Positions 1 through 64,000 of a stretch of 64,000 nucleotides of DNA are shown piece by piece. The notes beneath the pieces are model-generated. The model worked only from the letters and a program-made list of their open reading frames with translations, was not told the origin of the DNA and did no database searches. The stretch is from the NCBI GenBank assembly GCA_949297075.1, contig CASFRX010000049.1, positions 1 through 64,000 of the forward strand, written 5' to 3'. Both the position numbers and the translations under genes were made by a program. Source of the stretch: an uncultured Oscillospiraceae bacterium. GTDB lineage: Bacteria > Bacillota > Clostridia > Oscillospirales > Acutalibacteraceae. Each line of letters opens with the position of its first letter. Position 1 is the first letter of the stretch.

Positions 1-1943
1 ATTCATACAACGCTGATAAATTAAGGAAATTTATAAAAAAAACTGCCTTAATCTATGCAGCGGCAATAGTCATATACATACCAATCAATATTTATAACGG
101 CTATTTTAGTGAAGATAATCTTTTGCCGAAAATAATAAAAGACATTGTATTTGATGGGACTTTATATCATTTATGGTATCTTCCAGCAGCTATTGTTGGA
201 GCTGTAATTGCTTGGTATTTGGTGAAACAGTGGGCTTATCGAAAAGCATTTGCTGTAACTCTCGTACTCTACATTGTAGGATTGTTTGGTGATAGCTATT
301 ACGGCATTGCAGAAAATATACCCAGCTTAAATAGTTTTTATCATTTGATATTTCAAGTGAGCGATTATACAAGGAACGGTATATTTTTTGCTCCAATCTT
401 TTTTGTGTTGGGCGGTTACATATCGGACAACAAGGATAAACTCTCATTCAAAAAAAGCATCATAGGTTTTACCACTTGTTTTTCTTTAATGTTTGCAGAA
501 GCTCTCACCTTACATCGTTTTGAACTGCAACGGCACGACAGTATGTATGTATTTCTGCTTCCAAGTATTTGCTTTTTATTTTATTTTCTTATGCACTTCA
601 AGGGAAAAAACAGGGCGCAATTACGAACCATATCCTTGATTATCTATATCATTCATCCGTTTGTGATTGTTTTGATACGTTTATTTGCAAAAATTACGCA
701 CCTTCAAAACGCTCTTATGGAAAATAGTCTTATTCACTATCTGCTTGTTTGCATTATTTCAGCGGGATTGGGATTAGCGTTGACTGCAATATGGAACATA
801 TATAAGCCAAAAAAGCATAATACAGATAAGGACAGAGCTTATTTGGAAATCGACTTAAAGAATTTAGAGCATAATGTAAGAGTTTTAAAAAACGCAATGC
901 CGCCTCATTGCGAGTTGATGGCTGTTGCAAAAGCTGAATGTTACGGACACGGTATGTACGGAACTACAGTATATTTAAATCAGATAGGAGTTTCTGCTTT
1001 TGCGGTAGCAACGATTGATGAAGGTATCCGATTAAGGAAATATGGCATCTCTGGAGAAATACTGATTATGGGCTATACATCTCCTATGAGAGCAAAAGAA
1101 CTTTGTAAATACAAATTGACACAAACCTTGATTGACTACGAATATTCTCTGCGTTTGGATGAACAAGGATATAAGGTTACGGCACATATTAAAGTTGATA
1201 CGGGTATGCACCGACTTGGCTTTGATGCAGATGATACAAAAGAAATCGTTACCGCCTTTTCTCTGAAGAACATTGAAATCACAGGTATATTCACACATTT
1301 ATGCTCCGCCGACAGTCGGGCAGAAGAAGATGTTGATTTCACACGTAAACAAATAGGAAAATTCTATAACTCGCTTGATAATTTGAGAAAAAGTGGAATA
1401 AGAATACCTAAGGTGCATATCCAAAGCAGCTATGGGTTATTGAATTATCCAGAGATTAAATCTGATTATGTCAGAGCTGGAATTGCACTGTACGGAGTTT
1501 TAAGCTCACCAAACGATGAAACGAAACTGAAGCTCGATTTAAGACCCGTACTATCGCTTAAAGCAAGAGTTGTTTTGCTTCGAAAAATCCGCAAAGGAGA
1601 AACAGTCGGTTACAGCAGGGCTTTTACCGCAAGTAGGGACAGCTTGATTGCTATACTGCCAATTGGATATGCAGACGGCTTTCCGAGGAATTTATCTTGT
1701 GGAAAAAGTATTGTTTTGATTTGCGGACAAAAGGCACCTATCATCGGTAAAATTTGTATGGACCAGCTTGCAGTTGATGTAACAGATATTTCTAACATAA
1801 AAATAGGAAGTATAGCGACATTGATTGGCAAGGATGAAAATGATGAAATTGCGGCACCGACAGTCGCTGAAAATTCCGAAAGCATCACCAACGAACTGTT
1901 AAGCCGTATGGGGCGTCGATTGAATATCATTTACAAAATGTAA
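1..1943 (+). CDS. vanT: VanT-type membrane serine/alanine racemase (5' end outside window)
   Basis: Membrane-bound racemase making D-Ser (or D-Ala) for D-Ala-D-Ser-type peptidoglycan precursors in vanC/E/G-like glycopeptide resistance. The frame is open from base 3 with no stop, so the true start lies upstream; the TTG at 123 is only an internal codon. The first part (to about base 830) is a multi-helix acyltransferase-3-like membrane domain; the rest is an alanine racemase domain with the PLP lysine in AVAKAECYGHG (codon 930-932) and the C-terminal RAGIALYGV and VGYSRAF motifs of the second active-site half. VanT proteins are about 700 residues, so about 50-100 are missing. In known vanG operons vanT is the last gene, which fits the XRE gene facing it next. 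Substrate preference (Ser or Ala) cannot be told from sequence alone. Confidence 0.9.
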   Translation, partial: SYNADKLRKFIKKTALIYAAAIVIYIPINIYNGYFSEDNLLPKIIKDIVFDGTLYHLWYLPAAIVGAVIAWYLVKQWAYRKAFAVTLVLYIVGLFGDSYYGIAENIPSLNSFYHLIFQVSDYTRNGIFFAPIFFVLGGYISDNKDKLSFKKSIIGFTTCFSLMFAEALTLHRFELQRHDSMYVFLLPSICFLFYFLMHFKGKNRAQLRTISLIIYIIHPFVIVLIRLFAKITHLQNALMENSLIHYLLVCIISAGLGLALTAIWNIYKPKKHNTDKDRAYLEIDLKNLEHNVRVLKNAMPPHCELMAVAKAECYGHGMYGTTVYLNQIGVSAFAVATIDEGIRLRKYGISGEILIMGYTSPMRAKELCKYKLTQTLIDYEYSLRLDEQGYKVTAHIKVDTGMHRLGFDADDTKEIVTAFSLKNIEITGIFTHLCSADSRAEEDVDFTRKQIGKFYNSLDNLRKSGIRIPKVHIQSSYGLLNYPEIKSDYVRAGIALYGVLSSPNDETKLKLDLRPVLSLKARVVLLRKIRKGETVGYSRAFTASRDSLIAILPIGYADGFPRNLSCGKSIVLICGQKAPIIGKICMDQLAVDVTDISNIKIGSIATLIGKDENDEIAAPTVAENSESITNELLSRMGRRLNIIYKM

Positions 1944-1982
1944 AATGCGCAAAAGAAAAACAGAGGTTTTTCTTTCCTCTGT

Positions 1983-2333
1983 TTACTCTTTTGCCTTACA
2001 TAAACCGTTGGCAGTTGCTTCTACAATGGACAGTTCTTTATCATCTAAATTGTCGAGCTGTGCATCTAAGCGTCTGCGAGTGGAACTTTTATTGACTTCT
2101 TTATTGGGAAATATGTACTCATCAACCGAAATGTTGAACATCGTCATAAGCTGAATGAACAGCTCCAAACTCGGCTTTTGCCCCTCATTTTCAATCGCCT
2201 GTAAATGCCTTGGGTCATAGTCAACGATACGGGCAAGCTGTTCTCTCGTCATACCCTGTGCTGTTCTGGCTTTCTTTATAGCCAGACCGATTGGCGTAAA
2301 ATCGAAGTCAAAATCATTATTTCTTTCGTCCAT
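1983..2333 (-). CDS. XRE-family transcriptional regulator
   Basis: A 116-residue protein with a Cro/CI-type helix-turn-helix at about residues 13-67 (GLAIKKARTAQGMTREQLA ... IENEGQKPSLELFIQLM) and a charged C-terminal tail. The start is ATG at 2333 behind AAGGTGGTG. It is convergent with vanT, ending 40 bases from it. Small XRE proteins are common regulators in Gram-positive integrative elements, and vanG clusters can carry one (VanU), but this one is longer than VanU and points the other way. A perfect 9-base inverted repeat 18-48 bases upstream of the start is a plausible autoregulatory operator. Confidence 0.85.
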   Translation of the reverse strand: MDERNNDFDFDFTPIGLAIKKARTAQGMTREQLARIVDYDPRHLQAIENEGQKPSLELFIQLMTMFNISVDEYIFPNKEVNKSSTRRRLDAQLDNLDDKELSIVEATANGLCKAKE

Positions 2334-2351
2334 AAGTTCACCACCTTGTGC

Positions 2352-2381
2352 CTGTAAAATCGTACTATATATATTTTACAG
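2352..2381. promoter_or_regulatory. Perfect inverted repeat, candidate XRE operator
   Basis: CTGTAAAAT and ATTTTACAG are perfect 9-base arms separated by 12 bases, just upstream of the XRE gene start. The placement over its probable core promoter and the symmetry fit a dimeric HTH repressor site; binding itself is inferred. Confidence 0.55.
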
Positions 2382-2414
2382 AAACGAGAGTTCTTATAGA
2401 ACGCTTTGAAGTCT

Positions 2415-2447
2415 CTTATAACAAGCTATTAAATCTCCTGTTATAAG
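2415..2447. repeat. Inverted repeat CTTATAAC/GTTATAAG
   Basis: Perfect 8-base arms with a 17-base spacer, in the non-coding DNA between the XRE gene and the sigma-like gene. Could be a second regulator site; function unknown. Confidence 0.4.
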
Positions 2448-2478
2448 GGGCACAAGTTCACAAAAATATTTGGCAGCA

Positions 2479-2700
2479 CAGCCCACCAAATAAAAAAAAC
2501 GGTGCTTTGGTGGGCTGCTCTGTCACGCCCAAACAAAATTAGTGCAGCCCTCCAAGTCCGTTTAAGGTTTGGAGGGATTTTGTATGTGTTGGTCTAATAT
2601 GACCGCAACGCTGCTCATCAGAAGCAGCGGATACATATAGAGTGTCACGCAGGAACGAGGATAAGCTGTTAAAAAAATCCTCACCTGTTCGTGGCACTCT
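2479..2700. other. Hairpin-rich non-coding region of the mobile element
   Basis: No gene is seen in 2334-2896. Four hairpins follow each other: CAGCCCACCAAA/TTTGGTGGGCTG (2479-2490 with 2506-2517), CCCTCCAA/TTGGAGGG (2548-2555 with 2569-2576), CGCTGCT/AGCAGCG (2609-2615 with 2623-2629) and a long imperfect stem (2639-2662 with 2677-2700; 11 pairs, an internal loop, then 6 pairs). Such DNA in integrative elements can be a leader, an attenuator or a transfer origin; the sequence alone does not decide which. Confidence 0.6.
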
Positions 2701-2755
2701 TATGGTTTTCAAATAGAGATTTCATTTCTATGCCGTAGGTATAGTTATGCTTTTT

Positions 2756-2788
2756 GCCGCAGAGGTCTTTGTACCTTTGCGGCTTTTT
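2756..2788 (+). terminator. Intrinsic terminator/attenuator upstream of the sigma-like gene
   Basis: GCCGCAGAGGT pairs with ACCTTTGCGGC (one G-U), loop CTTTGT, followed by TTTTT. It lies about 110 bases before the 2897 gene, so it may attenuate that gene's transcription rather than end an upstream one. Confidence 0.75.
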
Positions 2789-2856
2789 GTTTGTCGTGCT
2801 TTTCTTTGAAGCAGGACAAGCCCGTATCTGGCGTTGGCTGCCGCAGTCCGCCTGCC

Positions 2857-2889
2857 AATCTGAGTTTTCAAAAAAATTCAGATTGGAGG
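2857..2889 (+). promoter_or_regulatory. Hairpin abutting the ribosome-binding site of the 2897 gene
   Basis: AATCTGA (2857-2863) pairs with TCAGATT (2878-2884), immediately followed by GGAGG (2885-2889) and the ATG at 2897. The stem stacks directly on the Shine-Dalgarno and may modulate initiation. Confidence 0.45.
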
Positions 2890-2896
2890 AAACAGT

Positions 2897-3325
2897 ATGG
2901 CGTACAACAAAGCCAGAGAAGAAAAGAAATGGCGGCTCTGGAAAGAAGCCGAGGAAAAACAGTTGCGGAGTTTAGGTGTCAGCGAAAGTGACATAGAAAA
3001 GCTCCGTGTTCACGATTGGGCGATTTTCAATTCCGACAGGCGTTACTATCAGCGTATGCAGAAACCAGGTACATACCTTGAAGAAGTCGCAGCGGATACG
3101 ACACAGCCCGAAATAAAAACGGTCGAGGACTTTCTGGATAACATCGAAAATCAGCAGCTCTATCAAGTGCTGATTAAGGTGGACAGGCTTACTCTGCGTA
3201 TCGCTTTTATGAAAGTACAGGGATATTCTACCCGTGAAATTGCATCGTATCTGCGTATCACGGAGAAAGCCGTTTACAGGCGATTGGACAGGCTCAAAGA
3301 AAAAATCAAAAATATTTTTGAGTAG
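2897..3325 (+). CDS. Sigma-70 region-4-like helix-turn-helix protein
   Basis: A 142-residue protein. The N-terminal half is charged and helical; residues about 100-140 (FMKVQGYSTREIASYLRIT, EKAVYRRLDRLKEKI) form a sigma-70 region 4-type helix-turn-helix. Proteins of this kind are carried by many Clostridia conjugative or mobilisable elements as small transcription activators. The start is ATG 2897, eight bases after GGAGG. A strong hairpin terminator follows at 3354. It lacks a sigma region 2, so it is probably not a complete sigma factor. Confidence 0.8.
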   Translation: MAYNKAREEKKWRLWKEAEEKQLRSLGVSESDIEKLRVHDWAIFNSDRRYYQRMQKPGTYLEEVAADTTQPEIKTVEDFLDNIENQQLYQVLIKVDRLTLRIAFMKVQGYSTREIASYLRITEKAVYRRLDRLKEKIKNIFE

Positions 3326-3353
3326 AGGGGAAAATTGAGCGTTCCCACGGGCT

Positions 3354-3387
3354 ACAGGGTGAGAGGACAAATCCTCTTGCCCTGTTT
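3354..3387 (+). terminator. Intrinsic terminator after the sigma-like gene
   Basis: ACAGGG-TG-AGAGGA pairs with TCCTCT-TG-CCCTGT around a CAAA loop and runs into TTTT. Confidence 0.8.
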
Positions 3388-3837
3388 TCCTTTGTGTGGC
3401 GAAAACGGGAGCAGTTCTTTGACAACCGAATACCCATTCGCCAAATACCTTCTCTTTGTGATTGTGATGAGCATAAGCGTGTCGAGAGGTACGCCATAAC
3501 CTGCCGCAAGGCGGAGAGCGATAACTACCTACTCAAAATATCGGGCAGCTCCCGATTTCGCCGTAACCCACAAAGAGGACAATGATACTCCCGTCCAGTC
3601 ACAGTCCGAGCGTGATAAAACCGTCGCAGGCAATGAGGGCGGCTCTGTCAGAACGACAGTTGGGGTGAAACTCCCGTGGCGTCAGTTCGCTGCTGACCGT
3701 TTGGCGACTTCCCAATAGCATTTCGGGGTGTCGAGGACAAGTTGAAATGCTTGCTCATAGCAGCCAGACGCAAGGCGGACATAAGAGCAGAGAGAATGTT
3801 TATGCTCTCCCGACCTTCAACACTTCCTTGTGTTTGG
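3388..3837. other. Non-coding DNA of the element, possible decayed gene or transfer region
   Basis: No convincing coding frame is seen. The GC is higher than in the flanks and there are short hairpins (CTGTC/GACAG near 3650, AACAC/GTGTT at 3819-3834). In related elements the mobilisation genes often sit after the sigma-like gene; none is recognisable here, so this may be a deleted or degraded mobilisation segment. Confidence 0.4.
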
Positions 3838-3882
3838 CTGCCTACATAGGCAGAAAACCTCTGCCTAAATCATATTGGGAGG
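3838..3882 (+). promoter_or_regulatory. Mutually exclusive hairpins before mazF, with its ribosome-binding site
   Basis: Segment A CTGCCTA (3838-3844), B TAGGCAG (3847-3853) and C CTGCCTA (3861-3867): B can pair with A or with C, never both. GGGAGG (3877-3882) follows, nine bases before the mazF ATG. This looks like a switchable leader, though no ligand or leader peptide is evident. Confidence 0.45.
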
Positions 3883-3891
3883 TTAAACACA

Positions 3892-4257
3892 ATGGAATTG
3901 ACTATCAAGCGTGGCGACATTTATTATGCAGAGCTAAACCCCGTTATCGGCTCGGAACAGGGCGGCACAAGACCTGTACTTATCATATCCAACGATATCG
4001 GCAATAAGCATAGTCCTACGGTCATTATCGCCCCTATCACAAGTCGGGTACACACAAAAGCAAAATTACCTACGCATAGCTTAATTAAAGATTTCGACGG
4101 TCTGGATAAGAACTCAATTATATTGTTTGAACAAATCCGCACCATAGATAAGCAGCGCCTGCGTAAATACATTGGTATGTTACCAACAGTCATAATGGCA
4201 AGAGCCGACAAAGCTCTTGCCATTAGCATTTCTTTAAGGAGGACTGCGAATGAATGA
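3892..4257 (+). CDS. MazF/PemK-family toxin (mRNA interferase)
   Basis: A 121-residue PemK/MazF fold protein. The family cuts mRNA at short sequences and normally pairs with a MazE-type antitoxin. Diagnostic segments are visible: the opening RGDIYYAELNPVIGSEQGG with the TRPVLIIS strand, IIAPITS, and the later FEQIRTIDKQRL. The start is ATG 3892 after GGGAGG. No MazE-like gene lies upstream. The last eight bases overlap a 45-residue gene (4250) which has its own AAGGAGG inside mazF, so the two are translationally coupled. The family call is firm; activity and partner are inferred. Confidence 0.9.
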   Translation: MELTIKRGDIYYAELNPVIGSEQGGTRPVLIISNDIGNKHSPTVIIAPITSRVHTKAKLPTHSLIKDFDGLDKNSIILFEQIRTIDKQRLRKYIGMLPTVIMARADKALAISISLRRTANE

Positions 4258-4387
4258 GATTAAAATTGATAAGAATGTAGCAGCAATGAAACTCATTGAG
4301 ATACTTCTTGCAAAAGGAATGATAAATCAAGCCACATATACAAATATCGTGAAACACGAAAATTCGCACATTTCACAGGCGGCTTGA
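4250..4387 (+). CDS. Small 45-residue protein overlapping mazF
   Basis: Not recognised with certainty. ATG 4250 sits seven bases after a perfect AAGGAGG (4236-4242), and the frame runs to TGA at 4387. The protein opens MNEIKIDKNVAAMKL and has a middle LIEILLAKGMINQATY segment that resembles the short amphipathic SHOCT-type helix hairpin. The position, co-translated after a toxin and before the recombinase, allows two readings: an antitoxin in reversed order, or a small recombination accessory protein. Confidence 0.65.
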   Translation: MNEIKIDKNVAAMKLIEILLAKGMINQATYTNIVKHENSHISQAA

Positions 4388-4432
4388 TAGTCGGTATAAT
4401 ATACTCAGATAAAGGAATTGGAGGTATGCTTA

Positions 4433-6238
4433 ATGAATATGGCAGCAAACGAATATAATTACAGATTTAAGCTCACGGACTATGCTCTGTTTGATAGAAA
4501 CAGAGCCAGACAAGTTGGGATTTATGGTCGTGTTTCCACAGAACACGAAGCACAGTTATCTGCATTGGAAAATCAGTTGCAATGGTACGATGACCAAGTT
4601 CGGTATCACCCGAATTGGACTGTGTACGACCGTTATATTGACGAGGGCATTACGGGAACACAGGCAAAAAAGCGACCTGCATTTTTGCGTATGCTTGAAG
4701 ATGCAAGAAAGGGAAAATTTGATTTGATTGTTACCAGAGAGGTATGCCGTTTCGCTCGTAATGTTGTGGATACGCTTGTAGTGACAAGAGAATTAAAAAG
4801 CATTGGCGTCGAAGTGTATTTTATTGACGATAACATTTGGACTATGGACGGCGACGGAGAGCTTCGTTTATCACTTATGGCAACATTAGCACAGGAAGAA
4901 AGCCGCAAAACTTCTGAACGAGTAAAGGCAGGTCAGAAAATCAGCCGTGATAACGGTGTTCTGTATGGAAACGGAAATATTTTAGGGTACGACCGTGTTG
5001 GCGACACTTATGTTATCAATGAGGAACAAGCAGAAACCGTCAGAATGATATTTGACTTGTATTTGCAAGGCTTTGGGTCTATGAAAATTGCGCAGATTTT
5101 GACAGAACGCAAACGGAAAACAGCTACGGGTCTTATTAAGTGGAGCGTATCAAATATAATGAGAGCGATTAAAAACGCCACTTACACAGGGACAAAGTGC
5201 TACAACAAATCCAGAAGCAACAACTTTTTGGAGCAGAAACGAATTAACAACCTCGATATGTCAACCTATGAATATGTAGAGGGTGATTTCCCTGCTATTG
5301 TTTCACAGGAGATTTGGGATAAAGCACAGGCAATACGAGAAAGTCGAATGAAACCTGCATTAGTATCGGCGGAGAAAACCACGCACAGCAAGCGTGACTC
5401 CAGAGATATATGGGTAAATAAACTTCGTTGTTCCTGCGGCTCATCGTACCGAAAAAACAAGTGGCATACCAAGTTGGACGGTAAAACTTCTTATGGCTAT
5501 CAATGTTATAATCAGCTCAACAATGGTATTAGGCGTAAACGGGCTGAGATTGGTTTAGATACGGAGGGATACTGTGACAGCAGAATGATAACCGATTGGA
5601 AGCTCGATTTTATGGCAAAAGCATTATTAGAGCATTTGTGGCAGGAACGAAAAGAGTCGGTGCTTATTGCGTTAGACCTTATAAGGCACTATTATAAGGA
5701 AGAAAGGACTTTGGATAATAAATCTGATGCTGCATCTATACAGGCAAGGATTGATAAGGCAAATAGCAGACTTGCTAATTTAATTGCTATGAGAGCCGAC
5801 GGAGAAATTTCAAAGGACGAATATCAATCTATGAGAAGCCCTATTGATAAGGAGATTAAAGAACTCCAAAAAGCTCTTGAAGATACACCGACAAATAAAT
5901 GTTGTCCGAGAGGTCTGGATTTAGAGGGTATCCATTCTACGCTAAACAGCCTTATTGATTTCAGCGGCAGCACGATTAGCCACGATGTTATTAATCAATT
6001 TGTTTATATGGTAACGCCGACTTCGGATACCACTTTTGATTGGTATGTTAATTTGAACGGAACGGCTGATGTAAAGGCGACCTTCACCGCAGAGGGCAGA
6101 AAGAAAAGCTGTATAATCAAATTAGAGGAAATTGAAAAGATTTCCTCGGTACATAGGAAAGAAAATGAGGACAATGCACATCTCATTAAAAACCCCATTG
6201 TTTTTGCCTTTCTGCACAGGCAGCAATCGCTGAGATGA
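4433..6238 (+). CDS. Large serine recombinase (integrase/excisionase of the element)
   Basis: A 601-residue TnpX/TndX-like site-specific recombinase. The N-terminal resolvase domain has the nucleophile Ser35 in YGRVSTEHE and the conserved REVCRFAR and LATLAQEESR segments; a recombinase domain follows, then a zinc ribbon (CSCGSS ... YQCYNQ), then a helical coiled coil of large serine integrases (about 430-490). The start is ATG 4433, eight bases after GGAGG; the TTG at 4418 would lie before that site. Such proteins insert and excise conjugative or mobilisable elements, usually with a 2-base core. It is the last gene before ordinary chromosomal genes, so it marks this end of the element. Confidence 0.95.
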   Translation: MNMAANEYNYRFKLTDYALFDRNRARQVGIYGRVSTEHEAQLSALENQLQWYDDQVRYHPNWTVYDRYIDEGITGTQAKKRPAFLRMLEDARKGKFDLIVTREVCRFARNVVDTLVVTRELKSIGVEVYFIDDNIWTMDGDGELRLSLMATLAQEESRKTSERVKAGQKISRDNGVLYGNGNILGYDRVGDTYVINEEQAETVRMIFDLYLQGFGSMKIAQILTERKRKTATGLIKWSVSNIMRAIKNATYTGTKCYNKSRSNNFLEQKRINNLDMSTYEYVEGDFPAIVSQEIWDKAQAIRESRMKPALVSAEKTTHSKRDSRDIWVNKLRCSCGSSYRKNKWHTKLDGKTSYGYQCYNQLNNGIRRKRAEIGLDTEGYCDSRMITDWKLDFMAKALLEHLWQERKESVLIALDLIRHYYKEERTLDNKSDAASIQARIDKANSRLANLIAMRADGEISKDEYQSMRSPIDKEIKELQKALEDTPTNKCCPRGLDLEGIHSTLNSLIDFSGSTISHDVINQFVYMVTPTSDTTFDWYVNLNGTADVKATFTAEGRKKSCIIKLEEIEKISSVHRKENEDNAHLIKNPIVFAFLHRQQSLR

Positions 6239-6369
6239 AATAAGTTGAAGACCCGGTCATATCAAGGGTTTTCGGCTTTCAAAACGGTAAAAATGCAAAT
6301 TAAAAAAACGCTTATTTTTGAGTGTTTTTTGAGCAAAAATCTCGTTTTGACTACTTTCAACTAAATATT
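6239..6369. other. Probable element end / attachment-site region
   Basis: This AT-rich DNA directly after the recombinase stop carries no gene. In elements of this type the att site lies within a few hundred bases of the recombinase gene, so the junction is expected somewhere in 6239-6600. The exact core cannot be read without the empty site. Confidence 0.35.
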
Positions 6370-6408
6370 AGAGGATATGTTACTGTTTGTAATGTATCCT
6401 CTTTTTTT
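6370..6408 (+). terminator. Intrinsic terminator after the recombinase
   Basis: A 14-pair stem with two G-U pairs (6370-6383 with 6389-6402), loop TGTTT, then seven T. Confidence 0.85.
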
Positions 6409-6418
6409 AATTGCATAT

Positions 6419-6448
6419 TGAGTTTAAAATCAATATATGTTAAACTCA
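6419..6448. repeat. Perfect inverted repeat TGAGTTTAA/TTAAACTCA
   Basis: Nine-base arms with a 12-base spacer between the recombinase terminator and the next promoter. Candidate recombinase or regulator binding site, by position only. Confidence 0.4.
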
Positions 6449-6555
6449 TTTTATGAAGAAAACGAGTTTATTAAAAGGATGTTTAAAGATGCAGGACAGA
6501 GTTACTTGTTTCAAATTGAATTGGTATAACTGTGCTATAAAAATTAAAATTTATA

Positions 6556-6584
6556 TTGACCATACGTTAAAAAAACCGTATTAT
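6556..6584 (+). promoter_or_regulatory. Sigma-A promoter of the DUF4832 gene
   Basis: TTGACC, 17-base spacer, TATTAT; AGGGGG and the ATG at 6606 follow closely. Confidence 0.7.
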
Positions 6585-6605
6585 ATTTAAAAAAGGGGGA
6601 TATAC

Positions 6606-7919
6606 ATGAATTTTGTTTATAAAATACTTTCTTTTCTAAATATAATTACGCTTTGCCTCGCTATGCTTTGTGGAAATTATCCGGGCTTCACGGCAGCGGA
6701 GCTTGATTACGAAACCGCATACGGCAACCCGATGAAGGGCTTTATGCCTTTCTACAGCGAGGACGGTGCCGATTCCTCTGTGCCATACAGCATGGAATGG
6801 CTCTATATTCCGATGACGGAGCTTGTTGCGGATGACGGCACATTTACGCTTCGCGGAACGCTTGAAGAAAAGCTTGATAAAATCGCTCGCCGAGGACATC
6901 AGGCGGCACTCAGAGTTTACCTTGACTATCCCGATAAGGAATGTGCTGTTCCGCAGTTCATATGGGATATGGGAGTAAAAAAATATGAATACAGCGAGTA
7001 CGGCGGAGGAGTAAGTCCCGATTACAGTGACCAAAGGCTGATTGATTTTCTGCTTGATTTTATTGATGAATTTGCCTTGAATTATGACGGTGACAAGAGA
7101 ATCGCATATATTACGACAGGCTTAATCGGTCATTGGGGCGAATGGCACGTTTGTCATGAAATCAAATCCGCAATGGCTTCTAACCAGCAGAAAAGACAGA
7201 TCATCCATGCATTTGAATATAAGTTTAAGCATACGAATATTCTTACACGTTATCCGGGAACGCCGGGTTCAAACAACGGTCAAATTGGCTTCCATGATGA
7301 TTCTTTTACATACAACACTATAAATTCCGAAAAAAATTATTTCTTTTACAATCAGTTGAAAAAAGCGTTGAAAACAAATATTTGGAAAACTCAGCCAATC
7401 GGCGGTGAATTTCGTCCTGAAGGTCAGGATAATTTCCTTAATGGCAAGGTGACGGAAGATTTTCAGGACTATGACGAGTGCGTAAATACGACGCATTGCT
7501 CATGGCTGATGATGGCAGGGGCTTTTACAGGCAAGCTGAGTGACCGGGAGATCAAGACGGCAAATGAAGCCTCGGCAAAGCTCGGATATGATTTTTGTGT
7601 CGATAGAGTTCAGGTCAAGAAGTTTTTCGGCAAGGCTTATGTCAGAGTCGGGGTTAAAAATCTCGGCGTTGCTCCGATTTACGCTAACCCTGCCGTTTAT
7701 ATCGGAACAGAAGATAACGAGGTTGAGACAAAGCAGGACATAAGCAAGATTTTGCCGGGTGAAACGGAGTATTTCACCGCAATAATCGACCTTAAATCGG
7801 GTGACAGCGTTCATATAAGAGTTGACGATGTTTCAAAATACGGTGCATATGTCCGCTTCTCCAATGTCGGCGGGTCAACCTCATCCGACGGCAAATTTAT
7901 AATCGGAACGGTTGAGTAA
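6606..7919 (+). CDS. Secreted DUF4832/DUF4874-type glycoside-hydrolase-like protein
   Basis: A 437-residue protein with an N-terminal export signal (about 1-30, a hydrophobic stretch ending near GFTA). The mature part begins with the NPMKGFMPF motif typical of DUF4874/DUF4832 proteins, whose N-terminal part folds like a TIM-barrel glycosidase; TTGLIGHWGEWHV (about 172-184) holds a Glu at a position expected for such a barrel. The C-terminal 100 residues are beta-rich, like a carbohydrate-binding or Ig-like domain (DUF4832). It is monocistronic, with its own promoter and a terminator right after the stop. The substrate is unknown; a secreted glycan-acting role is inferred from fold resemblance only. 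Confidence 0.75.
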   Translation: MNFVYKILSFLNIITLCLAMLCGNYPGFTAAELDYETAYGNPMKGFMPFYSEDGADSSVPYSMEWLYIPMTELVADDGTFTLRGTLEEKLDKIARRGHQAALRVYLDYPDKECAVPQFIWDMGVKKYEYSEYGGGVSPDYSDQRLIDFLLDFIDEFALNYDGDKRIAYITTGLIGHWGEWHVCHEIKSAMASNQQKRQIIHAFEYKFKHTNILTRYPGTPGSNNGQIGFHDDSFTYNTINSEKNYFFYNQLKKALKTNIWKTQPIGGEFRPEGQDNFLNGKVTEDFQDYDECVNTTHCSWLMMAGAFTGKLSDREIKTANEASAKLGYDFCVDRVQVKKFFGKAYVRVGVKNLGVAPIYANPAVYIGTEDNEVETKQDISKILPGETEYFTAIIDLKSGDSVHIRVDDVSKYGAYVRFSNVGGSTSSDGKFIIGTVE

Positions 7920-7939
7920 AAATAATAAAACCAATAAAA

Positions 7940-7975
7940 AAGGAACCCGAATCAAAATGATTTGGGTTCCTTTTT
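7940..7975 (+). terminator. Intrinsic terminator
   Basis: A 15-pair stem (7940-7954 with 7958-7972, one G-U), loop AAA, ending in TTTTT. Follows the DUF4832 gene. Confidence 0.9.
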
Positions 7976-7980
7976 GGTGG

Positions 7981-8124
7981 TATAACTCAATCAATAATAG
8001 AAATCCCTGCTTTGGGATATATGATACTCTGACGATTGAGGCTGCAAAGGAATATGTTTATTCCATATCCCCAGCAAAGCGTGTAAGAGGCTGGCGAGAT
8101 GTTGAAGTAAAACTCTATATTTGA
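7981..8124 (+). pseudogene. Possible C-terminal gene remnant
   Basis: An open frame without a credible start, ending in ISPAKRVRGWRDVEVKLYI and directly followed by its own intrinsic terminator at 8129. A coding tail plus terminator without a head suggests the 3' end of a deleted gene. No family recognised. Confidence 0.35.
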
Positions 8125-8128
8125 AACG

Positions 8129-8161
8129 AACTCCTCATCGAGAAATCGGTGAGGAGTTTTT
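8129..8161 (+). terminator. Intrinsic terminator
   Basis: AACTCCTCATCGA (8129-8141) pairs with TCGGTGAGGAGTT (8146-8158), GAAA tetraloop, T-run. Confidence 0.85.
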
Positions 8162-8174
8162 GTGCGTAGGGGTA

Positions 8175-8204
8175 TTGAGATTATTGGCAGAGATATGATA
8201 TAAT
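8175..8204 (+). promoter_or_regulatory. Sigma-A promoter of the PHP gene
   Basis: TTGAGA, 18-base spacer, TATAAT. Confidence 0.6.
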
Positions 8205-8290
8205 AAATATGTTGCATACGCAATAATTACAAACTCTTTTATAAGAACAGTAAAAGCTGTCTAATAAAGATATTTAAGGAGAAAGCGCTG

Positions 8291-9238
8291 ATGAAGCATA
8301 TACTAATTTCTAAAGAAAAAAACCAATATGTTGCTAATTTGCATTGTCATACCACACTCTCTGATGGCAGAAAATCGCCCGAAGAAATTCGTGATGCATA
8401 TAAGGAGCAGGGGTACAGCATAGTTGCATTTTCGGATCACGATAATTATTTTGACCATAGCGATTTTTGCACAGATGATTTTGTTGCTATTAATTCCTTT
8501 GAGGCAGATATCAGCGACAATGTTGTCAGTAGCAGTCAGTTCCGAAGATGCTATCACCTCAATGCATTTAATATAAATGGTGACAAAGAAGTTGTGCTTC
8601 CTGACACACCTGACTACAGAGATATGAAAGCTGTGAATGAATATATACAGAAGCTAAAAAAATTAGGCTTTATAGTTGCGTATAATCATCCCTATTGGTC
8701 AATGCAATGTCTTGATGACTATCGTGACTTAGAAGGCTGCAGTATTGTAGAAATATATAACAATTCTGTGTTTGTTGAGGGTGGAGATGACGGACAAGAG
8801 CAGGTTTATGATGAAATGCTCCGTAGCGGAAAGCGATTGTTTTGTACTATGGCAGACGATAATCATAATGAATTTCCTTTTGGTGATGTTCGTTGCGACA
8901 GCTTCGGGGGAAAAACAGTTTTTCTTTGTGATTCACTCAGTTATGAATCTGTTATATCTGCTATGCAGAGCGGGTCATTTTATTGTACCCGTGAGCCGAG
9001 AATTTTTGAACTGACCTTAGAGGATGGTAACGTTCACATTGAGTGTTCACCGGCTCAACGTATAGCACTTTCTACTGCAGGCAGACGCACAAAGGCTTTG
9101 CATGCTCCTGTGGGTGAATATGTAACTCAAGCAGATTTTCAGCTGGAGGATGAGGATATATACTTCCGAATTGAAGTGATAGGTCCCTCGGGAAAAAAGG
9201 CGAACACCAACGCATATTTTGTTGAAGATTATAGATAA
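8291..9238 (+). CDS. PHP-domain metal-dependent phosphoesterase
   Basis: A 315-residue protein of the PHP superfamily (histidinol-phosphatase/TrpH-like), which hydrolyses phosphate esters using metal ions bound by His and Asp. Metal motifs visible: NLHCHTTLSDG (about 16-26), AFSDHDNYFD (48-57), EADIS and YNHPYW, and a late DDNH (about 198). The C-terminal 90 residues are beta-rich and unassigned. ATG 8291 is preceded by AAGGAG. It is monocistronic, with a promoter at 8175 and a terminator at 9247. The physiological substrate is not known. Confidence 0.85.
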   Translation: MKHILISKEKNQYVANLHCHTTLSDGRKSPEEIRDAYKEQGYSIVAFSDHDNYFDHSDFCTDDFVAINSFEADISDNVVSSSQFRRCYHLNAFNINGDKEVVLPDTPDYRDMKAVNEYIQKLKKLGFIVAYNHPYWSMQCLDDYRDLEGCSIVEIYNNSVFVEGGDDGQEQVYDEMLRSGKRLFCTMADDNHNEFPFGDVRCDSFGGKTVFLCDSLSYESVISAMQSGSFYCTREPRIFELTLEDGNVHIECSPAQRIALSTAGRRTKALHAPVGEYVTQADFQLEDEDIYFRIEVIGPSGKKANTNAYFVEDYR

Positions 9239-9246
9239 TTTAAAAT

Positions 9247-9283
9247 CCGGGATTCACGAAAAAGTGAGTCCCGGTGATTTTTT
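9247..9283 (+). terminator. Intrinsic terminator of the PHP gene
   Basis: CCGGGATTCAC (9247-9257) pairs with GTGAGTCCCGG (9264-9274), with TTTTTT at 9278-9283. Confidence 0.85.
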
Positions 9284-9359
9284 CGCCTGTATTTGATTGA
9301 AAAAGTGGAAAAGCATGACAAATGTTGAAAATTTACTATTAATTGATAATCTAACCTAA

Positions 9360-9388
9360 ACGGGCAGGCAGTCAAACTGCCTACCCGT
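9360..9388 (-). terminator. Hairpin, probable minus-strand terminator of a lost gene
   Basis: ACGGGCAGGCAGT/ACTGCCTACCCGT with a 3-base loop and one mismatch that becomes G-U on the minus strand. It lies just past the end of the coding remnant at 9419. Confidence 0.5.
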
Positions 9389-9418
9389 CAACAGGAAAAC
9401 TAAAATCATAGTTTTAAT

Positions 9419-9480
9419 TAGAATTCGTCAACTGCAACTCCGGCATCAAATTCAAGCCCTGCGATTAATTCTGTATGCAC
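9419..9480 (-). pseudogene. C-terminal remnant of a decayed gene
   Basis: On the minus strand a frame reads VHTELIAGLEFDAGVAVDEF and then stops, with a stop codon seven codons upstream of this piece. The composition is protein-like and a hairpin terminator follows, so this is likely the last 20 codons of a deleted gene. Family unknown. Confidence 0.4.
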
Positions 9481-9498
9481 AGGGGACGGTTCCTTGTG
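9478..9498. repeat. REP/IS200-like short hairpin
   Basis: CACAGGGGA and TTCCTTGTG form a nine-pair stem (two G-U pairs) around CGG. GGGGACGGTTC-type hairpins are dispersed in many Clostridia genomes beside Y1 (RAYT/IS200-type) transposases; I recognise the motif but see no transposase here. Confidence 0.45.
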
Positions 9499-9620
9499 TC
9501 AGCATTTTCTTATGCCTCGGCACTTTGGAATTTCTTGCAGTCTTTATTTTACTTGGACTGTCTTTAACAGTAACTATAAATTAATAAGCTATTCGGGGTT
9601 ATGCTCTGCAAATGATCAAA

Positions 9621-10313
9621 TTAGTGAGCATTAAAGCTTGCTGCTTCGCTTAACCTATCCGTCTGTGTTTTCATCCTTATGCTTGCAGATATATTCACAT
9701 TCAGAGCATACGCCGTTGTTCCAAGTGTGGTCTTCATAGGGTTATATTTCTCAATAAACAGCTCAAGGGTTTCCTTCAACACTGCTATCTGTGACTTAAG
9801 ATAAAACTCATCTTCAAACAGTGCGTAATGCACGCAGGCTCTGATTAAAATGAATATCAGCGGCGTCAGCTTCTGATAGGGAATCCCCAGCTTTGGCTCT
9901 AAGCTCTTGGCATATTCGGTGTATCGTTCGTTTACACCCTCAAAGAATTTCTTGCCGTACTCTCGGTATTTCGGGTGAGTATAGACCTGATACATCAGGC
10001 GGTATTTCTTGCCGTGTTTTTTTGCCGTCCAATAGGGTATCTCGTCAATAAACCGCCACAAGTCCTCCACATCGGTGGGCGCTTTTGCCATAAAGTCATC
10101 TTCCACCTTACTCATACAGTATTCGGTGGACTGAATGATAAGGTCATCGAGATTTTCAAAATACTGATACAGGCTCGCAACATTACAGCCGCAGGCCTCC
10201 GAAATGGCTTTTACACCCACAGCGTTGAGACCGTTCTCCGCATAACAATCAAAGCATTTTTCCATAATCTCGATTTGTTTTGCCCTGCGGGCTTCTTCGT
10301 TTACAGTGCGCAA
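9621..10313 (-). CDS. TetR/AcrR-family regulator
   Basis: A 230-residue TetR protein. The N-terminal helix-turn-helix is in FDCYAENGLNAVGVKAISEACGCNVASLYQYFENLDDL; the rest is the all-helical ligand/dimer domain. I place the start at TTG 10313: AGAGGGG lies seven bases before it, whereas the upstream ATG at 10347-10349 lies about where transcription would begin from the promoter at 10354-10382 and has no ribosome-binding site. It is divergent from the M28-like gene, with both promoters in the shared gap. TetR proteins usually repress themselves and neighbours; the -35 region overlaps an imperfect palindrome. Confidence 0.88.
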   Translation of the reverse strand: MRTVNEEARRAKQIEIMEKCFDCYAENGLNAVGVKAISEACGCNVASLYQYFENLDDLIIQSTEYCMSKVEDDFMAKAPTDVEDLWRFIDEIPYWTAKKHGKKYRLMYQVYTHPKYREYGKKFFEGVNERYTEYAKSLEPKLGIPYQKLTPLIFILIRACVHYALFEDEFYLKSQIAVLKETLELFIEKYNPMKTTLGTTAYALNVNISASIRMKTQTDRLSEAASFNAH

Positions 10314-10353
10314 TATATCGCCCCTCTTTGATAAAAAATAATTGTTCATTTAC

Positions 10354-10382
10354 ATTATATTATTTTTGCCAAAATGTGTCAA
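10354..10382 (-). promoter_or_regulatory. Consensus sigma-A promoter of the TetR gene with overlapping palindrome
   Basis: On the minus strand TTGACA, 17 bases, TATAAT (a perfect consensus). The -35 is part of the imperfect palindrome TTGaCAcA-t-TtTGgCAA, a likely autoregulatory site. Bases 10371-10390 recur at 13035-13054 with one difference. Confidence 0.85.
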
Positions 10383-10499
10383 GCTAATATTGTTGGAAAA
10401 TGTTACTATTTCACAATATTTCATCATATTATGTAGCTCGTCCATTCCATTGCTTCTAAAGTTACATTCATAATCCGTGAATTTCAATATGTTTTGCCC

Positions 10500-10528
10500 T
10501 TGCCTATGCTGGATAAATATGATACAAT
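10500..10528 (+). promoter_or_regulatory. Sigma-A promoter of the M28-like gene
   Basis: TTGCCT, 17-base spacer, TACAAT. Confidence 0.6.
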
Positions 10529-10578
10529 ACATACCGTAAAAGGAAGTTTTTTACTATTTGATACAGGAGAGGAAGCAT

Positions 10579-12063
10579 ATGAATTTTAATATTTCAAAAG
10601 AAGCATTGCTTGACGGTATGAACACCATGAACGCTTTTGGTACAAGGCTTACCGGCAGCAAGGGACACACGGATTTTATCAACTGGCTCAAAGCCGAAAT
10701 CACAAAAATGGATATTCCCATTTACAGCGATCCGTTTTATTTCAAGCGTTGGGAAGAAAAGCGTTCGTCCATTGAAATTATTGACGGCGATGAAAGAATT
10801 GCTGTTCCTGTTTCTTCGGCTTATCCCTATTCGGGTCAAACCTCGGCTGACGGAATAACCGAGGAGCTTGTTTGTGTTAACAGTATTGGCGATATTCCGA
10901 AAACAACGGGAAAAATTGCTGTTTTCAATATTAACAACATTAATTTCCTGCCCAGCGAGATAGCATTTGATAAGCGTTCAAGCTACCCTGAAGATGTTGT
11001 GCTTGAAAAGAAGTACGAGGGACCTGTTATTACAAGCTTTGTTCAGTGTTTTCAAGGCATAGTCTCAAAGCTCACGAAGGCAAAGGCTGTAATCCTTATT
11101 TGGAAAGGCTTACATGATGATATGATAAAGGGTCAGTATCTCTCCTTTATTATGGGATACCAGAATATACCTATGCTTTGGGTTACTCAGAGCGACGGAG
11201 AAAGAATAGTTGCCGCCGCAAGAAGCCGCAAAAAGGTAAACCTTGTGCTTGAGGCGGAAACCGAAGAAAACGCATTTACCGAGAGCTTCTACTGTATTCT
11301 GAAGGGCAAAAACCAAAAGGAAAATGTTATTGTCAACACCCACACGGACGGCACAAACTGCGTTGAGGAAAACGGACCCATTGCCCTCTTGGAGCTTATG
11401 AAAAACATGAAAGACCAAGAGCTTGAGAGAACTCATATTTTTGTTTTTACAACGGGACATTTCCGTTTGCCTCGCTTCAAGGATATCAGAACAGGCTCGT
11501 TCCAGTCTGCCTCTCGTTGGCTTGCTATGCACCGTGAGCTTTGGGACGGCAAAGGTGACCACTTGAAATGTGTTGCAAACCTGACTATTGAGCATCTCGG
11601 CTGTAAGGAATGGCGAAATATTGACGGCGAATATAAATACACGGGCAAGCCTGAGGTTGAACTCGTTTATACAGGCAATAAGTTCGTTGATAAGCTCTAT
11701 ATCGACACGGTTAAAGAGAGAAAAAATGTGCGCACAATGACCCTCAGGGGACACAATGCGCTCCATTTCGGCGAGGGACAAAATTTCTTCACCATGGGTG
11801 TCCCTGAAATCAGCCTCGTTCCTGCTCCTTATTATCTCTGCGTCGTCAGCGACAGCCACGAAATGGAAAAATTTGATATTGACCTTATGACAGAGCAGAC
11901 CGAAACCTTTGCAAAGCTTATCCAAAAAATCGAGCACATTTCTGCAAAACAGCTTGGCAGAAGCGATTTTTATTCCATTGTAAAGGCTAAGAGTGTTTCC
12001 GGCGGATACGATTTCAGCCTTAAAGGATTGATCGAAAAGATTTCAACAACTGTTGGCAAATAA
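10579..12063 (+). CDS. M28-like protein with degenerate metallopeptidase site
   Basis: A 494-residue protein with the layout of an M28 aminopeptidase: an N-terminal GTRLTGSKGH segment, a PA-like insert (about 90-200) and the zinc-site strand NTHTDGTN (about 256). However, the position of the catalytic Glu-Glu in M28 enzymes reads FVFTTGHFRLPRF, and the bridging Asp region reads CVEENGPIALLE. NLTIEHLGC and a GHNALHFGEGQ segment take the place of the later metal ligands. It may be a non-peptidase or a divergent hydrolase. The start is ATG 10579 after AGGAGAGG; the upstream TTG is rejected. No signal peptide is seen, so it is cytoplasmic. Divergent from the TetR gene. Confidence 0.65.
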   Translation: MNFNISKEALLDGMNTMNAFGTRLTGSKGHTDFINWLKAEITKMDIPIYSDPFYFKRWEEKRSSIEIIDGDERIAVPVSSAYPYSGQTSADGITEELVCVNSIGDIPKTTGKIAVFNINNINFLPSEIAFDKRSSYPEDVVLEKKYEGPVITSFVQCFQGIVSKLTKAKAVILIWKGLHDDMIKGQYLSFIMGYQNIPMLWVTQSDGERIVAAARSRKKVNLVLEAETEENAFTESFYCILKGKNQKENVIVNTHTDGTNCVEENGPIALLELMKNMKDQELERTHIFVFTTGHFRLPRFKDIRTGSFQSASRWLAMHRELWDGKGDHLKCVANLTIEHLGCKEWRNIDGEYKYTGKPEVELVYTGNKFVDKLYIDTVKERKNVRTMTLRGHNALHFGEGQNFFTMGVPEISLVPAPYYLCVVSDSHEMEKFDIDLMTEQTETFAKLIQKIEHISAKQLGRSDFYSIVKAKSVSGGYDFSLKGLIEKISTTVGK

Positions 12064-12106
12064 CCTCAGCGAATGATAACGAATATTGATAATCTATAAG
12101 GCGTTG

Positions 12107-12140
12107 GCCGCCCCTATGCAAGGGCGGCTGATTCTTTTGA
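12107..12140 (+). terminator. Probable terminator of the M28-like gene
   Basis: GCCGCCC (12107-12113) pairs with GGGCGGC (12122-12128); a T-rich ATTCTTTT follows. Confidence 0.5.
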
Positions 12141-12155
12141 AAATTTTTGCTTTCG

Positions 12156-12184
12156 TTGACACTTTTATGGTTTTATGGTAGTAT
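12156..12184 (+). promoter_or_regulatory. Sigma-A promoter of the EEP-family gene
   Basis: TTGACA, 17 bases, TAGTAT. Confidence 0.75.
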
Positions 12185-12216
12185 TATTTTATAATAATTT
12201 TTAGGAAGTGATACAT

Positions 12217-12978
12217 ATGCGAATAATGTCTTTTAATATCCGCTGTGGCGATGTTAACGATGACCCGTGGGAAAACAGAGTCGGCATCGTGGCTAGGACG
12301 ATTCTTGAAAGCGGCAGTGATACCGTTGGCGTGCAGGAGGCTCATAATGAATGGATGGAGGCTCTGAAGAGTACCATACAAGATAAATATGATTACATAG
12401 GTGTCGGTAGGGATGACGGCAAAAAGAAAGGGGAATACTCTGCAATTTTCTATTTGAAAGATAAATACGAAGTTGTTGAAAGCGGCACATTCTGGCTTTC
12501 CGAAGAGCCGAATAAGCCCTCTTACGGTTGGGATGCAAAATGCCGCCGTGTTTGCACATGGGGCGTTTTTGAGAATAAAGAAACAAAAGAAAAATTTGTT
12601 CACTTAAACACTCATTTTGACCATATAGGTGTTGTTGCAAGGCGCAACAGCGTTGAAATGATTATTGAAAGAGCCAAGGCTTTTGCAGATTTGCCCGTTG
12701 TTTTTACAGCTGATATGAATGTTGAAGAGGGCTCGGAAAACTATAATCAGTTTGTAAATTCCGGATTTTTCCGTGATACTAAAAAAATTGCTGCCGACAC
12801 TATGAGTTATTGCACTTATCATGATACAAAGCCCGAAGAACACGCTAAAGACATTATTGATTATGTTATGATTAATGACAAGTTCAAGGCCTTGACATAC
12901 AAGGTCATAACAGAGGGAGTAGACGGGCGCTTCGTTTCCGACCACTACCCCATTTATGCAGATATAGAGATTTGTTAA
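12217..12978 (+). CDS. Endonuclease/exonuclease/phosphatase (EEP) family hydrolase
   Basis: A 253-residue cytoplasmic EEP-fold protein, a family that includes AP endonucleases, sphingomyelinases and inositol phosphatases. Motifs: SFNIRCGD (Asn of motif 1), VGVQEAHNEW (catalytic metal-binding Glu), LNTHFDHIG, VVFTADMNVEEGS (Asp-x-Asn), IIDYVMI and the C-terminal SDHYPI. The length fits the phosphodiesterase/phosphatase branch rather than DNA repair ExoIII. The start is ATG 12217, eight bases after TTAGGAAG; the GTG at 12208 overlaps that site. The substrate is unknown. Confidence 0.85.
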   Translation: MRIMSFNIRCGDVNDDPWENRVGIVARTILESGSDTVGVQEAHNEWMEALKSTIQDKYDYIGVGRDDGKKKGEYSAIFYLKDKYEVVESGTFWLSEEPNKPSYGWDAKCRRVCTWGVFENKETKEKFVHLNTHFDHIGVVARRNSVEMIIERAKAFADLPVVFTADMNVEEGSENYNQFVNSGFFRDTKKIAADTMSYCTYHDTKPEEHAKDIIDYVMINDKFKALTYKVITEGVDGRFVSDHYPIYADIEIC

Positions 12979-13034
12979 GAGATAATAAATATGACTTTTG
13001 AATCTTTGGAAAATGCCGATGAACCGTTTTAAAG

Positions 13035-13054
13035 AAAATGTGTCAAGTTAATAT
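13035..13054. repeat. 20-base sequence shared with the TetR promoter
   Basis: AAAATGTGTCAAGTTAATAT here matches 19 of 20 bases at 10371-10390, over the TetR gene's promoter. It lies 82 bases upstream of the -35 of the GPH transporter gene. Candidate second site of the same regulator. Confidence 0.5.
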
Positions 13055-13135
13055 AATTTACACTACTTGCGGCCAAACTGTCTTTTATCAATTATTATTC
13101 CGTCTCAATTTGGGATTAATGCTAAAATGTGGCTA

Positions 13136-13164
13136 TTGATTATTTTGCGAAAAAATAGTATAAT
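13136..13164 (+). promoter_or_regulatory. Sigma-A promoter of the GPH transporter
   Basis: TTGATT, 17 bases, TATAAT. Confidence 0.75.
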
Positions 13165-13196
13165 TGAATAAAATAATTCCCCGAAAGGAGAAAAAT

Positions 13197-14618
13197 ATGA
13201 ACAATACGACAGTACGCCCCTTCGGTATGCGGGATAAGCTTGGCTATGCAATGGGCGATATGGGCTGTAATTTCTCGTTCCAGCTCATCAGCACATTCAT
13301 GCAGCTTTTCTATATGCAGTATATCGGTATCAGGACAGAGGATTATGCGGTAATCATCCTTATCTCAAAGTTTTGGGACGCTATCAACGATGTGCTTATC
13401 GGCAACCTTGTTGACACAAAGCGCATTGGCAAAAAGAGCAAGTATATGCCATGGATTATCATCGGCGGCGCAACCTTGATTATATTCAGCGTTATGATTT
13501 TTGCGCCTGTAAAGGATTTTGATTATTGGGCAAAGTATGTCTGGTGTCTTATTTCATATTGCTTGTGGTCAGTTTCCTACACAATGATTAATGTGCCCTA
13601 CGGTTCACTCCATTCGGTTATTACCGATGAACCTCAGCAGAGAACCTCCCTTTCCACCTTCCGTTCAATCGGTGCGGCACTGCCTGCAGTCATTGTTATG
13701 ATGGTTTTACCCAACATTGTCTATTCGGAATCCGTCGCTCCCACAGGCGAAAAGGTTCAAAATTTAAAGGGCGAAACTTTGCTTCCTGTTGCCGTTGTTA
13801 TGTCCGTTTTGGCATTCGTAGTTCTTTGGGCTATGACAAAGCTTGTTAAAGAGCGTGTGGTTCGTGAGAATACAGGCGAAAGCAAAATGGGTTTGCAGAG
13901 CTTCTTATCAGCGTTTAAGTCTTTTTTCACAAACCGTGCAATGATTGGCGCAACTATTGCAACCATTGCTCAGGTTGCCCTGTTCAATTCCACCTTGTCC
14001 CTTAACAACATGGTTTTCCAGTATTTCTTTAAAGATACTTCAAAAATCATGTTTGCTATGGTAGGCAGTTATCTTCCCATGATTGTCATGATGGCTCTTG
14101 TGGGCAAGCTCACTGCAAGATTCGGCAAAAAGGCTGTCTGCGCTGTTTCAACATTAGTCAGCGCTATTGCAGGTCTTGTGTTCGTCTTTGTGCCTCTCCA
14201 GCCAAATACATTCGGCATGGCACTTTATATAGTTGCTCTCATGCTTATCAACACAGGCGGATGCACCTTCCAAATTACGGTTTGGGCTATTGTTGCCGAC
14301 TGTATCGAAGTCAGCTACCACAAAACAAAGAAGAGCGAGGAAGGCTCACTTTACGCTTTGTATTCTTTCTTCCGCAAGCTTTCACAGGGCATCGGTCAGG
14401 CTGTTGTTGCATTGAGCCTCGGATTAATTGGATTTGTTGAGGGTGAGGGCGCTGTTCAGCCCGCAGGCTTTGGTGAGAGACTTGAAAAGCTCTATATTAT
14501 TCTCCTCACTATTGGCTCGGTTGTAGCTTATCTCGGTATTCAGTTTGTCTATAACATAGGCAAAAAGGAAGAGGAAGGATTTAAAAAAGAAGCAGAAAAA
14601 ATAGAAGCTAAACAATAA
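13197..14618 (+). CDS. GPH-family (glycoside-pentoside-hexuronide:cation) symporter
   Basis: A 473-residue membrane protein with about 12 hydrophobic segments. The GPH signature is clear: GYAMGDMGCNFSFQLI near the start, KFWDAINDVLIGNLVDTKR, and the VPYGSLHSVITDEPQQRTSLSTFR region with conserved polar residues. The family imports di- and oligosaccharides or glycosides with H+ or Na+. The start is ATG 13197 after AAGGAG, 33 bases beyond the promoter -10. It stands alone between its own promoter and a bidirectional terminator. Substrate unknown; a regulatory link to the TetR gene is suggested only by the shared 20-base sequence. Confidence 0.88.
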   Translation: MNNTTVRPFGMRDKLGYAMGDMGCNFSFQLISTFMQLFYMQYIGIRTEDYAVIILISKFWDAINDVLIGNLVDTKRIGKKSKYMPWIIIGGATLIIFSVMIFAPVKDFDYWAKYVWCLISYCLWSVSYTMINVPYGSLHSVITDEPQQRTSLSTFRSIGAALPAVIVMMVLPNIVYSESVAPTGEKVQNLKGETLLPVAVVMSVLAFVVLWAMTKLVKERVVRENTGESKMGLQSFLSAFKSFFTNRAMIGATIATIAQVALFNSTLSLNNMVFQYFFKDTSKIMFAMVGSYLPMIVMMALVGKLTARFGKKAVCAVSTLVSAIAGLVFVFVPLQPNTFGMALYIVALMLINTGGCTFQITVWAIVADCIEVSYHKTKKSEEGSLYALYSFFRKLSQGIGQAVVALSLGLIGFVEGEGAVQPAGFGERLEKLYIILLTIGSVVAYLGIQFVYNIGKKEEEGFKKEAEKIEAKQ

Positions 14619-14639
14619 AGCTCGAATTGCGCATAAAAA

Positions 14640-14680
14640 ATGACCCCTGCGTTCATATGAACGCAGGGGTCATAAATTTT
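14640..14680. terminator. Bidirectional intrinsic terminator
   Basis: A perfect palindrome, 14641-14656 with 14657-14672, flanked by an A-run on the left and TTTTT on the right. It serves the convergent GPH gene and the ACT/ior operon. Confidence 0.92.
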
Positions 14681-14688
14681 TAGCTTTC

Positions 14689-15117
14689 TTATATTATCTC
14701 TTCCTGAGCAACAAGCTTGATGCCGCCTGCTTTGAGAGCTTTAGCAGCTGCGACATTGTCTTCTACACGGATGATGATGAATGCCTTGCCCATTTCGGGG
14801 GTGAGGAAAGCGTAAACATATTCAAGGCTGATTTTGTTATCTGCAAGCAGTGACATAGCATCGGCAAATGCGCCGGGTGTGTCGTCAATTTCCACAACGA
14901 GAACTTCGGTTACGGAGCAGGTGATGCCCTCTGCTTTAAGGGCGTTTTCAGCTTTAACATAGTCGGAAACAATGAGCCTGAAAATACCGAAATCGGTGGT
15001 ATCTGCCATGCACAGCGCACGGATGCTTATGCCGTTATCTGCAAGTATTCTTGTAACGGTTGAAAGCTTGCCGTGCTTATTTTCAACAAAAACGGAAATC
15101 TGTTTTACAGGTGTCAT
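14689..15117 (-). CDS. Tandem ACT-domain protein
   Basis: A 142-residue protein made of two ACT domains (about 1-65 and 70-142; VENKHGKLSTVTRILADNGISIRAL and VEIDDTPGAFADAMSLLADN are the two ligand-binding turns). Stand-alone tandem ACT proteins of this type are regularly the last gene of clusters with indolepyruvate oxidoreductase and phenylacetate-CoA ligase, and are thought to sense amino acids. It lies 20 bases after iorB in the same operon and ends at the shared terminator at 14640. The aromatic amino-acid ligand is inferred from context. Confidence 0.88.
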   Translation of the reverse strand: MTPVKQISVFVENKHGKLSTVTRILADNGISIRALCMADTTDFGIFRLIVSDYVKAENALKAEGITCSVTEVLVVEIDDTPGAFADAMSLLADNKISLEYVYAFLTPEMGKAFIIIRVEDNVAAAKALKAGGIKLVAQEEII

Positions 15118-15137
15118 TTTTTATCCCTGCCTTTTTA

Positions 15138-15707
15138 TTAATAATTATAACCCAAATCGAAGGCTTTAAGATTAAGCTCCAAGAATTTTGTGGGAACAGT
15201 TGCCTTAACGGCTTCTACCCACGTTTCGTAGGCAATGTCTGTCTTAGCGGCAAGAACGCCCATTAAAACGACATTAACTGCTTTTGAGGAGCCTGCCTCA
15301 ACTGCAAGCGAAAGTGCATCGATTGAGGTTATATCAGCTCCTGCGGCAGAAATTGCCTCAATTACGCCGCTCGGATATTCGGCTGTGCCGATAACAACGG
15401 GCATGGGGTCGATTTTCTGAGTGTTGACTATTAATTTGCCGCCTTTTTTGAGAAAGGGCAGCCATCTTGCGGCTTCAAGCTGTTCAAAGGACAGAATGTA
15501 ATCTGCCTCGCCTTTTTCGATAATGGGGGAGTAGACCTCCTCGCCGTATTTAACATAGGTTACAACGCTGCCGCCGCGCTGGCTCATGCCGTGAACCTCG
15601 CTGACCTTAACGTCATAGCCCTTTGCCGTTAAAACCGCACCGAGCAGACGGCTTGAAAGGAGAGTTCCCTGTCCGCCTACGCCAACTATCATTACGCTTT
15701 TAGTCAT
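15138..15707 (-). CDS. iorB: Indolepyruvate:ferredoxin oxidoreductase, beta subunit
   Basis: A 189-residue gamma/beta-type domain of 2-oxoacid:ferredoxin oxidoreductases (VGVGGQGTLLSSRLLG near the N-terminus, SEVHGMSQRGG, then KGEADYILSFE). With IorA it interconverts arylpyruvates and arylacetyl-CoA using ferredoxin. The start is ATG 15707, nine bases after AGAAAGGAG; the upstream ATG (15728) lies inside iorA and before that site. Only four bases separate it from the iorA stop, so the two subunits are coupled. Confidence 0.93.
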   Translation of the reverse strand: MTKSVMIVGVGGQGTLLSSRLLGAVLTAKGYDVKVSEVHGMSQRGGSVVTYVKYGEEVYSPIIEKGEADYILSFEQLEAARWLPFLKKGGKLIVNTQKIDPMPVVIGTAEYPSGVIEAISAAGADITSIDALSLAVEAGSSKAVNVVLMGVLAAKTDIAYETWVEAVKATVPTKFLELNLKAFDLGYNY

Positions 15708-15711
15708 GGTA

Positions 15712-17445
15712 TTATTCTCCTTTCTCAATAGCGTTAAATTTGCAAAGCTGTTCGCAAACGCCGCAGCCTATGCACTGAGTGAAATCAATAACTGCCTTTT
15801 TGTCGCGGAAGCTGATTGCAGGGCAGCCAATCTTCATGCAAGCCTTACAGCCCTTGCACTTCTCTGTGTTTACCTTGAGAGGCTTTTCGTGCTTAACATA
15901 TTTAAGCAGAGCGCAGGGACGGCGAGAGATGATAACAGAGGGCTCCTCCACGGCAAGCTCTTCTTTAACAGCAGTTTCTGTTTGAGCGAGGTTGTAGGGG
16001 TCAACAACACGAACTCTGTTTATGCCTACGGCCTTTGCAAGGGCTTCAAGGTTAACTGCCGCCGCAGGGTCGCCCTTGATGTTTTTGCCTGTTGTGGGGT
16101 TCTGCTGGTGGCCTGTCATGCCTGTGATACTGTTATCAAGGATAATAACGGTTGAGTTGCTTGCATTGTATGCAATATCTATAAGACCTGTGATGCCTGA
16201 GTGAATAAAGGTGGAATCACCGATAACTGCAACGCTCTTCTTTTCGTTTGCAGTATCTGCCTTGTTTCTGCCATGAAGAGCGGAAACAGAAGCCCCCATG
16301 CAAATGCAGGTGTCGATCATACCGAGGGGCTGAAGTGCACCAAGGGTATAACAGCCGATATCGCCGCTGACTGTAACATTCTGCTTCTTGAGAGCGTAGA
16401 AAAGACCTCTGTGCGGACAACCGGCACAAAGAACGGGAGGACGGGCAGGAATTTCAAGGTCAGTTGCAAGGCTATCTGTGCTTTTGCCGAGAATTACGCT
16501 TGCAATCATGCTCTGTGAGTATTCACCCTGAACGGTAAATGCCTCTTTGCCGATAACCTCAATGCCGTTTGTTTTGCAGTGCTCCTCAATAAAGGGGTCA
16601 AGCTCTTCAAGAACATAAACCTTGTCGCATTTTGAGGCAAAATCACGGATTAAATCAACAGGCATGGGATATACACAGCCAAGCTTTAAGTAGGAAGCGT
16701 TTTTGCCGAGAGCTTCTTTAGCGTACTGGTAGCAGATACCGGCTGTGATAACGCCGATTTTTGTGCTGTTCATTTCAACCTTGTTGAGTTCGCAGCTTTC
16801 AGCCCATTTAGCCTGGTCAATAAGTCTCTGCTCAACAACAACATGTCTGCTGCGGGCCATTGCAGGCATCATAACATATTTACCGGGATTTTTAGTGTAT
16901 TCTTTAACGCCGATGTCGTTTCTTTCTCCAAGTTCAACAAGGCTGCGAGAGTGGGCAACTCTTGTTGTCAGGCGAAGAATAACAGGACAGTCAAATTTTT
17001 CGGAAAGCTCAAAGCCTTTCTTTGCAAATTCAAGGCACTCTGCTGAATCGGAGGGTTCAAGCATCATAACCTTTGCGGCTTTTGCGTAATGGCGTGAATC
17101 CTGCTCGTTCTGAGAAGAGTGCATACCGGGGTCATCTGCAACTGCAATAACCCAGCCTGCATTTACACCTGTGTAGGAGCCTGTGAAAACGGGTTCGGAA
17201 GCAACATTCAGACCGACATGCTTCATGCCGCAGAAAGCTCTTGCGCCTGCGATGGACGCGCCGAGAGCAACCTCAGCGGCAACCTTCTCGTTAGGCGCCC
17301 ATTCTGAATATACATCATCATATGTAGAGATGAACTCAGTAATTTCCGTGCTGGGGGTACCGGGGTAGCTTGAAGCTACTCGCAGACCGCCCTCGTAAAG
17401 GCCTCTGGCAACAGCCTCGTTGCCTATTATTAGTTCTTTTGCCAT
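15712..17445 (-). CDS. iorA: Indolepyruvate:ferredoxin oxidoreductase, alpha subunit
   Basis: A 577-residue large subunit. The N-terminal pyrimidine-binding domain begins GNEAVARGLYEGG and has the SSYPGTPSTEI motif; the thiamine-diphosphate domain carries GDIGCYTLGALQPLG (about 355) and GDSTFIHSG; the C-terminus has two 4Fe-4S clusters (CKGCKACMKIGCP and CIGCGVCEQLC). Length and order match IorA. With the PaaK-like ligase next to it the pair can either oxidise arylpyruvates from Trp/Phe/Tyr to arylacetyl-CoA or reductively carboxylate salvaged arylacetates. It is 12 bases downstream of the ligase gene and is followed at once by iorB. Confidence 0.95.
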   Translation of the reverse strand: MAKELIIGNEAVARGLYEGGLRVASSYPGTPSTEITEFISTYDDVYSEWAPNEKVAAEVALGASIAGARAFCGMKHVGLNVASEPVFTGSYTGVNAGWVIAVADDPGMHSSQNEQDSRHYAKAAKVMMLEPSDSAECLEFAKKGFELSEKFDCPVILRLTTRVAHSRSLVELGERNDIGVKEYTKNPGKYVMMPAMARSRHVVVEQRLIDQAKWAESCELNKVEMNSTKIGVITAGICYQYAKEALGKNASYLKLGCVYPMPVDLIRDFASKCDKVYVLEELDPFIEEHCKTNGIEVIGKEAFTVQGEYSQSMIASVILGKSTDSLATDLEIPARPPVLCAGCPHRGLFYALKKQNVTVSGDIGCYTLGALQPLGMIDTCICMGASVSALHGRNKADTANEKKSVAVIGDSTFIHSGITGLIDIAYNASNSTVIILDNSITGMTGHQQNPTTGKNIKGDPAAAVNLEALAKAVGINRVRVVDPYNLAQTETAVKEELAVEEPSVIISRRPCALLKYVKHEKPLKVNTEKCKGCKACMKIGCPAISFRDKKAVIDFTQCIGCGVCEQLCKFNAIEKGE

Positions 17446-17457
17446 TTATCTTTCTCC

Positions 17458-18762
17458 TTATTTGTTCTCTTTTCTCAGGTCTACAACACGCTTAGCCTTG
17501 CCCTCAAAGCGCTGAATTGTACCCTGCTCAACAATGCTGATTTTGCACTGTATACCAAGTGTTGTCTGGATTTTGTGGCCGATTTCTTTCTGAAGCTGTT
17601 GAATCTTGCCGTAGCTGTCAAGAAGAGAGCTGTCAACAAGCTCAACCTGTACCTCAAGGGTATCTGCAAAGCCCTCTCGGCGCACAACGAGCTGATAGTG
17701 GGGGCTTACCTTATCCATGCCGATAAGTACGCTTTCAATCTGAGACGGGAAAACATTAACTCCGCGGATTTTAAGCATATCGTCACTTCTGCCCTGAACC
17801 TTTTCCATGCGTGCGTGTGTTCTGCCGCATTTGCAGGTGTCGTAGGTGAGCTTTGTAATATCTCTTGTTCTGTAGCGAAGCAGGGGAATGCCCTCTTTGG
17901 TGAGGGTGGTTACAAGCAGTTCCCCGTATTCACCCTCTGCCTTAGGTTTAAGAGTTTCTGAATCTACAATTTCAGGCAGGAAGTAGTCTTCGTTAAAGTG
18001 GAGACCGCAGCGCTCACGGCATTCGCCGGAAACACCGGGACCGATAAGCTCGCTCATGCCGTAGTTATCAGTGGCAAAAAGACCCCAGCCTTTTTCAATT
18101 TGAGTTCTCATTTCCGGAGTGCAGCCCTCAGAGCCGAAAAGGCCTAATTTAAGCTTATAATCGCTCATTGGATATTCAAGCTTCTTTGCGGTTTCGCTCA
18201 TATAGAGAGCATAAGAGGGAGTCGCAACGAGAGCCGTTGTGCCGAAATCACGCATAAACATAAGGGCTTTTTCAGTGTTGCCGCTGGAATTGGGAACAAC
18301 TGTTGCACCGATTTTTTCAAGACCGTAGTGCAGACCTAAAGCACCGGTGAACATACCGTAGCCAAAAGATATTTGAACAATATCGTCGCTTGTGGCTCCT
18401 GCGGCGGTAACAATACGAGCCATGCAGTCGGACCATAAATCAAGGTCGTGCTTTGTGTAGCCTACAACCGTGGGCTTGCCCGTTGTGCCTGAGGAAGCGT
18501 GAATACGCACAATTTCTTTCATGGGCTTAGCGAAAAGACCGAAAGGATAGTTATCTCTCAGATCCGCCTTAGTGGTGGGAGGGATGTATTCAATATCCTT
18601 CAGCGATTTGATTTTTTCAGCCGTGACACCTGCTTCGTCCAGCTTTTTTGTGTAAAAGGGAACATTTTTGTAGCAGTAGTCTACAGTCCATTTGAGCCTT
18701 TCAAGCTGCAGCTCTTCAAGCTGCTTTCGGGGCATTGTTTCAATATCTTTTTGGAAAAACAT
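17458..18762 (-). CDS. Phenylacetate-CoA ligase (PaaK-like)
   Basis: A 434-residue adenylate-forming enzyme, the usual PaaK length. It shows the ATP loop SSGTTGKPTV (about 91-100), the adenylate motif DNYGMSEL (about 233) and the PaaK-type C-terminal domain (KIRGVNVFPSQIESVL). It makes arylacetyl-CoA from phenylacetate or indoleacetate, ATP and CoA, or with IorAB works in reverse to conserve energy. AAAAGGAG precedes ATG 18762, and the gene starts seven bases after the symporter stop, so transporter, ligase and oxidoreductase form one operon. Confidence 0.93.
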   Translation of the reverse strand: MFFQKDIETMPRKQLEELQLERLKWTVDYCYKNVPFYTKKLDEAGVTAEKIKSLKDIEYIPPTTKADLRDNYPFGLFAKPMKEIVRIHASSGTTGKPTVVGYTKHDLDLWSDCMARIVTAAGATSDDIVQISFGYGMFTGALGLHYGLEKIGATVVPNSSGNTEKALMFMRDFGTTALVATPSYALYMSETAKKLEYPMSDYKLKLGLFGSEGCTPEMRTQIEKGWGLFATDNYGMSELIGPGVSGECRERCGLHFNEDYFLPEIVDSETLKPKAEGEYGELLVTTLTKEGIPLLRYRTRDITKLTYDTCKCGRTHARMEKVQGRSDDMLKIRGVNVFPSQIESVLIGMDKVSPHYQLVVRREGFADTLEVQVELVDSSLLDSYGKIQQLQKEIGHKIQTTLGIQCKISIVEQGTIQRFEGKAKRVVDLRKENK

Positions 18763-18769
18763 GGGTATA

Positions 18770-20272
18770 TTACTCCTTTTCGATAGTGCCTTCGTAGAAG
18801 AATCCGCTGTTTGCAGGGGCTTTCTTTTGAGTGAGTTCGCTGATTACCACGCAAACGAGCAGAGAAGATATCATAGCTATGCAGGCATAGGTGGGACCCT
18901 GACCTGCCAGCGAAACGACGGTTTCATTAGTTGAGCCGAACATAGTGATAACCTTGGCTGTTGCAGGAACAAGTGCAATGGCAAAGCCTGTGAGAATGCC
19001 GCACCATGCGCCTGCTTTGTTGAGGCGCTTATAGTACAGAGCCAGAACATAGGGAGCTAAGAAGGAGCCGGAAATAATGCCCCATGAGTAGCTCATCATG
19101 TCAAGAATAGGTGTATCTGTGTTTGCAACAATATAGGAAAGAACAATGAAAACTGCACAGAATATTTTGGTAAGCTTAGATGTTTTGCTTTCGCTCATGT
19201 TCTTTGCCTTAGCTCTTATAAGGTCGATAGAAAGGGTTGAGCAAGCTGTAAGGGTAACCGAGCAAAGGGTTGAAACAGAAGCGGAAATAAGAAGAACCAT
19301 AACAATACCAAGGAGTATTGTGGGAAGATGTGCCGCCTTGAGCATATTGGGAACTATGTAGTCCTGAGCAGGCATTTCCGCATCCGTAAAGAAACTGTGG
19401 CAGAGAGAGCCGATTAAATATCCGCCGCCTGCAACGAGGAGAGCAAAAAATGTGGAAATGCTGATACCTCGTTTTGCCTGAGCATCATCCTTGATACCGA
19501 AATATTTCTGAACCATCTGCGGCAAGCCCCAAGTACCGAAGCTTGTCATGAGAACCGTTGCCAAAAGAGCTACCCATTCTTTAGCTTCAAGAGGAGCAAA
19601 GCCCCAATCGCTCTTTGCATATTCCATAATGCCTGCAACGCCGCCGACTTTGTCGCAGCGGATTACGAAGATAATAAGCATAGTGATGCCGAACATCATA
19701 ACAATGCCCTGAACGAAGTCTGCCTTAGCCTGAACAAGGTAGCCGCCGAAGAGAAGAAGAACCAGCGAAACAACGGCAATAACTATCATGCAGATATTGA
19801 CATCAACCTCAAGCAGTACATCTGCAACGCTTGCAAGACCCTTGTAAACAGAAGCTGAATAGGGAACGAGGAAGATAAAGATAACAATAGCAGCAAAGGT
19901 TTTCATAGCCTTTGAAGAATAGCGCTTTTCGAGGAAATCGGGCATAGTCTTGAGCTTGAGCCTTGAAGCCGCATCTCTTGTGCGCCTTGCAAGAACTCGC
20001 CAGGCAAGCCATGAGCCGAATACGCAGTTGCCAAGACCTGCCAATATGCCCCAAAGGCCGTATTTGAGGCCTGTGCCGCCTGCGTAGCCGACGAACATAA
20101 CGGCAGAGAAATAAGCCGTGCCGTATGAAAGGGCGGAAAGCCATGCGCCTGCGTTTCTGCCGCCAACGGTGAAATCTGCAATGCTTTTAGATTTTCGTCC
20201 TTCAATGATACCTATGGCAAACATAATTACAATGTAAACTGCCAAGGTAATCCATAATCCTGCTTTTTCCAT
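18770..20272 (-). CDS. SSS-family sodium:solute symporter
   Basis: A 500-residue membrane protein with about 13 helices, typical of PutP/PanF-like solute:sodium symporters (IEGRKSKSIADFTVGGRNAGAW in loop 1, SYGTAYFSAVMFVGYAG, and GGYLVQAKADFVQG around helix 5). It is the first gene of the symporter-paaK-iorA-iorB-ACT operon, after a TTGACT-17-TAAAAT promoter. Context suggests an arylacetate or aromatic amino acid as solute; that is inference. Confidence 0.9.
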   Translation of the reverse strand: MEKAGLWITLAVYIVIMFAIGIIEGRKSKSIADFTVGGRNAGAWLSALSYGTAYFSAVMFVGYAGGTGLKYGLWGILAGLGNCVFGSWLAWRVLARRTRDAASRLKLKTMPDFLEKRYSSKAMKTFAAIVIFIFLVPYSASVYKGLASVADVLLEVDVNICMIVIAVVSLVLLLFGGYLVQAKADFVQGIVMMFGITMLIIFVIRCDKVGGVAGIMEYAKSDWGFAPLEAKEWVALLATVLMTSFGTWGLPQMVQKYFGIKDDAQAKRGISISTFFALLVAGGGYLIGSLCHSFFTDAEMPAQDYIVPNMLKAAHLPTILLGIVMVLLISASVSTLCSVTLTACSTLSIDLIRAKAKNMSESKTSKLTKIFCAVFIVLSYIVANTDTPILDMMSYSWGIISGSFLAPYVLALYYKRLNKAGAWCGILTGFAIALVPATAKVITMFGSTNETVVSLAGQGPTYACIAMISSLLVCVVISELTQKKAPANSGFFYEGTIEKE

Positions 20273-20344
20273 TGATAATACACCTCTTGCGTAAGTTTGG
20301 ATTTTAACAATTTAAAGTTTCAACGCTTTTAATCGCTAAAATGT

Positions 20345-20373
20345 ATTTTACGACAAAAAATGCGATTAGTCAA
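20345..20373 (-). promoter_or_regulatory. Sigma-A promoter of the symporter-paaK-ior operon
   Basis: Minus strand TTGACT, 17 bases, TAAAAT, 73 bases before the start codon. Confidence 0.75.
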
Positions 20374-20443
20374 TAGAATATGAAGTATTTATGTAATTAA
20401 TATAAAAATATTTACGGATATTTAATAAGCTTTAAGTGTGTTT

Positions 20444-20470
20444 AAAGGACTGTCAAAGAAACAGTCCTTT
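20444..20470 (-). terminator. Hairpin terminator of the liv operon
   Basis: AAAGGACTGT/ACAGTCCTTT, 10 perfect pairs with a 7-base loop, 13 bases past the last gene of the liv operon. The T-run on the minus strand is short. Confidence 0.65.
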
Positions 20471-20483
20471 ATTGTTATTATTT

Positions 20484-21095
20484 TTACTTAGAAATAATTT
20501 TAATGTATCCCTTGATAATTTCCACACATTCATCATATGAAAGGCGGCTTGTATCTAAGGAGATGTGATAGTTCTTTGCGTTTTCCCAATCAGTTCCCGT
20601 GTAGTGGCGATAGTATTCACTGCGCTCCTTATCGGTTTTTGCAATGATTCTCTGAGCCTCTTTTTCGCTTATGCCGTACATTTCCACAACATTTTTAGTG
20701 GCGGTTTCCAAATCGGAAAAAATGAAAACACGAAGAACATCATCTCTGTCACGCAAAATATAGTCAGCACAGCGGCCTACGATAATTGCGGGCTCTTTGT
20801 CTGCAAGCTGTTTGATAATTTTTGCCTGATAGTTGAAGAGGTTTTGGTCGGAAACAAAATCGGAGCTGTCCGGGCTGATAAGCTCGCCCTTGTAGACGCC
20901 GCCTTTTCTCAAAAATGAGCCCTGAAGCTTTTCGTCAACCCTGCCAAAAAAGCGCTCGTTAATGCCGCTTTCTTCGCTTGCAAGGCGGATTAAATCCTTG
21001 TCGTAATACTTAATGCCCAGGTCTTCGGAAAGCATTTTACCGATTGTTCTGCCGCCGCTTCCGAATCCGCGTGATATGGTAATAATCTTTGCCAT
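20484..21095 (-). CDS. Cytidylate-kinase-like family protein
   Basis: A 203-residue P-loop protein of the cytidylate-kinase-like family (distinct from the true Cmk at 51224). It opens ITISRGFGSGGRTIGKML, a P-loop variant, then has the YYDKDLIRLA segment, IIVGRCADYIL and the RRR-type RDDVLRVFIF. Its true substrate is not established. It is the last gene of the liv operon (13 bases after livF), a recurrent pairing in gut Clostridia. AAGGAG precedes ATG 21095. Confidence 0.85.
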   Translation of the reverse strand: MAKIITISRGFGSGGRTIGKMLSEDLGIKYYDKDLIRLASEESGINERFFGRVDEKLQGSFLRKGGVYKGELISPDSSDFVSDQNLFNYQAKIIKQLADKEPAIIVGRCADYILRDRDDVLRVFIFSDLETATKNVVEMYGISEKEAQRIIAKTDKERSEYYRHYTGTDWENAKNYHISLDTSRLSYDECVEIIKGYIKIISK

Positions 21096-21108
21096 TTCGT
21101 TTCGCTCC

Positions 21109-21819
21109 TTATTCGCCCAAATAAGCCTTTTTAATTGACTCGTCTTTTATAAGGTCACTTGCGTTGCCGGAAAGAACAATATTGCCGGTTTCAAGAACAT
21201 AAGCTCTGTCGGCAATTGCAAGAGCTTTTTTAGCGTTCTGCTCAACGAGGAGAACTGTTGTGCCGTCTTTGCGGATAGAGGTTATGATATCAAAAATTTC
21301 GCTTACGAGAATGGGGGAAAGACCCATTGACGGCTCATCCATAACGATGATTTTCGGGTTTGACATCAGGGCTCTGCCCATTGCGAGCATCTGCTGTTCG
21401 CCGCCGGAAAGAGTGCCTGCTATTTGGTTTTTACGCTCGGCAAGGCGAGGAAAACGCTCGTAGACCATTTGCATATCCTTTTCAATATTTGCCTTGTCCT
21501 TGCGGGTATATGCGCCGAGCTTGAGGTTGTCAAGAACGCTGAGGTGCTGGAATATTCTTCTGCCCTCCGGAACATGAGCCATGCCCATTTCAACAATCTT
21601 GTGGGCAGGAACTTTTGTCAGCTCCTTGCCGTTTAATTTGATTGAGCCGGATTTTGCAGGGATAAGACCGGTGAGTGCATGGAGAGTTGTTGTTTTGCCT
21701 GCGCCGTTTGCGCCGATTAGGGCAATAACCTCGCCCTCGTTAACCTCAAAGGATATGCCTTTAAGAGCTGTAATCATGCCGTAGTTGACGCAAAGGTCGT
21801 TTATTTCAAGTAAAGCCAT
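21109..21819 (-). CDS. livF: Branched-chain amino-acid ABC transporter ATP-binding protein LivF
   Basis: A 236-residue LivF. Walker A GANGAGKTT, the LivF-specific HVPEGRRIFQHLSVLDNL, signature LSGGEQQ, Walker B IIVMDEPSMGLSP. The start is ATG 21819 after AAGGGGG rather than the ATG 60 bases upstream, which lies within livG. Works with LivG on the LivHM channel in the cytoplasmic face of the membrane. Confidence 0.95.
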   Translation of the reverse strand: MALLEINDLCVNYGMITALKGISFEVNEGEVIALIGANGAGKTTTLHALTGLIPAKSGSIKLNGKELTKVPAHKIVEMGMAHVPEGRRIFQHLSVLDNLKLGAYTRKDKANIEKDMQMVYERFPRLAERKNQIAGTLSGGEQQMLAMGRALMSNPKIIVMDEPSMGLSPILVSEIFDIITSIRKDGTTVLLVEQNAKKALAIADRAYVLETGNIVLSGNASDLIKDESIKKAYLGE

Positions 21820-21832
21820 TGTTATTTCCCCC

Positions 21833-22591
21833 TTATTCGCCAAGATATGCTGTGATAACTTCGGGGTTAGCAAGCACATCGCTTGTTTTGCCTCCGCAGA
21901 GAAGTTGGCCGAAGTTTAATACGGTTAGCTTTTCGCAGATAACCGAAACAAGGCTCATATCGTGCTCGATAAGCAGTATAGTCATATCGAAATTGTCACG
22001 GACAAAACGGATTGTTTCCATGAGCTCGGCTGTTTCGTGGGGATTCATGCCTGCCGCAGGCTCATCGAGGAGCAGGAGCTTCGGATTAGTTGCAAGAGCA
22101 CGGGCAATTTCAAGCTTGCGCTGTTTGCCGTAGGGGAGACCTGAGGCAGGGAGAGCAGCTTCCTTATCGAGATCGAAAACCTTGAGCAGCTCCATTGCCT
22201 TTTTGTCCATTTCCTTCTCTTTTTTGAAGTAACGGGGGAGACGGAAAACACCCTCAAGCGTGGAATATTTGTATTGGCTGTGCAGGCCGGATTTAACATT
22301 GTCAAGAACACTCAAATCCTTGAAAAGGCGGATGTTCTGGAAAGTTCTTGCAATACCTGCACGGTTTATGTCTATTGTGTTTTTGCCTGTGATATTCTTG
22401 CCGTCCAGCATAATTGTGCCGGAGGTGGGCTTGTAAACTCCGGTGAGAAGATTGAAAAAGGTTGTTTTACCTGCGCCGTTAGGGCCGATAAGTCCGTAAA
22501 GCTCGCCCTTTTCAATTTTCATGCTCACTTCGTCAACTGCTCTTAAGCCACCGAAATTTATTGAGAGGCTTTTAACTTCAAGCATTGCCAT
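21833..22591 (-). CDS. livG: Branched-chain amino-acid ABC transporter ATP-binding protein LivG
   Basis: A 252-residue LivG: Walker A GPNGAGKTTFFNLLTG, the GIARTFQNIRLF motif typical of LivG, signature LPYGKQRKLEIARAL (the LivG variant of LSGGQ), Walker B LLLLDEPAAGMNP. The ATG shares a base with the livM stop (TAATG), so translation is coupled. Confidence 0.95.
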   Translation of the reverse strand: MAMLEVKSLSINFGGLRAVDEVSMKIEKGELYGLIGPNGAGKTTFFNLLTGVYKPTSGTIMLDGKNITGKNTIDINRAGIARTFQNIRLFKDLSVLDNVKSGLHSQYKYSTLEGVFRLPRYFKKEKEMDKKAMELLKVFDLDKEAALPASGLPYGKQRKLEIARALATNPKLLLLDEPAAGMNPHETAELMETIRFVRDNFDMTILLIEHDMSLVSVICEKLTVLNFGQLLCGGKTSDVLANPEVITAYLGE

Positions 22592-23673
22592 TACTTAACC
22601 TCTCCTTTCTTCTCTTTAACGACCAAGCCTTTGAGCTTGCTCATGTATGCGGTAAGTTTTGATTTGAATTTAGTGTTTGCTGTGAGGAGCATCATTGCGA
22701 TGAGTATTACTGCGTAGAACAGCATACGGTACTGACCGATTGTTTCACGAAGCAGTTCGGGGATAAGGGTTAGAACAACGGCTGCAATAACACTGCCGCG
22801 GATTGAGCCGATGCCGCCGAGAACAACGAAAACAAGAATGAGAATAGACATATTGTAGTCAAACTTAACTGCCTGAAGAGTTGCAAAGTTGTGTGAATAG
22901 ATAACGCCTGCAACGCCGGCAAGGAAAGCTGTAAGACCGAAGGTGATGAGCTTGTATTTCGTTATGTTCAGGCCGATTGATTCAGCGGCTATTCTGTTAT
23001 CTCTGATTGACATAACGGCACGGCCTGTGCGTGAATTGACAAAATTGTAAGCAATGATTACTGTGATAAAAAGAGCTATGAAAGCGATGATAAATGTAGA
23101 ATCCTTAGGTGTGCCGTTGAGGCCGAGAGCGCCGTTTATAAGCACTTTGCCGTCGGGCGCAAGACCCATATCGCTTGCGCTGTCAAGTGAAGCGTGGAAG
23201 CCCTCGGAATCTTTGCCCAGGTAAAGGGCTCCGCAAATATTTTTGATAATTTCGCCGAAAGCAAGGGTAACCATCGCAAGATAGTCGCCTCGCAAACGGA
23301 GAACGGGAATACCGATTAGAATACCGAATATAGCGGCGCAAACACCGCCGATAAGTAACGCAAGAGGGAAGCGGATTGCCGATTCGGGAATAGCTTCTTG
23401 CATCAGGATTGAGAAAAGAGCGCCTGTATAAGCACCGATGCACATGAAGCCTGCCTGACCGAGGCTTAGCTCACCTAAAATACCGACCGTAAGGTTGAGG
23501 GAAACAGCAAGAATCGCATAAACGCAAAGGGGAACGAGAAGAGACTGAAGCATAAAGCTAATGCTTCCTGTTTCTACAAGAATCAGCGTAACTGCGAAAG
23601 CGGCAATCAGTATGCCGTAGGTTATGAAGCTCTGCTTTGTGTAGGGCTTTATAGTTTTAGTTTTGTTTTTCAT
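22591..23673 (-). CDS. livM: Branched-chain amino-acid ABC transporter permease LivM
   Basis: A 360-residue membrane protein with about 10 helices. It has the LivM hallmarks: SLNLTVGILGELSLGQAGFMCIGAY, the RLRGDYLAMVTLAFGEI coupling motif and RDNRIAAESIG. The start is ATG 23673, 10 bases after AAAGGGG; the TTG nine bases upstream would be too close to that site. Confidence 0.95.
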   Translation of the reverse strand: MKNKTKTIKPYTKQSFITYGILIAAFAVTLILVETGSISFMLQSLLVPLCVYAILAVSLNLTVGILGELSLGQAGFMCIGAYTGALFSILMQEAIPESAIRFPLALLIGGVCAAIFGILIGIPVLRLRGDYLAMVTLAFGEIIKNICGALYLGKDSEGFHASLDSASDMGLAPDGKVLINGALGLNGTPKDSTFIIAFIALFITVIIAYNFVNSRTGRAVMSIRDNRIAAESIGLNITKYKLITFGLTAFLAGVAGVIYSHNFATLQAVKFDYNMSILILVFVVLGGIGSIRGSVIAAVVLTLIPELLRETIGQYRMLFYAVILIAMMLLTANTKFKSKLTAYMSKLKGLVVKEKKGEVK

Positions 23674-23692
23674 ATTTTCCAAGCCCCTTTCA

Positions 23693-24574
23693 TCATACCT
23701 TTTCGTTTATCTTCTTGCCTAAAATACCTGTCGGCTTGAACATAAGAACAAGAATAAGAACACCGAAAACTATGGCGTCGGCAAGCTGAGTCGAAATATA
23801 AGCCTTGCCGAGAATTTCGATTACGCCTATGAGGATGCCGCCTATCATAGCACCGGGGATTGAGCCGATGCCGCCGAAAACTGCGGCAACAAAAGCCTTG
23901 ATGCCGGGCATAGCGCCTGTTGTGTTTGAAAGAATGGGGTAAGCGGAGCAGAGCAGTGCGCCGGCGATTGCCGCAAGAGCTGAGCCTATGGCAAAGGTGA
24001 GCGAAATAGTGCGGTTGACATTGACACCCATGAGCTGAGCCGCGCCCTTATCCTCTGAAACAGCGAGCATAGCCTTGCCGCTCTTTGTCTTTTTGATAAA
24101 CAGGGAGAGTGCTATAACGATAACGACGGAAACAACTATTGCGGTTGATGCTTCGCCTGAAATAACAATTTGTCCGTCAAAGAGCTTGATAACAGGTACA
24201 TTTACAACAGAGGTGAAGTTAATCGGGTTTGCGCCGAAAATAACCAAAGCAATATTTTGCAGGAAGTAGCTTACGCCGATAGCCGTAATAAGAACAGCCA
24301 GTGATGTAGCTTTCCTGAGCGGCTTATAGGCAACTTTCTCTATTGTAATGCCGAGAATCGTACAGGCGACCATGGCTATAACCACTGCCAGCACAGGCGG
24401 AAGCCCTGCTTTCACAGATGTGAGATAAACAACATATGCACCGATCATAATAACATCGCCGTGTGCAAAGTTAAGCATTTTTGCAATACCGTAAACCATG
24501 GTGTAGCCAAGGGCAATAACCGCATATATGCTGCCAAGGCTTATACCGTTAATAAGGTTACTTAAAAAACCCAT
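23693..24574 (-). CDS. livH: Branched-chain amino-acid ABC transporter permease LivH
   Basis: A 293-residue permease with LivH motifs: GISLGSIYAVIALGYTMVYGIAKMLNFAHGD near the start, VSEDKGAAQLMGVNVN as the coupling loop and AAVFGGIGSIPGAMIGG. The start is ATG 24574 after AAGGGATG. It has its own promoter at 24630, downstream of a terminator that ends livK transcription, which lets the binding protein be made in excess. Confidence 0.95.
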   Translation of the reverse strand: MGFLSNLINGISLGSIYAVIALGYTMVYGIAKMLNFAHGDVIMIGAYVVYLTSVKAGLPPVLAVVIAMVACTILGITIEKVAYKPLRKATSLAVLITAIGVSYFLQNIALVIFGANPINFTSVVNVPVIKLFDGQIVISGEASTAIVVSVVIVIALSLFIKKTKSGKAMLAVSEDKGAAQLMGVNVNRTISLTFAIGSALAAIAGALLCSAYPILSNTTGAMPGIKAFVAAVFGGIGSIPGAMIGGILIGVIEILGKAYISTQLADAIVFGVLILVLMFKPTGILGKKINEKV

Positions 24575-24629
24575 TATGTAACATCCCTTCTTGTATTCAG
24601 ACAAAATCCGCCTAAATAAAATATAGAAC

Positions 24630-24659
24630 ATTATAGCATATTATTATTATGAAAAGCAA
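24630..24659 (-). promoter_or_regulatory. Second promoter of the liv operon (before livH)
   Basis: Minus strand TTGCTT, 18 bases, TATAAT, between the livK terminator and livH. Confidence 0.6.
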
Positions 24660-24672
24660 TACAAAAATAAAT

Positions 24673-24706
24673 AAAAAAAACCGAAGCGCCCTTTCGGACA
24701 CTTCGG
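24673..24706 (-). terminator. Intrinsic terminator between livK and livH
   Basis: CCGAAGTGTCC/GGGCGCTTCGG with a GAAA tetraloop on the minus strand, followed by eight T. Confidence 0.92.
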
Positions 24707-24738
24707 CGAAAATTATATTTGCTTAATTCATCTTGAGA

Positions 24739-25923
24739 TTAAAGAGCTTTGTATGCGCCGTTCTCAATGATAACGGCTGCAGGGTCCTTAGAAACAGCAC
24801 CCTCTGCATCCCATGTAAGGGGTGCGCCGGCACCTGTAAGGCCTGTGAATTCAAAGCCGTCAGCGCAGATAGCAACCTTGAGCTTGTCGCCGATTTCCTT
24901 AGCGGACATATCAGCAGTGATGCCCTCCTGCTCGATGAGCTTAGCGATGATTTTAACACCGTCGTAAGCGTCAGCTGCGAACTGGTTGGGAATTTCGTTG
25001 TTGTAAGCAGCCTTGTAAGCTGTTACGAAGCTCTGAGTAGCCTCATCCTGTGCGTCTGCTGCGAAAGGAGTAAGGAGCATAACGCCCTCTGCAAGTGCAG
25101 GGTCAAAGCCCTTAACGCCTAGAAGACCGTCAAGACCGTCGCAGCCGAAGAACTTGGGAGCGAAGTCAGCAGCCTGTGCAGCCTTGAGGATAAGAGCAGC
25201 TTCTGTGTAATATATGGGGAGGAACACAAGCTCTGCGCCGGCAGACTTGCAAGCCTGAATCTGAGCGGAGAAGTCTGTGTTGCCCTTTGTGAAGGCCTGC
25301 TCAGCTACAAGAGTGATGCCTCTGTTTGTACATTCAGCCTTGAAGGTGTTGTAGATACCTGTTGAGTAAGCATCAGATGAATCGTAGATAACAGCAATCT
25401 TGGAAGCGATGTTGTTTTCTGCAATGTACTGAGCTGAACGGGAACCCTGGTTGGAGTCTGTGAAGCAGATCTGGAAGCAGTTGTCGCCTGCCTTGATGAT
25501 GTCATCACCGGAAGCGGAGGGAGTGAGCTGGAATATACCGTCAGCAGCTGTCTGGTTGACAACAGCAAGGCCTGAGCCTGTTGTTACTGTGCCGAGGAAG
25601 ATCTGCATGCCCTGGTCCTTAAGGAAGTTGTAAGCGGAAGTTGCCTTGTCGCCTGTGTCAGCTTCGTCATCAGCTGCAATAATCTTGAGCATTGTGCCGT
25701 TGATGCCGCCTGCTTCGTTGATTTCCTTGGCAGCAAGCTCTGCAGCATTCTGAACTGCAAGACCGTATTGTGCAGTGCTGCCTGTGAGAGGACCGCTGAT
25801 ACCGATTACGATTTCTTTTGCGTCAGTTTTGTCATCGTTTGCATCGCTGCCGCAAGCTGCAAAACAAGTTGCAATCATAACAACAGCAAGAACGAGTGCG
25901 AGAATTTTCTTTACACTTTTCAT
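24739..25923 (-). CDS. livK: Branched-chain amino-acid ABC transporter binding lipoprotein
   Basis: A 394-residue extracellular binding protein. A lipoprotein signal (hydrophobic core then ATCFAACGS, lipid Cys at about 24) anchors it. The mature part is a type I periplasmic-binding fold: VIGISGPLTGSTAQYG, AAKEINEAGGINGTML, the LGTVTTGSGLAV and AVIYDSSDAYSTG segments. Ligand could be Leu/Ile/Val, or, given the adjacent IorAB/PaaK operon, an aromatic amino acid. First gene of the liv operon, with AGGAGG before the ATG. Confidence 0.93.
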   Translation of the reverse strand: MKSVKKILALVLAVVMIATCFAACGSDANDDKTDAKEIVIGISGPLTGSTAQYGLAVQNAAELAAKEINEAGGINGTMLKIIAADDEADTGDKATSAYNFLKDQGMQIFLGTVTTGSGLAVVNQTAADGIFQLTPSASGDDIIKAGDNCFQICFTDSNQGSRSAQYIAENNIASKIAVIYDSSDAYSTGIYNTFKAECTNRGITLVAEQAFTKGNTDFSAQIQACKSAGAELVFLPIYYTEAALILKAAQAADFAPKFFGCDGLDGLLGVKGFDPALAEGVMLLTPFAADAQDEATQSFVTAYKAAYNNEIPNQFAADAYDGVKIIAKLIEQEGITADMSAKEIGDKLKVAICADGFEFTGLTGAGAPLTWDAEGAVSKDPAAVIIENGAYKAL

Positions 25924-25971
25924 GGTAGTATTACCTCCTAAAAATTATTCATTCTTCAATGAATTGTAATA

Positions 25972-26000
25972 AATATAGCACTATTGATATATCAAGTCAA
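25972..26000 (-). promoter_or_regulatory. Sigma-A promoter of livK
   Basis: Minus strand TTGACT, 17 bases, TATATT. Confidence 0.75.
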
Positions 26001-26065
26001 GAAGTAATTTGTAAATTACAGGAGCAAGCCACTGTTTATATCATATGATTTAAGCTTACTGTTTA

Positions 26066-26094
26066 TTGACATCAAATTACAATGGTTGTATAAT
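26066..26094 (+). promoter_or_regulatory. Sigma-A promoter of the chromate-type transporter pair
   Basis: TTGACA, 17 bases, TATAAT, a perfect consensus; divergent from livK. Confidence 0.85.
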
Positions 26095-26191
26095 ATTTAT
26101 CTGTAAAAATATTCATAATAAATTCCGCAAATCAAGCTGCCGAAGACCTTAAAAACGGCAACGAAACAGGAATACACAGGGGGATATAAGA

Positions 26192-26782
26192 ATGGAAGAA
26201 AAGAAGACCGAAATCGGCCGAGGCAAACTGCTGGGTCAGCTGTTTATTTCCTTTGCCAAAATCGGCGTAATGACTTTCGGCGGCGGCCTTGCAATGCTGC
26301 CCATGCTGGAAAAGGAGCTTGTCGAGAACAAAAAATGGGTTACCCGTGAAGAAATTCTTGATTACTATGCTGTCGGTCAGTGCACGCCGGGCATTATTGC
26401 AGTAAACACTGCAACATTTGTCGGCTACAAAAAGTCCAAAATTTTGGGCAGTATAGTTGCAACTCTCGGAATGATTTTTCCGCCATTGGTGATTATTACC
26501 GTTATTGCCGCCGTGCTGTCGAATTTTGCGGATATTCCCGCAGTTCAGCACGCTTTTGCAGGCATCAGAATTGCCGTTTGCGCTCTCATTGCTTCGGCAA
26601 CTGTCAAGCTTGCAAAGAGCAATGTAAAAAACCTCAAACAAATTATAATTGCAGTTGCGGCTTTTGTCGTGATTGCGGTTTTCGGCGCAAGCCCTGTTGT
26701 GGTTGTTGCAGCCTCTGCCGCAGCCGGACTTTTGCTTGGTAAATTCGGCAAAAAAGAGAATAAGGAGGGCGAAAACAAATGA
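26192..26782 (+). CDS. Chromate-transporter (CHR) family half-protein 1
   Basis: A 196-residue membrane protein, one CHR domain. Motifs: FAKIGVMTFGGGLAMLPMLEKEL, the YYAVGQCTPGIIAVNTATFVGY signature, then several hydrophobic helices. Classical ChrA has two CHR halves in one chain; here they are two genes overlapping by ATGA. The pair exports anions such as chromate or sulfate analogues; the real substrate in this organism is unknown. GGGGG precedes the ATG. Confidence 0.9.
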   Translation: MEEKKTEIGRGKLLGQLFISFAKIGVMTFGGGLAMLPMLEKELVENKKWVTREEILDYYAVGQCTPGIIAVNTATFVGYKKSKILGSIVATLGMIFPPLVIITVIAAVLSNFADIPAVQHAFAGIRIAVCALIASATVKLAKSNVKNLKQIIIAVAAFVVIAVFGASPVVVVAASAAAGLLLGKFGKKENKEGENK

Positions 26783-27363
26783 GCACAATAGTAACTGTTT
26801 TAACCCTCTGCTATGAATTTTTTAAAACAGGTCTGCTCGCTGTAGGCGGCGGACTTGCAACAATCCCTTTCCTTTCGGCAATGTCCGCCGCTCATCCCGA
26901 TTGGTTCAGTCAGGCTCAGCTTGCTGATATGATAGCCGTTGCCGAATCAACTCCCGGTCCCGTCGGTATCAATATGGCTACCTATGTGGGCTTTCGTGTT
27001 TTCGGTGTTCCCGGTGCAGTTCTTGCAACAATTTCTCTAGTTTTGCCATCGCTTATCGTAATCGTTACTATTGCAAAGGTTATGGATAAATATATGAGTA
27101 ACAAATATTTGCAGTGGGCTTTCGGCGGTCTGCGCCCTGCAGTTACGGGCCTTATCGCCGCCGCAGGCTGGAGTGTAGTAGAGGTCACTCTGCTGGATTT
27201 GACAAGCTTTGATATTTCTCGCTTTTGGGAGAGCCTGAATATTCCTGCCATTGTTATTTTTGCGGTAGTGCTGTTCTTGGCAATGTTTAAAAAGACTAAA
27301 AAGCTGCACCCCATTGTGCTTATCGGCGGCTGTGCAGTGCTTGGAATATTACTCAAGCTATAA
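26779..27363 (+). CDS. Chromate-transporter (CHR) family half-protein 2
   Basis: A 194-residue partner of the preceding gene, sharing the fold: FFKTGLLAVGGGLATIPFLSAM, then MIAVAESTPGPVGINMATYVGF, the equivalent of the first half's TPG motif, and hydrophobic helices to the end. The stop and start overlap (ATGA) indicates fixed stoichiometry and a heterodimer in place of the fused ChrA. Confidence 0.9.
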   Translation: MSTIVTVLTLCYEFFKTGLLAVGGGLATIPFLSAMSAAHPDWFSQAQLADMIAVAESTPGPVGINMATYVGFRVFGVPGAVLATISLVLPSLIVIVTIAKVMDKYMSNKYLQWAFGGLRPAVTGLIAAAGWSVVEVTLLDLTSFDISRFWESLNIPAIVIFAVVLFLAMFKKTKKLHPIVLIGGCAVLGILLKL

Positions 27364-27579
27364 TAAATGTAAAGGGTGATTCATATAACGGCGCAGTTAA
27401 ATTCAACGGCAGAGCTTCCGTTGCTCCCCATATTTACGGCGTGAGCATAAATTCCCTATCAAATTAATTGTACATTTTTATACTTTCAATTTGAGCTAAT
27501 TTTGTAAATCGTACCAATAGAAAACAGGATAATAAGGTTATATAATATTTAGGTTATTTTATATATTGGAGATTTTTTA

Positions 27580-29394
27580 ATGGAACGCAGAGAAATTAGA
27601 AATATTGCAATTATCGCTCATGTTGACCACGGCAAAACCACCTTGGTTGATGAGCTTTTGAAGCAGAGCGGAACATTCCGAGAGAACGAGCAGGTTGATG
27701 AAAGAGTTATGGACTCCAACGACCTTGAAAAAGAGCGAGGAATCACTATTCTTTCAAAGAACACATCAATTCATTACAAGAATACGAAAATCAATATTGT
27801 AGATACTCCAGGCCACGCTGATTTCGGCGGTGAGGTCGAGCGAATCCTCATGATGGTTGACGGGGTTTTGCTCCTTGTTGATGCTTTCGAAGGCTGCATG
27901 CCTCAGACCCGCTTCGTTCTCAAAAAGGCATTGGGTTTGGGCAAAAAGGTTTTGGTTGTTGTCAATAAAATTGACCGCCCGGGTGCAAGACCCGAGCAGG
28001 TGCTGGACGAAGTTCTCGATTTGTTTATAGAGCTTGGTGCAGATGATGAGCAGATTGAGTTTCCCGTTGTCTATGCCAGCGCTCGTGACGGATATTCTTC
28101 CCTTGAATCCGATGTTAGGGAGGGCGATATGCGTCCGCTCCTGGATGCTATTCTTGAGAATATCGAGCCTCCTAAGGGCGATGTTGAAGCACCCCTTCAG
28201 ATTCTCTTTTCATCTCTTGAGTATGATGATTATGTGGGCAGAATCGGCGTCGGCAGAGTTGAGCGAGGCTGCGTAAAGCGCAATCAGCAGGTTGTGCTCT
28301 GCAAAACCGATGGCAGCCAGAAAACAGAGCGTGTAACAAGGCTATATCAGTTTGAGGGACTTAAGCGAGTTGAGGTTGAGGAAGCTCAGGTTGGCGACCT
28401 TATCTGCGTGTCTGGTATTCCCGATATCAATATCGGCGAAACAGCCTGTGCAACGGACTGCATTGAGCCCTTGCCCTTTGTTAAGATTGACGAGCCGACA
28501 ATTTCAATGAACTTTGTTGTTAACGACAGCCCCTTTGCAGGTCAAGAGGGCAAGTTTGTAACTTCCCGAAATATCCGTGACCGTCTTTTCAAAGAGGTTG
28601 AAACAAATGTAAGTATGCGAGTTGAAGAAACCGACTCCACAGATACTTTTAAAGTTTCCGGCAGAGGCGAGCTTCATCTTTCAATCCTTATCGAAACTAT
28701 GCGCCGTCAGGGCTATGAATTTGCAGTATCACGCCCCAAGGTAATTCTTAAGGAAATCAACGGCGAAATCTACGAGCCTGTTGAGCTTCTTATTATCGAA
28801 GTGCCTGAGCAGTATGTGGGCGCAGTTATGGAAAAGCTCGGCTCACGCAAGGCAGAGCTTGAAAACATGGGAGTGCGTGACGGCGGCTCAACTCACCTTG
28901 AATTTAAGATTCCTTCAAGAGGCCTTATCGGCTACCGCTCCGAGTTTTTGACCGATACAAACGGCAACGGTATTATGAATCAGCTCTTCTCAGGTTATGA
29001 GCCTTATGCCGGCGATATTCAGACCCGTGAAAGAGGCTCTATTGTTGTCCACGAAACAGGCGAATCCACAGGCTACGGTCTTTTCAATACGCAGGACAGA
29101 GGCAGACTTTTCATCGGCCCCGGTGTGCCTGTTTATGAGGGCATGATAGTAGGCGAATGTGCAAAGAATGAGGATATTGTCTGCAATGTCTGCAAGAAAA
29201 AGCAGCTGACAAATACCCGTGCCGCAGGCAGTGACGATGCTTTGCGCCTTGTTCCTCCCTCAAACCTCAGCCTTGAGCAGTGCATGGAGTTCATTAAAGA
29301 TGATGAGCTTCTTGAGGTTACTCCTCAGTCCCTGCGCCTGAGAAAGACTATTCTTTCAAAAGAATTGCGCCTTAAAAAGCAGTTTAGAAAATAA
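27580..29394 (+). CDS. typA: Ribosome-associated GTPase TypA/BipA
   Basis: A 604-residue translational GTPase of usual TypA length. G1 [10 protein letters not shown], the ERGITI switch region, G3 [15 protein letters not shown]4 [10 protein letters not shown]; then EF-Tu-like domain II, EF-G-like III and V, and the BipA C-terminal domain. It binds ribosomes and helps 50S assembly and stress adaptation. GGAG precedes ATG 27580. It has its own terminator at 29403. Confidence 0.97.
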
Positions 29395-29402
29395 AATTAA
29401 TG

Positions 29403-29436
29403 CTGTCGGTTTGCATAAGCAAATCGGCAGTTTTTT
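29403..29436 (+). terminator. Intrinsic terminator of typA
   Basis: CTGTCGGTTTGC/GCAAATCGGCAG (two G-U), loop ATAA, then six T. Confidence 0.9.
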
Positions 29437-29583
29437 GTTTGATATATCAAATTGCAATGCCGAAAGAGCCACTTTGTACATAATTTTTTAAAAATCAAAA
29501 GCGAGCAAATACTATGAAAACAGGAGAAAACAGGAGAAAAACGGAGCTTGAGTTTGATAAATTGAAAAATTTAAAAATAAGTG

Positions 29584-29612
29584 TTGACATGGCTTGACGG
29601 TTGTGGTAGTAT
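29584..29612 (+). promoter_or_regulatory. Sigma-A promoter of rplM-rpsI
   Basis: TTGACA, 17 bases, TAGTAT. The leader to the rplM start is only about 40 bases, with no ribosomal-protein leader structure that I can see. Confidence 0.8.
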
Positions 29613-29656
29613 ATTCAAGCAAAAAGAAAACAATATTCTGAATCGGAGGAAAAGTT

Positions 29657-30085
29657 ATGTCAACTTATATGCCCAAAGCAGGCGAAATCAAACGCAGCTG
29701 GTATGTACTTGACGCAGCAGGCAAGCCTCTCGGTAAGGTAGCAGCTCAGGCCGCTGTTCTTCTTCGCGGCAAGCACAAGGCTATCTTCACACCGAATGTA
29801 GACTGCGGCGATCATGTAATCATCATAAACGCTGAAAAGGCAATTCTTACCGGCAACAAAATCAACCAGAAAATGTACTACCACCACACAGGTTACATCG
29901 GTAACATGAAGGAAGTTAAGTACAGCACCCTTATGAAGACTAAGCCCGAGTTTGCTATGCAGCTCGCAGTTAAGGGTATGATTCCCGATAACACACTTGG
30001 TCGTGCAGCATTTGGCCGTCTCCGCATCTACAAGGGCGCAGAGCACAAGCACGCAGCACAGAAGCCCGAAGAATGGGCTCTTTAA
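29657..30085 (+). CDS. rplM: 50S ribosomal protein L13
   Basis: A 142-residue L13 of standard length: WYVLDAAGKPLGKVAAQAA, LRGKHKAIFTPNVDCGDHVIIINAEK and the GMIPDNTLGRAAFGRLRIY core. Translated first in the rplM-rpsI pair, after CGGAGG. Confidence 0.98.
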   Translation: MSTYMPKAGEIKRSWYVLDAAGKPLGKVAAQAAVLLRGKHKAIFTPNVDCGDHVIIINAEKAILTGNKINQKMYYHHTGYIGNMKEVKYSTLMKTKPEFAMQLAVKGMIPDNTLGRAAFGRLRIYKGAEHKHAAQKPEEWAL

Positions 30086-30105
30086 TCGAAGGGAGGCAAT
30101 AAATA

Positions 30106-30504
30106 ATGTACGAAACTAATCCTTATTTTTACGGCACAGGCCGCAGAAAGCAGTCTGTAGCACGCGTACGCGTTTACGCAGGTACAGGTAAAATCACAAT
30201 CAACGACCGTTCAATCGATGATTACTTCGGCCTTGATACACTTAAGCTCATCGTTCGCCAGCCCCTCGAGCTCACAGGCACAACTGAGAAGTTTGATATC
30301 GTTTGCCGTGTTAACGGCGGCGGCGTAACAGGCCAGGCAGGTGCAATCCGTCACGGTCTTTCCCGTGCTCTTCTTCAGTATGATGAGTCAGTTCGTCCCG
30401 TACTTAAGAAGGCAGGCTTCCTCACTCGTGACCCGAGAATGAAGGAAAGAAAGAAGTACGGTCTCAAAGGCGCTCGTCGTGCACCGCAGTTCTCCAAGAG
30501 ATAA
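30106..30504 (+). CDS. rpsI: 30S ribosomal protein S9
   Basis: A 132-residue S9: [18 protein letters not shown] at the start, [20 protein letters not shown], and the C-terminal [17 protein letters not shown] tail that reaches the P-site tRNA. GGGAGG precedes ATG 30106; 20 bases after rplM. Confidence 0.98.
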
Positions 30505-30518
30505 TAAGCAGACTATAA

Positions 30519-30557
30519 AAAACCCCGAAAACAAGCTGTTTTTGGGGTTTTATTTTT
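30519..30557 (+). terminator. Intrinsic terminator of rplM-rpsI
   Basis: AAAACCCCGAAAAC pairs with GTTTTTGGGGTTTT, loop AAGCT, T-rich tail. Confidence 0.9.
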
Positions 30558-30600
30558 GCCTAAAATCAGCATTTTATGTTTATTTGATGTTTATTGATGT

Positions 30601-30638
30601 AAAAACGCTATGTGATTTGATGTTCACATAGCGTTTTT
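30601..30638. terminator. Bidirectional hairpin terminator
   Basis: AAAAACGCTATGTGA/TCACATAGCGTTTTT, 15 perfect pairs with an 8-base loop; ends the minus-strand integrase remnant. Confidence 0.88.
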
Positions 30639-30639
30639 A

Positions 30640-31011
30640 TTATGCCTGTTTCAATTTAAATTCTAAAATATCAGCGGTTTTTCTTCTGCTTGAATCAAGT
30701 ACATCAGCATATACGCTGGCAGTTACAGATACATCAGAGTGTCCAAGATGCTCTGATACGATTTTCAAATCAACTCCACTATTCAAAAGCAAAGTTGCGT
30801 TGCTATGCCGTAAACAATGCAATGTGAGAAAATCAAGTTTTGTACCGTTGACAAATCTTCTTAAAGAGGTGTTCAGACTGCTTCTATCTTTGTAGTTTCC
30901 GTTTGCTGAAGTAAATACCATTTCAGGGTGTGGGAAATCTTTAAGTGTCATTTGTAATTTTAGCTGATATTTGCGTTGTTCTCTGAATATGTCAGTAACA
31001 GTTGAACTCAT
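30640..31011 (-). pseudogene. Tyrosine recombinase (integrase) C-terminal fragment
   Basis: 123 residues matching only the end of a phage/ICE tyrosine integrase catalytic domain: LTLHCLRHSNATLLLNSG (HxxR box), KIVSEHLGHSDVSVTASVYADVL (His and the nucleophile Tyr). Complete integrases have about 350-400 residues; the core-binding domain and first catalytic Arg are missing. No ribosome-binding site is seen. A remnant of an element once integrated after rpsI. Confidence 0.85.
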
Positions 31012-31027
31012 TGCAATAACATAAAAC

Positions 31028-31053
31028 GCTCCACAGAATTTTCTCTGCGGAGC
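31028..31053 (-). terminator. Terminator of the nitroreductase gene
   Basis: GCTCCGCAGAG/TTCTGTGGAGC on the minus strand (G-U only on that strand), loop AAAA, then a T-rich tail. Confidence 0.75.
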
Positions 31054-31061
31054 ATTTGTGT

Positions 31062-31592
31062 TTATTTAATGAAGTTGGTTTTGATTTTGTTTTCGGGGAT
31101 ATCACGCAGTTCATACTTCTCGTCTGTATGGCCGAGAATGATTGCACAGCAGGGGATCATTCCTTCGGGAAGATTGAGTTCTTTCAGAAGCTCCTCGTTA
31201 TTGTTGAGAAATCTGACCGCACCCCATATGTGGCAGGAGCCTATGCCGAGTTCGGTAGCGGCGATTGCCATATTCTGAACAAGAATTGCAGCATTTGAGA
31301 AGTTTACATTAACGCTCTTAAGGTCGGTTGAGGGGATAAGCGATGAAACGAGAATAACAGTCGGTGCACCGTAGAAAGGTCTGTGTTCGGTCTGGCTTTC
31401 GCAGTAATCTTCCCACTTGTTTAGAAACTCACGGTTGCTGATGACCGTGATGTTCAGAGTGTCAAAAAGAGCTCTGCCGACAGGTGATGCATAAGCTGCT
31501 TTAAGAATTAGATTTAGTTCTGATTCTGTTATGTTTTCGCCGTTATATGTACGGATTGATTTTCGGCTGAAAAGATTATCAAAAGTATTCAT
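31062..31592 (-). CDS. Nitroreductase-family protein
   Basis: A 176-residue FMN-dependent nitroreductase-like protein: FSRKSIRTYNGENITESELNLILKAAYASP, the canonical N-terminal FMN-phosphate region, GAPTVILVSS, AATELGIGSCHIWGAVRFL. The size fits the short oxidoreductase branch that reduces nitro groups, quinones or flavins with NAD(P)H. AAGGAG precedes ATG 31592. Single gene with its own promoter and terminator. Confidence 0.9.
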   Translation of the reverse strand: MNTFDNLFSRKSIRTYNGENITESELNLILKAAYASPVGRALFDTLNITVISNREFLNKWEDYCESQTEHRPFYGAPTVILVSSLIPSTDLKSVNVNFSNAAILVQNMAIAATELGIGSCHIWGAVRFLNNNEELLKELNLPEGMIPCCAIILGHTDEKYELRDIPENKIKTNFIK

Positions 31593-31622
31593 GGTTTTTC
31601 TCCTTTGTTTCTGTATAGAATA

Positions 31623-31651
31623 ATTATAATTCTGTCAAAATCCGATGTCAA
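31623..31651 (-). promoter_or_regulatory. Consensus sigma-A promoter of the nitroreductase gene
   Basis: Minus strand TTGACA, 17 bases, TATAAT. Confidence 0.85.
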
Positions 31652-31709
31652 CATTCGCTTTGTTTTGGGTTAAAAAAACGGATTGTTATCAAATTTAGAA
31701 CGAAAAGAC

Positions 31710-31737
31710 TTTACAATTTGCGATTTTGTGGTATAAT
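31710..31737 (+). promoter_or_regulatory. Promoter of the DUF4143 ATPase gene
   Basis: TTTACA, 16 bases, TATAAT. The first GCGATTTTG box lies inside the spacer. Confidence 0.7.
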
Positions 31738-31794
31738 AACGGTATAAATTTTGCGATTTTGCGTAAAACGGCTTATATAAAAACTGCGATTTTG
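31720..31794 (+). repeat. Three GCGATTTTG boxes with exact 33-base spacing
   Basis: Boxes at 31720-31728, 31753-31761 and 31786-31794. The first is within the promoter spacer, the last touches the GGAG of the ATPase gene. The 33-base period is close to three helical turns, putting the boxes on one face of DNA, as expected for cooperative repressor binding. Confidence 0.7.
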
Positions 31795-31805
31795 GAGTGG
31801 ATGTT

Positions 31806-33134
31806 ATGTTTAAGCGAAAAATCTATGACAAATTGTTAGAATGGAAGAAAGAATCTGACGGCAAAACGGCTCTTCTTATAGAAGGCGCAAGACGAATAGG
31901 AAAATCAACCGTTGCCGAAGAATTCGGAAAGAATGAATATGAAACATATATCCTTGTGGATTTTTCAACAGCATCAAAAACCGTGAGGGAATTGTTTGAT
32001 GATGTTTCCGATCTTGACTATATTTTTCTTCAATTACAGCTGCAATATAAAAAGGATTTGATAGAAAGAAAATCGCTTATCATCTTCGATGAAGTTCAGC
32101 TTTGCCCCCAAGCCCGTCAGGCAATTAAATCACTTGTAAAAGATCGCAGATATGACTATATAGAAACCGGCTCACTTATATCAATCAAAAAGAATGTCAA
32201 AGATATTTTAATTCCGAGTGAGGAAAGAAGAATATCTATGTACCCTATGGACTACGAAGAATTCCGTTGGGCTCTCGGCGATACTACAACAATTCCTCTT
32301 ATGGAAAAGTGCTTTCAGAGCAGCAAAGGCGTTGGAGAACAGCTTAACAGAAAGCTTATGCGTGATTTCAGACTGTATATGTTGGTTGGCGGAATGCCAC
32401 AGGCGGTCAGCGAATATATAGAAACGAACAATTTCAGGAAAGTTGATGCCGTAAAGAGAGATATTCTGAAACTTTACACCGATGATTTTATGAAAATAGA
32501 TCCGACGGGCAAAGCATCTATGCTTTTTGATGCTATTCCTGCGCAGTTGAATAAGAATGCCTCAAGGTATCAGGTATCAAGTGTCTTATCAGACGAAAGG
32601 GCAGAAGGACTGCTTGAACTTATCGCTGAAATGAAAGACTCAAAAACTGTTTTGGTGTCGTACCACGCAAATGATCCGAATGTGGGTCTCGCAAATAACA
32701 AAGACCTTACTAAATTCAAACTGTTCGTTTGCGATACCGGACTTTTCACAACTCTTATGTTTAAGGACAGCGATTTTACCGAGAACACAATTTATGAAAA
32801 GCTTTTAAATGACAATTTAAGTGCCAATCTCGGATATTTGTATGAAAATGTTGTAGCTCAGATTTTAACTGCTAACGGAAACGAGTTGTTTTATCATACA
32901 ATAAAAAATGAAACTTCAAGGCACAATTATGAAGTAGATTTTTTGATAACTCGCAAAAACAAGATTTGTCCTATTGAGGTTAAATCATCAAATTACAGAA
33001 CACACAAGTCAATAGATGCGTTTTGCGAGAAATATTCTTCGAGAGTATTATATAAGTATTTGATTTACACCAAAGATTTCAGCAAAGACACGGATATATT
33101 CTGTTTGCCTGTTTATTTTTGTCAATTCATTTGA
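31806..33134 (+). CDS. AAA-type ATPase with DUF4143 C-terminal domain
   Basis: A 442-residue protein. The N-terminal P-loop domain has GARRIGKSTVAEEFG (Walker A) and SLIIFDEVQLCP (Walker B), then a sensor-like YIETGSLISI. The C-terminal DUF4143 region ends with EVDFLITRKNKICPIEVKSSN, a PD-(D/E)XK nuclease-like motif. The family is widespread and mobile in anaerobes; its job (defence, DNA processing or chaperone-like) is not established. The start is ATG 31806, eight bases after GGAG; GTG 31797 is rejected as too close. The promoter carries three spaced boxes. Confidence 0.9.
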   Translation: MFKRKIYDKLLEWKKESDGKTALLIEGARRIGKSTVAEEFGKNEYETYILVDFSTASKTVRELFDDVSDLDYIFLQLQLQYKKDLIERKSLIIFDEVQLCPQARQAIKSLVKDRRYDYIETGSLISIKKNVKDILIPSEERRISMYPMDYEEFRWALGDTTTIPLMEKCFQSSKGVGEQLNRKLMRDFRLYMLVGGMPQAVSEYIETNNFRKVDAVKRDILKLYTDDFMKIDPTGKASMLFDAIPAQLNKNASRYQVSSVLSDERAEGLLELIAEMKDSKTVLVSYHANDPNVGLANNKDLTKFKLFVCDTGLFTTLMFKDSDFTENTIYEKLLNDNLSANLGYLYENVVAQILTANGNELFYHTIKNETSRHNYEVDFLITRKNKICPIEVKSSNYRTHKSIDAFCEKYSSRVLYKYLIYTKDFSKDTDIFCLPVYFCQFI

Positions 33135-33396
33135 GTTGCAGTGTTGATATTTGCCCTCAAAAAATGTCAATATTTTGTCAACAAGTCAGGGCATTGAAAC
33201 TTTTGGGGGTCGGTTACCAACTGCGGTAAGTTACGGCAAATGCCTTGATATTGACTTTTTACCCGTTTGTCAATGTCAATTCGGGCGATTTTACAGGCTG
33301 CGGCAGGTTATGACAAGCTGAAACAATTTAGTTTCGGTAACCTTCAAGTCCTCAAAGAGATAATCACACAAACGTATATTATTTCAAACAGAATTC
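33135..33396. other. Gene-free, decayed region
   Basis: No full gene. TGTCAA motifs recur, and a short frame around 33280-33395 (AAGYDKLKQFSFGNLQVLKEI) looks protein-like but has no start or ribosome-binding site. Probably debris of a lost element. Confidence 0.4.
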
Positions 33397-33469
33397 AACC
33401 CCAAAGGCTTCGGCTTTTGGGGTTTTCGTTTACAACAACTCCCACAAGGCTTTTGCCCTGTGGGGTTTT
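33397..33469 (+). terminator. Two tandem intrinsic terminators
   Basis: AACCCCAAAGGC-TTCG-GCTTTTGGGGTT (33397-33424) and CCCACAAGGC-TTTT-GCCCTGTGGG (33441-33464, one mismatch), each with a T-run. Confidence 0.85.
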
Positions 33470-33470
33470 G

Positions 33471-33499
33471 TTGACTTTGAGTATTTTCAGTATTATAAT
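33471..33499 (+). promoter_or_regulatory. Sigma-A promoter with extended CAGTATTATAAT
   Basis: TTGACT, 17 bases, TATAAT. Very similar to the promoter at 34490. Confidence 0.75.
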
Positions 33500-33509
33500 T
33501 GTTTCATAT

Positions 33510-33652
33510 GGTGACAAAAAACAGATTGGTCTAAGTGTGCAGCGAAAATAAAAAGTGATAAATATATCTTTGATGTTCATTGGTATGAATACGACGGTAT
33601 ACAATATGAAACAAAGCTGAAATATCGTAAGGAGAGAAAACATGAAAATTAA
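33510..33652 (+). pseudogene. C-terminal remnant of an unknown gene
   Basis: An open frame without a start codon, reading KYIFDVHWYEYDGIQYETK to a stop that overlaps the start of the next gene. It looks like the coding tail of a truncated gene once translationally coupled to the 33642 gene. Confidence 0.4.
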
Positions 33653-33836
33653 GTATATAGGAGATAGCTTCGGTGTGGATTCACTTACAGACGGTAAAGT
33701 GTATGAAGCTACGGAAGAAAACGGTATGTATCGTGTCATTGACGACAGCGGAGAGGATTATCTATACTCAAAAGAAAATCCGGCTCCGTTAGATGGTAGT
33801 TCTCCCGGTGGTAAGTGGGAGATTATTGAAAAATAA
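33642..33836 (+). CDS. Small conserved-looking hypothetical protein
   Basis: A 64-residue acidic protein (MKIKYIGDSFGVDSL at the start, GKWEIIEK at the end) with a beta-rich, SH3-like look and no membrane segment. AAGGAG precedes ATG 33642. It is expressed from the promoter at 33471, after the remnant frame. I recognise the type as a small protein of Firmicutes accessory regions, without known function. Confidence 0.7.
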   Translation: MKIKYIGDSFGVDSLTDGKVYEATEENGMYRVIDDSGEDYLYSKENPAPLDGSSPGGKWEIIEK

Positions 33837-33979
33837 AGTTATATGTTGAATTCAGACACTCTGCTTGTGCAGGGTGTCTTTTTTCATATCAAAATTTATC
33901 CGTACGGCACGGAACAAAACAACGCCGGCCGCGAATCGGAACAGACCGAATAACAAAGATGCGGAAGAAAGGACACAAA

Positions 33980-34339
33980 ATGTTTGACTGGCTCAAAGCG
34001 ATTCTCGGTGAAAGTTACACCGAAGAAATCGACAAGAAGGTAGCTGCCGAAATTGGCAAAAGCTTTGTTCCCAGAACGAATTTCAATGCCGTTAATGAGG
34101 CAAAGAAAGCATTTGAAGGTCAGATTGCGGACCGTGACAAGCAGCTTGAAAAACTCAAAAAGGTGGATGCGGAAGGCTTGCAGGCTGAAATTACTCGTTT
34201 GCAGGGTGAAAACAAAGCTGCAAAAGAAAAGTTTGATGCCGATATTGCTGCAGTTAAGCTCGATGCTGCTCTTGATGCTGCCATTAATGGTATTGTTAAA
34301 AATAATGCTAAAATCAACCACTATCTTTATAGGATGTGA
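33980..34339 (+). pseudogene. Phage GP20-like minor structural/scaffold protein, truncated
   Basis: 119 residues: MFDWLKAILGESYTEEIDKK, then a long coiled coil (about 35-90, KKAFEGQIADRDKQLEKLKK), as in phage scaffold/minor structural GP20 proteins. These are about 150-200 residues; here the end is replaced by KINHYLYRM and no other head gene is present. A prophage fragment. Confidence 0.7.
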
Positions 34340-34345
34340 TTAACA

Positions 34346-34405
34346 ATGAATTTTAATACGAGATTAAAAGAGTTGAGGTTATCTAGAAAAAGTTGTAAAC
34401 ATTAG
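34346..34405 (+). pseudogene. Truncated XRE repressor, first 19 codons
   Basis: MNFNTRLKELRLSRK is the typical first helix of a Cro/CI-type repressor; four codons later the frame stops. An abortive remnant next to the phage scaffold fragment. Confidence 0.5.
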
Positions 34406-34449
34406 AAAAAACGCATAATAGAACTCAAAGAGATAAATTGCTCTATCAT

Positions 34450-34490
34450 ATCTCCGGAAGCTTTAAAGTTTTCGGAGATTTTCTTTTTGT
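34450..34490 (+). terminator. Intrinsic terminator
   Basis: ATCTCCGGAAGC/GTTTTCGGAGAT (two G-U), loop TTTAAA, then two T-runs. Confidence 0.85.
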
Positions 34491-34518
34491 TGACTTTAAA
34501 TTGTTGCAGTATTATAAT
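34490..34518 (+). promoter_or_regulatory. Promoter of the aminotransferase gene
   Basis: TTGACT, 17 bases, TATAAT with the extended CAGTATTATAAT also found at 33471 and on the minus strand at 48213. Confidence 0.8.
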
Positions 34519-34550
34519 TACCTTATATTATGCAAAGCGGAGGAAAAAAT

Positions 34551-35747
34551 ATGAACACATCAGTTAATAAGAAAATGTACGGGCTCGGAAGCAAGCGTTC
34601 CGAAATCCGGGAGCTTTTTGAATACGGCAAAAAGAGAATTGCCGAGGTAGGCGCCGAAAATGTTTTTGATTTCAGCATTGGCAACCCCAGCGTTGCCGCA
34701 CCGGATTGCGTAAAGGAGGCTCTTGCCTCTCTTGTTCTTGAGGGCGATCCTGTTGCGCTTCACGGCTATACTTCCGCCCAAGGCGATGCGGCTGTTCGCA
34801 AGGCTTGCGCCGATTACATAACTGCAACTCACGGCACTGCTTGCGGTGCAGATGATTTTTATATGACCTGCGGCGCTGCTGCTTCTCTCACAATTTCTCT
34901 TAATGCGCTTTCTTGCGAGGACAATGAGGTTATTGTTTTTGCCCCTTATTTCCCCGAATATAAGGTTTTTATCAATCAGACAGGTATGAAGTGCGTTGAG
35001 GTCAAGTGCAGCGAAGAAGATTTTCAGATTGATTTTGCCGCCTTTGAAGCTGCTTTGAATGAAAACACAAAGGCTGTTATTATCAATTCTCCCAATAATC
35101 CGTCCGGTGCGGTTTTCTCTCAGGCAACTATCGAAAAGCTGGCTTGTATTCTCAACGCAGCAGAGCAGAAATACGGTCACAGCATTTTTATAATTGCCGA
35201 TGAGCCTTACAGAGAGCTTGTTTACGATGCAGAAACCGTTGTTCCTTTTATTCCCAATTTCTACGATAACACAATCGTTTGCTATTCTTTCAGCAAATCC
35301 CTTTCCTTGCCCGGTGAACGCATAGGCTATGTTTTCGTTTCGCCCAAGGCTGCGGCGCATGATGAGGTCTATTTTGCTGTTTGCGGTGCAGGCCGTGCTC
35401 TCGGTTTCGTCTGTGCACCTGCTCTGTTCCAAAAAATTGTTCCCATGTGCATTGGCAAAACAGCCGACCTTTCCGTTTACAAAAAGAATCGAGATATTCT
35501 CTGCTCAGCTCTCACTCAGTATGGTTACAAGGTTGTTAAGCCTGACGGCGCATTTTATCTGTTTGTAAAGGCACTTGAGGAGGACTCTCACGCTTTCTGC
35601 GAAAAGGCAAAGGCACATGATTTGCTCATTGTTGCAAGCGATAGCTTTGGCTTCCCCGGCTATGCAAGAATTTCCTACTGCGTTTCAACCGAAATGATTG
35701 AGCGTTCTCTACCTGCTTTTGAAGCACTTGCAAAAGAGTATAAATAA
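34551..35747 (+). CDS. PLP-dependent class I/II aminotransferase
   Basis: A 398-residue fold-type I aminotransferase. Substrate region FDFSIGNPSVAAP, the INSPNNPSGAVFS segment with the Asn, IADEPYRELVY with the Asp, and the PLP Schiff-base lysine in YSFSKSLSLPGERIGY; the Arg for the substrate carboxylate is in PGYARISYCVS. It probably uses aspartate, aromatic amino acids or alanine; the exact substrate is unclear. The start is ATG 34551 after GGAGG. Single gene, strong terminator behind. Confidence 0.92.
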   Translation: MNTSVNKKMYGLGSKRSEIRELFEYGKKRIAEVGAENVFDFSIGNPSVAAPDCVKEALASLVLEGDPVALHGYTSAQGDAAVRKACADYITATHGTACGADDFYMTCGAAASLTISLNALSCEDNEVIVFAPYFPEYKVFINQTGMKCVEVKCSEEDFQIDFAAFEAALNENTKAVIINSPNNPSGAVFSQATIEKLACILNAAEQKYGHSIFIIADEPYRELVYDAETVVPFIPNFYDNTIVCYSFSKSLSLPGERIGYVFVSPKAAAHDEVYFAVCGAGRALGFVCAPALFQKIVPMCIGKTADLSVYKKNRDILCSALTQYGYKVVKPDGAFYLFVKALEEDSHAFCEKAKAHDLLIVASDSFGFPGYARISYCVSTEMIERSLPAFEALAKEYK

Positions 35748-35763
35748 GGATAAAACAAAAAAG

Positions 35764-35804
35764 CACAGCCGTTCTCGCTAAGAGAACGGCTGTGTGGATT
35801 TTTG
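35764..35804. terminator. Bidirectional intrinsic terminator
   Basis: CACAGCCGTTCTC/GAGAACGGCTGTG, 13 perfect pairs, loop GCTAA, A-run on the left and T-run on the right. Confidence 0.9.
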
Positions 35805-35831
35805 CATAAAAATAGAAACTAACTTATAAAT

Positions 35832-36110
35832 TTATGCTTCTTCTCTCATCTTTGCAAAGCAATCGCTGCAATAAACAGGGCGATCCTCACGGGGTCTGAA
35901 AGGCACTTTGCATTCTGCGCCGCATGATGCACAAACAGCGTCGAACAATTCACGCTCGGGCTTATTTGCGTTCTTGCGTGCGTCGCGGCAGGTCTTGCAG
36001 CGCTGAGGCTCGTTTTCAAAGCCCTTTGCAGCATAGAACTCCTGCTCGCCGGCTGTGAAAACGAATTCATTGCCGCATTCCTTACAGATGAGAGTTTTGT
36101 CTTCGTACAT
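35832..36110 (-). CDS. Double zinc-ribbon protein
   Basis: A 92-residue cytoplasmic protein of two zinc-ribbon units: CKECGNEFVFTAGEQEFY ... CKTCRDARK (about 9-46), a zf-trcl-type ribbon, and CASCGAECKVPFRP ... CSDCF (about 60-86). Eight Cys in four CxxC pairs. Such proteins bind Zn and often RNA or protein partners; exact role unknown. It follows the sigma-factor gene on the same strand, with a tRNA-like element between. Confidence 0.85.
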   Translation of the reverse strand: MYEDKTLICKECGNEFVFTAGEQEFYAAKGFENEPQRCKTCRDARKNANKPERELFDAVCASCGAECKVPFRPREDRPVYCSDCFAKMREEA

Positions 36111-36148
36111 GTTGGCTACCTCGCTAAAATAAAATAATGATTTTTTAC

Positions 36149-36213
36149 CCTGAACGGATTTGCACCGCTATCTTGCCGAGAAAGGCACGCTCTTTTGTTG
36201 AGCTACATGGGCA
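36149..36213 (-). other. tRNA-like element (degenerate)
   Basis: On the minus strand, directly after the sigma gene's stop: TA, D-arm GCTC-AACAAAA-GAGC, anticodon-like arm TGCC-TTTCTC-GGCA, T-arm AGCGG-TGCAAAT-CCGTT, and a 7-pair acceptor stem TGCCC(A)TG/CAGGGTA with one bulged A. The spacing of arms is tRNA-like, but the D-loop lacks GG, the T-loop reads TGC for TTC, the anticodon arm has 4 pairs and a 6-base loop, and no CCA is encoded. Either a decayed tRNA or a non-translational tRNA-like RNA; chance resemblance cannot be excluded. Confidence 0.4.
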
Positions 36214-36216
36214 CAT

Positions 36217-36774
36217 TCAATCGTCAATCGCCGACTTGAGCTTGCGGCGTATGCGCTGCATTGCATTGTCGGTAGATTTGACGGATTTATCGGTTTTTTG
36301 CGCTATTTCTGCATAGCTGTCGCCCTGCAAATAGAGAAACAAAACCCTCTTTTCGTAGATAGAAAGCTTTGATGAAATAGCTGTGATTATGTTCTCTGCC
36401 TCGAAGGCAGCCTGAAACGCTTGACCGAGATCGCTTGAAGCTCCTTCAAGGGGAAGCTTTTGCATCAATGAGTCTGCTTTGCTGCGCTGTTTCAAGAGGT
36501 TTTTCATTCGGTTTAAGGCACAGGTGCAGGCAAAGGTCGAAAAGCTCGCACCGCTGCCGGGCTTAAAGGAATGAACTGCAGAGAGAAAACCCAACAGACC
36601 CTCCTGATAAAAATCCTGCTTGTCCTGTTCGGTTTGACCGAATTGGTATGCCTTGAGGTGGATAAAGCCGGAAACACGCTGAAGCAGCTCCTGCATGGCA
36701 ACACCGGAAGAATCTTCCCTTGCCAGTATAACCAGTTCTTCATCGGGGGTAGAGGAATTGAAAGAAGATGCCAT
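36217..36774 (-). CDS. Sigma-70 family factor, sporulation SigH-like
   Basis: A 185-residue sigma factor. Region 2: LIHLKAYQF-type start, KQDFYQEGLLGFLSAVHSFKP and FSTFACTCALNRMKNLLKQ; region 4: LSIYEKRVLFLYLQGDSYAEIAQKTDKSVKSTDNAMQRIRRKL, a complete helix-turn-helix. The serine-specific DNAMQRIRRKL end is typical of SigH/Spo0H-like factors. It lacks ECF features such as a dedicated anti-sigma neighbour. Its own promoter is TTGACA-17-TATCAT at 36815. Confidence 0.85.
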   Translation of the reverse strand: MASSFNSSTPDEELVILAREDSSGVAMQELLQRVSGFIHLKAYQFGQTEQDKQDFYQEGLLGFLSAVHSFKPGSGASFSTFACTCALNRMKNLLKQRSKADSLMQKLPLEGASSDLGQAFQAAFEAENIITAISSKLSIYEKRVLFLYLQGDSYAEIAQKTDKSVKSTDNAMQRIRRKLKSAIDD

Positions 36775-36814
36775 TTTTCAAAAAATACCTCTCTCCCTGA
36801 GTGTCAGTATTCTA

Positions 36815-36843
36815 ATGATACTGTATATTTTTGCTTTTGTCAA
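36815..36843 (-). promoter_or_regulatory. Sigma-A promoter of the sigma-factor gene
   Basis: Minus strand TTGACA, 17 bases, TATCAT. The -10 is overlapped by CAGTAT-N7-ATACTG, a short inverted repeat. Confidence 0.75.
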
Positions 36844-36892
36844 TAGATATTCTGCGGAATGACGAAAAATATTTATATAAAAGTTACAAAGT

Positions 36893-36931
36893 GAAAGGCC
36901 GCCTATGAATGTAGGCGACCTTTCGCGTTTT
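36893..36931. terminator. Hairpin between the polysaccharide operon and the sigma gene
   Basis: GAAAGGCCGCCTA/TAGGCGACCTTTC, 13 positions with one mismatch that is G-U on the minus strand. It lies just after the last polysaccharide gene; the longest T-run is on the plus strand. Confidence 0.6.
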
Positions 36932-36937
36932 TTAGAA

Positions 36938-37327
36938 TCAGTTTTTATCGGTAACCTTGTAATAAACGGTCTGAATATTGGTGTTTGTGTTTGTTACGGT
37001 GAGCACATTGTCCTCGATTGTAATGTTGTTTATATCGTTATAAGATAGGCTTCCGAAAGAATAAGTAAGGGTGAGCTGATTAAGCTCTCTGTCTACAGCG
37101 TATGTTCCGTCAATAGATACATTTCCGATTAAGGGGAGGTCTATTTTGCCGCTCATTGTTCCGTCATCGTTAAATGTATAGTAGAGAAGCTCGTTTTCCG
37201 TCTTCCATTCGCCGATAATCAGCTTTTCGGGGTTTGAAAGAACTGCGTAGTCATAAAGCTTCCAACCGCCGAAGCCTAAGCCTGCGATAACAACCAAGAT
37301 AAGAAGTGCTGAGATTATTTTTTTCAT
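36938..37327 (-). CDS. Small membrane-anchored protein of the polysaccharide operon
   Basis: A 129-residue protein with one N-terminal membrane helix (about 4-24) and an extracellular beta-rich domain (IIGEWKTENELLYYTFNDDGTMSG ... YKVTDKN), resembling the lipocalin-like DUF5640 type. The GEWK...YTFNDDGTMSG pattern is typical. It starts 23 bases after the Wzz/kinase gene, so it is the third gene of the operon; role unknown. Confidence 0.75.
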   Translation of the reverse strand: MKKIISALLILVVIAGLGFGGWKLYDYAVLSNPEKLIIGEWKTENELLYYTFNDDGTMSGKIDLPLIGNVSIDGTYAVDRELNQLTLTYSFGSLSYNDINNITIEDNVLTVTNTNTNIQTVYYKVTDKN

Positions 37328-37350
37328 AATAGCTACATCCTTTTCTGTGC

Positions 37351-38808
37351 TTAATCTGAATTATGGTGACCGTATCCGTATCCGTAACCACGACCGTATC
37401 CGTAGCCGTAGCCATAGCCGTATTTGTATTTGCTGTAAACGCCTCTTACGCCGCCGGAGGAAGCGTTGTTGTAAATGCAGCCGATAAGCTCTGCTTTGTT
37501 GGAGCTGATATCATCGAGAACGCTTTTAATGCGGTTGCAAGCGGCGAAATCTTCACGAACGACAAGTATAGCGGCATCTGCAAAATTTGAAAGAATGTTT
37601 GCATCGGCAACAACGGAAGCGGGCGCAGTGTCGATTATAATGTAATCAAATTCCTCTTTTGCCGCCTTGATAAGCTTGTACATCTGCTGAGAGGAAAGAA
37701 TTTCAGTAGGCTCATCGTTAGCCTGTGTTGTTGCGAGAATAAAGAGCTTGTACTTTTCAACATATTTAATTGCGTCGCTGAGCTCTGTTTTGCCGCTTAT
37801 GACACTGGCAAGGTCACATTCCGGGTTTACATTGAGATTCAAGAATTTGCATACAGCGGGCTTACGCATATCGGCGTCAATTACAAGAACCGATTTACCG
37901 TTTTGAGCAAGGCTGAGAGCGAGGTTCATAACAACTGTTGTTTTGCCTTCGTTTTCGTTTGCGCTGGTAACCATAATAACCTTATAGCGGTTTCTGTTGC
38001 AATAGGTTTCTATCTTGGTTCTTATAGCCTTATACGATTCAATAAAGGAGAAGCCTAAAGTCCTGTCAGTGATAAGCAAACGCCTAAGCTTGTTCTTATC
38101 CTTTTTGGCTTTAACACTGTTAACAGTGCCTATGAGGTTTGCCTCAAGCTTGAGCTGGATGTCTTCTGCAACCTGGACTGTATCGTGAACGGCGTTGGAG
38201 ATAAATATGCCAATGAATGCGATAACAAAGCCGATAGCCGCTCCTACAATGGCGAAAAGCACATAGGAAGTCTGAGAGTCTTCCTTTTCAGGTCTGAACG
38301 GCTCTTCATACATTTTAAGCGTTGCGTTGGGATAAACGCTGTCTGTAATATCGCTGTAGCTTGAAGCTATGCCCATTGCAATTTCATAGGATTCATTTAT
38401 TGAACCCGTTGTAACGCTGACTATAATAATGTTGGTGTCTGTCTGCGTGCTGACCTTGATTGAGTCTGCTACAGCGTCGCTTGTGATATTAAAGCTGCAG
38501 CTTTCGGCAACCTTTTGGCACATTGTGCGCCCCTGAAGAATATATTTAAAAGTGTTTGCCATCATGATAGAGCTGTTGATATCGCTGGCACTGCTGACTT
38601 CACTTGCTTCTTTGTTGTATACAGTGAAGCTGAGGTTTGAAGTATAGGTAGGCTCCGTTGTGATTGCGGCTATGCCAAAGCCTAATGCCGCCATAAGCAC
38701 AACAGAAATAAAAATCAGCCACCATTTCTTTATAGCGGATTCTAAAAGCAATACAAGGTTGATTTCAACGCCCTTGGGTGCCGATGTGCTGTTTACATTT
38801 GCGTTCAT
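37351..38808 (-). CDS. Wzz-like chain-length protein fused to BY-kinase (CpsC/CpsD type)
   Basis: A 485-residue bacterial tyrosine kinase. The N-terminal Wzz domain has two membrane helices (about 30-50 and 185-205); the cytoplasmic kinase has Walker A TSANENEGKTTVVMNLA, the Walker A' VLVIDADMRKPAV and Walker B YIIIDTAPAS. The tail is a Tyr-Gly repeat (YKYGYGYGYG and GRGYGYGYGHH), the autophosphorylated cluster. In many Firmicutes the two domains are separate proteins. It controls export and length of capsule or exopolysaccharide. The ATG overlaps the preceding stop (ATGA). Confidence 0.93.
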   Translation of the reverse strand: MNANVNSTSAPKGVEINLVLLLESAIKKWWLIFISVVLMAALGFGIAAITTEPTYTSNLSFTVYNKEASEVSSASDINSSIMMANTFKYILQGRTMCQKVAESCSFNITSDAVADSIKVSTQTDTNIIIVSVTTGSINESYEIAMGIASSYSDITDSVYPNATLKMYEEPFRPEKEDSQTSYVLFAIVGAAIGFVIAFIGIFISNAVHDTVQVAEDIQLKLEANLIGTVNSVKAKKDKNKLRRLLITDRTLGFSFIESYKAIRTKIETYCNRNRYKVIMVTSANENEGKTTVVMNLALSLAQNGKSVLVIDADMRKPAVCKFLNLNVNPECDLASVISGKTELSDAIKYVEKYKLFILATTQANDEPTEILSSQQMYKLIKAAKEEFDYIIIDTAPASVVADANILSNFADAAILVVREDFAACNRIKSVLDDISSNKAELIGCIYNNASSGGVRGVYSKYKYGYGYGYGYGRGYGYGYGHHNSD

Positions 38809-40100
38809 ATCCTATTTCCTTTCAACAATTTACTGTTATCATTCGTTTCTGTTTGTATTAAACTTGCGGTTTGTTCTTCTGATGCGCCGATGTCAAAGGC
38901 ACATACAAACAAGAACAAAAGGCAGATAAAGGCCATAATGTAAACAGTTCTGTAAATAACAATGCTGTATTCGCTTACGATTAATACAGCCAAAATTGTA
39001 AGCATTGCTTTGGCAAAATTGTTTTGGAGAATTAATGCCGCTTTTGAAATCTTGGCTATTAAATAAACATAAAAACCGTAATATAGGCTGAAGCCTATAA
39101 GTCCGTTGTTTGCCAGCAATTCATAGTAGTTGTTATGAGCGTAAGTGTCTAACCCGATATAATTATTTAGCATGGAAGAAAAGTTAGCTGTGCCTATACC
39201 CAAAAGCGGATGCTCAAGGAAAAACTGCTTTGCATATGCGATATATTGGTTTCGTAAAAACAAGCTGTTGTCGCCTGAGTTGGTTTGAGCATATTCGAGC
39301 ATAGATGCAAAACGAACTCCTATAGCGTTATACAGCGGCTCAATGTTAAGAACAGCATATGCAACGGCAGCTGTTAAACCGAGAATTACCAACATTCTAA
39401 CCAGCAGTTTCCAGCTTCTGTCTTTGATAAATATTATGAGTACTATACCGCCTATGGCTGCCAGCATAGAACGCCGTGAGCCGGTTAGGGTAATAACTGC
39501 AAATTCGATTAAGAAAAATAGATAATATATACGCTTTTTTTGATAGTAAGCATAGTATAAGCATAAAATTATACACAGGCTGAGCAGCAGACCGATAATA
39601 TTAACATTATTGCCGGTTGCCGATTGACCTAATCTGCCCGAAAACCAGGAGCTGACAGGCGTTGCGGCAAAGATAAACACCGCACAATATATGCCTGCCC
39701 AGCAGAATAGCTTTGCACAGCGTTTGAAGCCTTGCGGTGTTGCGTAGCTTTGTGCCATACAGAAGAAAACAACGAGTATCTGAATCATTCTGGTCATGGT
39801 TTCCAGTGCTTTTAGCGGATATTGCGCCCATAGGACTGAGGCAAGGGAAAGCAGCGTAAATGCAAGATACCACAGACAAACTGAGGGCAGTTTCAGCTTT
39901 CCGTCGTAATTCAGCCGAAAAAAAACTTTAACAGCCGTAAATGCAAGAAAGGCAAAAAAGGAAATCTTATACAGGTAATTGTCTTCGTTTTGTATGGTGA
40001 ATGAAGTAATAAGCACTGCGAAAAAAGCCGCGTCGATAAAGTAATCAAGCTGCAGCTCGCCAAGCCGTATATTTAAAATTCTGTTCTTTACAGATAGCAT
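38805..40100 (-). CDS. O-antigen-ligase/Wzy-like polymerase membrane protein
   Basis: A 431-residue protein with about 11 membrane helices and the large loop before ILGIGTANFSSMLNNYIGLDTYAHNNYYELLANNGLIG, which matches the conserved H-N-x-x-x-x-x-x-x-x-G motif of the O-antigen ligase/polymerase (Wzy_C) domain. It joins repeat units of an exopolysaccharide on the outer face of the membrane. First gene of the three-gene operon, behind the promoter at 40175. No sugar transferases are in the window, so the glycan remains unknown. Confidence 0.88.
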   Translation of the reverse strand: MLSVKNRILNIRLGELQLDYFIDAAFFAVLITSFTIQNEDNYLYKISFFAFLAFTAVKVFFRLNYDGKLKLPSVCLWYLAFTLLSLASVLWAQYPLKALETMTRMIQILVVFFCMAQSYATPQGFKRCAKLFCWAGIYCAVFIFAATPVSSWFSGRLGQSATGNNVNIIGLLLSLCIILCLYYAYYQKKRIYYLFFLIEFAVITLTGSRRSMLAAIGGIVLIIFIKDRSWKLLVRMLVILGLTAAVAYAVLNIEPLYNAIGVRFASMLEYAQTNSGDNSLFLRNQYIAYAKQFFLEHPLLGIGTANFSSMLNNYIGLDTYAHNNYYELLANNGLIGFSLYYGFYVYLIAKISKAALILQNNFAKAMLTILAVLIVSEYSIVIYRTVYIMAFICLLFLFVCAFDIGASEEQTASLIQTETNDNSKLLKGNRI

Positions 40101-40174
40101 AATATCCTCTTGTCAGCCGACTAAAAATACAGTGGGTAGTGTAGTTGGTGCTATTATTAACCACATATAGAGGC

Positions 40175-40203
40175 ATTATATCATACAATTTTGATTTTGT
40201 ATA
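40175..40203 (-). promoter_or_regulatory. Promoter of the polysaccharide operon
   Basis: Minus strand TATACA, 17 bases, TATAAT; the -35 is weak, suggesting activation. Confidence 0.55.
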
Positions 40204-40306
40204 GTTTTTATTAACAAAATATAGAATTTTGTAAAAAATCGGTTAACAAAAAGCATCTGCTAAGAAGTGCTTCGGTTTGATTGTGCTGATTTCATGCTGT
40301 GTGTGT

Positions 40307-41851
40307 TTAAAGCACATCGAAAAACACCTGTAACTTTACGATAAACTCCTTGATTTTGTCAAGAAGCCGACGACAAAAATTAGGGCTGTACTGATATTCT
40401 GCATTGTTGCCGTTGATTTCGGAAATTTCACCGGAATCGGAAACGGTAAGCACCATATAAGAAATATGAGCCGGCTCGTCTTCGTAAAGCAGTCCGATGT
40501 TGCCGTCGGAGAGCTCGGTTAAGCATGAGTAGGCGAAAAATCCGTCATTGATGTGATATGTTGAAATCCAATCAATATTGTTGCTTTCGCCGACCAATCC
40601 AAGCTTGACAATACCGTCGGCTCTTGCCTCGGTGTCTGAAGCGAATGAGCCGAGCACAACCTTTTTGCCGTCAATTTCTTTGGATGTGTTAATAAATGAG
40701 AGCATGCAGTTTCCGTTGGCACGAAGGTCAAGATCGGCTTTGAAGGCAGACCAGGAAATGCCGCCGTCCGTACTGTCTGCATAAGCTACAAAATCATATG
40801 CGTTGCGGGCAAACATACGAAGCGTTCCGTCAGGAAGCTCTACAATCTGTGATTCGCTTGTTTTTCTTAAAGCTGATTTGCATTTGGTTTCAGCTCCTCT
40901 GTGCCATGTTGCACCGTTGTTATCCGAATAAATTGTGCTGACATTTTCCCTGACACCGGCGTTATCGTAAACAGTAAAAATAATTCTCTCATTTCCGTCA
41001 ACTTGATAAATGAAGCCTTTTCCGGGGCAGATGCCGAGAAAGCCTTCGTTGTCGTTCTTGACCTGACTTGACAGAATGACAGGCGCACTCCATGTTTTGC
41101 CGTTGTCATCGCTGTAACGAAGCCAAAGATAACAGGTCAAGTACACCGTAAGGTCAGCGTTTGTCGAAAATACGCTCTGCTGAACACGCACACCGTCAGA
41201 GCCTGTTTGATTGCAGTAAATCGCTTCACCATCCTTGTAAAGACGGTATTCAGAATCGACGGTATAAGCGGTTTTTTCTCCCGAAAGAGTCATAATCTGC
41301 GCAAAGCCGTTTTTAAAGTCTGAGATATAGAAGCTAAAATTCTTGAATGAAGAAATGTTGTCGCTGTCAGTGAGTGCAAGACGCTTCACTCCGTCGATTG
41401 TCACAAAGCCCGTGCCTGTTTTGACAGTCGGATAGCCACCGCCGGAAGGAAATACATCCGTAATAAGGAATATTCTTCCTGTTTGCTTCGACTGGATAAC
41501 AGCAGGGTCGATAAATGAAGCACTGTTAATGTCGGTTTTACCGTCGGCGCAGTCGTCAAAATGATTAGGGATTGCATATTCCCAAGCTGTGTAGCCGTCT
41601 TTTGAAACTGCAACAACGGTGTCGATATTTTGCGGCGAGTCAGAGCCGTGATTGTAGCGAAGGTCGGCGGCTGCAAGAACAGAGCCGTCATTGAGCGTTA
41701 GAAGAGCCGGAATACGAAACTTTTCACAGCCGAGAATTCCTGCGTCAAAGGGCTGCTCGTATACTGTAACGGTGTCCGCAGCGAATGTCGGAACACACAA
41801 AACGGACGGCAGCATAGCCATGGAAAAAAGAACGGATAATATTTTTTTCAA
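40307..41851 (-). CDS. Secreted exo-alpha-sialidase (GH33)
   Basis: A 514-residue sialidase that releases terminal sialic acid from host glycans. Signal peptide to about VPTFAADT; the FRIPALL motif (catalytic-triad Arg), Asp-boxes YSDDNGKTW, YSDNNGATW, DSTDGGISW, and the KFRIP...RYNHGSDS region. No cell-wall anchor, so it is released. Start chosen: TTG 41851, nine bases after GGGAG, giving a clean signal peptide MKKILSVLFSM; the ATG at 41860 directly abuts the Shine-Dalgarno and is unlikely. The promoter is TTGACG-17-TAAAAT. No sialic acid catabolism genes are in the window. Confidence 0.93.
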   Translation of the reverse strand: MKKILSVLFSMAMLPSVLCVPTFAADTVTVYEQPFDAGILGCEKFRIPALLTLNDGSVLAAADLRYNHGSDSPQNIDTVVAVSKDGYTAWEYAIPNHFDDCADGKTDINSASFIDPAVIQSKQTGRIFLITDVFPSGGGYPTVKTGTGFVTIDGVKRLALTDSDNISSFKNFSFYISDFKNGFAQIMTLSGEKTAYTVDSEYRLYKDGEAIYCNQTGSDGVRVQQSVFSTNADLTVYLTCYLWLRYSDDNGKTWSAPVILSSQVKNDNEGFLGICPGKGFIYQVDGNERIIFTVYDNAGVRENVSTIYSDNNGATWHRGAETKCKSALRKTSESQIVELPDGTLRMFARNAYDFVAYADSTDGGISWSAFKADLDLRANGNCMLSFINTSKEIDGKKVVLGSFASDTEARADGIVKLGLVGESNNIDWISTYHINDGFFAYSCLTELSDGNIGLLYEDEPAHISYMVLTVSDSGEISEINGNNAEYQYSPNFCRRLLDKIKEFIVKLQVFFDVL

Positions 41852-41884
41852 TGTAATCATCTCCCTCAGAAAGTAACTGATTAT

Positions 41885-41913
41885 ATTTTAACAGCTTTAG
41901 TTGTTTTCGTCAA
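41885..41913 (-). promoter_or_regulatory. Sigma-A promoter of the sialidase gene
   Basis: Minus strand TTGACG, 17 bases, TAAAAT. Confidence 0.7.
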
Positions 41914-41916
41914 TAT

Positions 41917-41955
41917 AAAAAAGCACGCCTGCACGGTTAGCCATGCAGGCGTGCT
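41917..41955 (-). terminator. Intrinsic terminator of the Cys-rich gene
   Basis: AGCACGCCTGCA/TGCAGGCGTGCT, 12 perfect pairs, then six T on the minus strand. Confidence 0.9.
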
Positions 41956-42002
41956 CGCCGTAGGTATAGACTAAGTTAACCAAAGATTAATCAGTGATTA
42001 AT

Positions 42003-42152
42003 TTAGCAACCGCAGCCGCAGCCGCCGGAGCTGCTGGGGCAACCGCAGCCGCAGCCGCAGTCGCTTCCGTTGCCGTTGCCGCCGCAGCAGCAAAGGAGAA
42101 GGATGAGGATGATGATCCAAGAGCAGTTATTGCTTGAGAAACCGCAACCCAT
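42003..42152 (-). CDS. Very Cys-rich 49-residue membrane protein (HCB-type)
   Basis: A small gene easily missed: ATG 42152, nine bases after AAAGGAGG, to TAA at 42003. The protein starts MGCGFSSNNCSW, has one membrane helix (IIILILLLCCC) and a Gly-Cys tail (DCGCGCGCPSSSGGCGCGC); 12 of 49 residues are Cys. Similar proteins in Clostridia are annotated chorion class high-cysteine HCB; they are thought to belong to spore or cell-surface layers. A sigma-K-like promoter upstream and a strong terminator downstream make it a complete single-gene unit. Confidence 0.8.
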   Translation of the reverse strand: MGCGFSSNNCSWIIILILLLCCCGGNGNGSDCGCGCGCPSSSGGCGCGC

Positions 42153-42221
42153 AGTCTGTTTCCTCCTTTCAGTTAGCGCCGAGGAGAAGCTTGCTGATTA
42201 TGTTTCCCTTGGCTATACCCC

Positions 42222-42249
42222 ATACTATGAGGGAAAGGCAAAATGGGTT
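42222..42249 (-). promoter_or_regulatory. Candidate sigma-K/E type (mother-cell) promoter
   Basis: Minus strand AACC, 16 bases, CATAGTAT, matching the sigma-K pattern mACm-N16-CATANNNT. It precedes the Cys-rich gene; no sigma-A-type box is apparent in the gap. Confidence 0.5.
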
Positions 42250-42264
42250 ACAGCTTTTTGAAAA

Positions 42265-43449
42265 TTATTTTTGATTTGATTTTTCGGCGCATATGCAGGC
42301 AAGGGCAAGAAAGAACATGAGCAGAGGGAAAGCCGTGCTGAAAGCGAAGCCCATTTTTATATCTGAGCCGAAAGCAGAAGAAATTTGACCTGCCAAGGCG
42401 GGGCCTAAGGTGCAGCCGCTGTCGCCGCCGAGGGCGAAAAGAGCGAACATGGCTGTTCCGCCAAGAGGCATGGCTTTTGCGCCGAGGCTATATGTTCCCG
42501 GCCACATTATGCCTACGGAAAAGCCGCAAAGCGCACATCCCATAAAAGCGATAAGAGGAACGGGAGAAAATGCGGCAATCAGATAAGATAAAACGCACAG
42601 CGCCGCACTTATTGCCATAAAACTGCTCAGGCGTATTTTTTCACCGAATTTGCCGTAAAAAACACGGGATATTCCCATGAACAGAGCGAACATACAGGGG
42701 CCGAGTAAATCGCCTAAAGCCTTACTTACCTTTAATCCGCTTTCCGCAAAAGCGGACGCCCATTGGCTCATTGCAAGCTCAGCCGCACCTGCACAAAGCA
42801 TCATAAGCATGAAAATCCAGAACATTTTTTGCTTGAGAAGTTTTCTTGTTCCGCCTTTTTCCTCTTTCGGGAGCGTGTTTATCGGAACTCTCATATATAG
42901 AAAAGCGTTAACAAAGGGTATGACAGCCCAAAATACAACTAAGAAGCGCCAAGAGCTGATTCCTGCAACTTTAAACACAAGAGTTGAAATCAGCACAACT
43001 GCCATCTGTCCCCAGCAGTAAAACGAATGAAGCAGACTCATTGCGCCTGCCTTGTTGTCGTTGGGACAGGCTTCTATAATCGGGCTGACTACAACCTCTA
43101 TTGTGCCGCCGCCTATAGCGCTTGTAACGGTAGCAACAAGCAAGCCGGCGAAAGGCGGAAGAGCAAATGGGAGCACAGCTAAAAGCACCAAGCCTGCGGC
43201 GCAGAAAAAGTGTGCCGTAACAACACAGCGCCTGTAGCCTATTCTGTCGGCAAAGCGTGAGCAAAGTATATCGACCAAAAGCTGAGTGCCGAAATTCGCC
43301 GTAATGAGCAGGCTGAGCTGAGACAGAGTTATGCCGAATTCCTCCTGGAACAGAATGAAAAGCAGGGGATAAAAATTATTTACAATAGCCTGTGATATAT
43401 AGCCTATATAACAGCTGATTACAGTACCTTTGAAATTGCTTTTTTGCAT
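42265..43449 (-). CDS. MFS transporter
   Basis: A 394-residue major-facilitator protein with 12 helices; ADRIGYRRCVVTAHF is the loop 2-3 signature, GISRVFYGKFGEKIR its C-half counterpart. It resembles sugar/fucose-permease-like MFS members of Clostridia. Given the neighbouring sialidase a sugar could be its substrate, but that is inferred. AGG-type ribosome-binding site before ATG 43449; single gene. Confidence 0.85.
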   Translation of the reverse strand: MQKSNFKGTVISCYIGYISQAIVNNFYPLLFILFQEEFGITLSQLSLLITANFGTQLLVDILCSRFADRIGYRRCVVTAHFFCAAGLVLLAVLPFALPPFAGLLVATVTSAIGGGTIEVVVSPIIEACPNDNKAGAMSLLHSFYCWGQMAVVLISTLVFKVAGISSWRFLVVFWAVIPFVNAFLYMRVPINTLPKEEKGGTRKLLKQKMFWIFMLMMLCAGAAELAMSQWASAFAESGLKVSKALGDLLGPCMFALFMGISRVFYGKFGEKIRLSSFMAISAALCVLSYLIAAFSPVPLIAFMGCALCGFSVGIMWPGTYSLGAKAMPLGGTAMFALFALGGDSGCTLGPALAGQISSAFGSDIKMGFAFSTAFPLLMFFLALACICAEKSNQK

Positions 43450-43518
43450 TTGTTTTTACCTTTCCGAATAACTTGAATGTAATTATAATATTTTTACGAA
43501 ATGAATTCAAGGCTTTTA

Positions 43519-43547
43519 TTGTTTTTGGCGTATTAATTTGGTATAAT
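43519..43547 (+). promoter_or_regulatory. Promoter of the DUF2079 gene
   Basis: TTGTTT, 17 bases, TATAAT. It places transcription start close to 43555, supporting ATG 43577 as the start codon. Confidence 0.65.
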
Positions 43548-43576
43548 GGTTATCAATGAACTCAAGGAGAAGAGTA

Positions 43577-45358
43577 ATGATAAAGAAAATTTTACCGAGC
43601 TTTACTTTGGAAAAGCTGATTCAGCGGTTTATTGCCGCATGGTGCATTGTAAATACTTTCAGTGCAGTTACATCGCTCATACCTTTTACGGATATAAGCT
43701 TCACCTTTAATCTTAGTCTGGGACTGTGGGCAGTGCTGATTGCGCTGGTCTTTTTGTCTCTCAGTTTCTTGGATATGTTGCTCGCATCTTTTCCGTTTAC
43801 CCCATGGAGCTTTGCGGTAAGCTTCGGAATATATGCCTGCTACACTCTTTTAACTGAGAACGATTTTTGGTATTGCATGAGCCTTGTAGTCCTTGCGGCA
43901 ATAGCCATGAACTTCCTGTTTAAAGACGATAAACTACAGCTGTGTAAAATCAAAATCGGCAAAAAATCAACGGTTGTTATTGCGGCTGTGTGCGGTGTGC
44001 TGATTTGCGGCTTTATTGCCGCTATCGGCTGTTTGCGCTATGCAACTTACAGCTCGCCTAATTTCGATTTTGGCATATGGTGCAATATGTTCTACCATAT
44101 GAAAGAAGAATTTTTGCCCATTGTTTCAAGCGAACGGGACAGGCTTCTTTCCCATTTTGCCGTTCATATTTCACCGATTTATTATCTTATTTTACCCTTT
44201 TATTTGGTTTTTCCTTCGCCTTATACTCTGCAAATCGCTCAGGCAGTTGCCGTTGCAAGCGGCGTTATTCCCGTTTATCTTCTTGCAAGGCACAAGGGGC
44301 TTTCAAACAAGTTCACTGCGGTTTTCAGTATTGCTTATGGATTTAACACCGTCCTCATCAGCGGCATAGGCTACGATATGCACGAAAACTGCTTTATGGT
44401 GCCGTTACTGCTCTGGCTGTTTTACTTTTTTGAAAAAGAGAAATATCCTCTCATGTATCTTTCCGCCCTTGGGGTCTGCTTTGTTAAAGAGGATGCGGCT
44501 ATTTTCGTAATCTTTTTCGGAATTTACGCTTTCTTATCACGCAAGAAATATTTGCACGGCGTTTTGATGGCGGCTATGGGTGCGGTTTATTTTGTCGGCG
44601 CAGTATATCTTATCAATACTTTTGGCGACGGCGTTTTGGCCTCCCGTTTTGATAATTATATGTATGAGGATGAGGGCTTGCTCGGCATGGCGAAAATTAT
44701 TCTCACCAACCCCGCCTATGTTTTCACTCAAACGCTCAGCTCGGAAAAGATAATATACCTCTTGAAGCTTCTTTTGCCTCTCGGATTTTTGCCTTTGGCA
44801 ACTCGAAAGGTTTCCCATTTTATTCTGCTTTTGCCCTTTATGCTCATCAATTTGATGACCGACTACACCTACCAATTCGATATCAATTTTCAATACTCGT
44901 TCGGCCCTGCGGCATGCCTGATTTATCTTGCCTTAATAAATGCCTCGGATTTAAAGGACAGATCAAAGCGATATATGGTTTGTTTGGCGGCTGTGGCTTC
45001 GATTATGCTGTTCCTGCCAACTGCAGGCAGCAAGATAGCTTATTTAACCGAGCGTTACGAAGCGGGTCAGTATGAGTTAAGTGTTTTCAACGAAGCTCTT
45101 GATAGCATACCCGAAGAAGCTTCCGTAAAGGCAAGCACATTCTTTGTTCCCCACATAGCGGACAGAAACGAGATTTATGAAATTACCTCGCAAAATGAAA
45201 CGGATTTTGCCGTTTTTGATATGCGTGCGTCCCTGATAGACGAAACGACAACTCTCAGGGAAGAGTATTTTGCCAAGGGCTATACTGTGGAATTGGAGGA
45301 AGAGGGATATATTCTTATTCTGAAAAATCCCAACTCAACATTCAAACTGACAAAATGA
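43577..45358 (+). CDS. DUF2079 multi-spanning membrane protein
   Basis: A 593-residue protein with about 12-13 helices. The DUF2079 hallmark is clear (YSSPNFDFGIWCNMFYHMKE ... SERDRLLSHFAVHISP, then LILPFYLVFPSPYTLQIAQ), placing Asp and His in extracytoplasmic loops as in GT-C glycosyltransferases. A role in transferring sugars from lipid carriers is likely but not proven. The start is ATG 43577 after AAGGAGAAG; 13 bases before the HD gene. Confidence 0.85.
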   Translation: MIKKILPSFTLEKLIQRFIAAWCIVNTFSAVTSLIPFTDISFTFNLSLGLWAVLIALVFLSLSFLDMLLASFPFTPWSFAVSFGIYACYTLLTENDFWYCMSLVVLAAIAMNFLFKDDKLQLCKIKIGKKSTVVIAAVCGVLICGFIAAIGCLRYATYSSPNFDFGIWCNMFYHMKEEFLPIVSSERDRLLSHFAVHISPIYYLILPFYLVFPSPYTLQIAQAVAVASGVIPVYLLARHKGLSNKFTAVFSIAYGFNTVLISGIGYDMHENCFMVPLLLWLFYFFEKEKYPLMYLSALGVCFVKEDAAIFVIFFGIYAFLSRKKYLHGVLMAAMGAVYFVGAVYLINTFGDGVLASRFDNYMYEDEGLLGMAKIILTNPAYVFTQTLSSEKIIYLLKLLLPLGFLPLATRKVSHFILLLPFMLINLMTDYTYQFDINFQYSFGPAACLIYLALINASDLKDRSKRYMVCLAAVASIMLFLPTAGSKIAYLTERYEAGQYELSVFNEALDSIPEEASVKASTFFVPHIADRNEIYEITSQNETDFAVFDMRASLIDETTTLREEYFAKGYTVELEEEGYILILKNPNSTFKLTK

Positions 45359-45371
45359 AGGAGCTTTAGAA

Positions 45372-45956
45372 ATGAATAACAGCTTTTTTGCCATGTTTTC
45401 ACGCATGAAATATATAGACCGTTGGGCGCTCATGCGCAACACACGCAAGGAGAATTTGAGCGAGCACAGCCTGGAGGTTGCGGCAATAGCTCATGCCCTT
45501 GCCGTTATTTCAAACGAGAAATGCGGCTCTGGGCTCAATGCGGAGCGTGCGGCTTTGCTTGGCATATACCACGATATGCCGGAAATTATAACAGGTGATA
45601 TGCCTACTCCCATTAAATACGGCAATCCCGACCTGAAAGCGGCTTACAAAGCTGTTGAGCGTGAAACGGCAGAGCATCTTGTTTCCCTGTTGCCTGAATA
45701 TATGCAAGAAACATACAAGGGCTTTTTTGTGAAAGACGAGGAGGATAAAGAGCTTTGGAGAGCTGTTAAGGCGGCTGATAAAATTTCCGCCTTTATAAAG
45801 TGCATTGAAGAGGGCAAGGCAGGCAACAGCGAATTTGACGGCGCAAAAAAATCCATAACCGAGCTAATAGAAAAGCTTGATTATGAGCCGGCAACAATAT
45901 TTATCAGTGAGTTTATCGAAGCATACAGCTGTAATTTAGACGAATTACAGAGCTGA
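45372..45956 (+). CDS. YfbR-like HD-domain 5'-nucleotidase
   Basis: A 194-residue HD hydrolase. LSEHSLEVAAIAHALA and IYHDMPEIITGDMPTPIKY give the H...HD...D metal site of YfbR-type 5'-deoxynucleotidases, which dephosphorylate dNMPs; KAADKISAFIKCIEE is the terminal helix with the last Asp. AAGGAG precedes ATG 45372. Second gene after the DUF2079 gene; the terminator at 45959 follows. Confidence 0.9.
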   Translation: MNNSFFAMFSRMKYIDRWALMRNTRKENLSEHSLEVAAIAHALAVISNEKCGSGLNAERAALLGIYHDMPEIITGDMPTPIKYGNPDLKAAYKAVERETAEHLVSLLPEYMQETYKGFFVKDEEDKELWRAVKAADKISAFIKCIEEGKAGNSEFDGAKKSITELIEKLDYEPATIFISEFIEAYSCNLDELQS

Positions 45957-45958
45957 AA

Positions 45959-46003
45959 AAACAGATGCTTGAATCCGTTGGGGTTTCGAGCATCTGTTTA
46001 GTT
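45959..46003. terminator. Bidirectional intrinsic terminator
   Basis: AAACAGATGCTTGAA/TTCGAGCATCTGTTT, 15 pairs with one G-U, 10-base loop, T-run to the right and A-run to the left. Confidence 0.9.
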
Positions 46004-46007
46004 TTTG

Positions 46008-47378
46008 TCATGATATTGAGGCTTGCTCTAAAATCTTCTTTGCCGTTCGCCTTTTAATAATCAGGAAGCATATAAAGTGAACTGCACAGCAGAGGAACCA
46101 TGAAATAGTATATGCGATGTAGAGAGTTTCAAGAGTAGGAGAAGCACGGAAAGCTGTGTAAATCCACATAACTCTGAAAACGCATGAGCCGAAAACGGAA
46201 ACGATCATAGGCAGTGTGGAGCAGTTCATACCTCTGAGCATACCGACTAAAACTTCCATCACGCCGCACAGGAAATAGGGCAGGCATATATATTTGAGCC
46301 TAATTAAGCCGTAGGGGATAATCGCAGGCTCGTCTGAATAAATTTTCAGCAGAGATTCACCTGCAAAAAACGAGATGCTTCCCATTGCTAAACCGACTGC
46401 GGTAACCGTCAACAGCGTTACAACGGTAACTCTGTTTATGCGGTTGATTTTTTTTGCGCCCACATTCTGGCTCGTGAAGGTAACAGAGGCTTGAGAGATT
46501 GCGTTCATTGAGGTGTAGGTGAAGCCCTCTATGTTGGCTGCGGCGGCGTTTGCGGCCATAACCGTTGAGCCGAAGGAATTTATTGAGGACTGAATGAGCA
46601 CATTTGAGACAGAGAACAGAGAGCCTTGTATGCCTGCAGGCAAGCCCACCTTTGCCATATCAACTACAAATTCTTTTTTGAATTTTATGGATTTAATATC
46701 GAGATGACAGCAGTTTTCAAGCTTTAGCAGGCAGATTACCACAAGCACCGCCGAAATATACTGCGATGTTATTGTTGCAAGGGCAACGCCTGCAACATCC
46801 ATGTGAAAAGCGCAGACGAAAACAAGATTGAGCAAAATATTTATTATGCCTGAGATAGTTAGAAAATACAGCGGACGCATGGTGTCTCCCATGGCTCTGA
46901 GTATTGCACTGCCGAAATTGTAGACCATCAGCGCAGGCATACCCAAAAAATAAATTCGCATATAGAGGGCAGAAAGGTCAATAACATCGGAGGGTGTATC
47001 CATAAGCGTCAGAAAGGCTTTGGAAAAAGCAACACCTATAACAAGCGTAGCAGCTCCCGAAACAAGGCTTATTGCCGTCGCTGTGTGTACTGCGTCGTGG
47101 GCGCGTTTGAAATCGTGTGCGCCGATATGCTTTGCAACTACTACGCTTGCGCCTATGCTCAAGCCTATAAACAGGTTTATCATAAGGTTGGTAAGGGAGC
47201 CTGTTGAGCCTACTGCGGCAAGGGACTCCTTGCCTGCAAATCTGCCGACTACGGCAACATCAGCTGCGTTGTAGAGCAGCTGCAATATGCCGGAGAGTAT
47301 CAGCGGCAGGGAAAAACGCAACACCTTGCCCAAAAGCGGGCCGTTGCACATATCAATTTCATGCTTGTTTCGTTTCAT
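46008..47378 (-). CDS. MATE-family efflux transporter
   Basis: A 456-residue protein with 12 helices in two halves; GPLLGKVLRFSLPLILSGILQLLYN and DVAVVGRFAGKESLAAVGSTGSL are the family signature, NFGSAILRAMGDTMRPLYF the loop after helix 4. MATE pumps expel drugs or metabolites with Na+ or H+. AGGAAG before ATG 47378. It follows the RlmA-like gene by four bases, so the two are one operon. Confidence 0.92.
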   Translation of the reverse strand: MKRNKHEIDMCNGPLLGKVLRFSLPLILSGILQLLYNAADVAVVGRFAGKESLAAVGSTGSLTNLMINLFIGLSIGASVVVAKHIGAHDFKRAHDAVHTATAISLVSGAATLVIGVAFSKAFLTLMDTPSDVIDLSALYMRIYFLGMPALMVYNFGSAILRAMGDTMRPLYFLTISGIINILLNLVFVCAFHMDVAGVALATITSQYISAVLVVICLLKLENCCHLDIKSIKFKKEFVVDMAKVGLPAGIQGSLFSVSNVLIQSSINSFGSTVMAANAAAANIEGFTYTSMNAISQASVTFTSQNVGAKKINRINRVTVVTLLTVTAVGLAMGSISFFAGESLLKIYSDEPAIIPYGLIRLKYICLPYFLCGVMEVLVGMLRGMNCSTLPMIVSVFGSCVFRVMWIYTAFRASPTLETLYIAYTISWFLCCAVHFICFLIIKRRTAKKILEQASIS

Positions 47379-47382
47379 AGCT

Positions 47383-48180
47383 TTACTTCCTGCGATAAGT
47401 TCTTATATAAAAATCGGTTTGTGTTTCAAGGCTTTCAATCGCCTTGAGCTTTTCTTTGTCTGAGGCAGAGGTGTGATAATAATATGGCGTCATTCTGAAC
47501 AGAGAATCAATATTTTCTTGGCAGTCAAGCTTTATATTTGCGGTGATGTTTTGAGCTTTTTCTGTTTCAAAGCCCTCAATTTCTGGTGCAGCTTCTTCGT
47601 TTTCGTAGGGCGAATCGTATAGCTTTGCTTTCATTTCAAATAAATGCCGCTTGCCGGGGCAAACGCTGATAAGCAGACCGCCGGGCTTGATTACTCTTGC
47701 AAATTCTTTTTCACAGAAAGGTGCGAAAAGGTGAAAGGCAAGGTCTATGCTCCCGTCGAAAATCGGGATATCAGCCATATTAGCAACAAAAAAATGCGCT
47801 CCGCTTTTGCGCTTTGCCGCAAGACGCACCATTTCTTTGGAGATATCGAAGCCGTAAATCTCGGCGGAAACTTTTTCTTTTATAAATGCTGTGTAGTAGC
47901 CCTCTCCGCAGCAAATATCAAGCACGGTTTCGGGTGAGTTTGATTTGGCAATTTCGGCAAGCCCTTGTGCAAGAGGGCTGAAATATCCTTTGTCCAAAAA
48001 GCTTTTGCGGCTTTTTGCCATGTCCTTGTTGTCGCCTATAAGTGCGCCGGCTTTGCTTCCCGTCAAAAGGTTGACATAACCCTCTTTGGCTATGTCAAAG
48101 CAGTGGCGGTTTTCGCATTGAAGCGCATTGCTGTTTAATTTGAGCTGACCCCTACAGACGGGGCACAATAAATGGTTCAT
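47383..48180 (-). CDS. rlmA: RlmA-like 23S rRNA guanine-N1 methyltransferase
   Basis: A 265-residue SAM enzyme. The N-terminal zinc site LLCPVCRGQLKLNSNALQCENRHCFD is the RlmA hallmark, followed by EGYVNLLTG, then the Rossmann motif VLDICCGEGYYTAFI (about 92). RlmA-type enzymes methylate G745/G748 in helix 35 of 23S rRNA and may affect macrolide or tylosin susceptibility. ATG 48180 is preferred to an earlier TTG-type start. First gene before the MATE exporter. Confidence 0.9.
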   Translation of the reverse strand: MNHLLCPVCRGQLKLNSNALQCENRHCFDIAKEGYVNLLTGSKAGALIGDNKDMAKSRKSFLDKGYFSPLAQGLAEIAKSNSPETVLDICCGEGYYTAFIKEKVSAEIYGFDISKEMVRLAAKRKSGAHFFVANMADIPIFDGSIDLAFHLFAPFCEKEFARVIKPGGLLISVCPGKRHLFEMKAKLYDSPYENEEAAPEIEGFETEKAQNITANIKLDCQENIDSLFRMTPYYYHTSASDKEKLKAIESLETQTDFYIRTYRRK

Positions 48181-48212
48181 ATTATTCTCTCTTAACACCT
48201 TATTGGATTCAT

Positions 48213-48241
48213 TATAATACTGTGACTGCAGTTAGTCAATA
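48213..48241 (-). promoter_or_regulatory. Promoter of the rlmA-MATE operon
   Basis: Minus strand TTGACT, 17 bases, TATAAT, with the same extended CAGTATTATAAT as at 33471 and 34490. Confidence 0.8.
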
Positions 48242-48258
48242 AAACTGATAACTGATAC

Positions 48259-48287
48259 TTGAAATTTTTTCGTTTAAAGCTTAAAAT
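48259..48287 (+). promoter_or_regulatory. Promoter of the surface-protein gene
   Basis: TTGAAA, 17 bases, TAAAAT. Confidence 0.6.
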
Positions 48288-48327
48288 AGAAAGGGAATTA
48301 CGGTTTACCGCAAAGGGAGATGTTTTA

Positions 48328-49542
48328 ATGAAAAGAATAATAAGCATTATGTTGTGCATTTTTGCTTTGGCGGCTTTGGCACTGCCGGCCATGGCGGCTA
48401 ATACGGTGGCTGAAGTTGATGCGCCTTACGGCGTGCAATATAAAGTTAACGGAGACGGCATTTCGGAGCGCATAACAATCAGCTGTATGCTAACCGATAA
48501 ATTGGCTGAGCTGACAGGCGACCCTCAGGTGCTGGAAAGCTACGGCATTACCTATGCTTTTGGCTATATACAGCTTGATTACCGCATTGACGGCGGAGCT
48601 TGGCAATATGCTAAGGAGTGGGATACCGCTCCCGATTCTTCTTTTTACGGTGCGGCGCTCAACAGAGGCGAAACCGTAAAGACCTTAGATTTGCTTTACC
48701 TGACCAATGAAACCGCAATGGAAGCCTGCGGAGCTTTGGCAATCAGAACCGAGGACGGCAAAAAGCTTTTTGACCTTGAAAACCATAGCTTGGAATTTCG
48801 TCTGCGTGTGTCCTATGGCTATACTAATACAGATAATTATGTTGTAAATTCAAAGTGGACTGAGCCGATTAAGGTCGAAAGAGATGTAAAGGCGGAAGAA
48901 TTACCCACGGAATTTGAAGCGCCTATTGTATCGGACCTTAAGGTAGAGTTTCTTGAAGAAGACCAAATGCCGTATCTGACTTTTAAAATTAAAACTCCCG
49001 AAAGCATTAAAAAGGCTCAAACTCTTTATTCCACTCAGATTTTAACAGGCTTTTCCCTTCAGTGCTTTGCCGATACAGGCGATGGCTATGAGCAGGTAAG
49101 CCTGAACACGGGAAGCAGCTTCTATTCAAACGAAACCAAAAGCATATATCTCAGCGGCTCTGAATTTGACGATGAAAAAAGAGTTAAGGTTAAGCTGAAA
49201 TATATGATTTATGATGCGGACGAAAATGTTCTCTATTCGGAAGAAACCGAGCCTATGACTGTTGTGACTCCTCGATGGGAAGAGGGAAAGGGCATACTCC
49301 ACGCTAAATGCACAACCTGCGGCGTTTGCCGCCCGATTTTTGGCGTTTGTATGTTCATTGCTTTCGGTGTAGCTGCTGTTGTGATTGTTGTGGCGGCGGT
49401 TATCATTAAAATGCAGGTGGATAAAGCTAAGCGCCGCAAAGAAGAGCAGGAGGCTGAACGCAGACGCAAAATAGAGGAAGAAAAGGCCGCTTACAATGCA
49501 CTCAAGCAGGCTAAAAAAGAGAAAAACAAGAAAAAGCAATAA
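48328..49542 (+). CDS. Membrane-anchored surface protein of unknown function
   Basis: A 404-residue protein with an N-terminal signal peptide (about 1-23, ending ALPAMAA), an extracellular beta-rich part (about 25-315; YGVQYKVNGDGISERITI and an Asp-rich GAWQY region), a Cys-rich KCTTCGVCRPIFGVC just before a membrane helix (about 345-365, VAAVVIVVAAVII), and a cytoplasmic tail of charged residues rich in Lys/Arg/Glu. A single-pass type I arrangement. Not recognised; may be a sensor or adhesin. The start is ATG 48328 after GGGAG. Confidence 0.75.
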   Translation: MKRIISIMLCIFALAALALPAMAANTVAEVDAPYGVQYKVNGDGISERITISCMLTDKLAELTGDPQVLESYGITYAFGYIQLDYRIDGGAWQYAKEWDTAPDSSFYGAALNRGETVKTLDLLYLTNETAMEACGALAIRTEDGKKLFDLENHSLEFRLRVSYGYTNTDNYVVNSKWTEPIKVERDVKAEELPTEFEAPIVSDLKVEFLEEDQMPYLTFKIKTPESIKKAQTLYSTQILTGFSLQCFADTGDGYEQVSLNTGSSFYSNETKSIYLSGSEFDDEKRVKVKLKYMIYDADENVLYSEETEPMTVVTPRWEEGKGILHAKCTTCGVCRPIFGVCMFIAFGVAAVVIVVAAVIIKMQVDKAKRRKEEQEAERRRKIEEEKAAYNALKQAKKEKNKKKQ

Positions 49543-49550
49543 TTTTACCT

Positions 49551-49590
49551 TGCCGTTTCGGGTTTTTAAAGACTTGAAACGGCATTTTTT
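49551..49590 (+). terminator. Intrinsic terminator of the surface-protein gene
   Basis: TGCCGTTTC/GAAACGGCA with a 16-base loop, then TTTTTT. Confidence 0.85.
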
Positions 49591-49611
49591 GCGAATTTTG
49601 GCTTTCTATTG

Positions 49612-49635
49612 TTGTAAAGTCAAATAACTTTACAA
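49612..49635. repeat. Inverted repeat TTGTAAAGT-N6-ACTTTACAA
   Basis: Perfect 9-base arms in the gap 49591-49842. A shorter copy, GTAAAG-N8-CTTTAC, is at 49748-49767. Candidate operator for the FAD oxidoreductase gene; the gap holds nothing else recognisable. Confidence 0.5.
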
Positions 49636-49747
49636 AACAATATAATGTCTCTCGAAAACCTAAAAATCGGTAAATTTTTGTTAATCCTTGATATATCAAC
49701 GAAAAATCAGGCTGAATTATTTAAAGTTTATTACAAATATCATTGAA

Positions 49748-49767
49748 GTAAAGCAATAACACTTTAC
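49748..49767. repeat. Second GTAAAG/CTTTAC inverted repeat
   Basis: Perfect 6-base arms around CAATAACA, about 75 bases upstream of the -35 of the FAD oxidoreductase gene. Confidence 0.45.
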
Positions 49768-49842
49768 AATAAGCTGAGGAATAAACACAGCATTTTGATA
49801 CTTTGCTTAAAACTCAAAAATGCGGTAAATCCTACAAAAATA

Positions 49843-49871
49843 TTGACTAACTATGAAAATATATATATAAT
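49843..49871 (+). promoter_or_regulatory. Sigma-A promoter of the FAD oxidoreductase-cmk-plsC-ispH cluster
   Basis: TTGACT, 17 bases, TATAAT. Confidence 0.75.
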
Positions 49872-49964
49872 GATAGGCAGTACAGTTTACAACTATTTAG
49901 GCTGGTTGAAGAATTTTTGGATGAATATAACACAAGACGATAAGCAGGAGGCTAAGCCTGAACA

Positions 49965-51197
49965 ATGGCTGAAAACATAGTAATAATCGGCGCAGGCGCC
50001 GCAGGAATGATGGCTGCAATTCAGGCGGCACGCCTTGGTAAAAAAGTAACGCTTCTTGAGCGTAACGACAGACCGGGCAGAAAAATTATTATAACAGGCA
50101 AAGGCCGCTGTAATGTTACAAACGCAGTTAACCTTTTGAATGAGCTCATTTCCGCAGTGCCCGTAAACGGTAGGTTTTTATACAGTGCATTTTCTAACTT
50201 CATGCCTCAGGATACAATGGATTTCTTCGAGCAGGAGGGCGTTGCCCTTAAAATAGAGAGAGGCAACAGAGTTTTTCCCGTTTCCGATTCATCAATGGAT
50301 ATTGTTGATGCTCTTCACAATGCCGCAAAAAAAGCAGGCGTTGCTTTCAAAAAAGGCAGGGTAGTTGATTTGGTGATTGAGGATGGCGCAGTTACAGGTG
50401 TGGTTACAGAGGAAGGAGAAGCTGTCAGCGCTTCAAGTGTGCTTGTTGCAACAGGCGGTAAATCCTATCCCGGCACAGGCTCAACGGGTGACGGTTATAT
50501 GCTTGCACAAAAGGCAGGGCATACAGTAACCGAGCTTAAACCCTCTCTTGTTCCTCTTGAAATTCACGAGGGTTTTTGCTCTCAGCTTCAGGGGCTTTCC
50601 CTGCGTAATGTTGCAATTAAGGTTGAGGACACTTCAAAATGCAGAATAGTTTACGAGGATTTCGGAGAAATGCTCTTTACCCATTTCGGAGTATCGGGTC
50701 CGCTTATTCTCAGCGCAAGCTCACATATGCGTGATATGGAAAGGGAAAAATATGTTATCCATATTGATTTGAAGCCGGCTCTCAGCCACGAACAGCTTGA
50801 TAAGCGCATTGTGCGTGATTTCACGGAAAACGCAAATAAAGATTATGTTAATTCCTTGAGCTTGCTTTTGCCGCGCAAGTTAATTCCCGTTGCGGCCAAG
50901 CTCACGGATATCAAGGCTTCCACAAAGACAAACCAGATTACCCGTGAACAGCGTGCAGGGCTTGTGGAATGGCTCAAGGATTTCAAGGTTACTGTTACGG
51001 ATTTCAGACCCATTGAGGAAGCTATTGTCACCTCAGGCGGCGTCAAGGTCAGCGAGGTTGACCCGAAAACCATGCAGTCCAAATTTGTAAAGGGATTATA
51101 CTTTGCAGGCGAAGTTTTAGATGTTGATGCTTATACCGGCGGCTTTAATCTGCAAATTGCCTTTTCTACAGGCTATGCGGCCGGTGTAAATATGTAA
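49965..51197 (+). CDS. NAD(P)/FAD-dependent oxidoreductase (HI0933/YhiN family)
   Basis: A 410-residue flavoprotein. The dinucleotide-binding IIGAGAAGMMAAIQAARLG at the start, LLERNDRPGRKIIITGKGRCNVTNA (the HI0933 signature), ATGGKSYPGTGSTGDGY, and the C-terminal FAD motif GLYFAGEVLDVDAYTGGFNLQIAFSTGYAAG. Substrate unknown; the family often neighbours cmk, as here (26 bases). The AGGAGG (49947-49952) is unusually far, about 12 bases, from the ATG. Confidence 0.92.
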   Translation: MAENIVIIGAGAAGMMAAIQAARLGKKVTLLERNDRPGRKIIITGKGRCNVTNAVNLLNELISAVPVNGRFLYSAFSNFMPQDTMDFFEQEGVALKIERGNRVFPVSDSSMDIVDALHNAAKKAGVAFKKGRVVDLVIEDGAVTGVVTEEGEAVSASSVLVATGGKSYPGTGSTGDGYMLAQKAGHTVTELKPSLVPLEIHEGFCSQLQGLSLRNVAIKVEDTSKCRIVYEDFGEMLFTHFGVSGPLILSASSHMRDMEREKYVIHIDLKPALSHEQLDKRIVRDFTENANKDYVNSLSLLLPRKLIPVAAKLTDIKASTKTNQITREQRAGLVEWLKDFKVTVTDFRPIEEAIVTSGGVKVSEVDPKTMQSKFVKGLYFAGEVLDVDAYTGGFNLQIAFSTGYAAGVNM

Positions 51198-51223
51198 TAA
51201 TCAAATGATAGGGTGAAAAGCGA

Positions 51224-51886
51224 ATGATTAACATTGCAATCGACGGTCCTGCCGGCGCAGGCAAAAGCACTATCGCAAGGAAGCTTGCGTCAAATTTGGG
51301 CTACATTTATGTTGATACCGGCGCTCTTTACCGAGCTGTGGGCGTTAACGCAATGCGCAGCGGCGCCGATACTAAAATCGCCGAGCAGGTAACTGCAACG
51401 CTTAACTCAGCCAAGGTCAGCCTTCGCTTTATTGAGGGTGAACAGAGGGTGTTTTTAGGTGAGGAAGATGTTTCCCTTGCCATTCGGACTCCCGAAGCTT
51501 CAATGGCGGCTTCAAATGTCTCTGCAATTCCTGCTGTGCGTGAGTTTTTGTTTGATTTGCAGCGCAATATTGCAAAGGAAAATAACTGCATTATGGACGG
51601 CAGAGATATAGGAACTGTAGTTCTGCCCGATGCTCAGGTTAAGGTGTTCCTCACTGCTTCGGCTCAAGTCAGAGCAAAACGCAGATATGATGAGCTTATT
51701 GCAAAGGGCATGGAGGCCGATTATAATCAAGTGCTTGAAGAAATGATACAGCGTGATTACCAAGATAGCCACCGCGCCATAGCTCCCCTTAAGCAGGCTG
51801 ACGATGCAACCCTTGTTGATACATCGGATATGAATCTTGAACAGGTGCTTTCGGCACTTGAATCTATTGTTAAGGAGAAGATATAA
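51224..51886 (+). CDS. cmk: Cytidylate kinase
   Basis: A 220-residue true Cmk: P-loop IDGPAGAGKSTIARKLA, YIYVDTGALYRAVG, ASNVSAIPAVREFLFDLQR, MDGRDIGTVVLPDAQVKVFLTAS, then the RRYDEL lid Arg. It phosphorylates CMP and dCMP. It sits in the conserved Clostridia order FAD oxidoreductase-cmk-plsC-ispH-rpsA. Confidence 0.97.
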   Translation: MINIAIDGPAGAGKSTIARKLASNLGYIYVDTGALYRAVGVNAMRSGADTKIAEQVTATLNSAKVSLRFIEGEQRVFLGEEDVSLAIRTPEASMAASNVSAIPAVREFLFDLQRNIAKENNCIMDGRDIGTVVLPDAQVKVFLTASAQVRAKRRYDELIAKGMEADYNQVLEEMIQRDYQDSHRAIAPLKQADDATLVDTSDMNLEQVLSALESIVKEKI

Positions 51887-51887
51887 A

Positions 51888-52523
51888 ATGGCTTTTGATT
51901 ATTCCGTAACCCGAGACAGAAAGTTTTGTAAATTTGCCAGAATTCCGGGTCGGCTTTATCTGCATTCATATCTCAGAATTAAAAGCGTAGGTTTAGAAAA
52001 TGTTCCCAAAGAAGGCGCATTTATTGTAGCCTGCAACCATATTAACTATGTAGACCCGGCTCTCCTCCTTGCAAAATGCCCCCGTCCCATTCACTTTATG
52101 GCTAAGGCAGAGGCGTTTAAAAATAAGATTGCTGCATGGGCTTTGACTCATTGCAACGCATTCCCCGTGAGCCGAGGCAGAAGTGATAAATCTTCCATTG
52201 AATATGCGATTAAGCTTATCAATGAAGGCAAGGTTATCGGCATATTCCCTGAGGGCACACGCTCAAAGGATTTAAAGCCCCATGAGGCGAAAGCAGGCAT
52301 ATCTCTCATTGCAAAGCAGACTAAGGCGGATATTCTGCCCTGCTCCATATATTGTGAAAAGAAAAAAGGCTTCCGGCGCAAGGTCACCATCCGTTACGGC
52401 GAGCTTATTAAGTATGAAGACCTCGGCATTACCGAGGAGGGCAGCACAAGAGAGCTGAGAGAAGCCGCAAAAAAGGTCATGGATAAAATCGTTGACCTTT
52501 GGGAGGAAGGACATTGCGAATAA
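51888..52523 (+). CDS. plsC: 1-acylglycerol-3-phosphate acyltransferase
   Basis: A 211-residue PlsC. Catalytic NHxxxxD motif ACNHINYVDPALL, the FPVSRGR block and FPEGTRSKD. It adds the second acyl chain to lysophosphatidic acid at the membrane. The start is ATG 51888 after AAGGAG, one base past the cmk stop; the longer upstream frame overlaps cmk and is rejected. The end overlaps the ispH start by 10 bases. Confidence 0.93.
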   Translation: MAFDYSVTRDRKFCKFARIPGRLYLHSYLRIKSVGLENVPKEGAFIVACNHINYVDPALLLAKCPRPIHFMAKAEAFKNKIAAWALTHCNAFPVSRGRSDKSSIEYAIKLINEGKVIGIFPEGTRSKDLKPHEAKAGISLIAKQTKADILPCSIYCEKKKGFRRKVTIRYGELIKYEDLGITEEGSTRELREAAKKVMDKIVDLWEEGHCE

Positions 52524-54643
52524 CTCTTGCCAAAACAGCGGGCTTTTGCTTTGGCGTAGACAGAGCGGTGGAGCTTGTTTATTCCCTGCTCGGTCAGGGG
52601 AAAAAGGTTTGCACCTTAGGTCCGCTAATCCACAATCCTCAGGTTATATCCGATTTGGAGCAAAAGGGTACACGCATTATAGATGTTCCGTCGGCGGCGG
52701 CTCAGGATGAAACCCTTGTTGTCCGTGCTCACGGTGTAACTGCAGCAGTTGAGAACGAGATAGAGCAAATGGGGCTTGAGTTTTGCAACGCAACTTGCCC
52801 CTTTGTTAAAAAAATACACAAAATCGTTTCCGAAAAGCCGGATGAAAATTCAGTTGTGCTCATTGCAGGGGATTCAAGGCATCCCGAAGTGCAGGGCATA
52901 GTGGGTCACTGCAAATGTGAAAGCATAGTTTTCGGCAGCTTAGAGGAATTGGAAAATATTGTAAAAAACCGTTCCGATTTGCACGAAAAAAGGATTTTAT
53001 TCGTTGCACAAACAACTTTCAGCACAAAAGAATGGAATTTGTGTGAAAAAAAGATTAAAAAACTCTATACAAATCCGATTATTTTTGATACAATATGCTC
53101 GGCAACGCATGAAAGGCAAAAGGAAGCCTACGAGCTTTCTCTCGTCAGCGATGCAATGGTTATTGTCGGCGGCCGTCAAAGCTCAAACACGGCAAAACTT
53201 CAAGCTGTGTGCGAACCCAACTGCAAAACCTACCTTGTGGAAAACGCAAGCGAGGCGGCGCAGATTGATTTTACAGGCTGCAGCAATGTTGGCGTTACTG
53301 CAGGGGCGTCTACCCCTGCCGGTATAATAAAGGAGGTACTACAAACCATGTCTGAAAACACAAACGAAGCAAAAGTTCAGTCTGAGATTGACGCTCTCCA
53401 GGCTGAGGTTGAGCAGGTACTTAACCCCGCTCAGGAGGCAGTTGGTCAGGATTCGGCAAAAGCCGAAGAAGCTGCTATTGAGGAGGCCCCCAAGAAGTCA
53501 TTTGATGAAATGACCTTCCAGGAAGCTCTTGAGGAATCCCTGAAAAGCATGAGCACCGACCAAAAGGTTCGTGGTATCGTTGTTGGCATTTCACCGAGTG
53601 AGATTCAGGTAGATATTGGCCGCAAGCAGACCGGCTATGTTCCCATCGATGAATATAGCAACGATCCTACGGCAGACCCTGCTAAGGAGCTCAAAATCGG
53701 TGACGAAATTGATCTTATCATCATGAAAACAAACGACGCAGAGGGTACAATGATGCTTTCAAAGCGCCGTTTCGACGCTACAAAGGCTTGGGCTGATATT
53801 TGTGCGGCAGAAGAGAGCGGCGAAGTTCTCGAAGGCACAGTGTGTGAAGTTATCCCCAACGGCGGCGTTCTCGTTGCCTGCAAGGGTTCCCGTGTCTTTA
53901 TTCCCGGCTCACATACAGGTCTCTCCAAGGATGAACCCCTTGAGTCACTTCTCAAAACAAAGGTTCAGTTCAAGATTATCGATGTTAATAAGCAGCGCAA
54001 GCGTGCTGTCGGTTCAATTCGGGTCGTTGCTCGTGAAGCTCGCAAGGAGCTTGCTAAGGCATTTTGGGAGAATGCAGCCGAAGGTCAAGTTATTACCGGC
54101 ACTGTTAAGTCTCTCACAAGCTACGGCGCATTTGTCGATATCGGCGGCGTAGACGGTATGGTTCACATTTCCGAGCTCAGCTGGAAGCGCATTAAGCATC
54201 CTTCAGAGATTGTCAATGTCGGCGATACTGTTGAAGTTTATATCAAGAAGCTTGATGCTGAAAACAAGAAGATTTCCCTCGGCTACAAGAAAGTTGAGGA
54301 CAATCCTTGGGAGATTATGCGCCGCGATTATCCCGTCGGCACAGTTTGCAAGGCTAAGATTGTCGGCATGACAACTTTCGGCGCATTTGCAAATGTTATC
54401 CCCGGCATCGACGGACTTATCCATATTTCTCAGATTGCTGACCGCCGCATCAACAAACCCGAAGATATTCTTACAGTCGGCGAAGAGGTCGATGTAAAGG
54501 TTACTGAGATTGACTTTGATAAGAAGCGTGTAAGCCTTTCAATCCGTGCCCTCATCGAGCCCGCCGCTGAAGAAGCAGCTGAGGCTGTTGAAGAAGCACC
54601 TGCAGCAGAAGCTGCGGAGGCAACAGAAGAGGCAGCAGAATAA
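52514..54643 (+). CDS. ispH: IspH-ribosomal protein S1 fusion (HMBPP reductase plus four S1 domains)
   Basis: A 709-residue two-part protein. Residues about 1-275: IspH, the last MEP-pathway enzyme, with the 4Fe-4S Cys in AGFCFGVDRA, CNATCPFVKKIH and DTICSATHERQ, and the catalytic-site VRAHGV, HPEVQG and QTTFS motifs. Residues about 350-690: four S1 RNA-binding domains (e.g. SYGAFVDIGGVDGMVHISELSW, FGAFANVIPGIDGLIHISQI), then an acidic tail. IspH-S1 fusions are known in Clostridia. Start chosen: TTG 52514; the TTG at 52499 lies before the GGAGG. Within the gene, AAAGGAGG (53329-53336) precedes an in-frame ATG (53348), offering separate S1 synthesis. Confidence 0.95.
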   Translation: MRITLAKTAGFCFGVDRAVELVYSLLGQGKKVCTLGPLIHNPQVISDLEQKGTRIIDVPSAAAQDETLVVRAHGVTAAVENEIEQMGLEFCNATCPFVKKIHKIVSEKPDENSVVLIAGDSRHPEVQGIVGHCKCESIVFGSLEELENIVKNRSDLHEKRILFVAQTTFSTKEWNLCEKKIKKLYTNPIIFDTICSATHERQKEAYELSLVSDAMVIVGGRQSSNTAKLQAVCEPNCKTYLVENASEAAQIDFTGCSNVGVTAGASTPAGIIKEVLQTMSENTNEAKVQSEIDALQAEVEQVLNPAQEAVGQDSAKAEEAAIEEAPKKSFDEMTFQEALEESLKSMSTDQKVRGIVVGISPSEIQVDIGRKQTGYVPIDEYSNDPTADPAKELKIGDEIDLIIMKTNDAEGTMMLSKRRFDATKAWADICAAEESGEVLEGTVCEVIPNGGVLVACKGSRVFIPGSHTGLSKDEPLESLLKTKVQFKIIDVNKQRKRAVGSIRVVAREARKELAKAFWENAAEGQVITGTVKSLTSYGAFVDIGGVDGMVHISELSWKRIKHPSEIVNVGDTVEVYIKKLDAENKKISLGYKKVEDNPWEIMRRDYPVGTVCKAKIVGMTTFGAFANVIPGIDGLIHISQIADRRINKPEDILTVGEEVDVKVTEIDFDKKRVSLSIRALIEPAAEEAAEAVEEAPAAEAAEATEEAAE
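53329..53350 (+). promoter_or_regulatory. Internal ribosome-binding site and in-frame ATG at the IspH/S1 junction
   Basis: AAAGGAGG, 11 bases, ATG (codon 279 of the fusion). The ATG opens MSENTNEAKVQ, the start of the S1 part, after the IspH end STPAGIIKEVLQT. It is the strongest Shine-Dalgarno of this cluster. Confidence 0.7.
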
Positions 54644-54664
54644 TTCAAATCAAACCTAAAGATG

Positions 54665-54694
54665 GGCAGGAGCGAAAATTCGTTCCTGCCTTTT
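54665..54694 (+). terminator. Intrinsic terminator of the cmk-plsC-ispH cluster
   Basis: GGCAGGAGCGA/TCGTTCCTGCC with one G-U, loop AAAT, then TTTT. Confidence 0.85.
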
Positions 54695-54756
54695 GCTGAG
54701 CCTTACAGATTCTGTGAATATTATTCGATATTTTGTGAATAATTTTGCAAAAAAAC

Positions 54757-54785
54757 TTGCCATAATCTGTAATAGGTGTTATAAT
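54757..54785 (+). promoter_or_regulatory. Promoter of the polar amino-acid transporter
   Basis: TTGCCA, 17 bases, TATAAT. Confidence 0.7.
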
Positions 54786-54816
54786 GCTTGTAATAAAAAA
54801 TAGGAGGTATAATCCC

Positions 54817-55707
54817 ATGAACAAAAAAACATTAGCTAAAGTTCTCAGCGTTGTTCTTGCGCTCGTTCTCGGCCTTACAGCTCTGTGGGCTTGCGGCGGC
54901 AACGATGAAGACGGCGATGCACCCGTAGAGCCTGCTGCACAGGCAGTAAAGGTTATTGATATTGCCCTTACAGAAGAAGAATACGCTTTCGGTGTTGATA
55001 AAGCTCAGCCTGAACTTCTTGAACAGGTAAACGCTTTCATCGCAGAAATCAAGGCAAACGGCAAGTTTGACGAAATCTGCAACAACTACTTTGGTGACGG
55101 CACACCCGTTGCTGTTAAGTCAGCTAAGCTTGACGACTCTAAGGATCAGCTTGTTGTTGCTACAAACGCAGCTTTCGAGCCCTTTGAGTACACAAAAGGC
55201 GAAGATTACTACGGCATTGATATGGAAATTGCAGCTCTCCTTGCAGAAAAGCTCGGCAAAGAGCTTGTAATCAACAATATGGATTTCGATTCAGTTTGCC
55301 TTTCCGTTGGTCAGCACAAGTGCGATATCGCTATGGCCGGTCTTACCGTTAAGCCCGATAGAGAAGAGTATGTAACTTTCTCTACAAGCTATTACGAGGC
55401 TTCTCAGAAGCTCATCGTTAAGGGTGACGACGCTGCTTTCGATGCTTGCACAGACGCAGCTTCCGTTGAAGCAATCCTTAACTCACTTGATTCAACAACA
55501 AAAATCGGTGTACAGAACGGCACAACTGGTCAGTTCTATGTAGAAGGCGATGATGATTGGGGCTTTGACGGCTTCGCAGCATCCTGCGTAGGCTACAAGA
55601 GTGGTTCCCTTGCTGTTCAGGATATGATTAACGGCAACATTTCCTATGTTATCATTGACTCTGCACCTGCAGCCTGCATTACCGAAGCTATTAACGAAAT
55701 GGCATAA
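54817..55707 (+). CDS. Polar amino-acid ABC transporter binding lipoprotein, circularly permuted
   Basis: A 296-residue lipoprotein (signal then LTALWACGG, lipid Cys 26). Family 3 binding proteins normally run from the ATNAAFEPFEY strand to a C-terminal LTEEEYAFGV-type helix pair. Here that normal C-terminal module (VKVIDIALTEEEYAFGV ... ANGKFDEICNNYFGDG, residues 44-95) comes first, right after the anchor; the usual N-terminal part (QLVVATNAAFEPFEYTKG, about 111) follows, and the protein ends at IIDSAPAACITEAINEMA, exactly where the missing module would attach. It looks like a clean circular permutation. First gene of the operon, AGGAGG before ATG 54817. Confidence 0.9.
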   Translation: MNKKTLAKVLSVVLALVLGLTALWACGGNDEDGDAPVEPAAQAVKVIDIALTEEEYAFGVDKAQPELLEQVNAFIAEIKANGKFDEICNNYFGDGTPVAVKSAKLDDSKDQLVVATNAAFEPFEYTKGEDYYGIDMEIAALLAEKLGKELVINNMDFDSVCLSVGQHKCDIAMAGLTVKPDREEYVTFSTSYYEASQKLIVKGDDAAFDACTDAASVEAILNSLDSTTKIGVQNGTTGQFYVEGDDDWGFDGFAASCVGYKSGSLAVQDMINGNISYVIIDSAPAACITEAINEMA

Positions 55708-55720
55708 TTAAAACCGAAAT

Positions 55721-55771
55721 CGGCTGTTTCAAAGTGGCGTAACAGCAACTTTGCAAGCAGCCGTTTTTTTT
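55721..55771 (+). terminator. Terminator/attenuator between binding protein and permease
   Basis: CGGCTG pairs with CAGCCG, with an inner CAAAGT/ACTTTG stem, followed by eight T. It would raise binding-protein levels over the membrane parts. Confidence 0.85.
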
Positions 55772-55786
55772 CTGTGAGGAAAATAT

Positions 55787-56494
55787 ATGAAAATTCAAAA
55801 GATGATAGACAAGTTCTTAGAAGTGCTGATTGATTATAAGGGCTATGTCAAGGTGCTGGAAGGACTTGAAAACACGATTAAAATTGCTGTTATCGGTCTT
55901 ATCATAGGCGTTGTTATCGGCACGCTTATAGCGACTGTCCGAGTTATTCCGAAATACAAGGTACTGCCTCGTATACTTAACGGCATATGTTCCTTTTATG
56001 TCGGATTTTTCAGAGGCACGCCTATGGTAGTTCAGCTGTTGGTTTTTTACTATGTTGTTTTGCCGCTCCTTGGCCTGAAATTTCCGTCGGTTACGGTTGC
56101 TATTGCAGTATTCGGACTTAACAGCGGTGCCTACATCTCGGAAATTATGCGAGGCGGCATCCAAAGCGTTGATTACGGTCAGATGGAGGGCGGCAGAAGC
56201 GTTGGCTTAAGCTTCGGCACAACAATGATGCGCATTGTTATTCCTCAGGCTGTTAAAAATATTTTGCCTTCCATGGGTAACGAGTTTATTGCTCTTATCA
56301 AAGAAACCTCCGTTGTTTCGTTCATAGGCGCAACAGACCTTTATGTTGCCTTTAACTATATCGGGTCGAACAGCTACGAGTTTATGGTTCCATATCTGAC
56401 AATGGCAATTATTTACATAGTGCTTGTTTGCCTTATTACCCTGTTGATTAAGATTATGGAAAGGAGCCTGAACAAGAGTGATAGACGCAGTTGA
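55787..56494 (+). CDS. Polar amino-acid ABC transporter permease
   Basis: A 235-residue HisM/GlnP-type permease with five membrane helices: [18 protein letters not shown] at the start, [41 protein letters not shown] (the EAA loop contacting the ATPase), then [20 protein letters not shown]. Its end overlaps the ATPase gene by 17 bases. Confidence 0.95.
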
Positions 56495-57269
56495 CCTGAA
56501 AAAAAGTTTCGGTAAAAATGAAGTTCTTAAGGGCATTACAACCACTATCAACAAAGGTGATATCGTTGTTGTTATAGGCCCCTCCGGCTCAGGAAAAAGC
56601 ACATTCCTGCGCTGCCTTAACTGTATGGAAGACCCTACAGGCGGCAAGATAATATTCAACGGCGTTGATATAGCCGACCCAAAGGTTGATATTAATATCC
56701 ACCGCCGCCGTATCGGCATGGTGTTCCAGCATTTCAATCTGTTTAACAACAAAACCGTTATTCAGAATATTATGCTTTCTCCTGTCCTGTGCGCAAAACA
56801 GGATAGGCGCAAGGCTATAATGAAAAACCTCTTTTCAAAGAACAAGGAGCCTGTAAAATCCGTTGCTCAAATCAAAAAAGAGGCAAGAGAAAATGCCGAA
56901 AAGCTCCTTGAGCGCATAGGCTTGTCCGAAAAGGCAGATGTTTATCCCTCTACTCTTTCCGGCGGACAGAAGCAGAGAGTTGCCATTGTTCGCTCCCTTG
57001 CCATGAATCCTGATGTTATCCTTTTCGATGAGCCTACCTCTGCCCTTGACCCCGAAATGGTTGGCGAAGTATTGGAGCTGATGAAGGACCTTGCAAACGA
57101 GGGCATGACTATGGTTATAGTAACCCACGAGATGGGCTTTGCCCGCGAGGTTGCAACCCGTGTGCTGTTTATTGACGAGGGCGTCATCATGGAGGAGGCC
57201 ACTCCTCAGGAGTTCTTTTCCAATCCCAAATGCGACAGACTTAAGGATTTCCTTTCAAAGGTTTTATAA
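56478..57269 (+). CDS. Polar amino-acid ABC transporter ATP-binding protein
   Basis: A 263-residue HisP/GlnQ-type ATPase: Walker [17 protein letters not shown]-loop MVFQHFNLF, signature LSGGQKQR, Walker [15 protein letters not shown]-loop VTHEMGFA. There is an unusual Lys-rich insertion of about 25 residues ([20 protein letters not shown]) between Q-loop and signature. It starts with GTG 56478, 11 bases after AAAGGAG. Forms the importer with the two preceding genes. Confidence 0.95.
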
Positions 57270-57283
57270 GCTGTATAATTTTT

Positions 57284-57330
57284 GCTGTGCATCTCAAAAG
57301 CGTCAGACTTGCGAGCTGCACAGCTTTTTT
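57284..57330 (+). terminator. Intrinsic terminator of the amino-acid transporter operon
   Basis: GCTGTGC/GCACAGC enclosing a long inner loop with CTC/GAG, followed by TTTTTT. Confidence 0.8.
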
Positions 57331-57424
57331 GTTGCTTCTTCAAAATTCAGGCTGTTTGAGAGTGAATTTTAAAATAATCTATTTTCAAAGCAGAATATTT
57401 TGTTCGTTTTTAAAAATAATATTA

Positions 57425-57453
57425 TTGACAATATCACGATACCGTGATATAAT
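57425..57453 (+). promoter_or_regulatory. Promoter with perfect palindromic operator (DUF4160-DUF2442 pair)
   Basis: TTGACA, 17 bases, TATAAT. The spacer and start of the -10 are a perfect palindrome ATATCACG-ATAC-CGTGATAT (57431-57450), a textbook place for autorepression. Confidence 0.85.
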
Positions 57454-57516
57454 GCAAGTGAAAGGAGAGATTATCCGACGCCTGTATTATCAAGATTTTA
57501 CGGAATTGTTATCCGT

Positions 57517-57732
57517 ATGTATTTTCAGCAGTCAGAACATAATCCGCCGCATTTCCACGCAATTTACGGTGAACACATGGCTGCTATATGTATTAATGAC
57601 GGTACTGTTTTAGAAGGAGAGCTTCCCAAGAAAGCCCTTGAAATGGTTCTCGAATGGAACGCTATGCACAAGGATGAGCTTTTGAAGATTTGGGAAACAC
57701 AGGAGTTTATCACTCTTTCTCCGCTTGAATAG
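57517..57732 (+). CDS. DUF4160-family protein, start codon apparently lost
   Basis: A small protein (71 residues from ATG 57517) with the DUF4160 core MYFQQSEHNPPHFHAIYGEH, LEGELPKKALEMVLEWNAMH and ELLKIWETQEF. The family-typical N-terminus is present upstream in the same frame (PTPVLSRFYGIVIR), beginning at CCG 57475, right after AAAGGAG at 57461, but no start codon exists there: ATTATCCGACG looks like ATT-ATG-CCG-ACG with the G deleted. ATG 57517 has no ribosome-binding site. Pairs with the DUF2442 gene as a putative toxin-antitoxin-like module. Confidence 0.7.
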   Translation: MYFQQSEHNPPHFHAIYGEHMAAICINDGTVLEGELPKKALEMVLEWNAMHKDELLKIWETQEFITLSPLE

Positions 57733-57770
57733 GGTTCGGATTATTCCTGTCACCCTGAGGAGGTTTTTGT

Positions 57771-58208
57771 ATGTTTCATAAGGTTAAAAATGTAAATGCT
57801 CTGCCTGATTACAAGCTCAGCGTACAGTTCTGCGAGGGTGTAACAAAGATTTATGATGTTGCTCCGCTTTTTGAGAAGTACAGTTTCTTTTTACCGCTTA
57901 AAGAATCACTTGAACTTTTTGGCTCTGTAATTGTTGACCAAGGCGGCTACGGCATCATATGGAGCGATGATATTGACATCTCTTGTGACGAGCTTTGGAC
58001 AAACGGCGAAGAAATTGATACACCCTTTGACGGACTTATGGCTCTCAGCGATGCCACATTCCTTTGGAATCTGAACGAAAGCACACTCCGCAAGGCTATT
58101 GCTTACGGCAAGCTGGTAAACGGTGTTGATGTCTGCAAATTCGGTAAACAGTGGATAGTTTCAATGGAAGCTATGAAACGAGAGTACGGAGATCCGTTAA
58201 GAGCATAA
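57771..58208 (+). CDS. DUF2442-domain protein with C-terminal helix-turn-helix-like part
   Basis: A 145-residue protein. Residues about 1-85 are the DUF2442 domain (NALPDYKLSVQFCEGVTKIYDV, then a GYGIIWSDDIDISCDELW end); about 95-140 (ATFLWNLNESTLRKAIAYGKL, GKQWIVSMEAMKREYG) look like an excisionase/MerR-type DNA-binding segment. GAGGAGG precedes ATG 57771. In such pairs DUF2442 is the partner of DUF4160, commonly read as a toxin-antitoxin system; the DNA-binding half may bind the palindrome at 57431. Confidence 0.85.
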   Translation: MFHKVKNVNALPDYKLSVQFCEGVTKIYDVAPLFEKYSFFLPLKESLELFGSVIVDQGGYGIIWSDDIDISCDELWTNGEEIDTPFDGLMALSDATFLWNLNESTLRKAIAYGKLVNGVDVCKFGKQWIVSMEAMKREYGDPLRA

Positions 58209-58228
58209 ACCTAATAAAACAAAAAGCC

Positions 58229-58265
58229 CCGTTGGGAAAGCAGAAAACCTGCAATCTCAACGGGT
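58229..58265. other. Hairpin after the DUF2442 gene
   Basis: CCCGTTG (58229-58235) with CAACGGG (58259-58265), and GCAG/CTGC inside. The T-run (GGCTTTTTG) is on the minus strand, so as a terminator it fits minus-strand transcription, although no minus gene is seen in 58266-58387. Confidence 0.45.
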
Positions 58266-58335
58266 ATTATCATAATTAGCCAAGCTATTCTAATTGCAGC
58301 TGCAGATATAGAAGGCTTCTTCAAATTTCAAGCTG

Positions 58336-58364
58336 TTGACTACTTATTCAAATAATGCTATTCT
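58336..58364 (+). promoter_or_regulatory. Promoter of the metallophosphoesterase-ABC operon
   Basis: TTGACT, 17 bases, TATTCT; a nearby TATAAT at 58374 is an alternative -10 without a good -35. Confidence 0.5.
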
Positions 58365-58387
58365 ATATATTGGTATAATTTATATAT

Positions 58388-59755
58388 ATGGGTGTTTATA
58401 TGAAAGAGTTAAAGTTTTATTTAATTACGGATACACATTATTTTGAAAATTCCCTCGGAGCTTACGGCAAGGAATACGATGAATTTATGCGCTATGAGCA
58501 AAAGTGCTTTGCAGAAACTCAGAGCATTAACGAAGCGGTTTTTGCGTGGCTCGAACAGGCAGATGAAGCCGATATTGTGCTTATTGCAGGCGACTTAAGC
58601 TTTAACGGCGAAAAGGAAAGTCACAAGGGCTTTGTCAAGCTTCTCAATGGCTTGCAGGCGGCAGGTAAAAAGGTTTATGTTGTAACTGCCGACCACGATT
58701 TTAATGATAAGCCTTTTGCGTTTAACGAAACGGGTCATATACAGCCTGAGGGAACAAAGAGAGACGAGCTATTCGATATTTACAAAGCTTTCGGCTTCGG
58801 AGAAGCTATTGCCGTTGACCGAGAGCATTTGTCTTATGTTGCTCAGTTAGGTGAGGGCGTGCGCCTTTTGGCTCTCAATAACGACGGAAGCCGTGATAAC
58901 AGACGGAATTTTGACGAGGCTCATATTGAATGGATAAAGGCTCAGGCGCAAAAAGCAAAAGATGACGGGCAGATGCTGATAGCTATGAATCATTTTCCGC
59001 TTTTGCCCTGCCAGCCTCTTTTTTCCATAGTATCTGGTACTATGCAAAAGGAATCTGCAAAAGCGGCGGAAATTCTTGCGGATGCAGGAGTGCACATAGT
59101 CTTTACGGGGCATATGCATCAGCAGAGCGTGAATGAATTTGTAAGCGAGAAAGGCAACAAGCTATATGATGTGTGCACGGGCTCAATTATTGCCGACCCT
59201 GCGATTATCCGTTTGGTTACAGTAAAGAGCGAAAGCGAAGTTGAAATCAAATCTATACCCACTCCCGATTTTAAGTGGGATACAAAGGGCGAAACCTGCA
59301 AGCAGTATTTGCAGAATACCTTTGACGCCATGATAGTTAATCTTTTGGAGGATATGAAAAACGACCCGAAGCGCATGATGCGAAAATTCGGCATTAAAGA
59401 AAGCAAAGGCATTGTATTTGCCGTGCACCAAGCGGGTAAACTATTAAACAGCATAACTTTAGGCACACTTTGCAGGCTGATGTTTGTTAAGTGCGATAAA
59501 TCAATAAGAAAAATGAAGCTGAAAAGCTTTGCGGTTGAGTTAGTCAGAGGTGTTTTTGTGGGCAACCAAAAAATGGTTGAAGGCACTCCTGAGGGTGATG
59601 CTTTTATCGGTTTCTTGAAGCGAATCAACCCCATACTCAAAAGAATTAACATTAAAACCTTTGACGGCAAGCGGGCAGATTTATTTGAACTGCTGAAAAA
59701 CACTGCCGGCAACTATGGTATTGATGATTATAATGCGGCATTGATTTTAAAATAA
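58388..59755 (+). CDS. Calcineurin-like metallophosphoesterase
   Basis: A 455-residue protein. Metallophosphoesterase motifs in order: LITDTHYF (D-x-H), IVLIAGDLSFNGEKES (GD), VTADHDFND (the GNHD equivalent reads ADHD), MNHFPLLP (H) and FTGHMHQQS (GHxH). The C-terminal 150 residues are helical and unassigned. No signal peptide, so cytoplasmic. It starts at 58388 or at the ATG 58400 four codons on; neither has a strong ribosome-binding site. The ABC gene follows after 12 bases. Substrate unknown. Confidence 0.85.
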   Translation: MGVYMKELKFYLITDTHYFENSLGAYGKEYDEFMRYEQKCFAETQSINEAVFAWLEQADEADIVLIAGDLSFNGEKESHKGFVKLLNGLQAAGKKVYVVTADHDFNDKPFAFNETGHIQPEGTKRDELFDIYKAFGFGEAIAVDREHLSYVAQLGEGVRLLALNNDGSRDNRRNFDEAHIEWIKAQAQKAKDDGQMLIAMNHFPLLPCQPLFSIVSGTMQKESAKAAEILADAGVHIVFTGHMHQQSVNEFVSEKGNKLYDVCTGSIIADPAIIRLVTVKSESEVEIKSIPTPDFKWDTKGETCKQYLQNTFDAMIVNLLEDMKNDPKRMMRKFGIKESKGIVFAVHQAGKLLNSITLGTLCRLMFVKCDKSIRKMKLKSFAVELVRGVFVGNQKMVEGTPEGDAFIGFLKRINPILKRINIKTFDGKRADLFELLKNTAGNYGIDDYNAALILK

Positions 59756-59767
59756 AGGAAGAAGAAA

Positions 59768-62692
59768 ATGTTAGAACTTAAAAATGTAAGCAAGACTTAC
59801 TCAACGGGTGCTGATAAAGTTGCTGCGCTAAATGATGTAAGCGTGAGCTTCCGTGACAATGAGTTTGTTGCTGTTTTAGGCGCATCCGGCTCCGGCAAAA
59901 CCACCTTGCTCAATATCATCGGCGGCTTAGACCGCTATGATTCGGGCGAGCTTGTTATCAACGGTCGCTCCACAAAAAAATATAACGATAAGGATTGGGA
60001 CGGTTACCGTAACCATTCCGTCGGCTTTGTTTTTCAGAGCTACAACCTTATCCCTCATCAGACTGTGCTCAGCAATGTTGAGCTTGCTCTGACTCTTTCC
60101 GGCGTCAGCAAGGCAGAACGCCGTGCAAGAGCCGTTGAGGTGCTGAAAAAAGTTGGCTTAAGCGACCAGCTTAACAAAAAGCCGAGCCAGATGTCAGGCG
60201 GACAGATGCAGAGGGTTGCTATTGCACGAGCCTTGGTTAATGACCCCGATATTCTGCTTGCCGATGAGCCCACAGGCGCTCTGGATTCAAAAACAAGCGT
60301 GCAGATTATGGAGCTCATTCAGGAGATTTCAAAAGACAGGCTTGTTATTATGGTTACCCATAATCCAAAGCTTGCAAAGACTTATGCAAACCGACTTATC
60401 AGGATTAAGGACGGCAGAATACGCAAGGATTCAAATCCTTATGAGCCTGTGCAGATTCAGGTAAAGCCCGAACCAAAAAAGACGAGGGGCAAGAGGGAAA
60501 AAGCCCCCCGTACTTCCATGAGCTTCGGCACAGCCCTTTCCTTGAGCCTGAATAACTTGCTGACAAAAAAAGGCAGAACTTTGCTCACCTCTTTTGCAGG
60601 CAGTATAGGCATTATAGGTATTGCGCTGATTCTATCGCTTTCCAACGGTATGCAAGCCTTTATTGATAGCTTTGAAAAAGGCGCTCTTGCCTCTTATCCT
60701 ATTACAATAGAGAGCGAAAGCGTTGATTTTTCAGCGCTTTTAGGAGATTTCACAAAGCCTGACAAAGGTGAAGTTGAGCATGAGCTTGATAAGGTATATA
60801 AGCGGCCTATGCTCCAAAATTCCGTTGCAGGTATGTCCGTTAAAACGCAGAAAAACGATTTAGCTCGGTTTAAGCAATTTTTGGAGCTTAACGAGCAGAT
60901 AGGCGAGTTTTGCACGGATATTAAATACCGCTATTATGTGGATTTGAATATCTACAAGTCCGATACAAGCAGCGGTGTTTATCAGGTGCGTCCGAGTGAG
61001 ATCTTGGATTCCATAGGCGGAAATCAAAGCGATATATGGACCGAGCTGGTAGGCGAAGAAGAAATACTCAGCTCTCAGTATGATATTCTTTCGGGTCAGT
61101 GGCCTAAAAATTACAATGAGCTTGTGCTTTTCGTGGATAAAAACAACGAAATCAGTGACCTTGCATTTTATGCCTTAGGCCTTTCCGATATTGACGAGCT
61201 TGAGCAGATTATGAACCAAGATACTACAGCTCAAAGCGAAACGGAAGAGACCGAAACAGAGCCGCTTGAGGGCTTTGATTATACCGAGTTTTTGAATCTC
61301 TCCTTTAAAATTATCCCCACAACCGATTATTACCAAAAGAACGGCAAAAAGTGGGATGATAAGCGCGAAGATATGGCCTACATGAAAAAGATTATTGATT
61401 CGGCGCAGGAGATAAAAATTGTTGGTATTGCCCGGCCTAAGGCTACGATGCAGTCTCCTGTGGCAGGCGGCTCAGTTGGCTATATGAGCGGACTCACGGA
61501 GTATATACTCCAAAAGACCAACGAAAGCGCCATTGTCAAAGAGCAAAAGGCTAATCCAAAGGCTGATGTGTTTACGGGTTTGCGCTTTGCTTCACAAGAA
61601 AGCTCCAAAACTGCTTCTGCTACCTCTGTCGTTTCTATGCCCGATGTAGTTTTTGCCGATAACAGAGAGGCTCTTCCCACAGCCAAGGCAACAGCTCCGA
61701 CAGATGAACTGCCGCAGATGACAGAGGAGGAGATTTACGATTTTATAGATAAAAATATTGAGGGCGCAGAAAAAGAGGAAATGAAAGAATTTGTTGAGCT
61801 GATGCTTAAAAACATACGCTCGGCAGAGGATAAACGCAAGCTTATGGCTTATCTTGAAAAGCTTCTTGAAGGAACTGAAAGCGACCCCGAGCAGGTTTAT
61901 TCATATTTGCAGCTTATGAATAAGGATATGAAGCTGCAGCTGCTTTCTGCAATTATAACGGCAGTAGAGAGCGGCGAAAAGGTTGAAATTCCCGATGAGG
62001 AGCAGCTCAAAAATCCTGCCGCAAGCAAGCCCGCTGTAAAGGAAGAAGAAAAGGAGCAGTTTTCCGCTTCCTCTCTTGAAGAAAATCTATTAATGCTCGG
62101 CGCCTCTGATTTGAGCACACCGTCAAGTATTGAGCTTTATCCCTTGGATTTTGAGTCCAAAGAAAAAATAGTAAGTATTATTGAAGAATATAATAACCAC
62201 CAAAAGCAAGAGGGTACGGAGCAGTACATGATAGCATATACGGATTATGTCAATGTCATAATGTCATCCGTAACGCAAATTATAGATATTGTGACCTATG
62301 CCTTGATTGCCTTTGTTGCCATTTCCCTGATTGTTTCGTCCATTATGATTGGCATCATAACCTATATTTCCGTTTTGGAGCGTACAAAGGAAATCGGTAT
62401 TCTCCGTTCAATAGGCGCTTCAAAGAGGGATATTTCCCGTGTGTTTAATTCCGAAACTATAATCGTTGGCTTTGTTTCGGGCGCTATGGGTATTTTGGCG
62501 TCACTGCTGCTGATGATTCCGATTAATGCAATTATCAACGCAGTTGCAAATATTCCCAATATTGCGGTTATGCCTTTCTACGGCGGAATTGCGCTTATAG
62601 CTATAAGCATTGTGCTGACGGTTATTGCAGGGCTCTTCCCCTCCCGTGTTGCCGCAAAGAAAGATCCCGTAAACGCTTTGAGAAGCGAATAA
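59768..62692 (+). CDS. MacB-type ABC protein: ATPase fused to FtsX-like permease
   Basis: A 974-residue single-chain transporter. ATPase (about 1-225): Walker [18 protein letters not shown]-loop [14 protein letters not shown], signature MSGGQMQRV, Walker [14 protein letters not shown]-loop VTHNP. A linker with basic residues leads to the first membrane helix (about 278-298). A large extracellular region (about 300-830) contains long acidic helical stretches; then three membrane helices at the end with the FtsX signature [24 protein letters not shown]. Such proteins act as mechanotransmitters or export lipoproteins/peptides rather than classic importers. Confidence 0.92.
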
Positions 62693-62704
62693 AGCAAAAA
62701 ATAT

Positions 62705-62753
62705 AACTCCTGAAATTTGAAGCTGATGAGCTTTGATTTCAGGAGTTGTTTTT
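62705..62753. terminator. Bidirectional intrinsic terminator
   Basis: AACTCCTGAAAT/ATTTCAGGAGTT, 12 perfect pairs with an inner AAGC/GCTT, T-run on the right. Confidence 0.88.
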
Positions 62754-62764
62754 ATAAAGACAAA

Positions 62765-64000
62765 TTATTTGTGATTTTTGATATAGTGCTTGTAGAATTT
62801 GACGCAGTAAGCAACCTCGGTTACTCCTATGCTCTCGTTGGCTGCGTGCATAGCCGCAAGCTGTTCGTTGCTCATTTTGATGGGGCAGAAACGCAGGCAG
62901 TTATCGGCAATCTTTTCGTAGTGTCGGCAGTCTGTTCCGCCTGTCATCAGGTAGGGAATAACACCTGCTTCGGGATAACATTCGTTGAGACATTTTCTCA
63001 GGTAGCCGAATTCTTCGCCGTTATAATCAACGCAGTTTGATGCGTTTCTTGCGTGTATAACCTCAAGCTCAAGGTCAAATTTATCGGCATATTTTTTGAG
63101 AACTGCAAGAGATGCGTCAGCATTCTGGTGAGGAGATGGACGCAGATTGCAAATTACATAAGCCTCTGTTGGGATAACATTTGGGGTCTGCGAGCCGCCT
63201 GCCATTGTGCAGGCAAAGGTGGTTTTAACAAAAGCGTTTGTCATGGGAGATACCATGGGAAGAACCTTTGTCAGCAGGCCTTTAAACAGCCACATGTTGC
63301 CCAAAACCATGCGAAGCGGGAAACCGAGAAGAGGGGCAGCTTGGTCAAGCATTGCGTAAACAGGGCCTGAAATTTCAGCTTTAAAAGGATTGTCTTTTTC
63401 AATAGCCGCAACGAACTTTGAAAGTCGGACAAGGGGAGTGTTCTTTTTTGGTGTAGAGGAGTGTCCGCCTGTGCCTTTGGCAATAACCTTGACATCCATA
63501 TGGCCTTTTTCAAGAACACCGATTGCGGCACACCAGCCTGACATTGTGGGAAGTGCGTCTTTGAGAATTGCGCCGCCTTCGTCCATGGCAACCGCCAGCT
63601 GTACGCCGCTTTTCTTGAGATGCTCAACAAGCATGGGTGCGCCACCGCCGCTGATTTCTTCGTCAACAGCTGTTGCAAGGTAAATATCGCAGGGAGGAAC
63701 AAAACCCTCCTGAAGCAATTCTTCTATAGCCTGAAACTCCGAAAATACGGTTGATTTGCAGTCCATAGCGCCTCGGCCGTGAATGTTGCCGCCCTCAATA
63801 ATGCCGGAAAACGGAGGTTTTTCCCATGTTGGCTCGTCAGCCGTAACAACATCCTGGTGACCCATGAGCAGTATGCCTTTTCTCTTCGGGTCTTTGCCCG
63901 GGAGCCTCAAAAGCAGGTTGCCTTTGATTTCAGTACATTCCATCTTTTCAAAAACAAGGGGAAAGTTCTTCCGCATAACCTCATGGAGCTTGTAAAACTG
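62765..64000 (-). CDS. M20-family metallopeptidase (5' end outside window)
   Basis: A zinc peptidase/deacylase of the M20 (carboxypeptidase PM20D1/DapE-like) family. Metal ligands: LLMGHQDVV (H-x-D), IHGRGAMDCKS (bridging Asp), TAVDEEISGGG (catalytic Glu and metal Glu), AVAMDEGGAI (Asp), and TGGTDCRHYE near the end (His). The dimerisation domain lies between (TGGHSSTPKKN). The frame is open through base 64000 (QFYKLHEV before the internal ATG at 63976), so the first 60 or so residues are outside the window. Confidence 0.93.
   Translation of the reverse strand, partial: QFYKLHEVMRKNFPLVFEKMECTEIKGNLLLRLPGKDPKRKGILLMGHQDVVTADEPTWEKPPFSGIIEGGNIHGRGAMDCKSTVFSEFQAIEELLQEGFVPPCDIYLATAVDEEISGGGAPMLVEHLKKSGVQLAVAMDEGGAILKDALPTMSGWCAAIGVLEKGHMDVKVIAKGTGGHSSTPKKNTPLVRLSKFVAAIEKDNPFKAEISGPVYAMLDQAAPLLGFPLRMVLGNMWLFKGLLTKVLPMVSPMTNAFVKTTFACTMAGGSQTPNVIPTEAYVICNLRPSPHQNADASLAVLKKYADKFDLELEVIHARNASNCVDYNGEEFGYLRKCLNECYPEAGVIPYLMTGGTDCRHYEKIADNCLRFCPIKMSNEQLAAMHAANESIGVTEVAYCVKFYKHYIKNHK

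Follow-up and report, generated by a model that had tools for sequence, protein, structure and literature searches.

Does the family-3 solute-binding protein (SBP) encoded at 54817-55707 of the 64 000-nucleotide stretch analysed here (the window) keep the usual order of its lobes, or has its chain been circularly permuted, as an earlier note on this DNA had proposed? The open reading frame runs on the + strand from the ATG at 54817, is coding to 55704 and closes with the stop codon 55705-55707 (296 amino acids). It begins with a signal peptide and lipobox (54817-54894, +; L-W-A-C with Cys26), recognized from the sequence and from the nucleotide identity of the leader to that of congeners; frame, coordinates and lipobox had been read correctly in the note. 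PF00497 (SBP_bac_3) matched the protein with 104.4 bits against a curated cut-off of 26.4, which places it in the family. This match was split into two stretches, and in a whole-genome profile scan positions 97-131 of PF00497 lay upstream of positions 1-97, which is not the canonical order lobe1N - lobe2 - lobe1C. Of the cut-offs that NCBIfam sets for its named equivalogs (those for GlnH, ArtJ, HisJ and LAO), none was reached, the best being TIGR01096 with 100.4 versus 256.35; the permutation may explain scores below these cut-offs.

The permutation-aware alignment suggested at the time as a check confirmed the rotation. A profile built from 21 canonical proteins gave two separate matches to the core of the window protein (159.5 and 40.6 bits), which became a single continuous match of 206.9 bits once the core was re-ordered to the canonical order. 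When the module was shuffled as a control (n = 300), the score stayed at 159.5 ± 1.6 bits, with a maximum of 169.5. Run on mature forms that carry long lipid spacers, doubled-sequence tests missed some proteins of the order lobe1C - lobe1N - lobe2 (CP1), including that of the window, and the trimmed core was used instead. Conversely, a CP1 profile made from 51 permuted homologues matched AncQR (4zv1) in two complementary pieces in swapped order: chain residues 10-174 corresponded to profile positions 69-247, and residues 183-233 to positions 3-53 (i-E 8e-8 for this second piece). In a phmmer search of the PDB, the matches to AncQR, ArgBP and GlnPQ again fell into two stretches in swapped order.

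These alignments delimit the parts of the chain. The module that is C-terminal in canonical proteins (module c, residues 43-94; 54943-55098, +) is now N-terminal and consists of the last lobe-2 strand, the second hinge strand and the lobe-1 C-terminal helix pair, as judged by its matches to PF00497 positions 97-131, AncQR 183-233 and canonical-profile positions 205-253. The earlier note had this module at residues 44-95, directly after the lipobox; its position was borne out, but its limits are 43-94, and a spacer of ∼16 residues separates it from the lipid cysteine. A new linker, GTPVAVKSAKLDDS (residues 95-108; 55099-55140, +), runs from the former C-terminus to the former N-terminus; it is not present in canonical proteins, is kept within the CP1 group close to the window (CP1a) and is dissimilar in other permuted lineages. 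The remainder, lobe 1N plus lobe 2 (residues 109-296), comprises the lobe-1 N-terminal part with the first hinge strand and the carboxylate-binding Arg182 (piece a, residues 109-202, end approximate; 55141-55422, +), followed by lobe 2 with Thr236-Thr237 and Asp281 (piece b, residues 203-296; 55423-55704, +). Every part is single-copy, in agreement with the claim that no duplication is present, and no second copy of the module was found at the C-terminus, where the stop codon is followed by a hairpin. The chain had been thought to end at the strand that normally leads into the module. The module is indeed gone from that end, but the last element there is the lobe-2 helix preceding this strand, and the strand itself (VKVID) has been relocated with the module to the N-terminus. 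The protein thus shows all features of a circular permutation: its parts are homologous to those of the parent, none is repeated, their order is rotated, and a linker bridges the former termini.

The gene lies in an operon of the PAAT type. It is preceded by a σ70-like promoter (54757-54785, +; TTGCCA, 17 nt, extended TG, TATAAT) with 11 of 12 consensus matches, whose TTGC and TATAAT blocks are conserved in congeners at the same locus. A strong hairpin followed by a T run (55721-55764, +) separates the SBP from the permease gene; the region 55708-55786 has a folding energy of -27.7 kcal/mol (z -4.5), and the hairpin is likely to be a partial terminator that keeps the SBP transcript in excess. 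A promoter and an SBP/permease hairpin of this kind typically accompany an SBP that is produced in excess of its transporter. Downstream are the cognate permease, assigned by profile (55787-56494, +; PF00528, HEQRo 3TM family, above the TIGR01726 cut-off), and the cognate ATPase (56478-57269, +; PF00005, closest to GlnQ/TcyN). The order SBP-permease-ATPase was found at 53 of 55 CP1 loci, the two exceptions being a contig end (L056) and an SBP-permease fusion (L071). A motif scan located the Arg after the G-L/M-T turn, and the Thr loop and Asp of lobe 2; Arg182, Thr236-Thr237 and Asp281, the amino-acid-binding residues of the family, are invariant in the 51 CP1 homologues. Judged from its sequence, the window protein is putatively the lipoprotein that binds amino acids for an ABC importer of the polar-amino-acid type, and the conserved order, intact operons and invariant ligand residues together indicate a working gene family.

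The CP1 order is conserved in a clade of Clostridia, as emerged from the collection of homologues that had been recommended. About 26 of the 391 genomes drawn from the whole class carry CP1a (∼7%), as do 16 of 97 near relatives; in GTDB genomes it was present at ∼57 of the 60 loci recovered, mostly in Lachnospiraceae and Oscillospiraceae records. Some of these proteins are encoded on single-contig assemblies (G314, G438, G285). In the more distant groups CP1b, CP1c and CP1d the CP1 order could be read directly. A second permutant, CP2 (lobe2 - lobe1C - lobe1N), also occurs widely across the class (e.g. L025, L032, L091-L112, L134-L139), and CP2 proteins matching the L025 query over nearly the full length occurred in ∼22 of the 391 class genomes. 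By order, the single-unit reading frames comprised 95 CP1, 41 CP2 and 27 canonical proteins, in a set biased by the queries used. Permuted binding domains were also found fused to the permease in one polypeptide, in CP2 order (L101, L102, L103, L126) as well as in CP1 order (L071).

How the rotated chain folds was addressed by AlphaFold2, using an alignment of 51 homologues. The mean pLDDT was 95.5 and the pTM 0.85, with pLDDT ∼93-98 for the module strand, the hinge strand and the two helices (model residues 1-52). Only family-3 type folds were retrieved by Foldseek from the PDB; ∼181-185 of 256 residues superposed on glutamine-bound GlnBP at 2.4-2.6 Å, the module being left unaligned because this sequential aligner cannot reach the permuted part. 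No permuted structure was present among the best 50 Foldseek matches in the PDB, and a fold search against viral structures gave zero matches at E ≤ 0.001. A non-canonical packing of the module is disfavoured by the high pLDDT and pTM and by its homology to the C-terminal modules of solved structures. The module is predicted to pack in cis at the canonical lobe-1 site; the protein would then form a two-lobed trap of the usual kind, in which lobe 1 holds the junction of the former termini. A domain swap, with the N-terminal module packing on a neighbouring molecule and the order being kept for oligomer formation, would fit the attachment of the module through a conserved linker. In some members of the family the C-terminal helix is indeed displaced, and the closest folds include ArgBP of T. 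maritima, a swapped dimer. We nevertheless regard a swap as quite unlikely, given a monomer prediction that is confident throughout, module included, a short linker, and the location of both old termini in lobe 1. That the order is a product of misassembly or of a decaying pseudogene is hardly credible. The window contig does come from a 69-contig assembly, but dozens of independent species share the order, among them isolates (Mediterraneibacter massiliensis, Cuneatibacter caecimuris and Acetivibrio mesophilus) and the single-contig genomes, and these homologues refute a frameshift or misassembly; open frame, lipobox and promoter are all intact. A natural circular permutation, by contrast, is supported by sequence, alignment, the high-confidence predicted fold and > 90 homologues of the same order.

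Did all permuted relatives descend from a single ancient event, followed by losses or reversals? Trees were calculated from pieces re-ordered to the canonical order, with the joining linkers excluded; they are unrooted, and their sampling followed the queries. The order labels needed 14 changes on a tree of 101 rows, and the well-supported branches alone required at least 4 for CP1 and at least 6 for CP2; nine changes were needed on a 54-row tree with full support values. A single clade was rejected for all CP1 proteins (p-AU 0.00016), for all CP2 proteins (p-AU 0.00064) and for CP1a, b and c together (p-AU 6e-5), while CP1b and CP1c as one clade, with a p-AU of 0.058, were not rejected. If the tree is rooted on distant canonical rows, the canonical Clostridia clade is surrounded by CP2 rows in a ladder-like series, so that some canonical proteins could be reversals, which would favour one permutation. 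On these unrooted trees, some returns to the canonical order may indeed have occurred. Several changes are required even when reversals are allowed, however; CP1b, CP1c and the CP2 proteins of G003/G010 adjoin different canonical proteins, and the joining linkers are unlike between lineages. A single origin is therefore unlikely, and CP1 and CP2 each arose more than once. The CP2-ordered L091 and L092 (with L093) are nested inside the CP1a clade and have left the lobe-2 entry helix at the C-terminus, which suggests that in these three an already permuted gene was rotated a second time. The predicted structure of L092 was not used (pLDDT 38, from an alignment of only three sequences).

Three arrangements coexist at one locus of the window's genus. 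Downstream of ispH-rpsA, the SBP is of CP1 order in the congeners G000, G007 and G009, canonical in G001, G004, G005, G006 and G008, and of CP2 order in G003 and G010, each binding protein being accompanied by its own permease and ATPase (54757-57269 in the window; loci L164-L172). The signal-peptide DNA of the window is 83-85% identical to that of the canonical G005, G006 and G008, versus 41-44% to that of the CP1 congeners, the bodies of which are 67-91% identical to the window's, depending on the piece. Leader and body thus have different nearest relatives, which fits a cassette exchange with its joint near the lipobox. Permutation in place at this locus was considered for the window and found unsupported: the permease is just 42-44% identical to those of the canonical congeners, and cassette replacement fits this low identity better. 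Amino-acid transporter cassettes with canonical, CP1 or CP2 binding proteins appear to be exchanged at this position behind ispH-rpsA. The upstream neighbour in the window (52499-54643) encodes IspH (LytB) and four ribosomal-S1-type domains fused in one 714-aa protein.

We put the probability at about 0.85 that the locus encodes a permuted importer subunit, of an order that is conserved in a Clostridia clade and has more than one origin. The permutation would probably have started with an in-frame tandem duplication of the SBP unit; the front of the first copy and the back of the second would then have been lost, and the signal peptide kept or re-attached. In the window lineage, the permuted body would have come to stand behind a canonical-like leader through cassette exchange. 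The CP1 profile gave a continuous match of 73.9 bits across the SBD1-SBD2 junction of GlnPQ (6h30), a phase that agrees with a CP1 unit being cut from a tandem repeat. Tandem (bca)n-permease proteins were found as well (L124, L128, L162, L163), 748-1224 aa long and each containing two to four units in the CP2 phase; all arrays among the reading frames collected were CP2-phase, with no tandem intermediate in canonical or CP1 phase. By analogy with the GlnBP fold, the CP1 and CP2 cuts would both lie in lobe 2 beside a hinge strand, which would take the lipid anchor off the lobe-1 N-terminus. The importer may still trap its amino acid between the lobes and hand it to the permease, with a lipid tether that would leave from lobe 2 beside the hinge; the altered presentation of ligand to the permease that the earlier note had suggested is one possible consequence. 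A broader idea, which we advance tentatively, is that the family-3 SBPs of Clostridia form a pool that is continually re-cut. At least two rotations, with the cut in front of lobe1C or of lobe2, would each have originated repeatedly, perhaps reversibly by way of tandem arrays; they would replace one another at the same operon sites, under selection for moving the anchor or the permease fusion from the lobe-1 end of the trap to its lobe-2/hinge end.

Among known systems, the closest in kind is Tp0684 (MglB-2) of Treponema pallidum, a natural circularly permuted lipoprotein for which the class 'Type Ic / Cluster Bc' was proposed; it is a sugar binder of Type I/Cluster B that has retained ligand binding and has Gram-positive relatives, and its authors suggested an adaptation to anchoring (PMC4990184). 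Both are permuted, lipid-anchored SBPs of ABC importers, but Tp0684 has another cut and a fourth crossover and is not homologous to SBP_bac_3 at the family level. The window protein does not belong to Type Ic / Cluster Bc: all its sequence and fold matches are to type II family 3. Its pieces are homologous to those of GlnH/GlnBP, HisJ, ArtJ and AncQR (PF00497, cluster F, type II), with which it also has ligand residues, operon and transporter family in common; it differs in its order lobe1C - lobe1N - lobe2 from these lobe1N - lobe2 - lobe1C proteins with the anchor at lobe 1N. GlnPQ has tandem substrate-binding domains (PMC8025302) and contains the lobe1C - linker - lobe1N junction used by the CP1 unit, but consists of two complete canonical domains fused to a permease, whereas the window protein is a single permuted domain. 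No published permuted protein of cluster F/type II was found in the open literature, and the type I protein Tp0684 is the only natural precedent found.

The permutation is real, conserved and recurrent in the window's family, which evolution has re-cut more often than reported so far; the recurrence of natural circular permutation within one family is rarely caught. The coexistence of three arrangements, even at one locus of a genus, provides a natural experiment on anchor position versus Venus-flytrap delivery to ABC permeases, and the proteins are natural templates for permuted amino-acid biosensors. Three further proteins of CP1 order (L131, L132, L133) belong to the distant IWNGM-type (cystine/arginine-like) subfamily, of which the window's genome carries a canonical member (L001).
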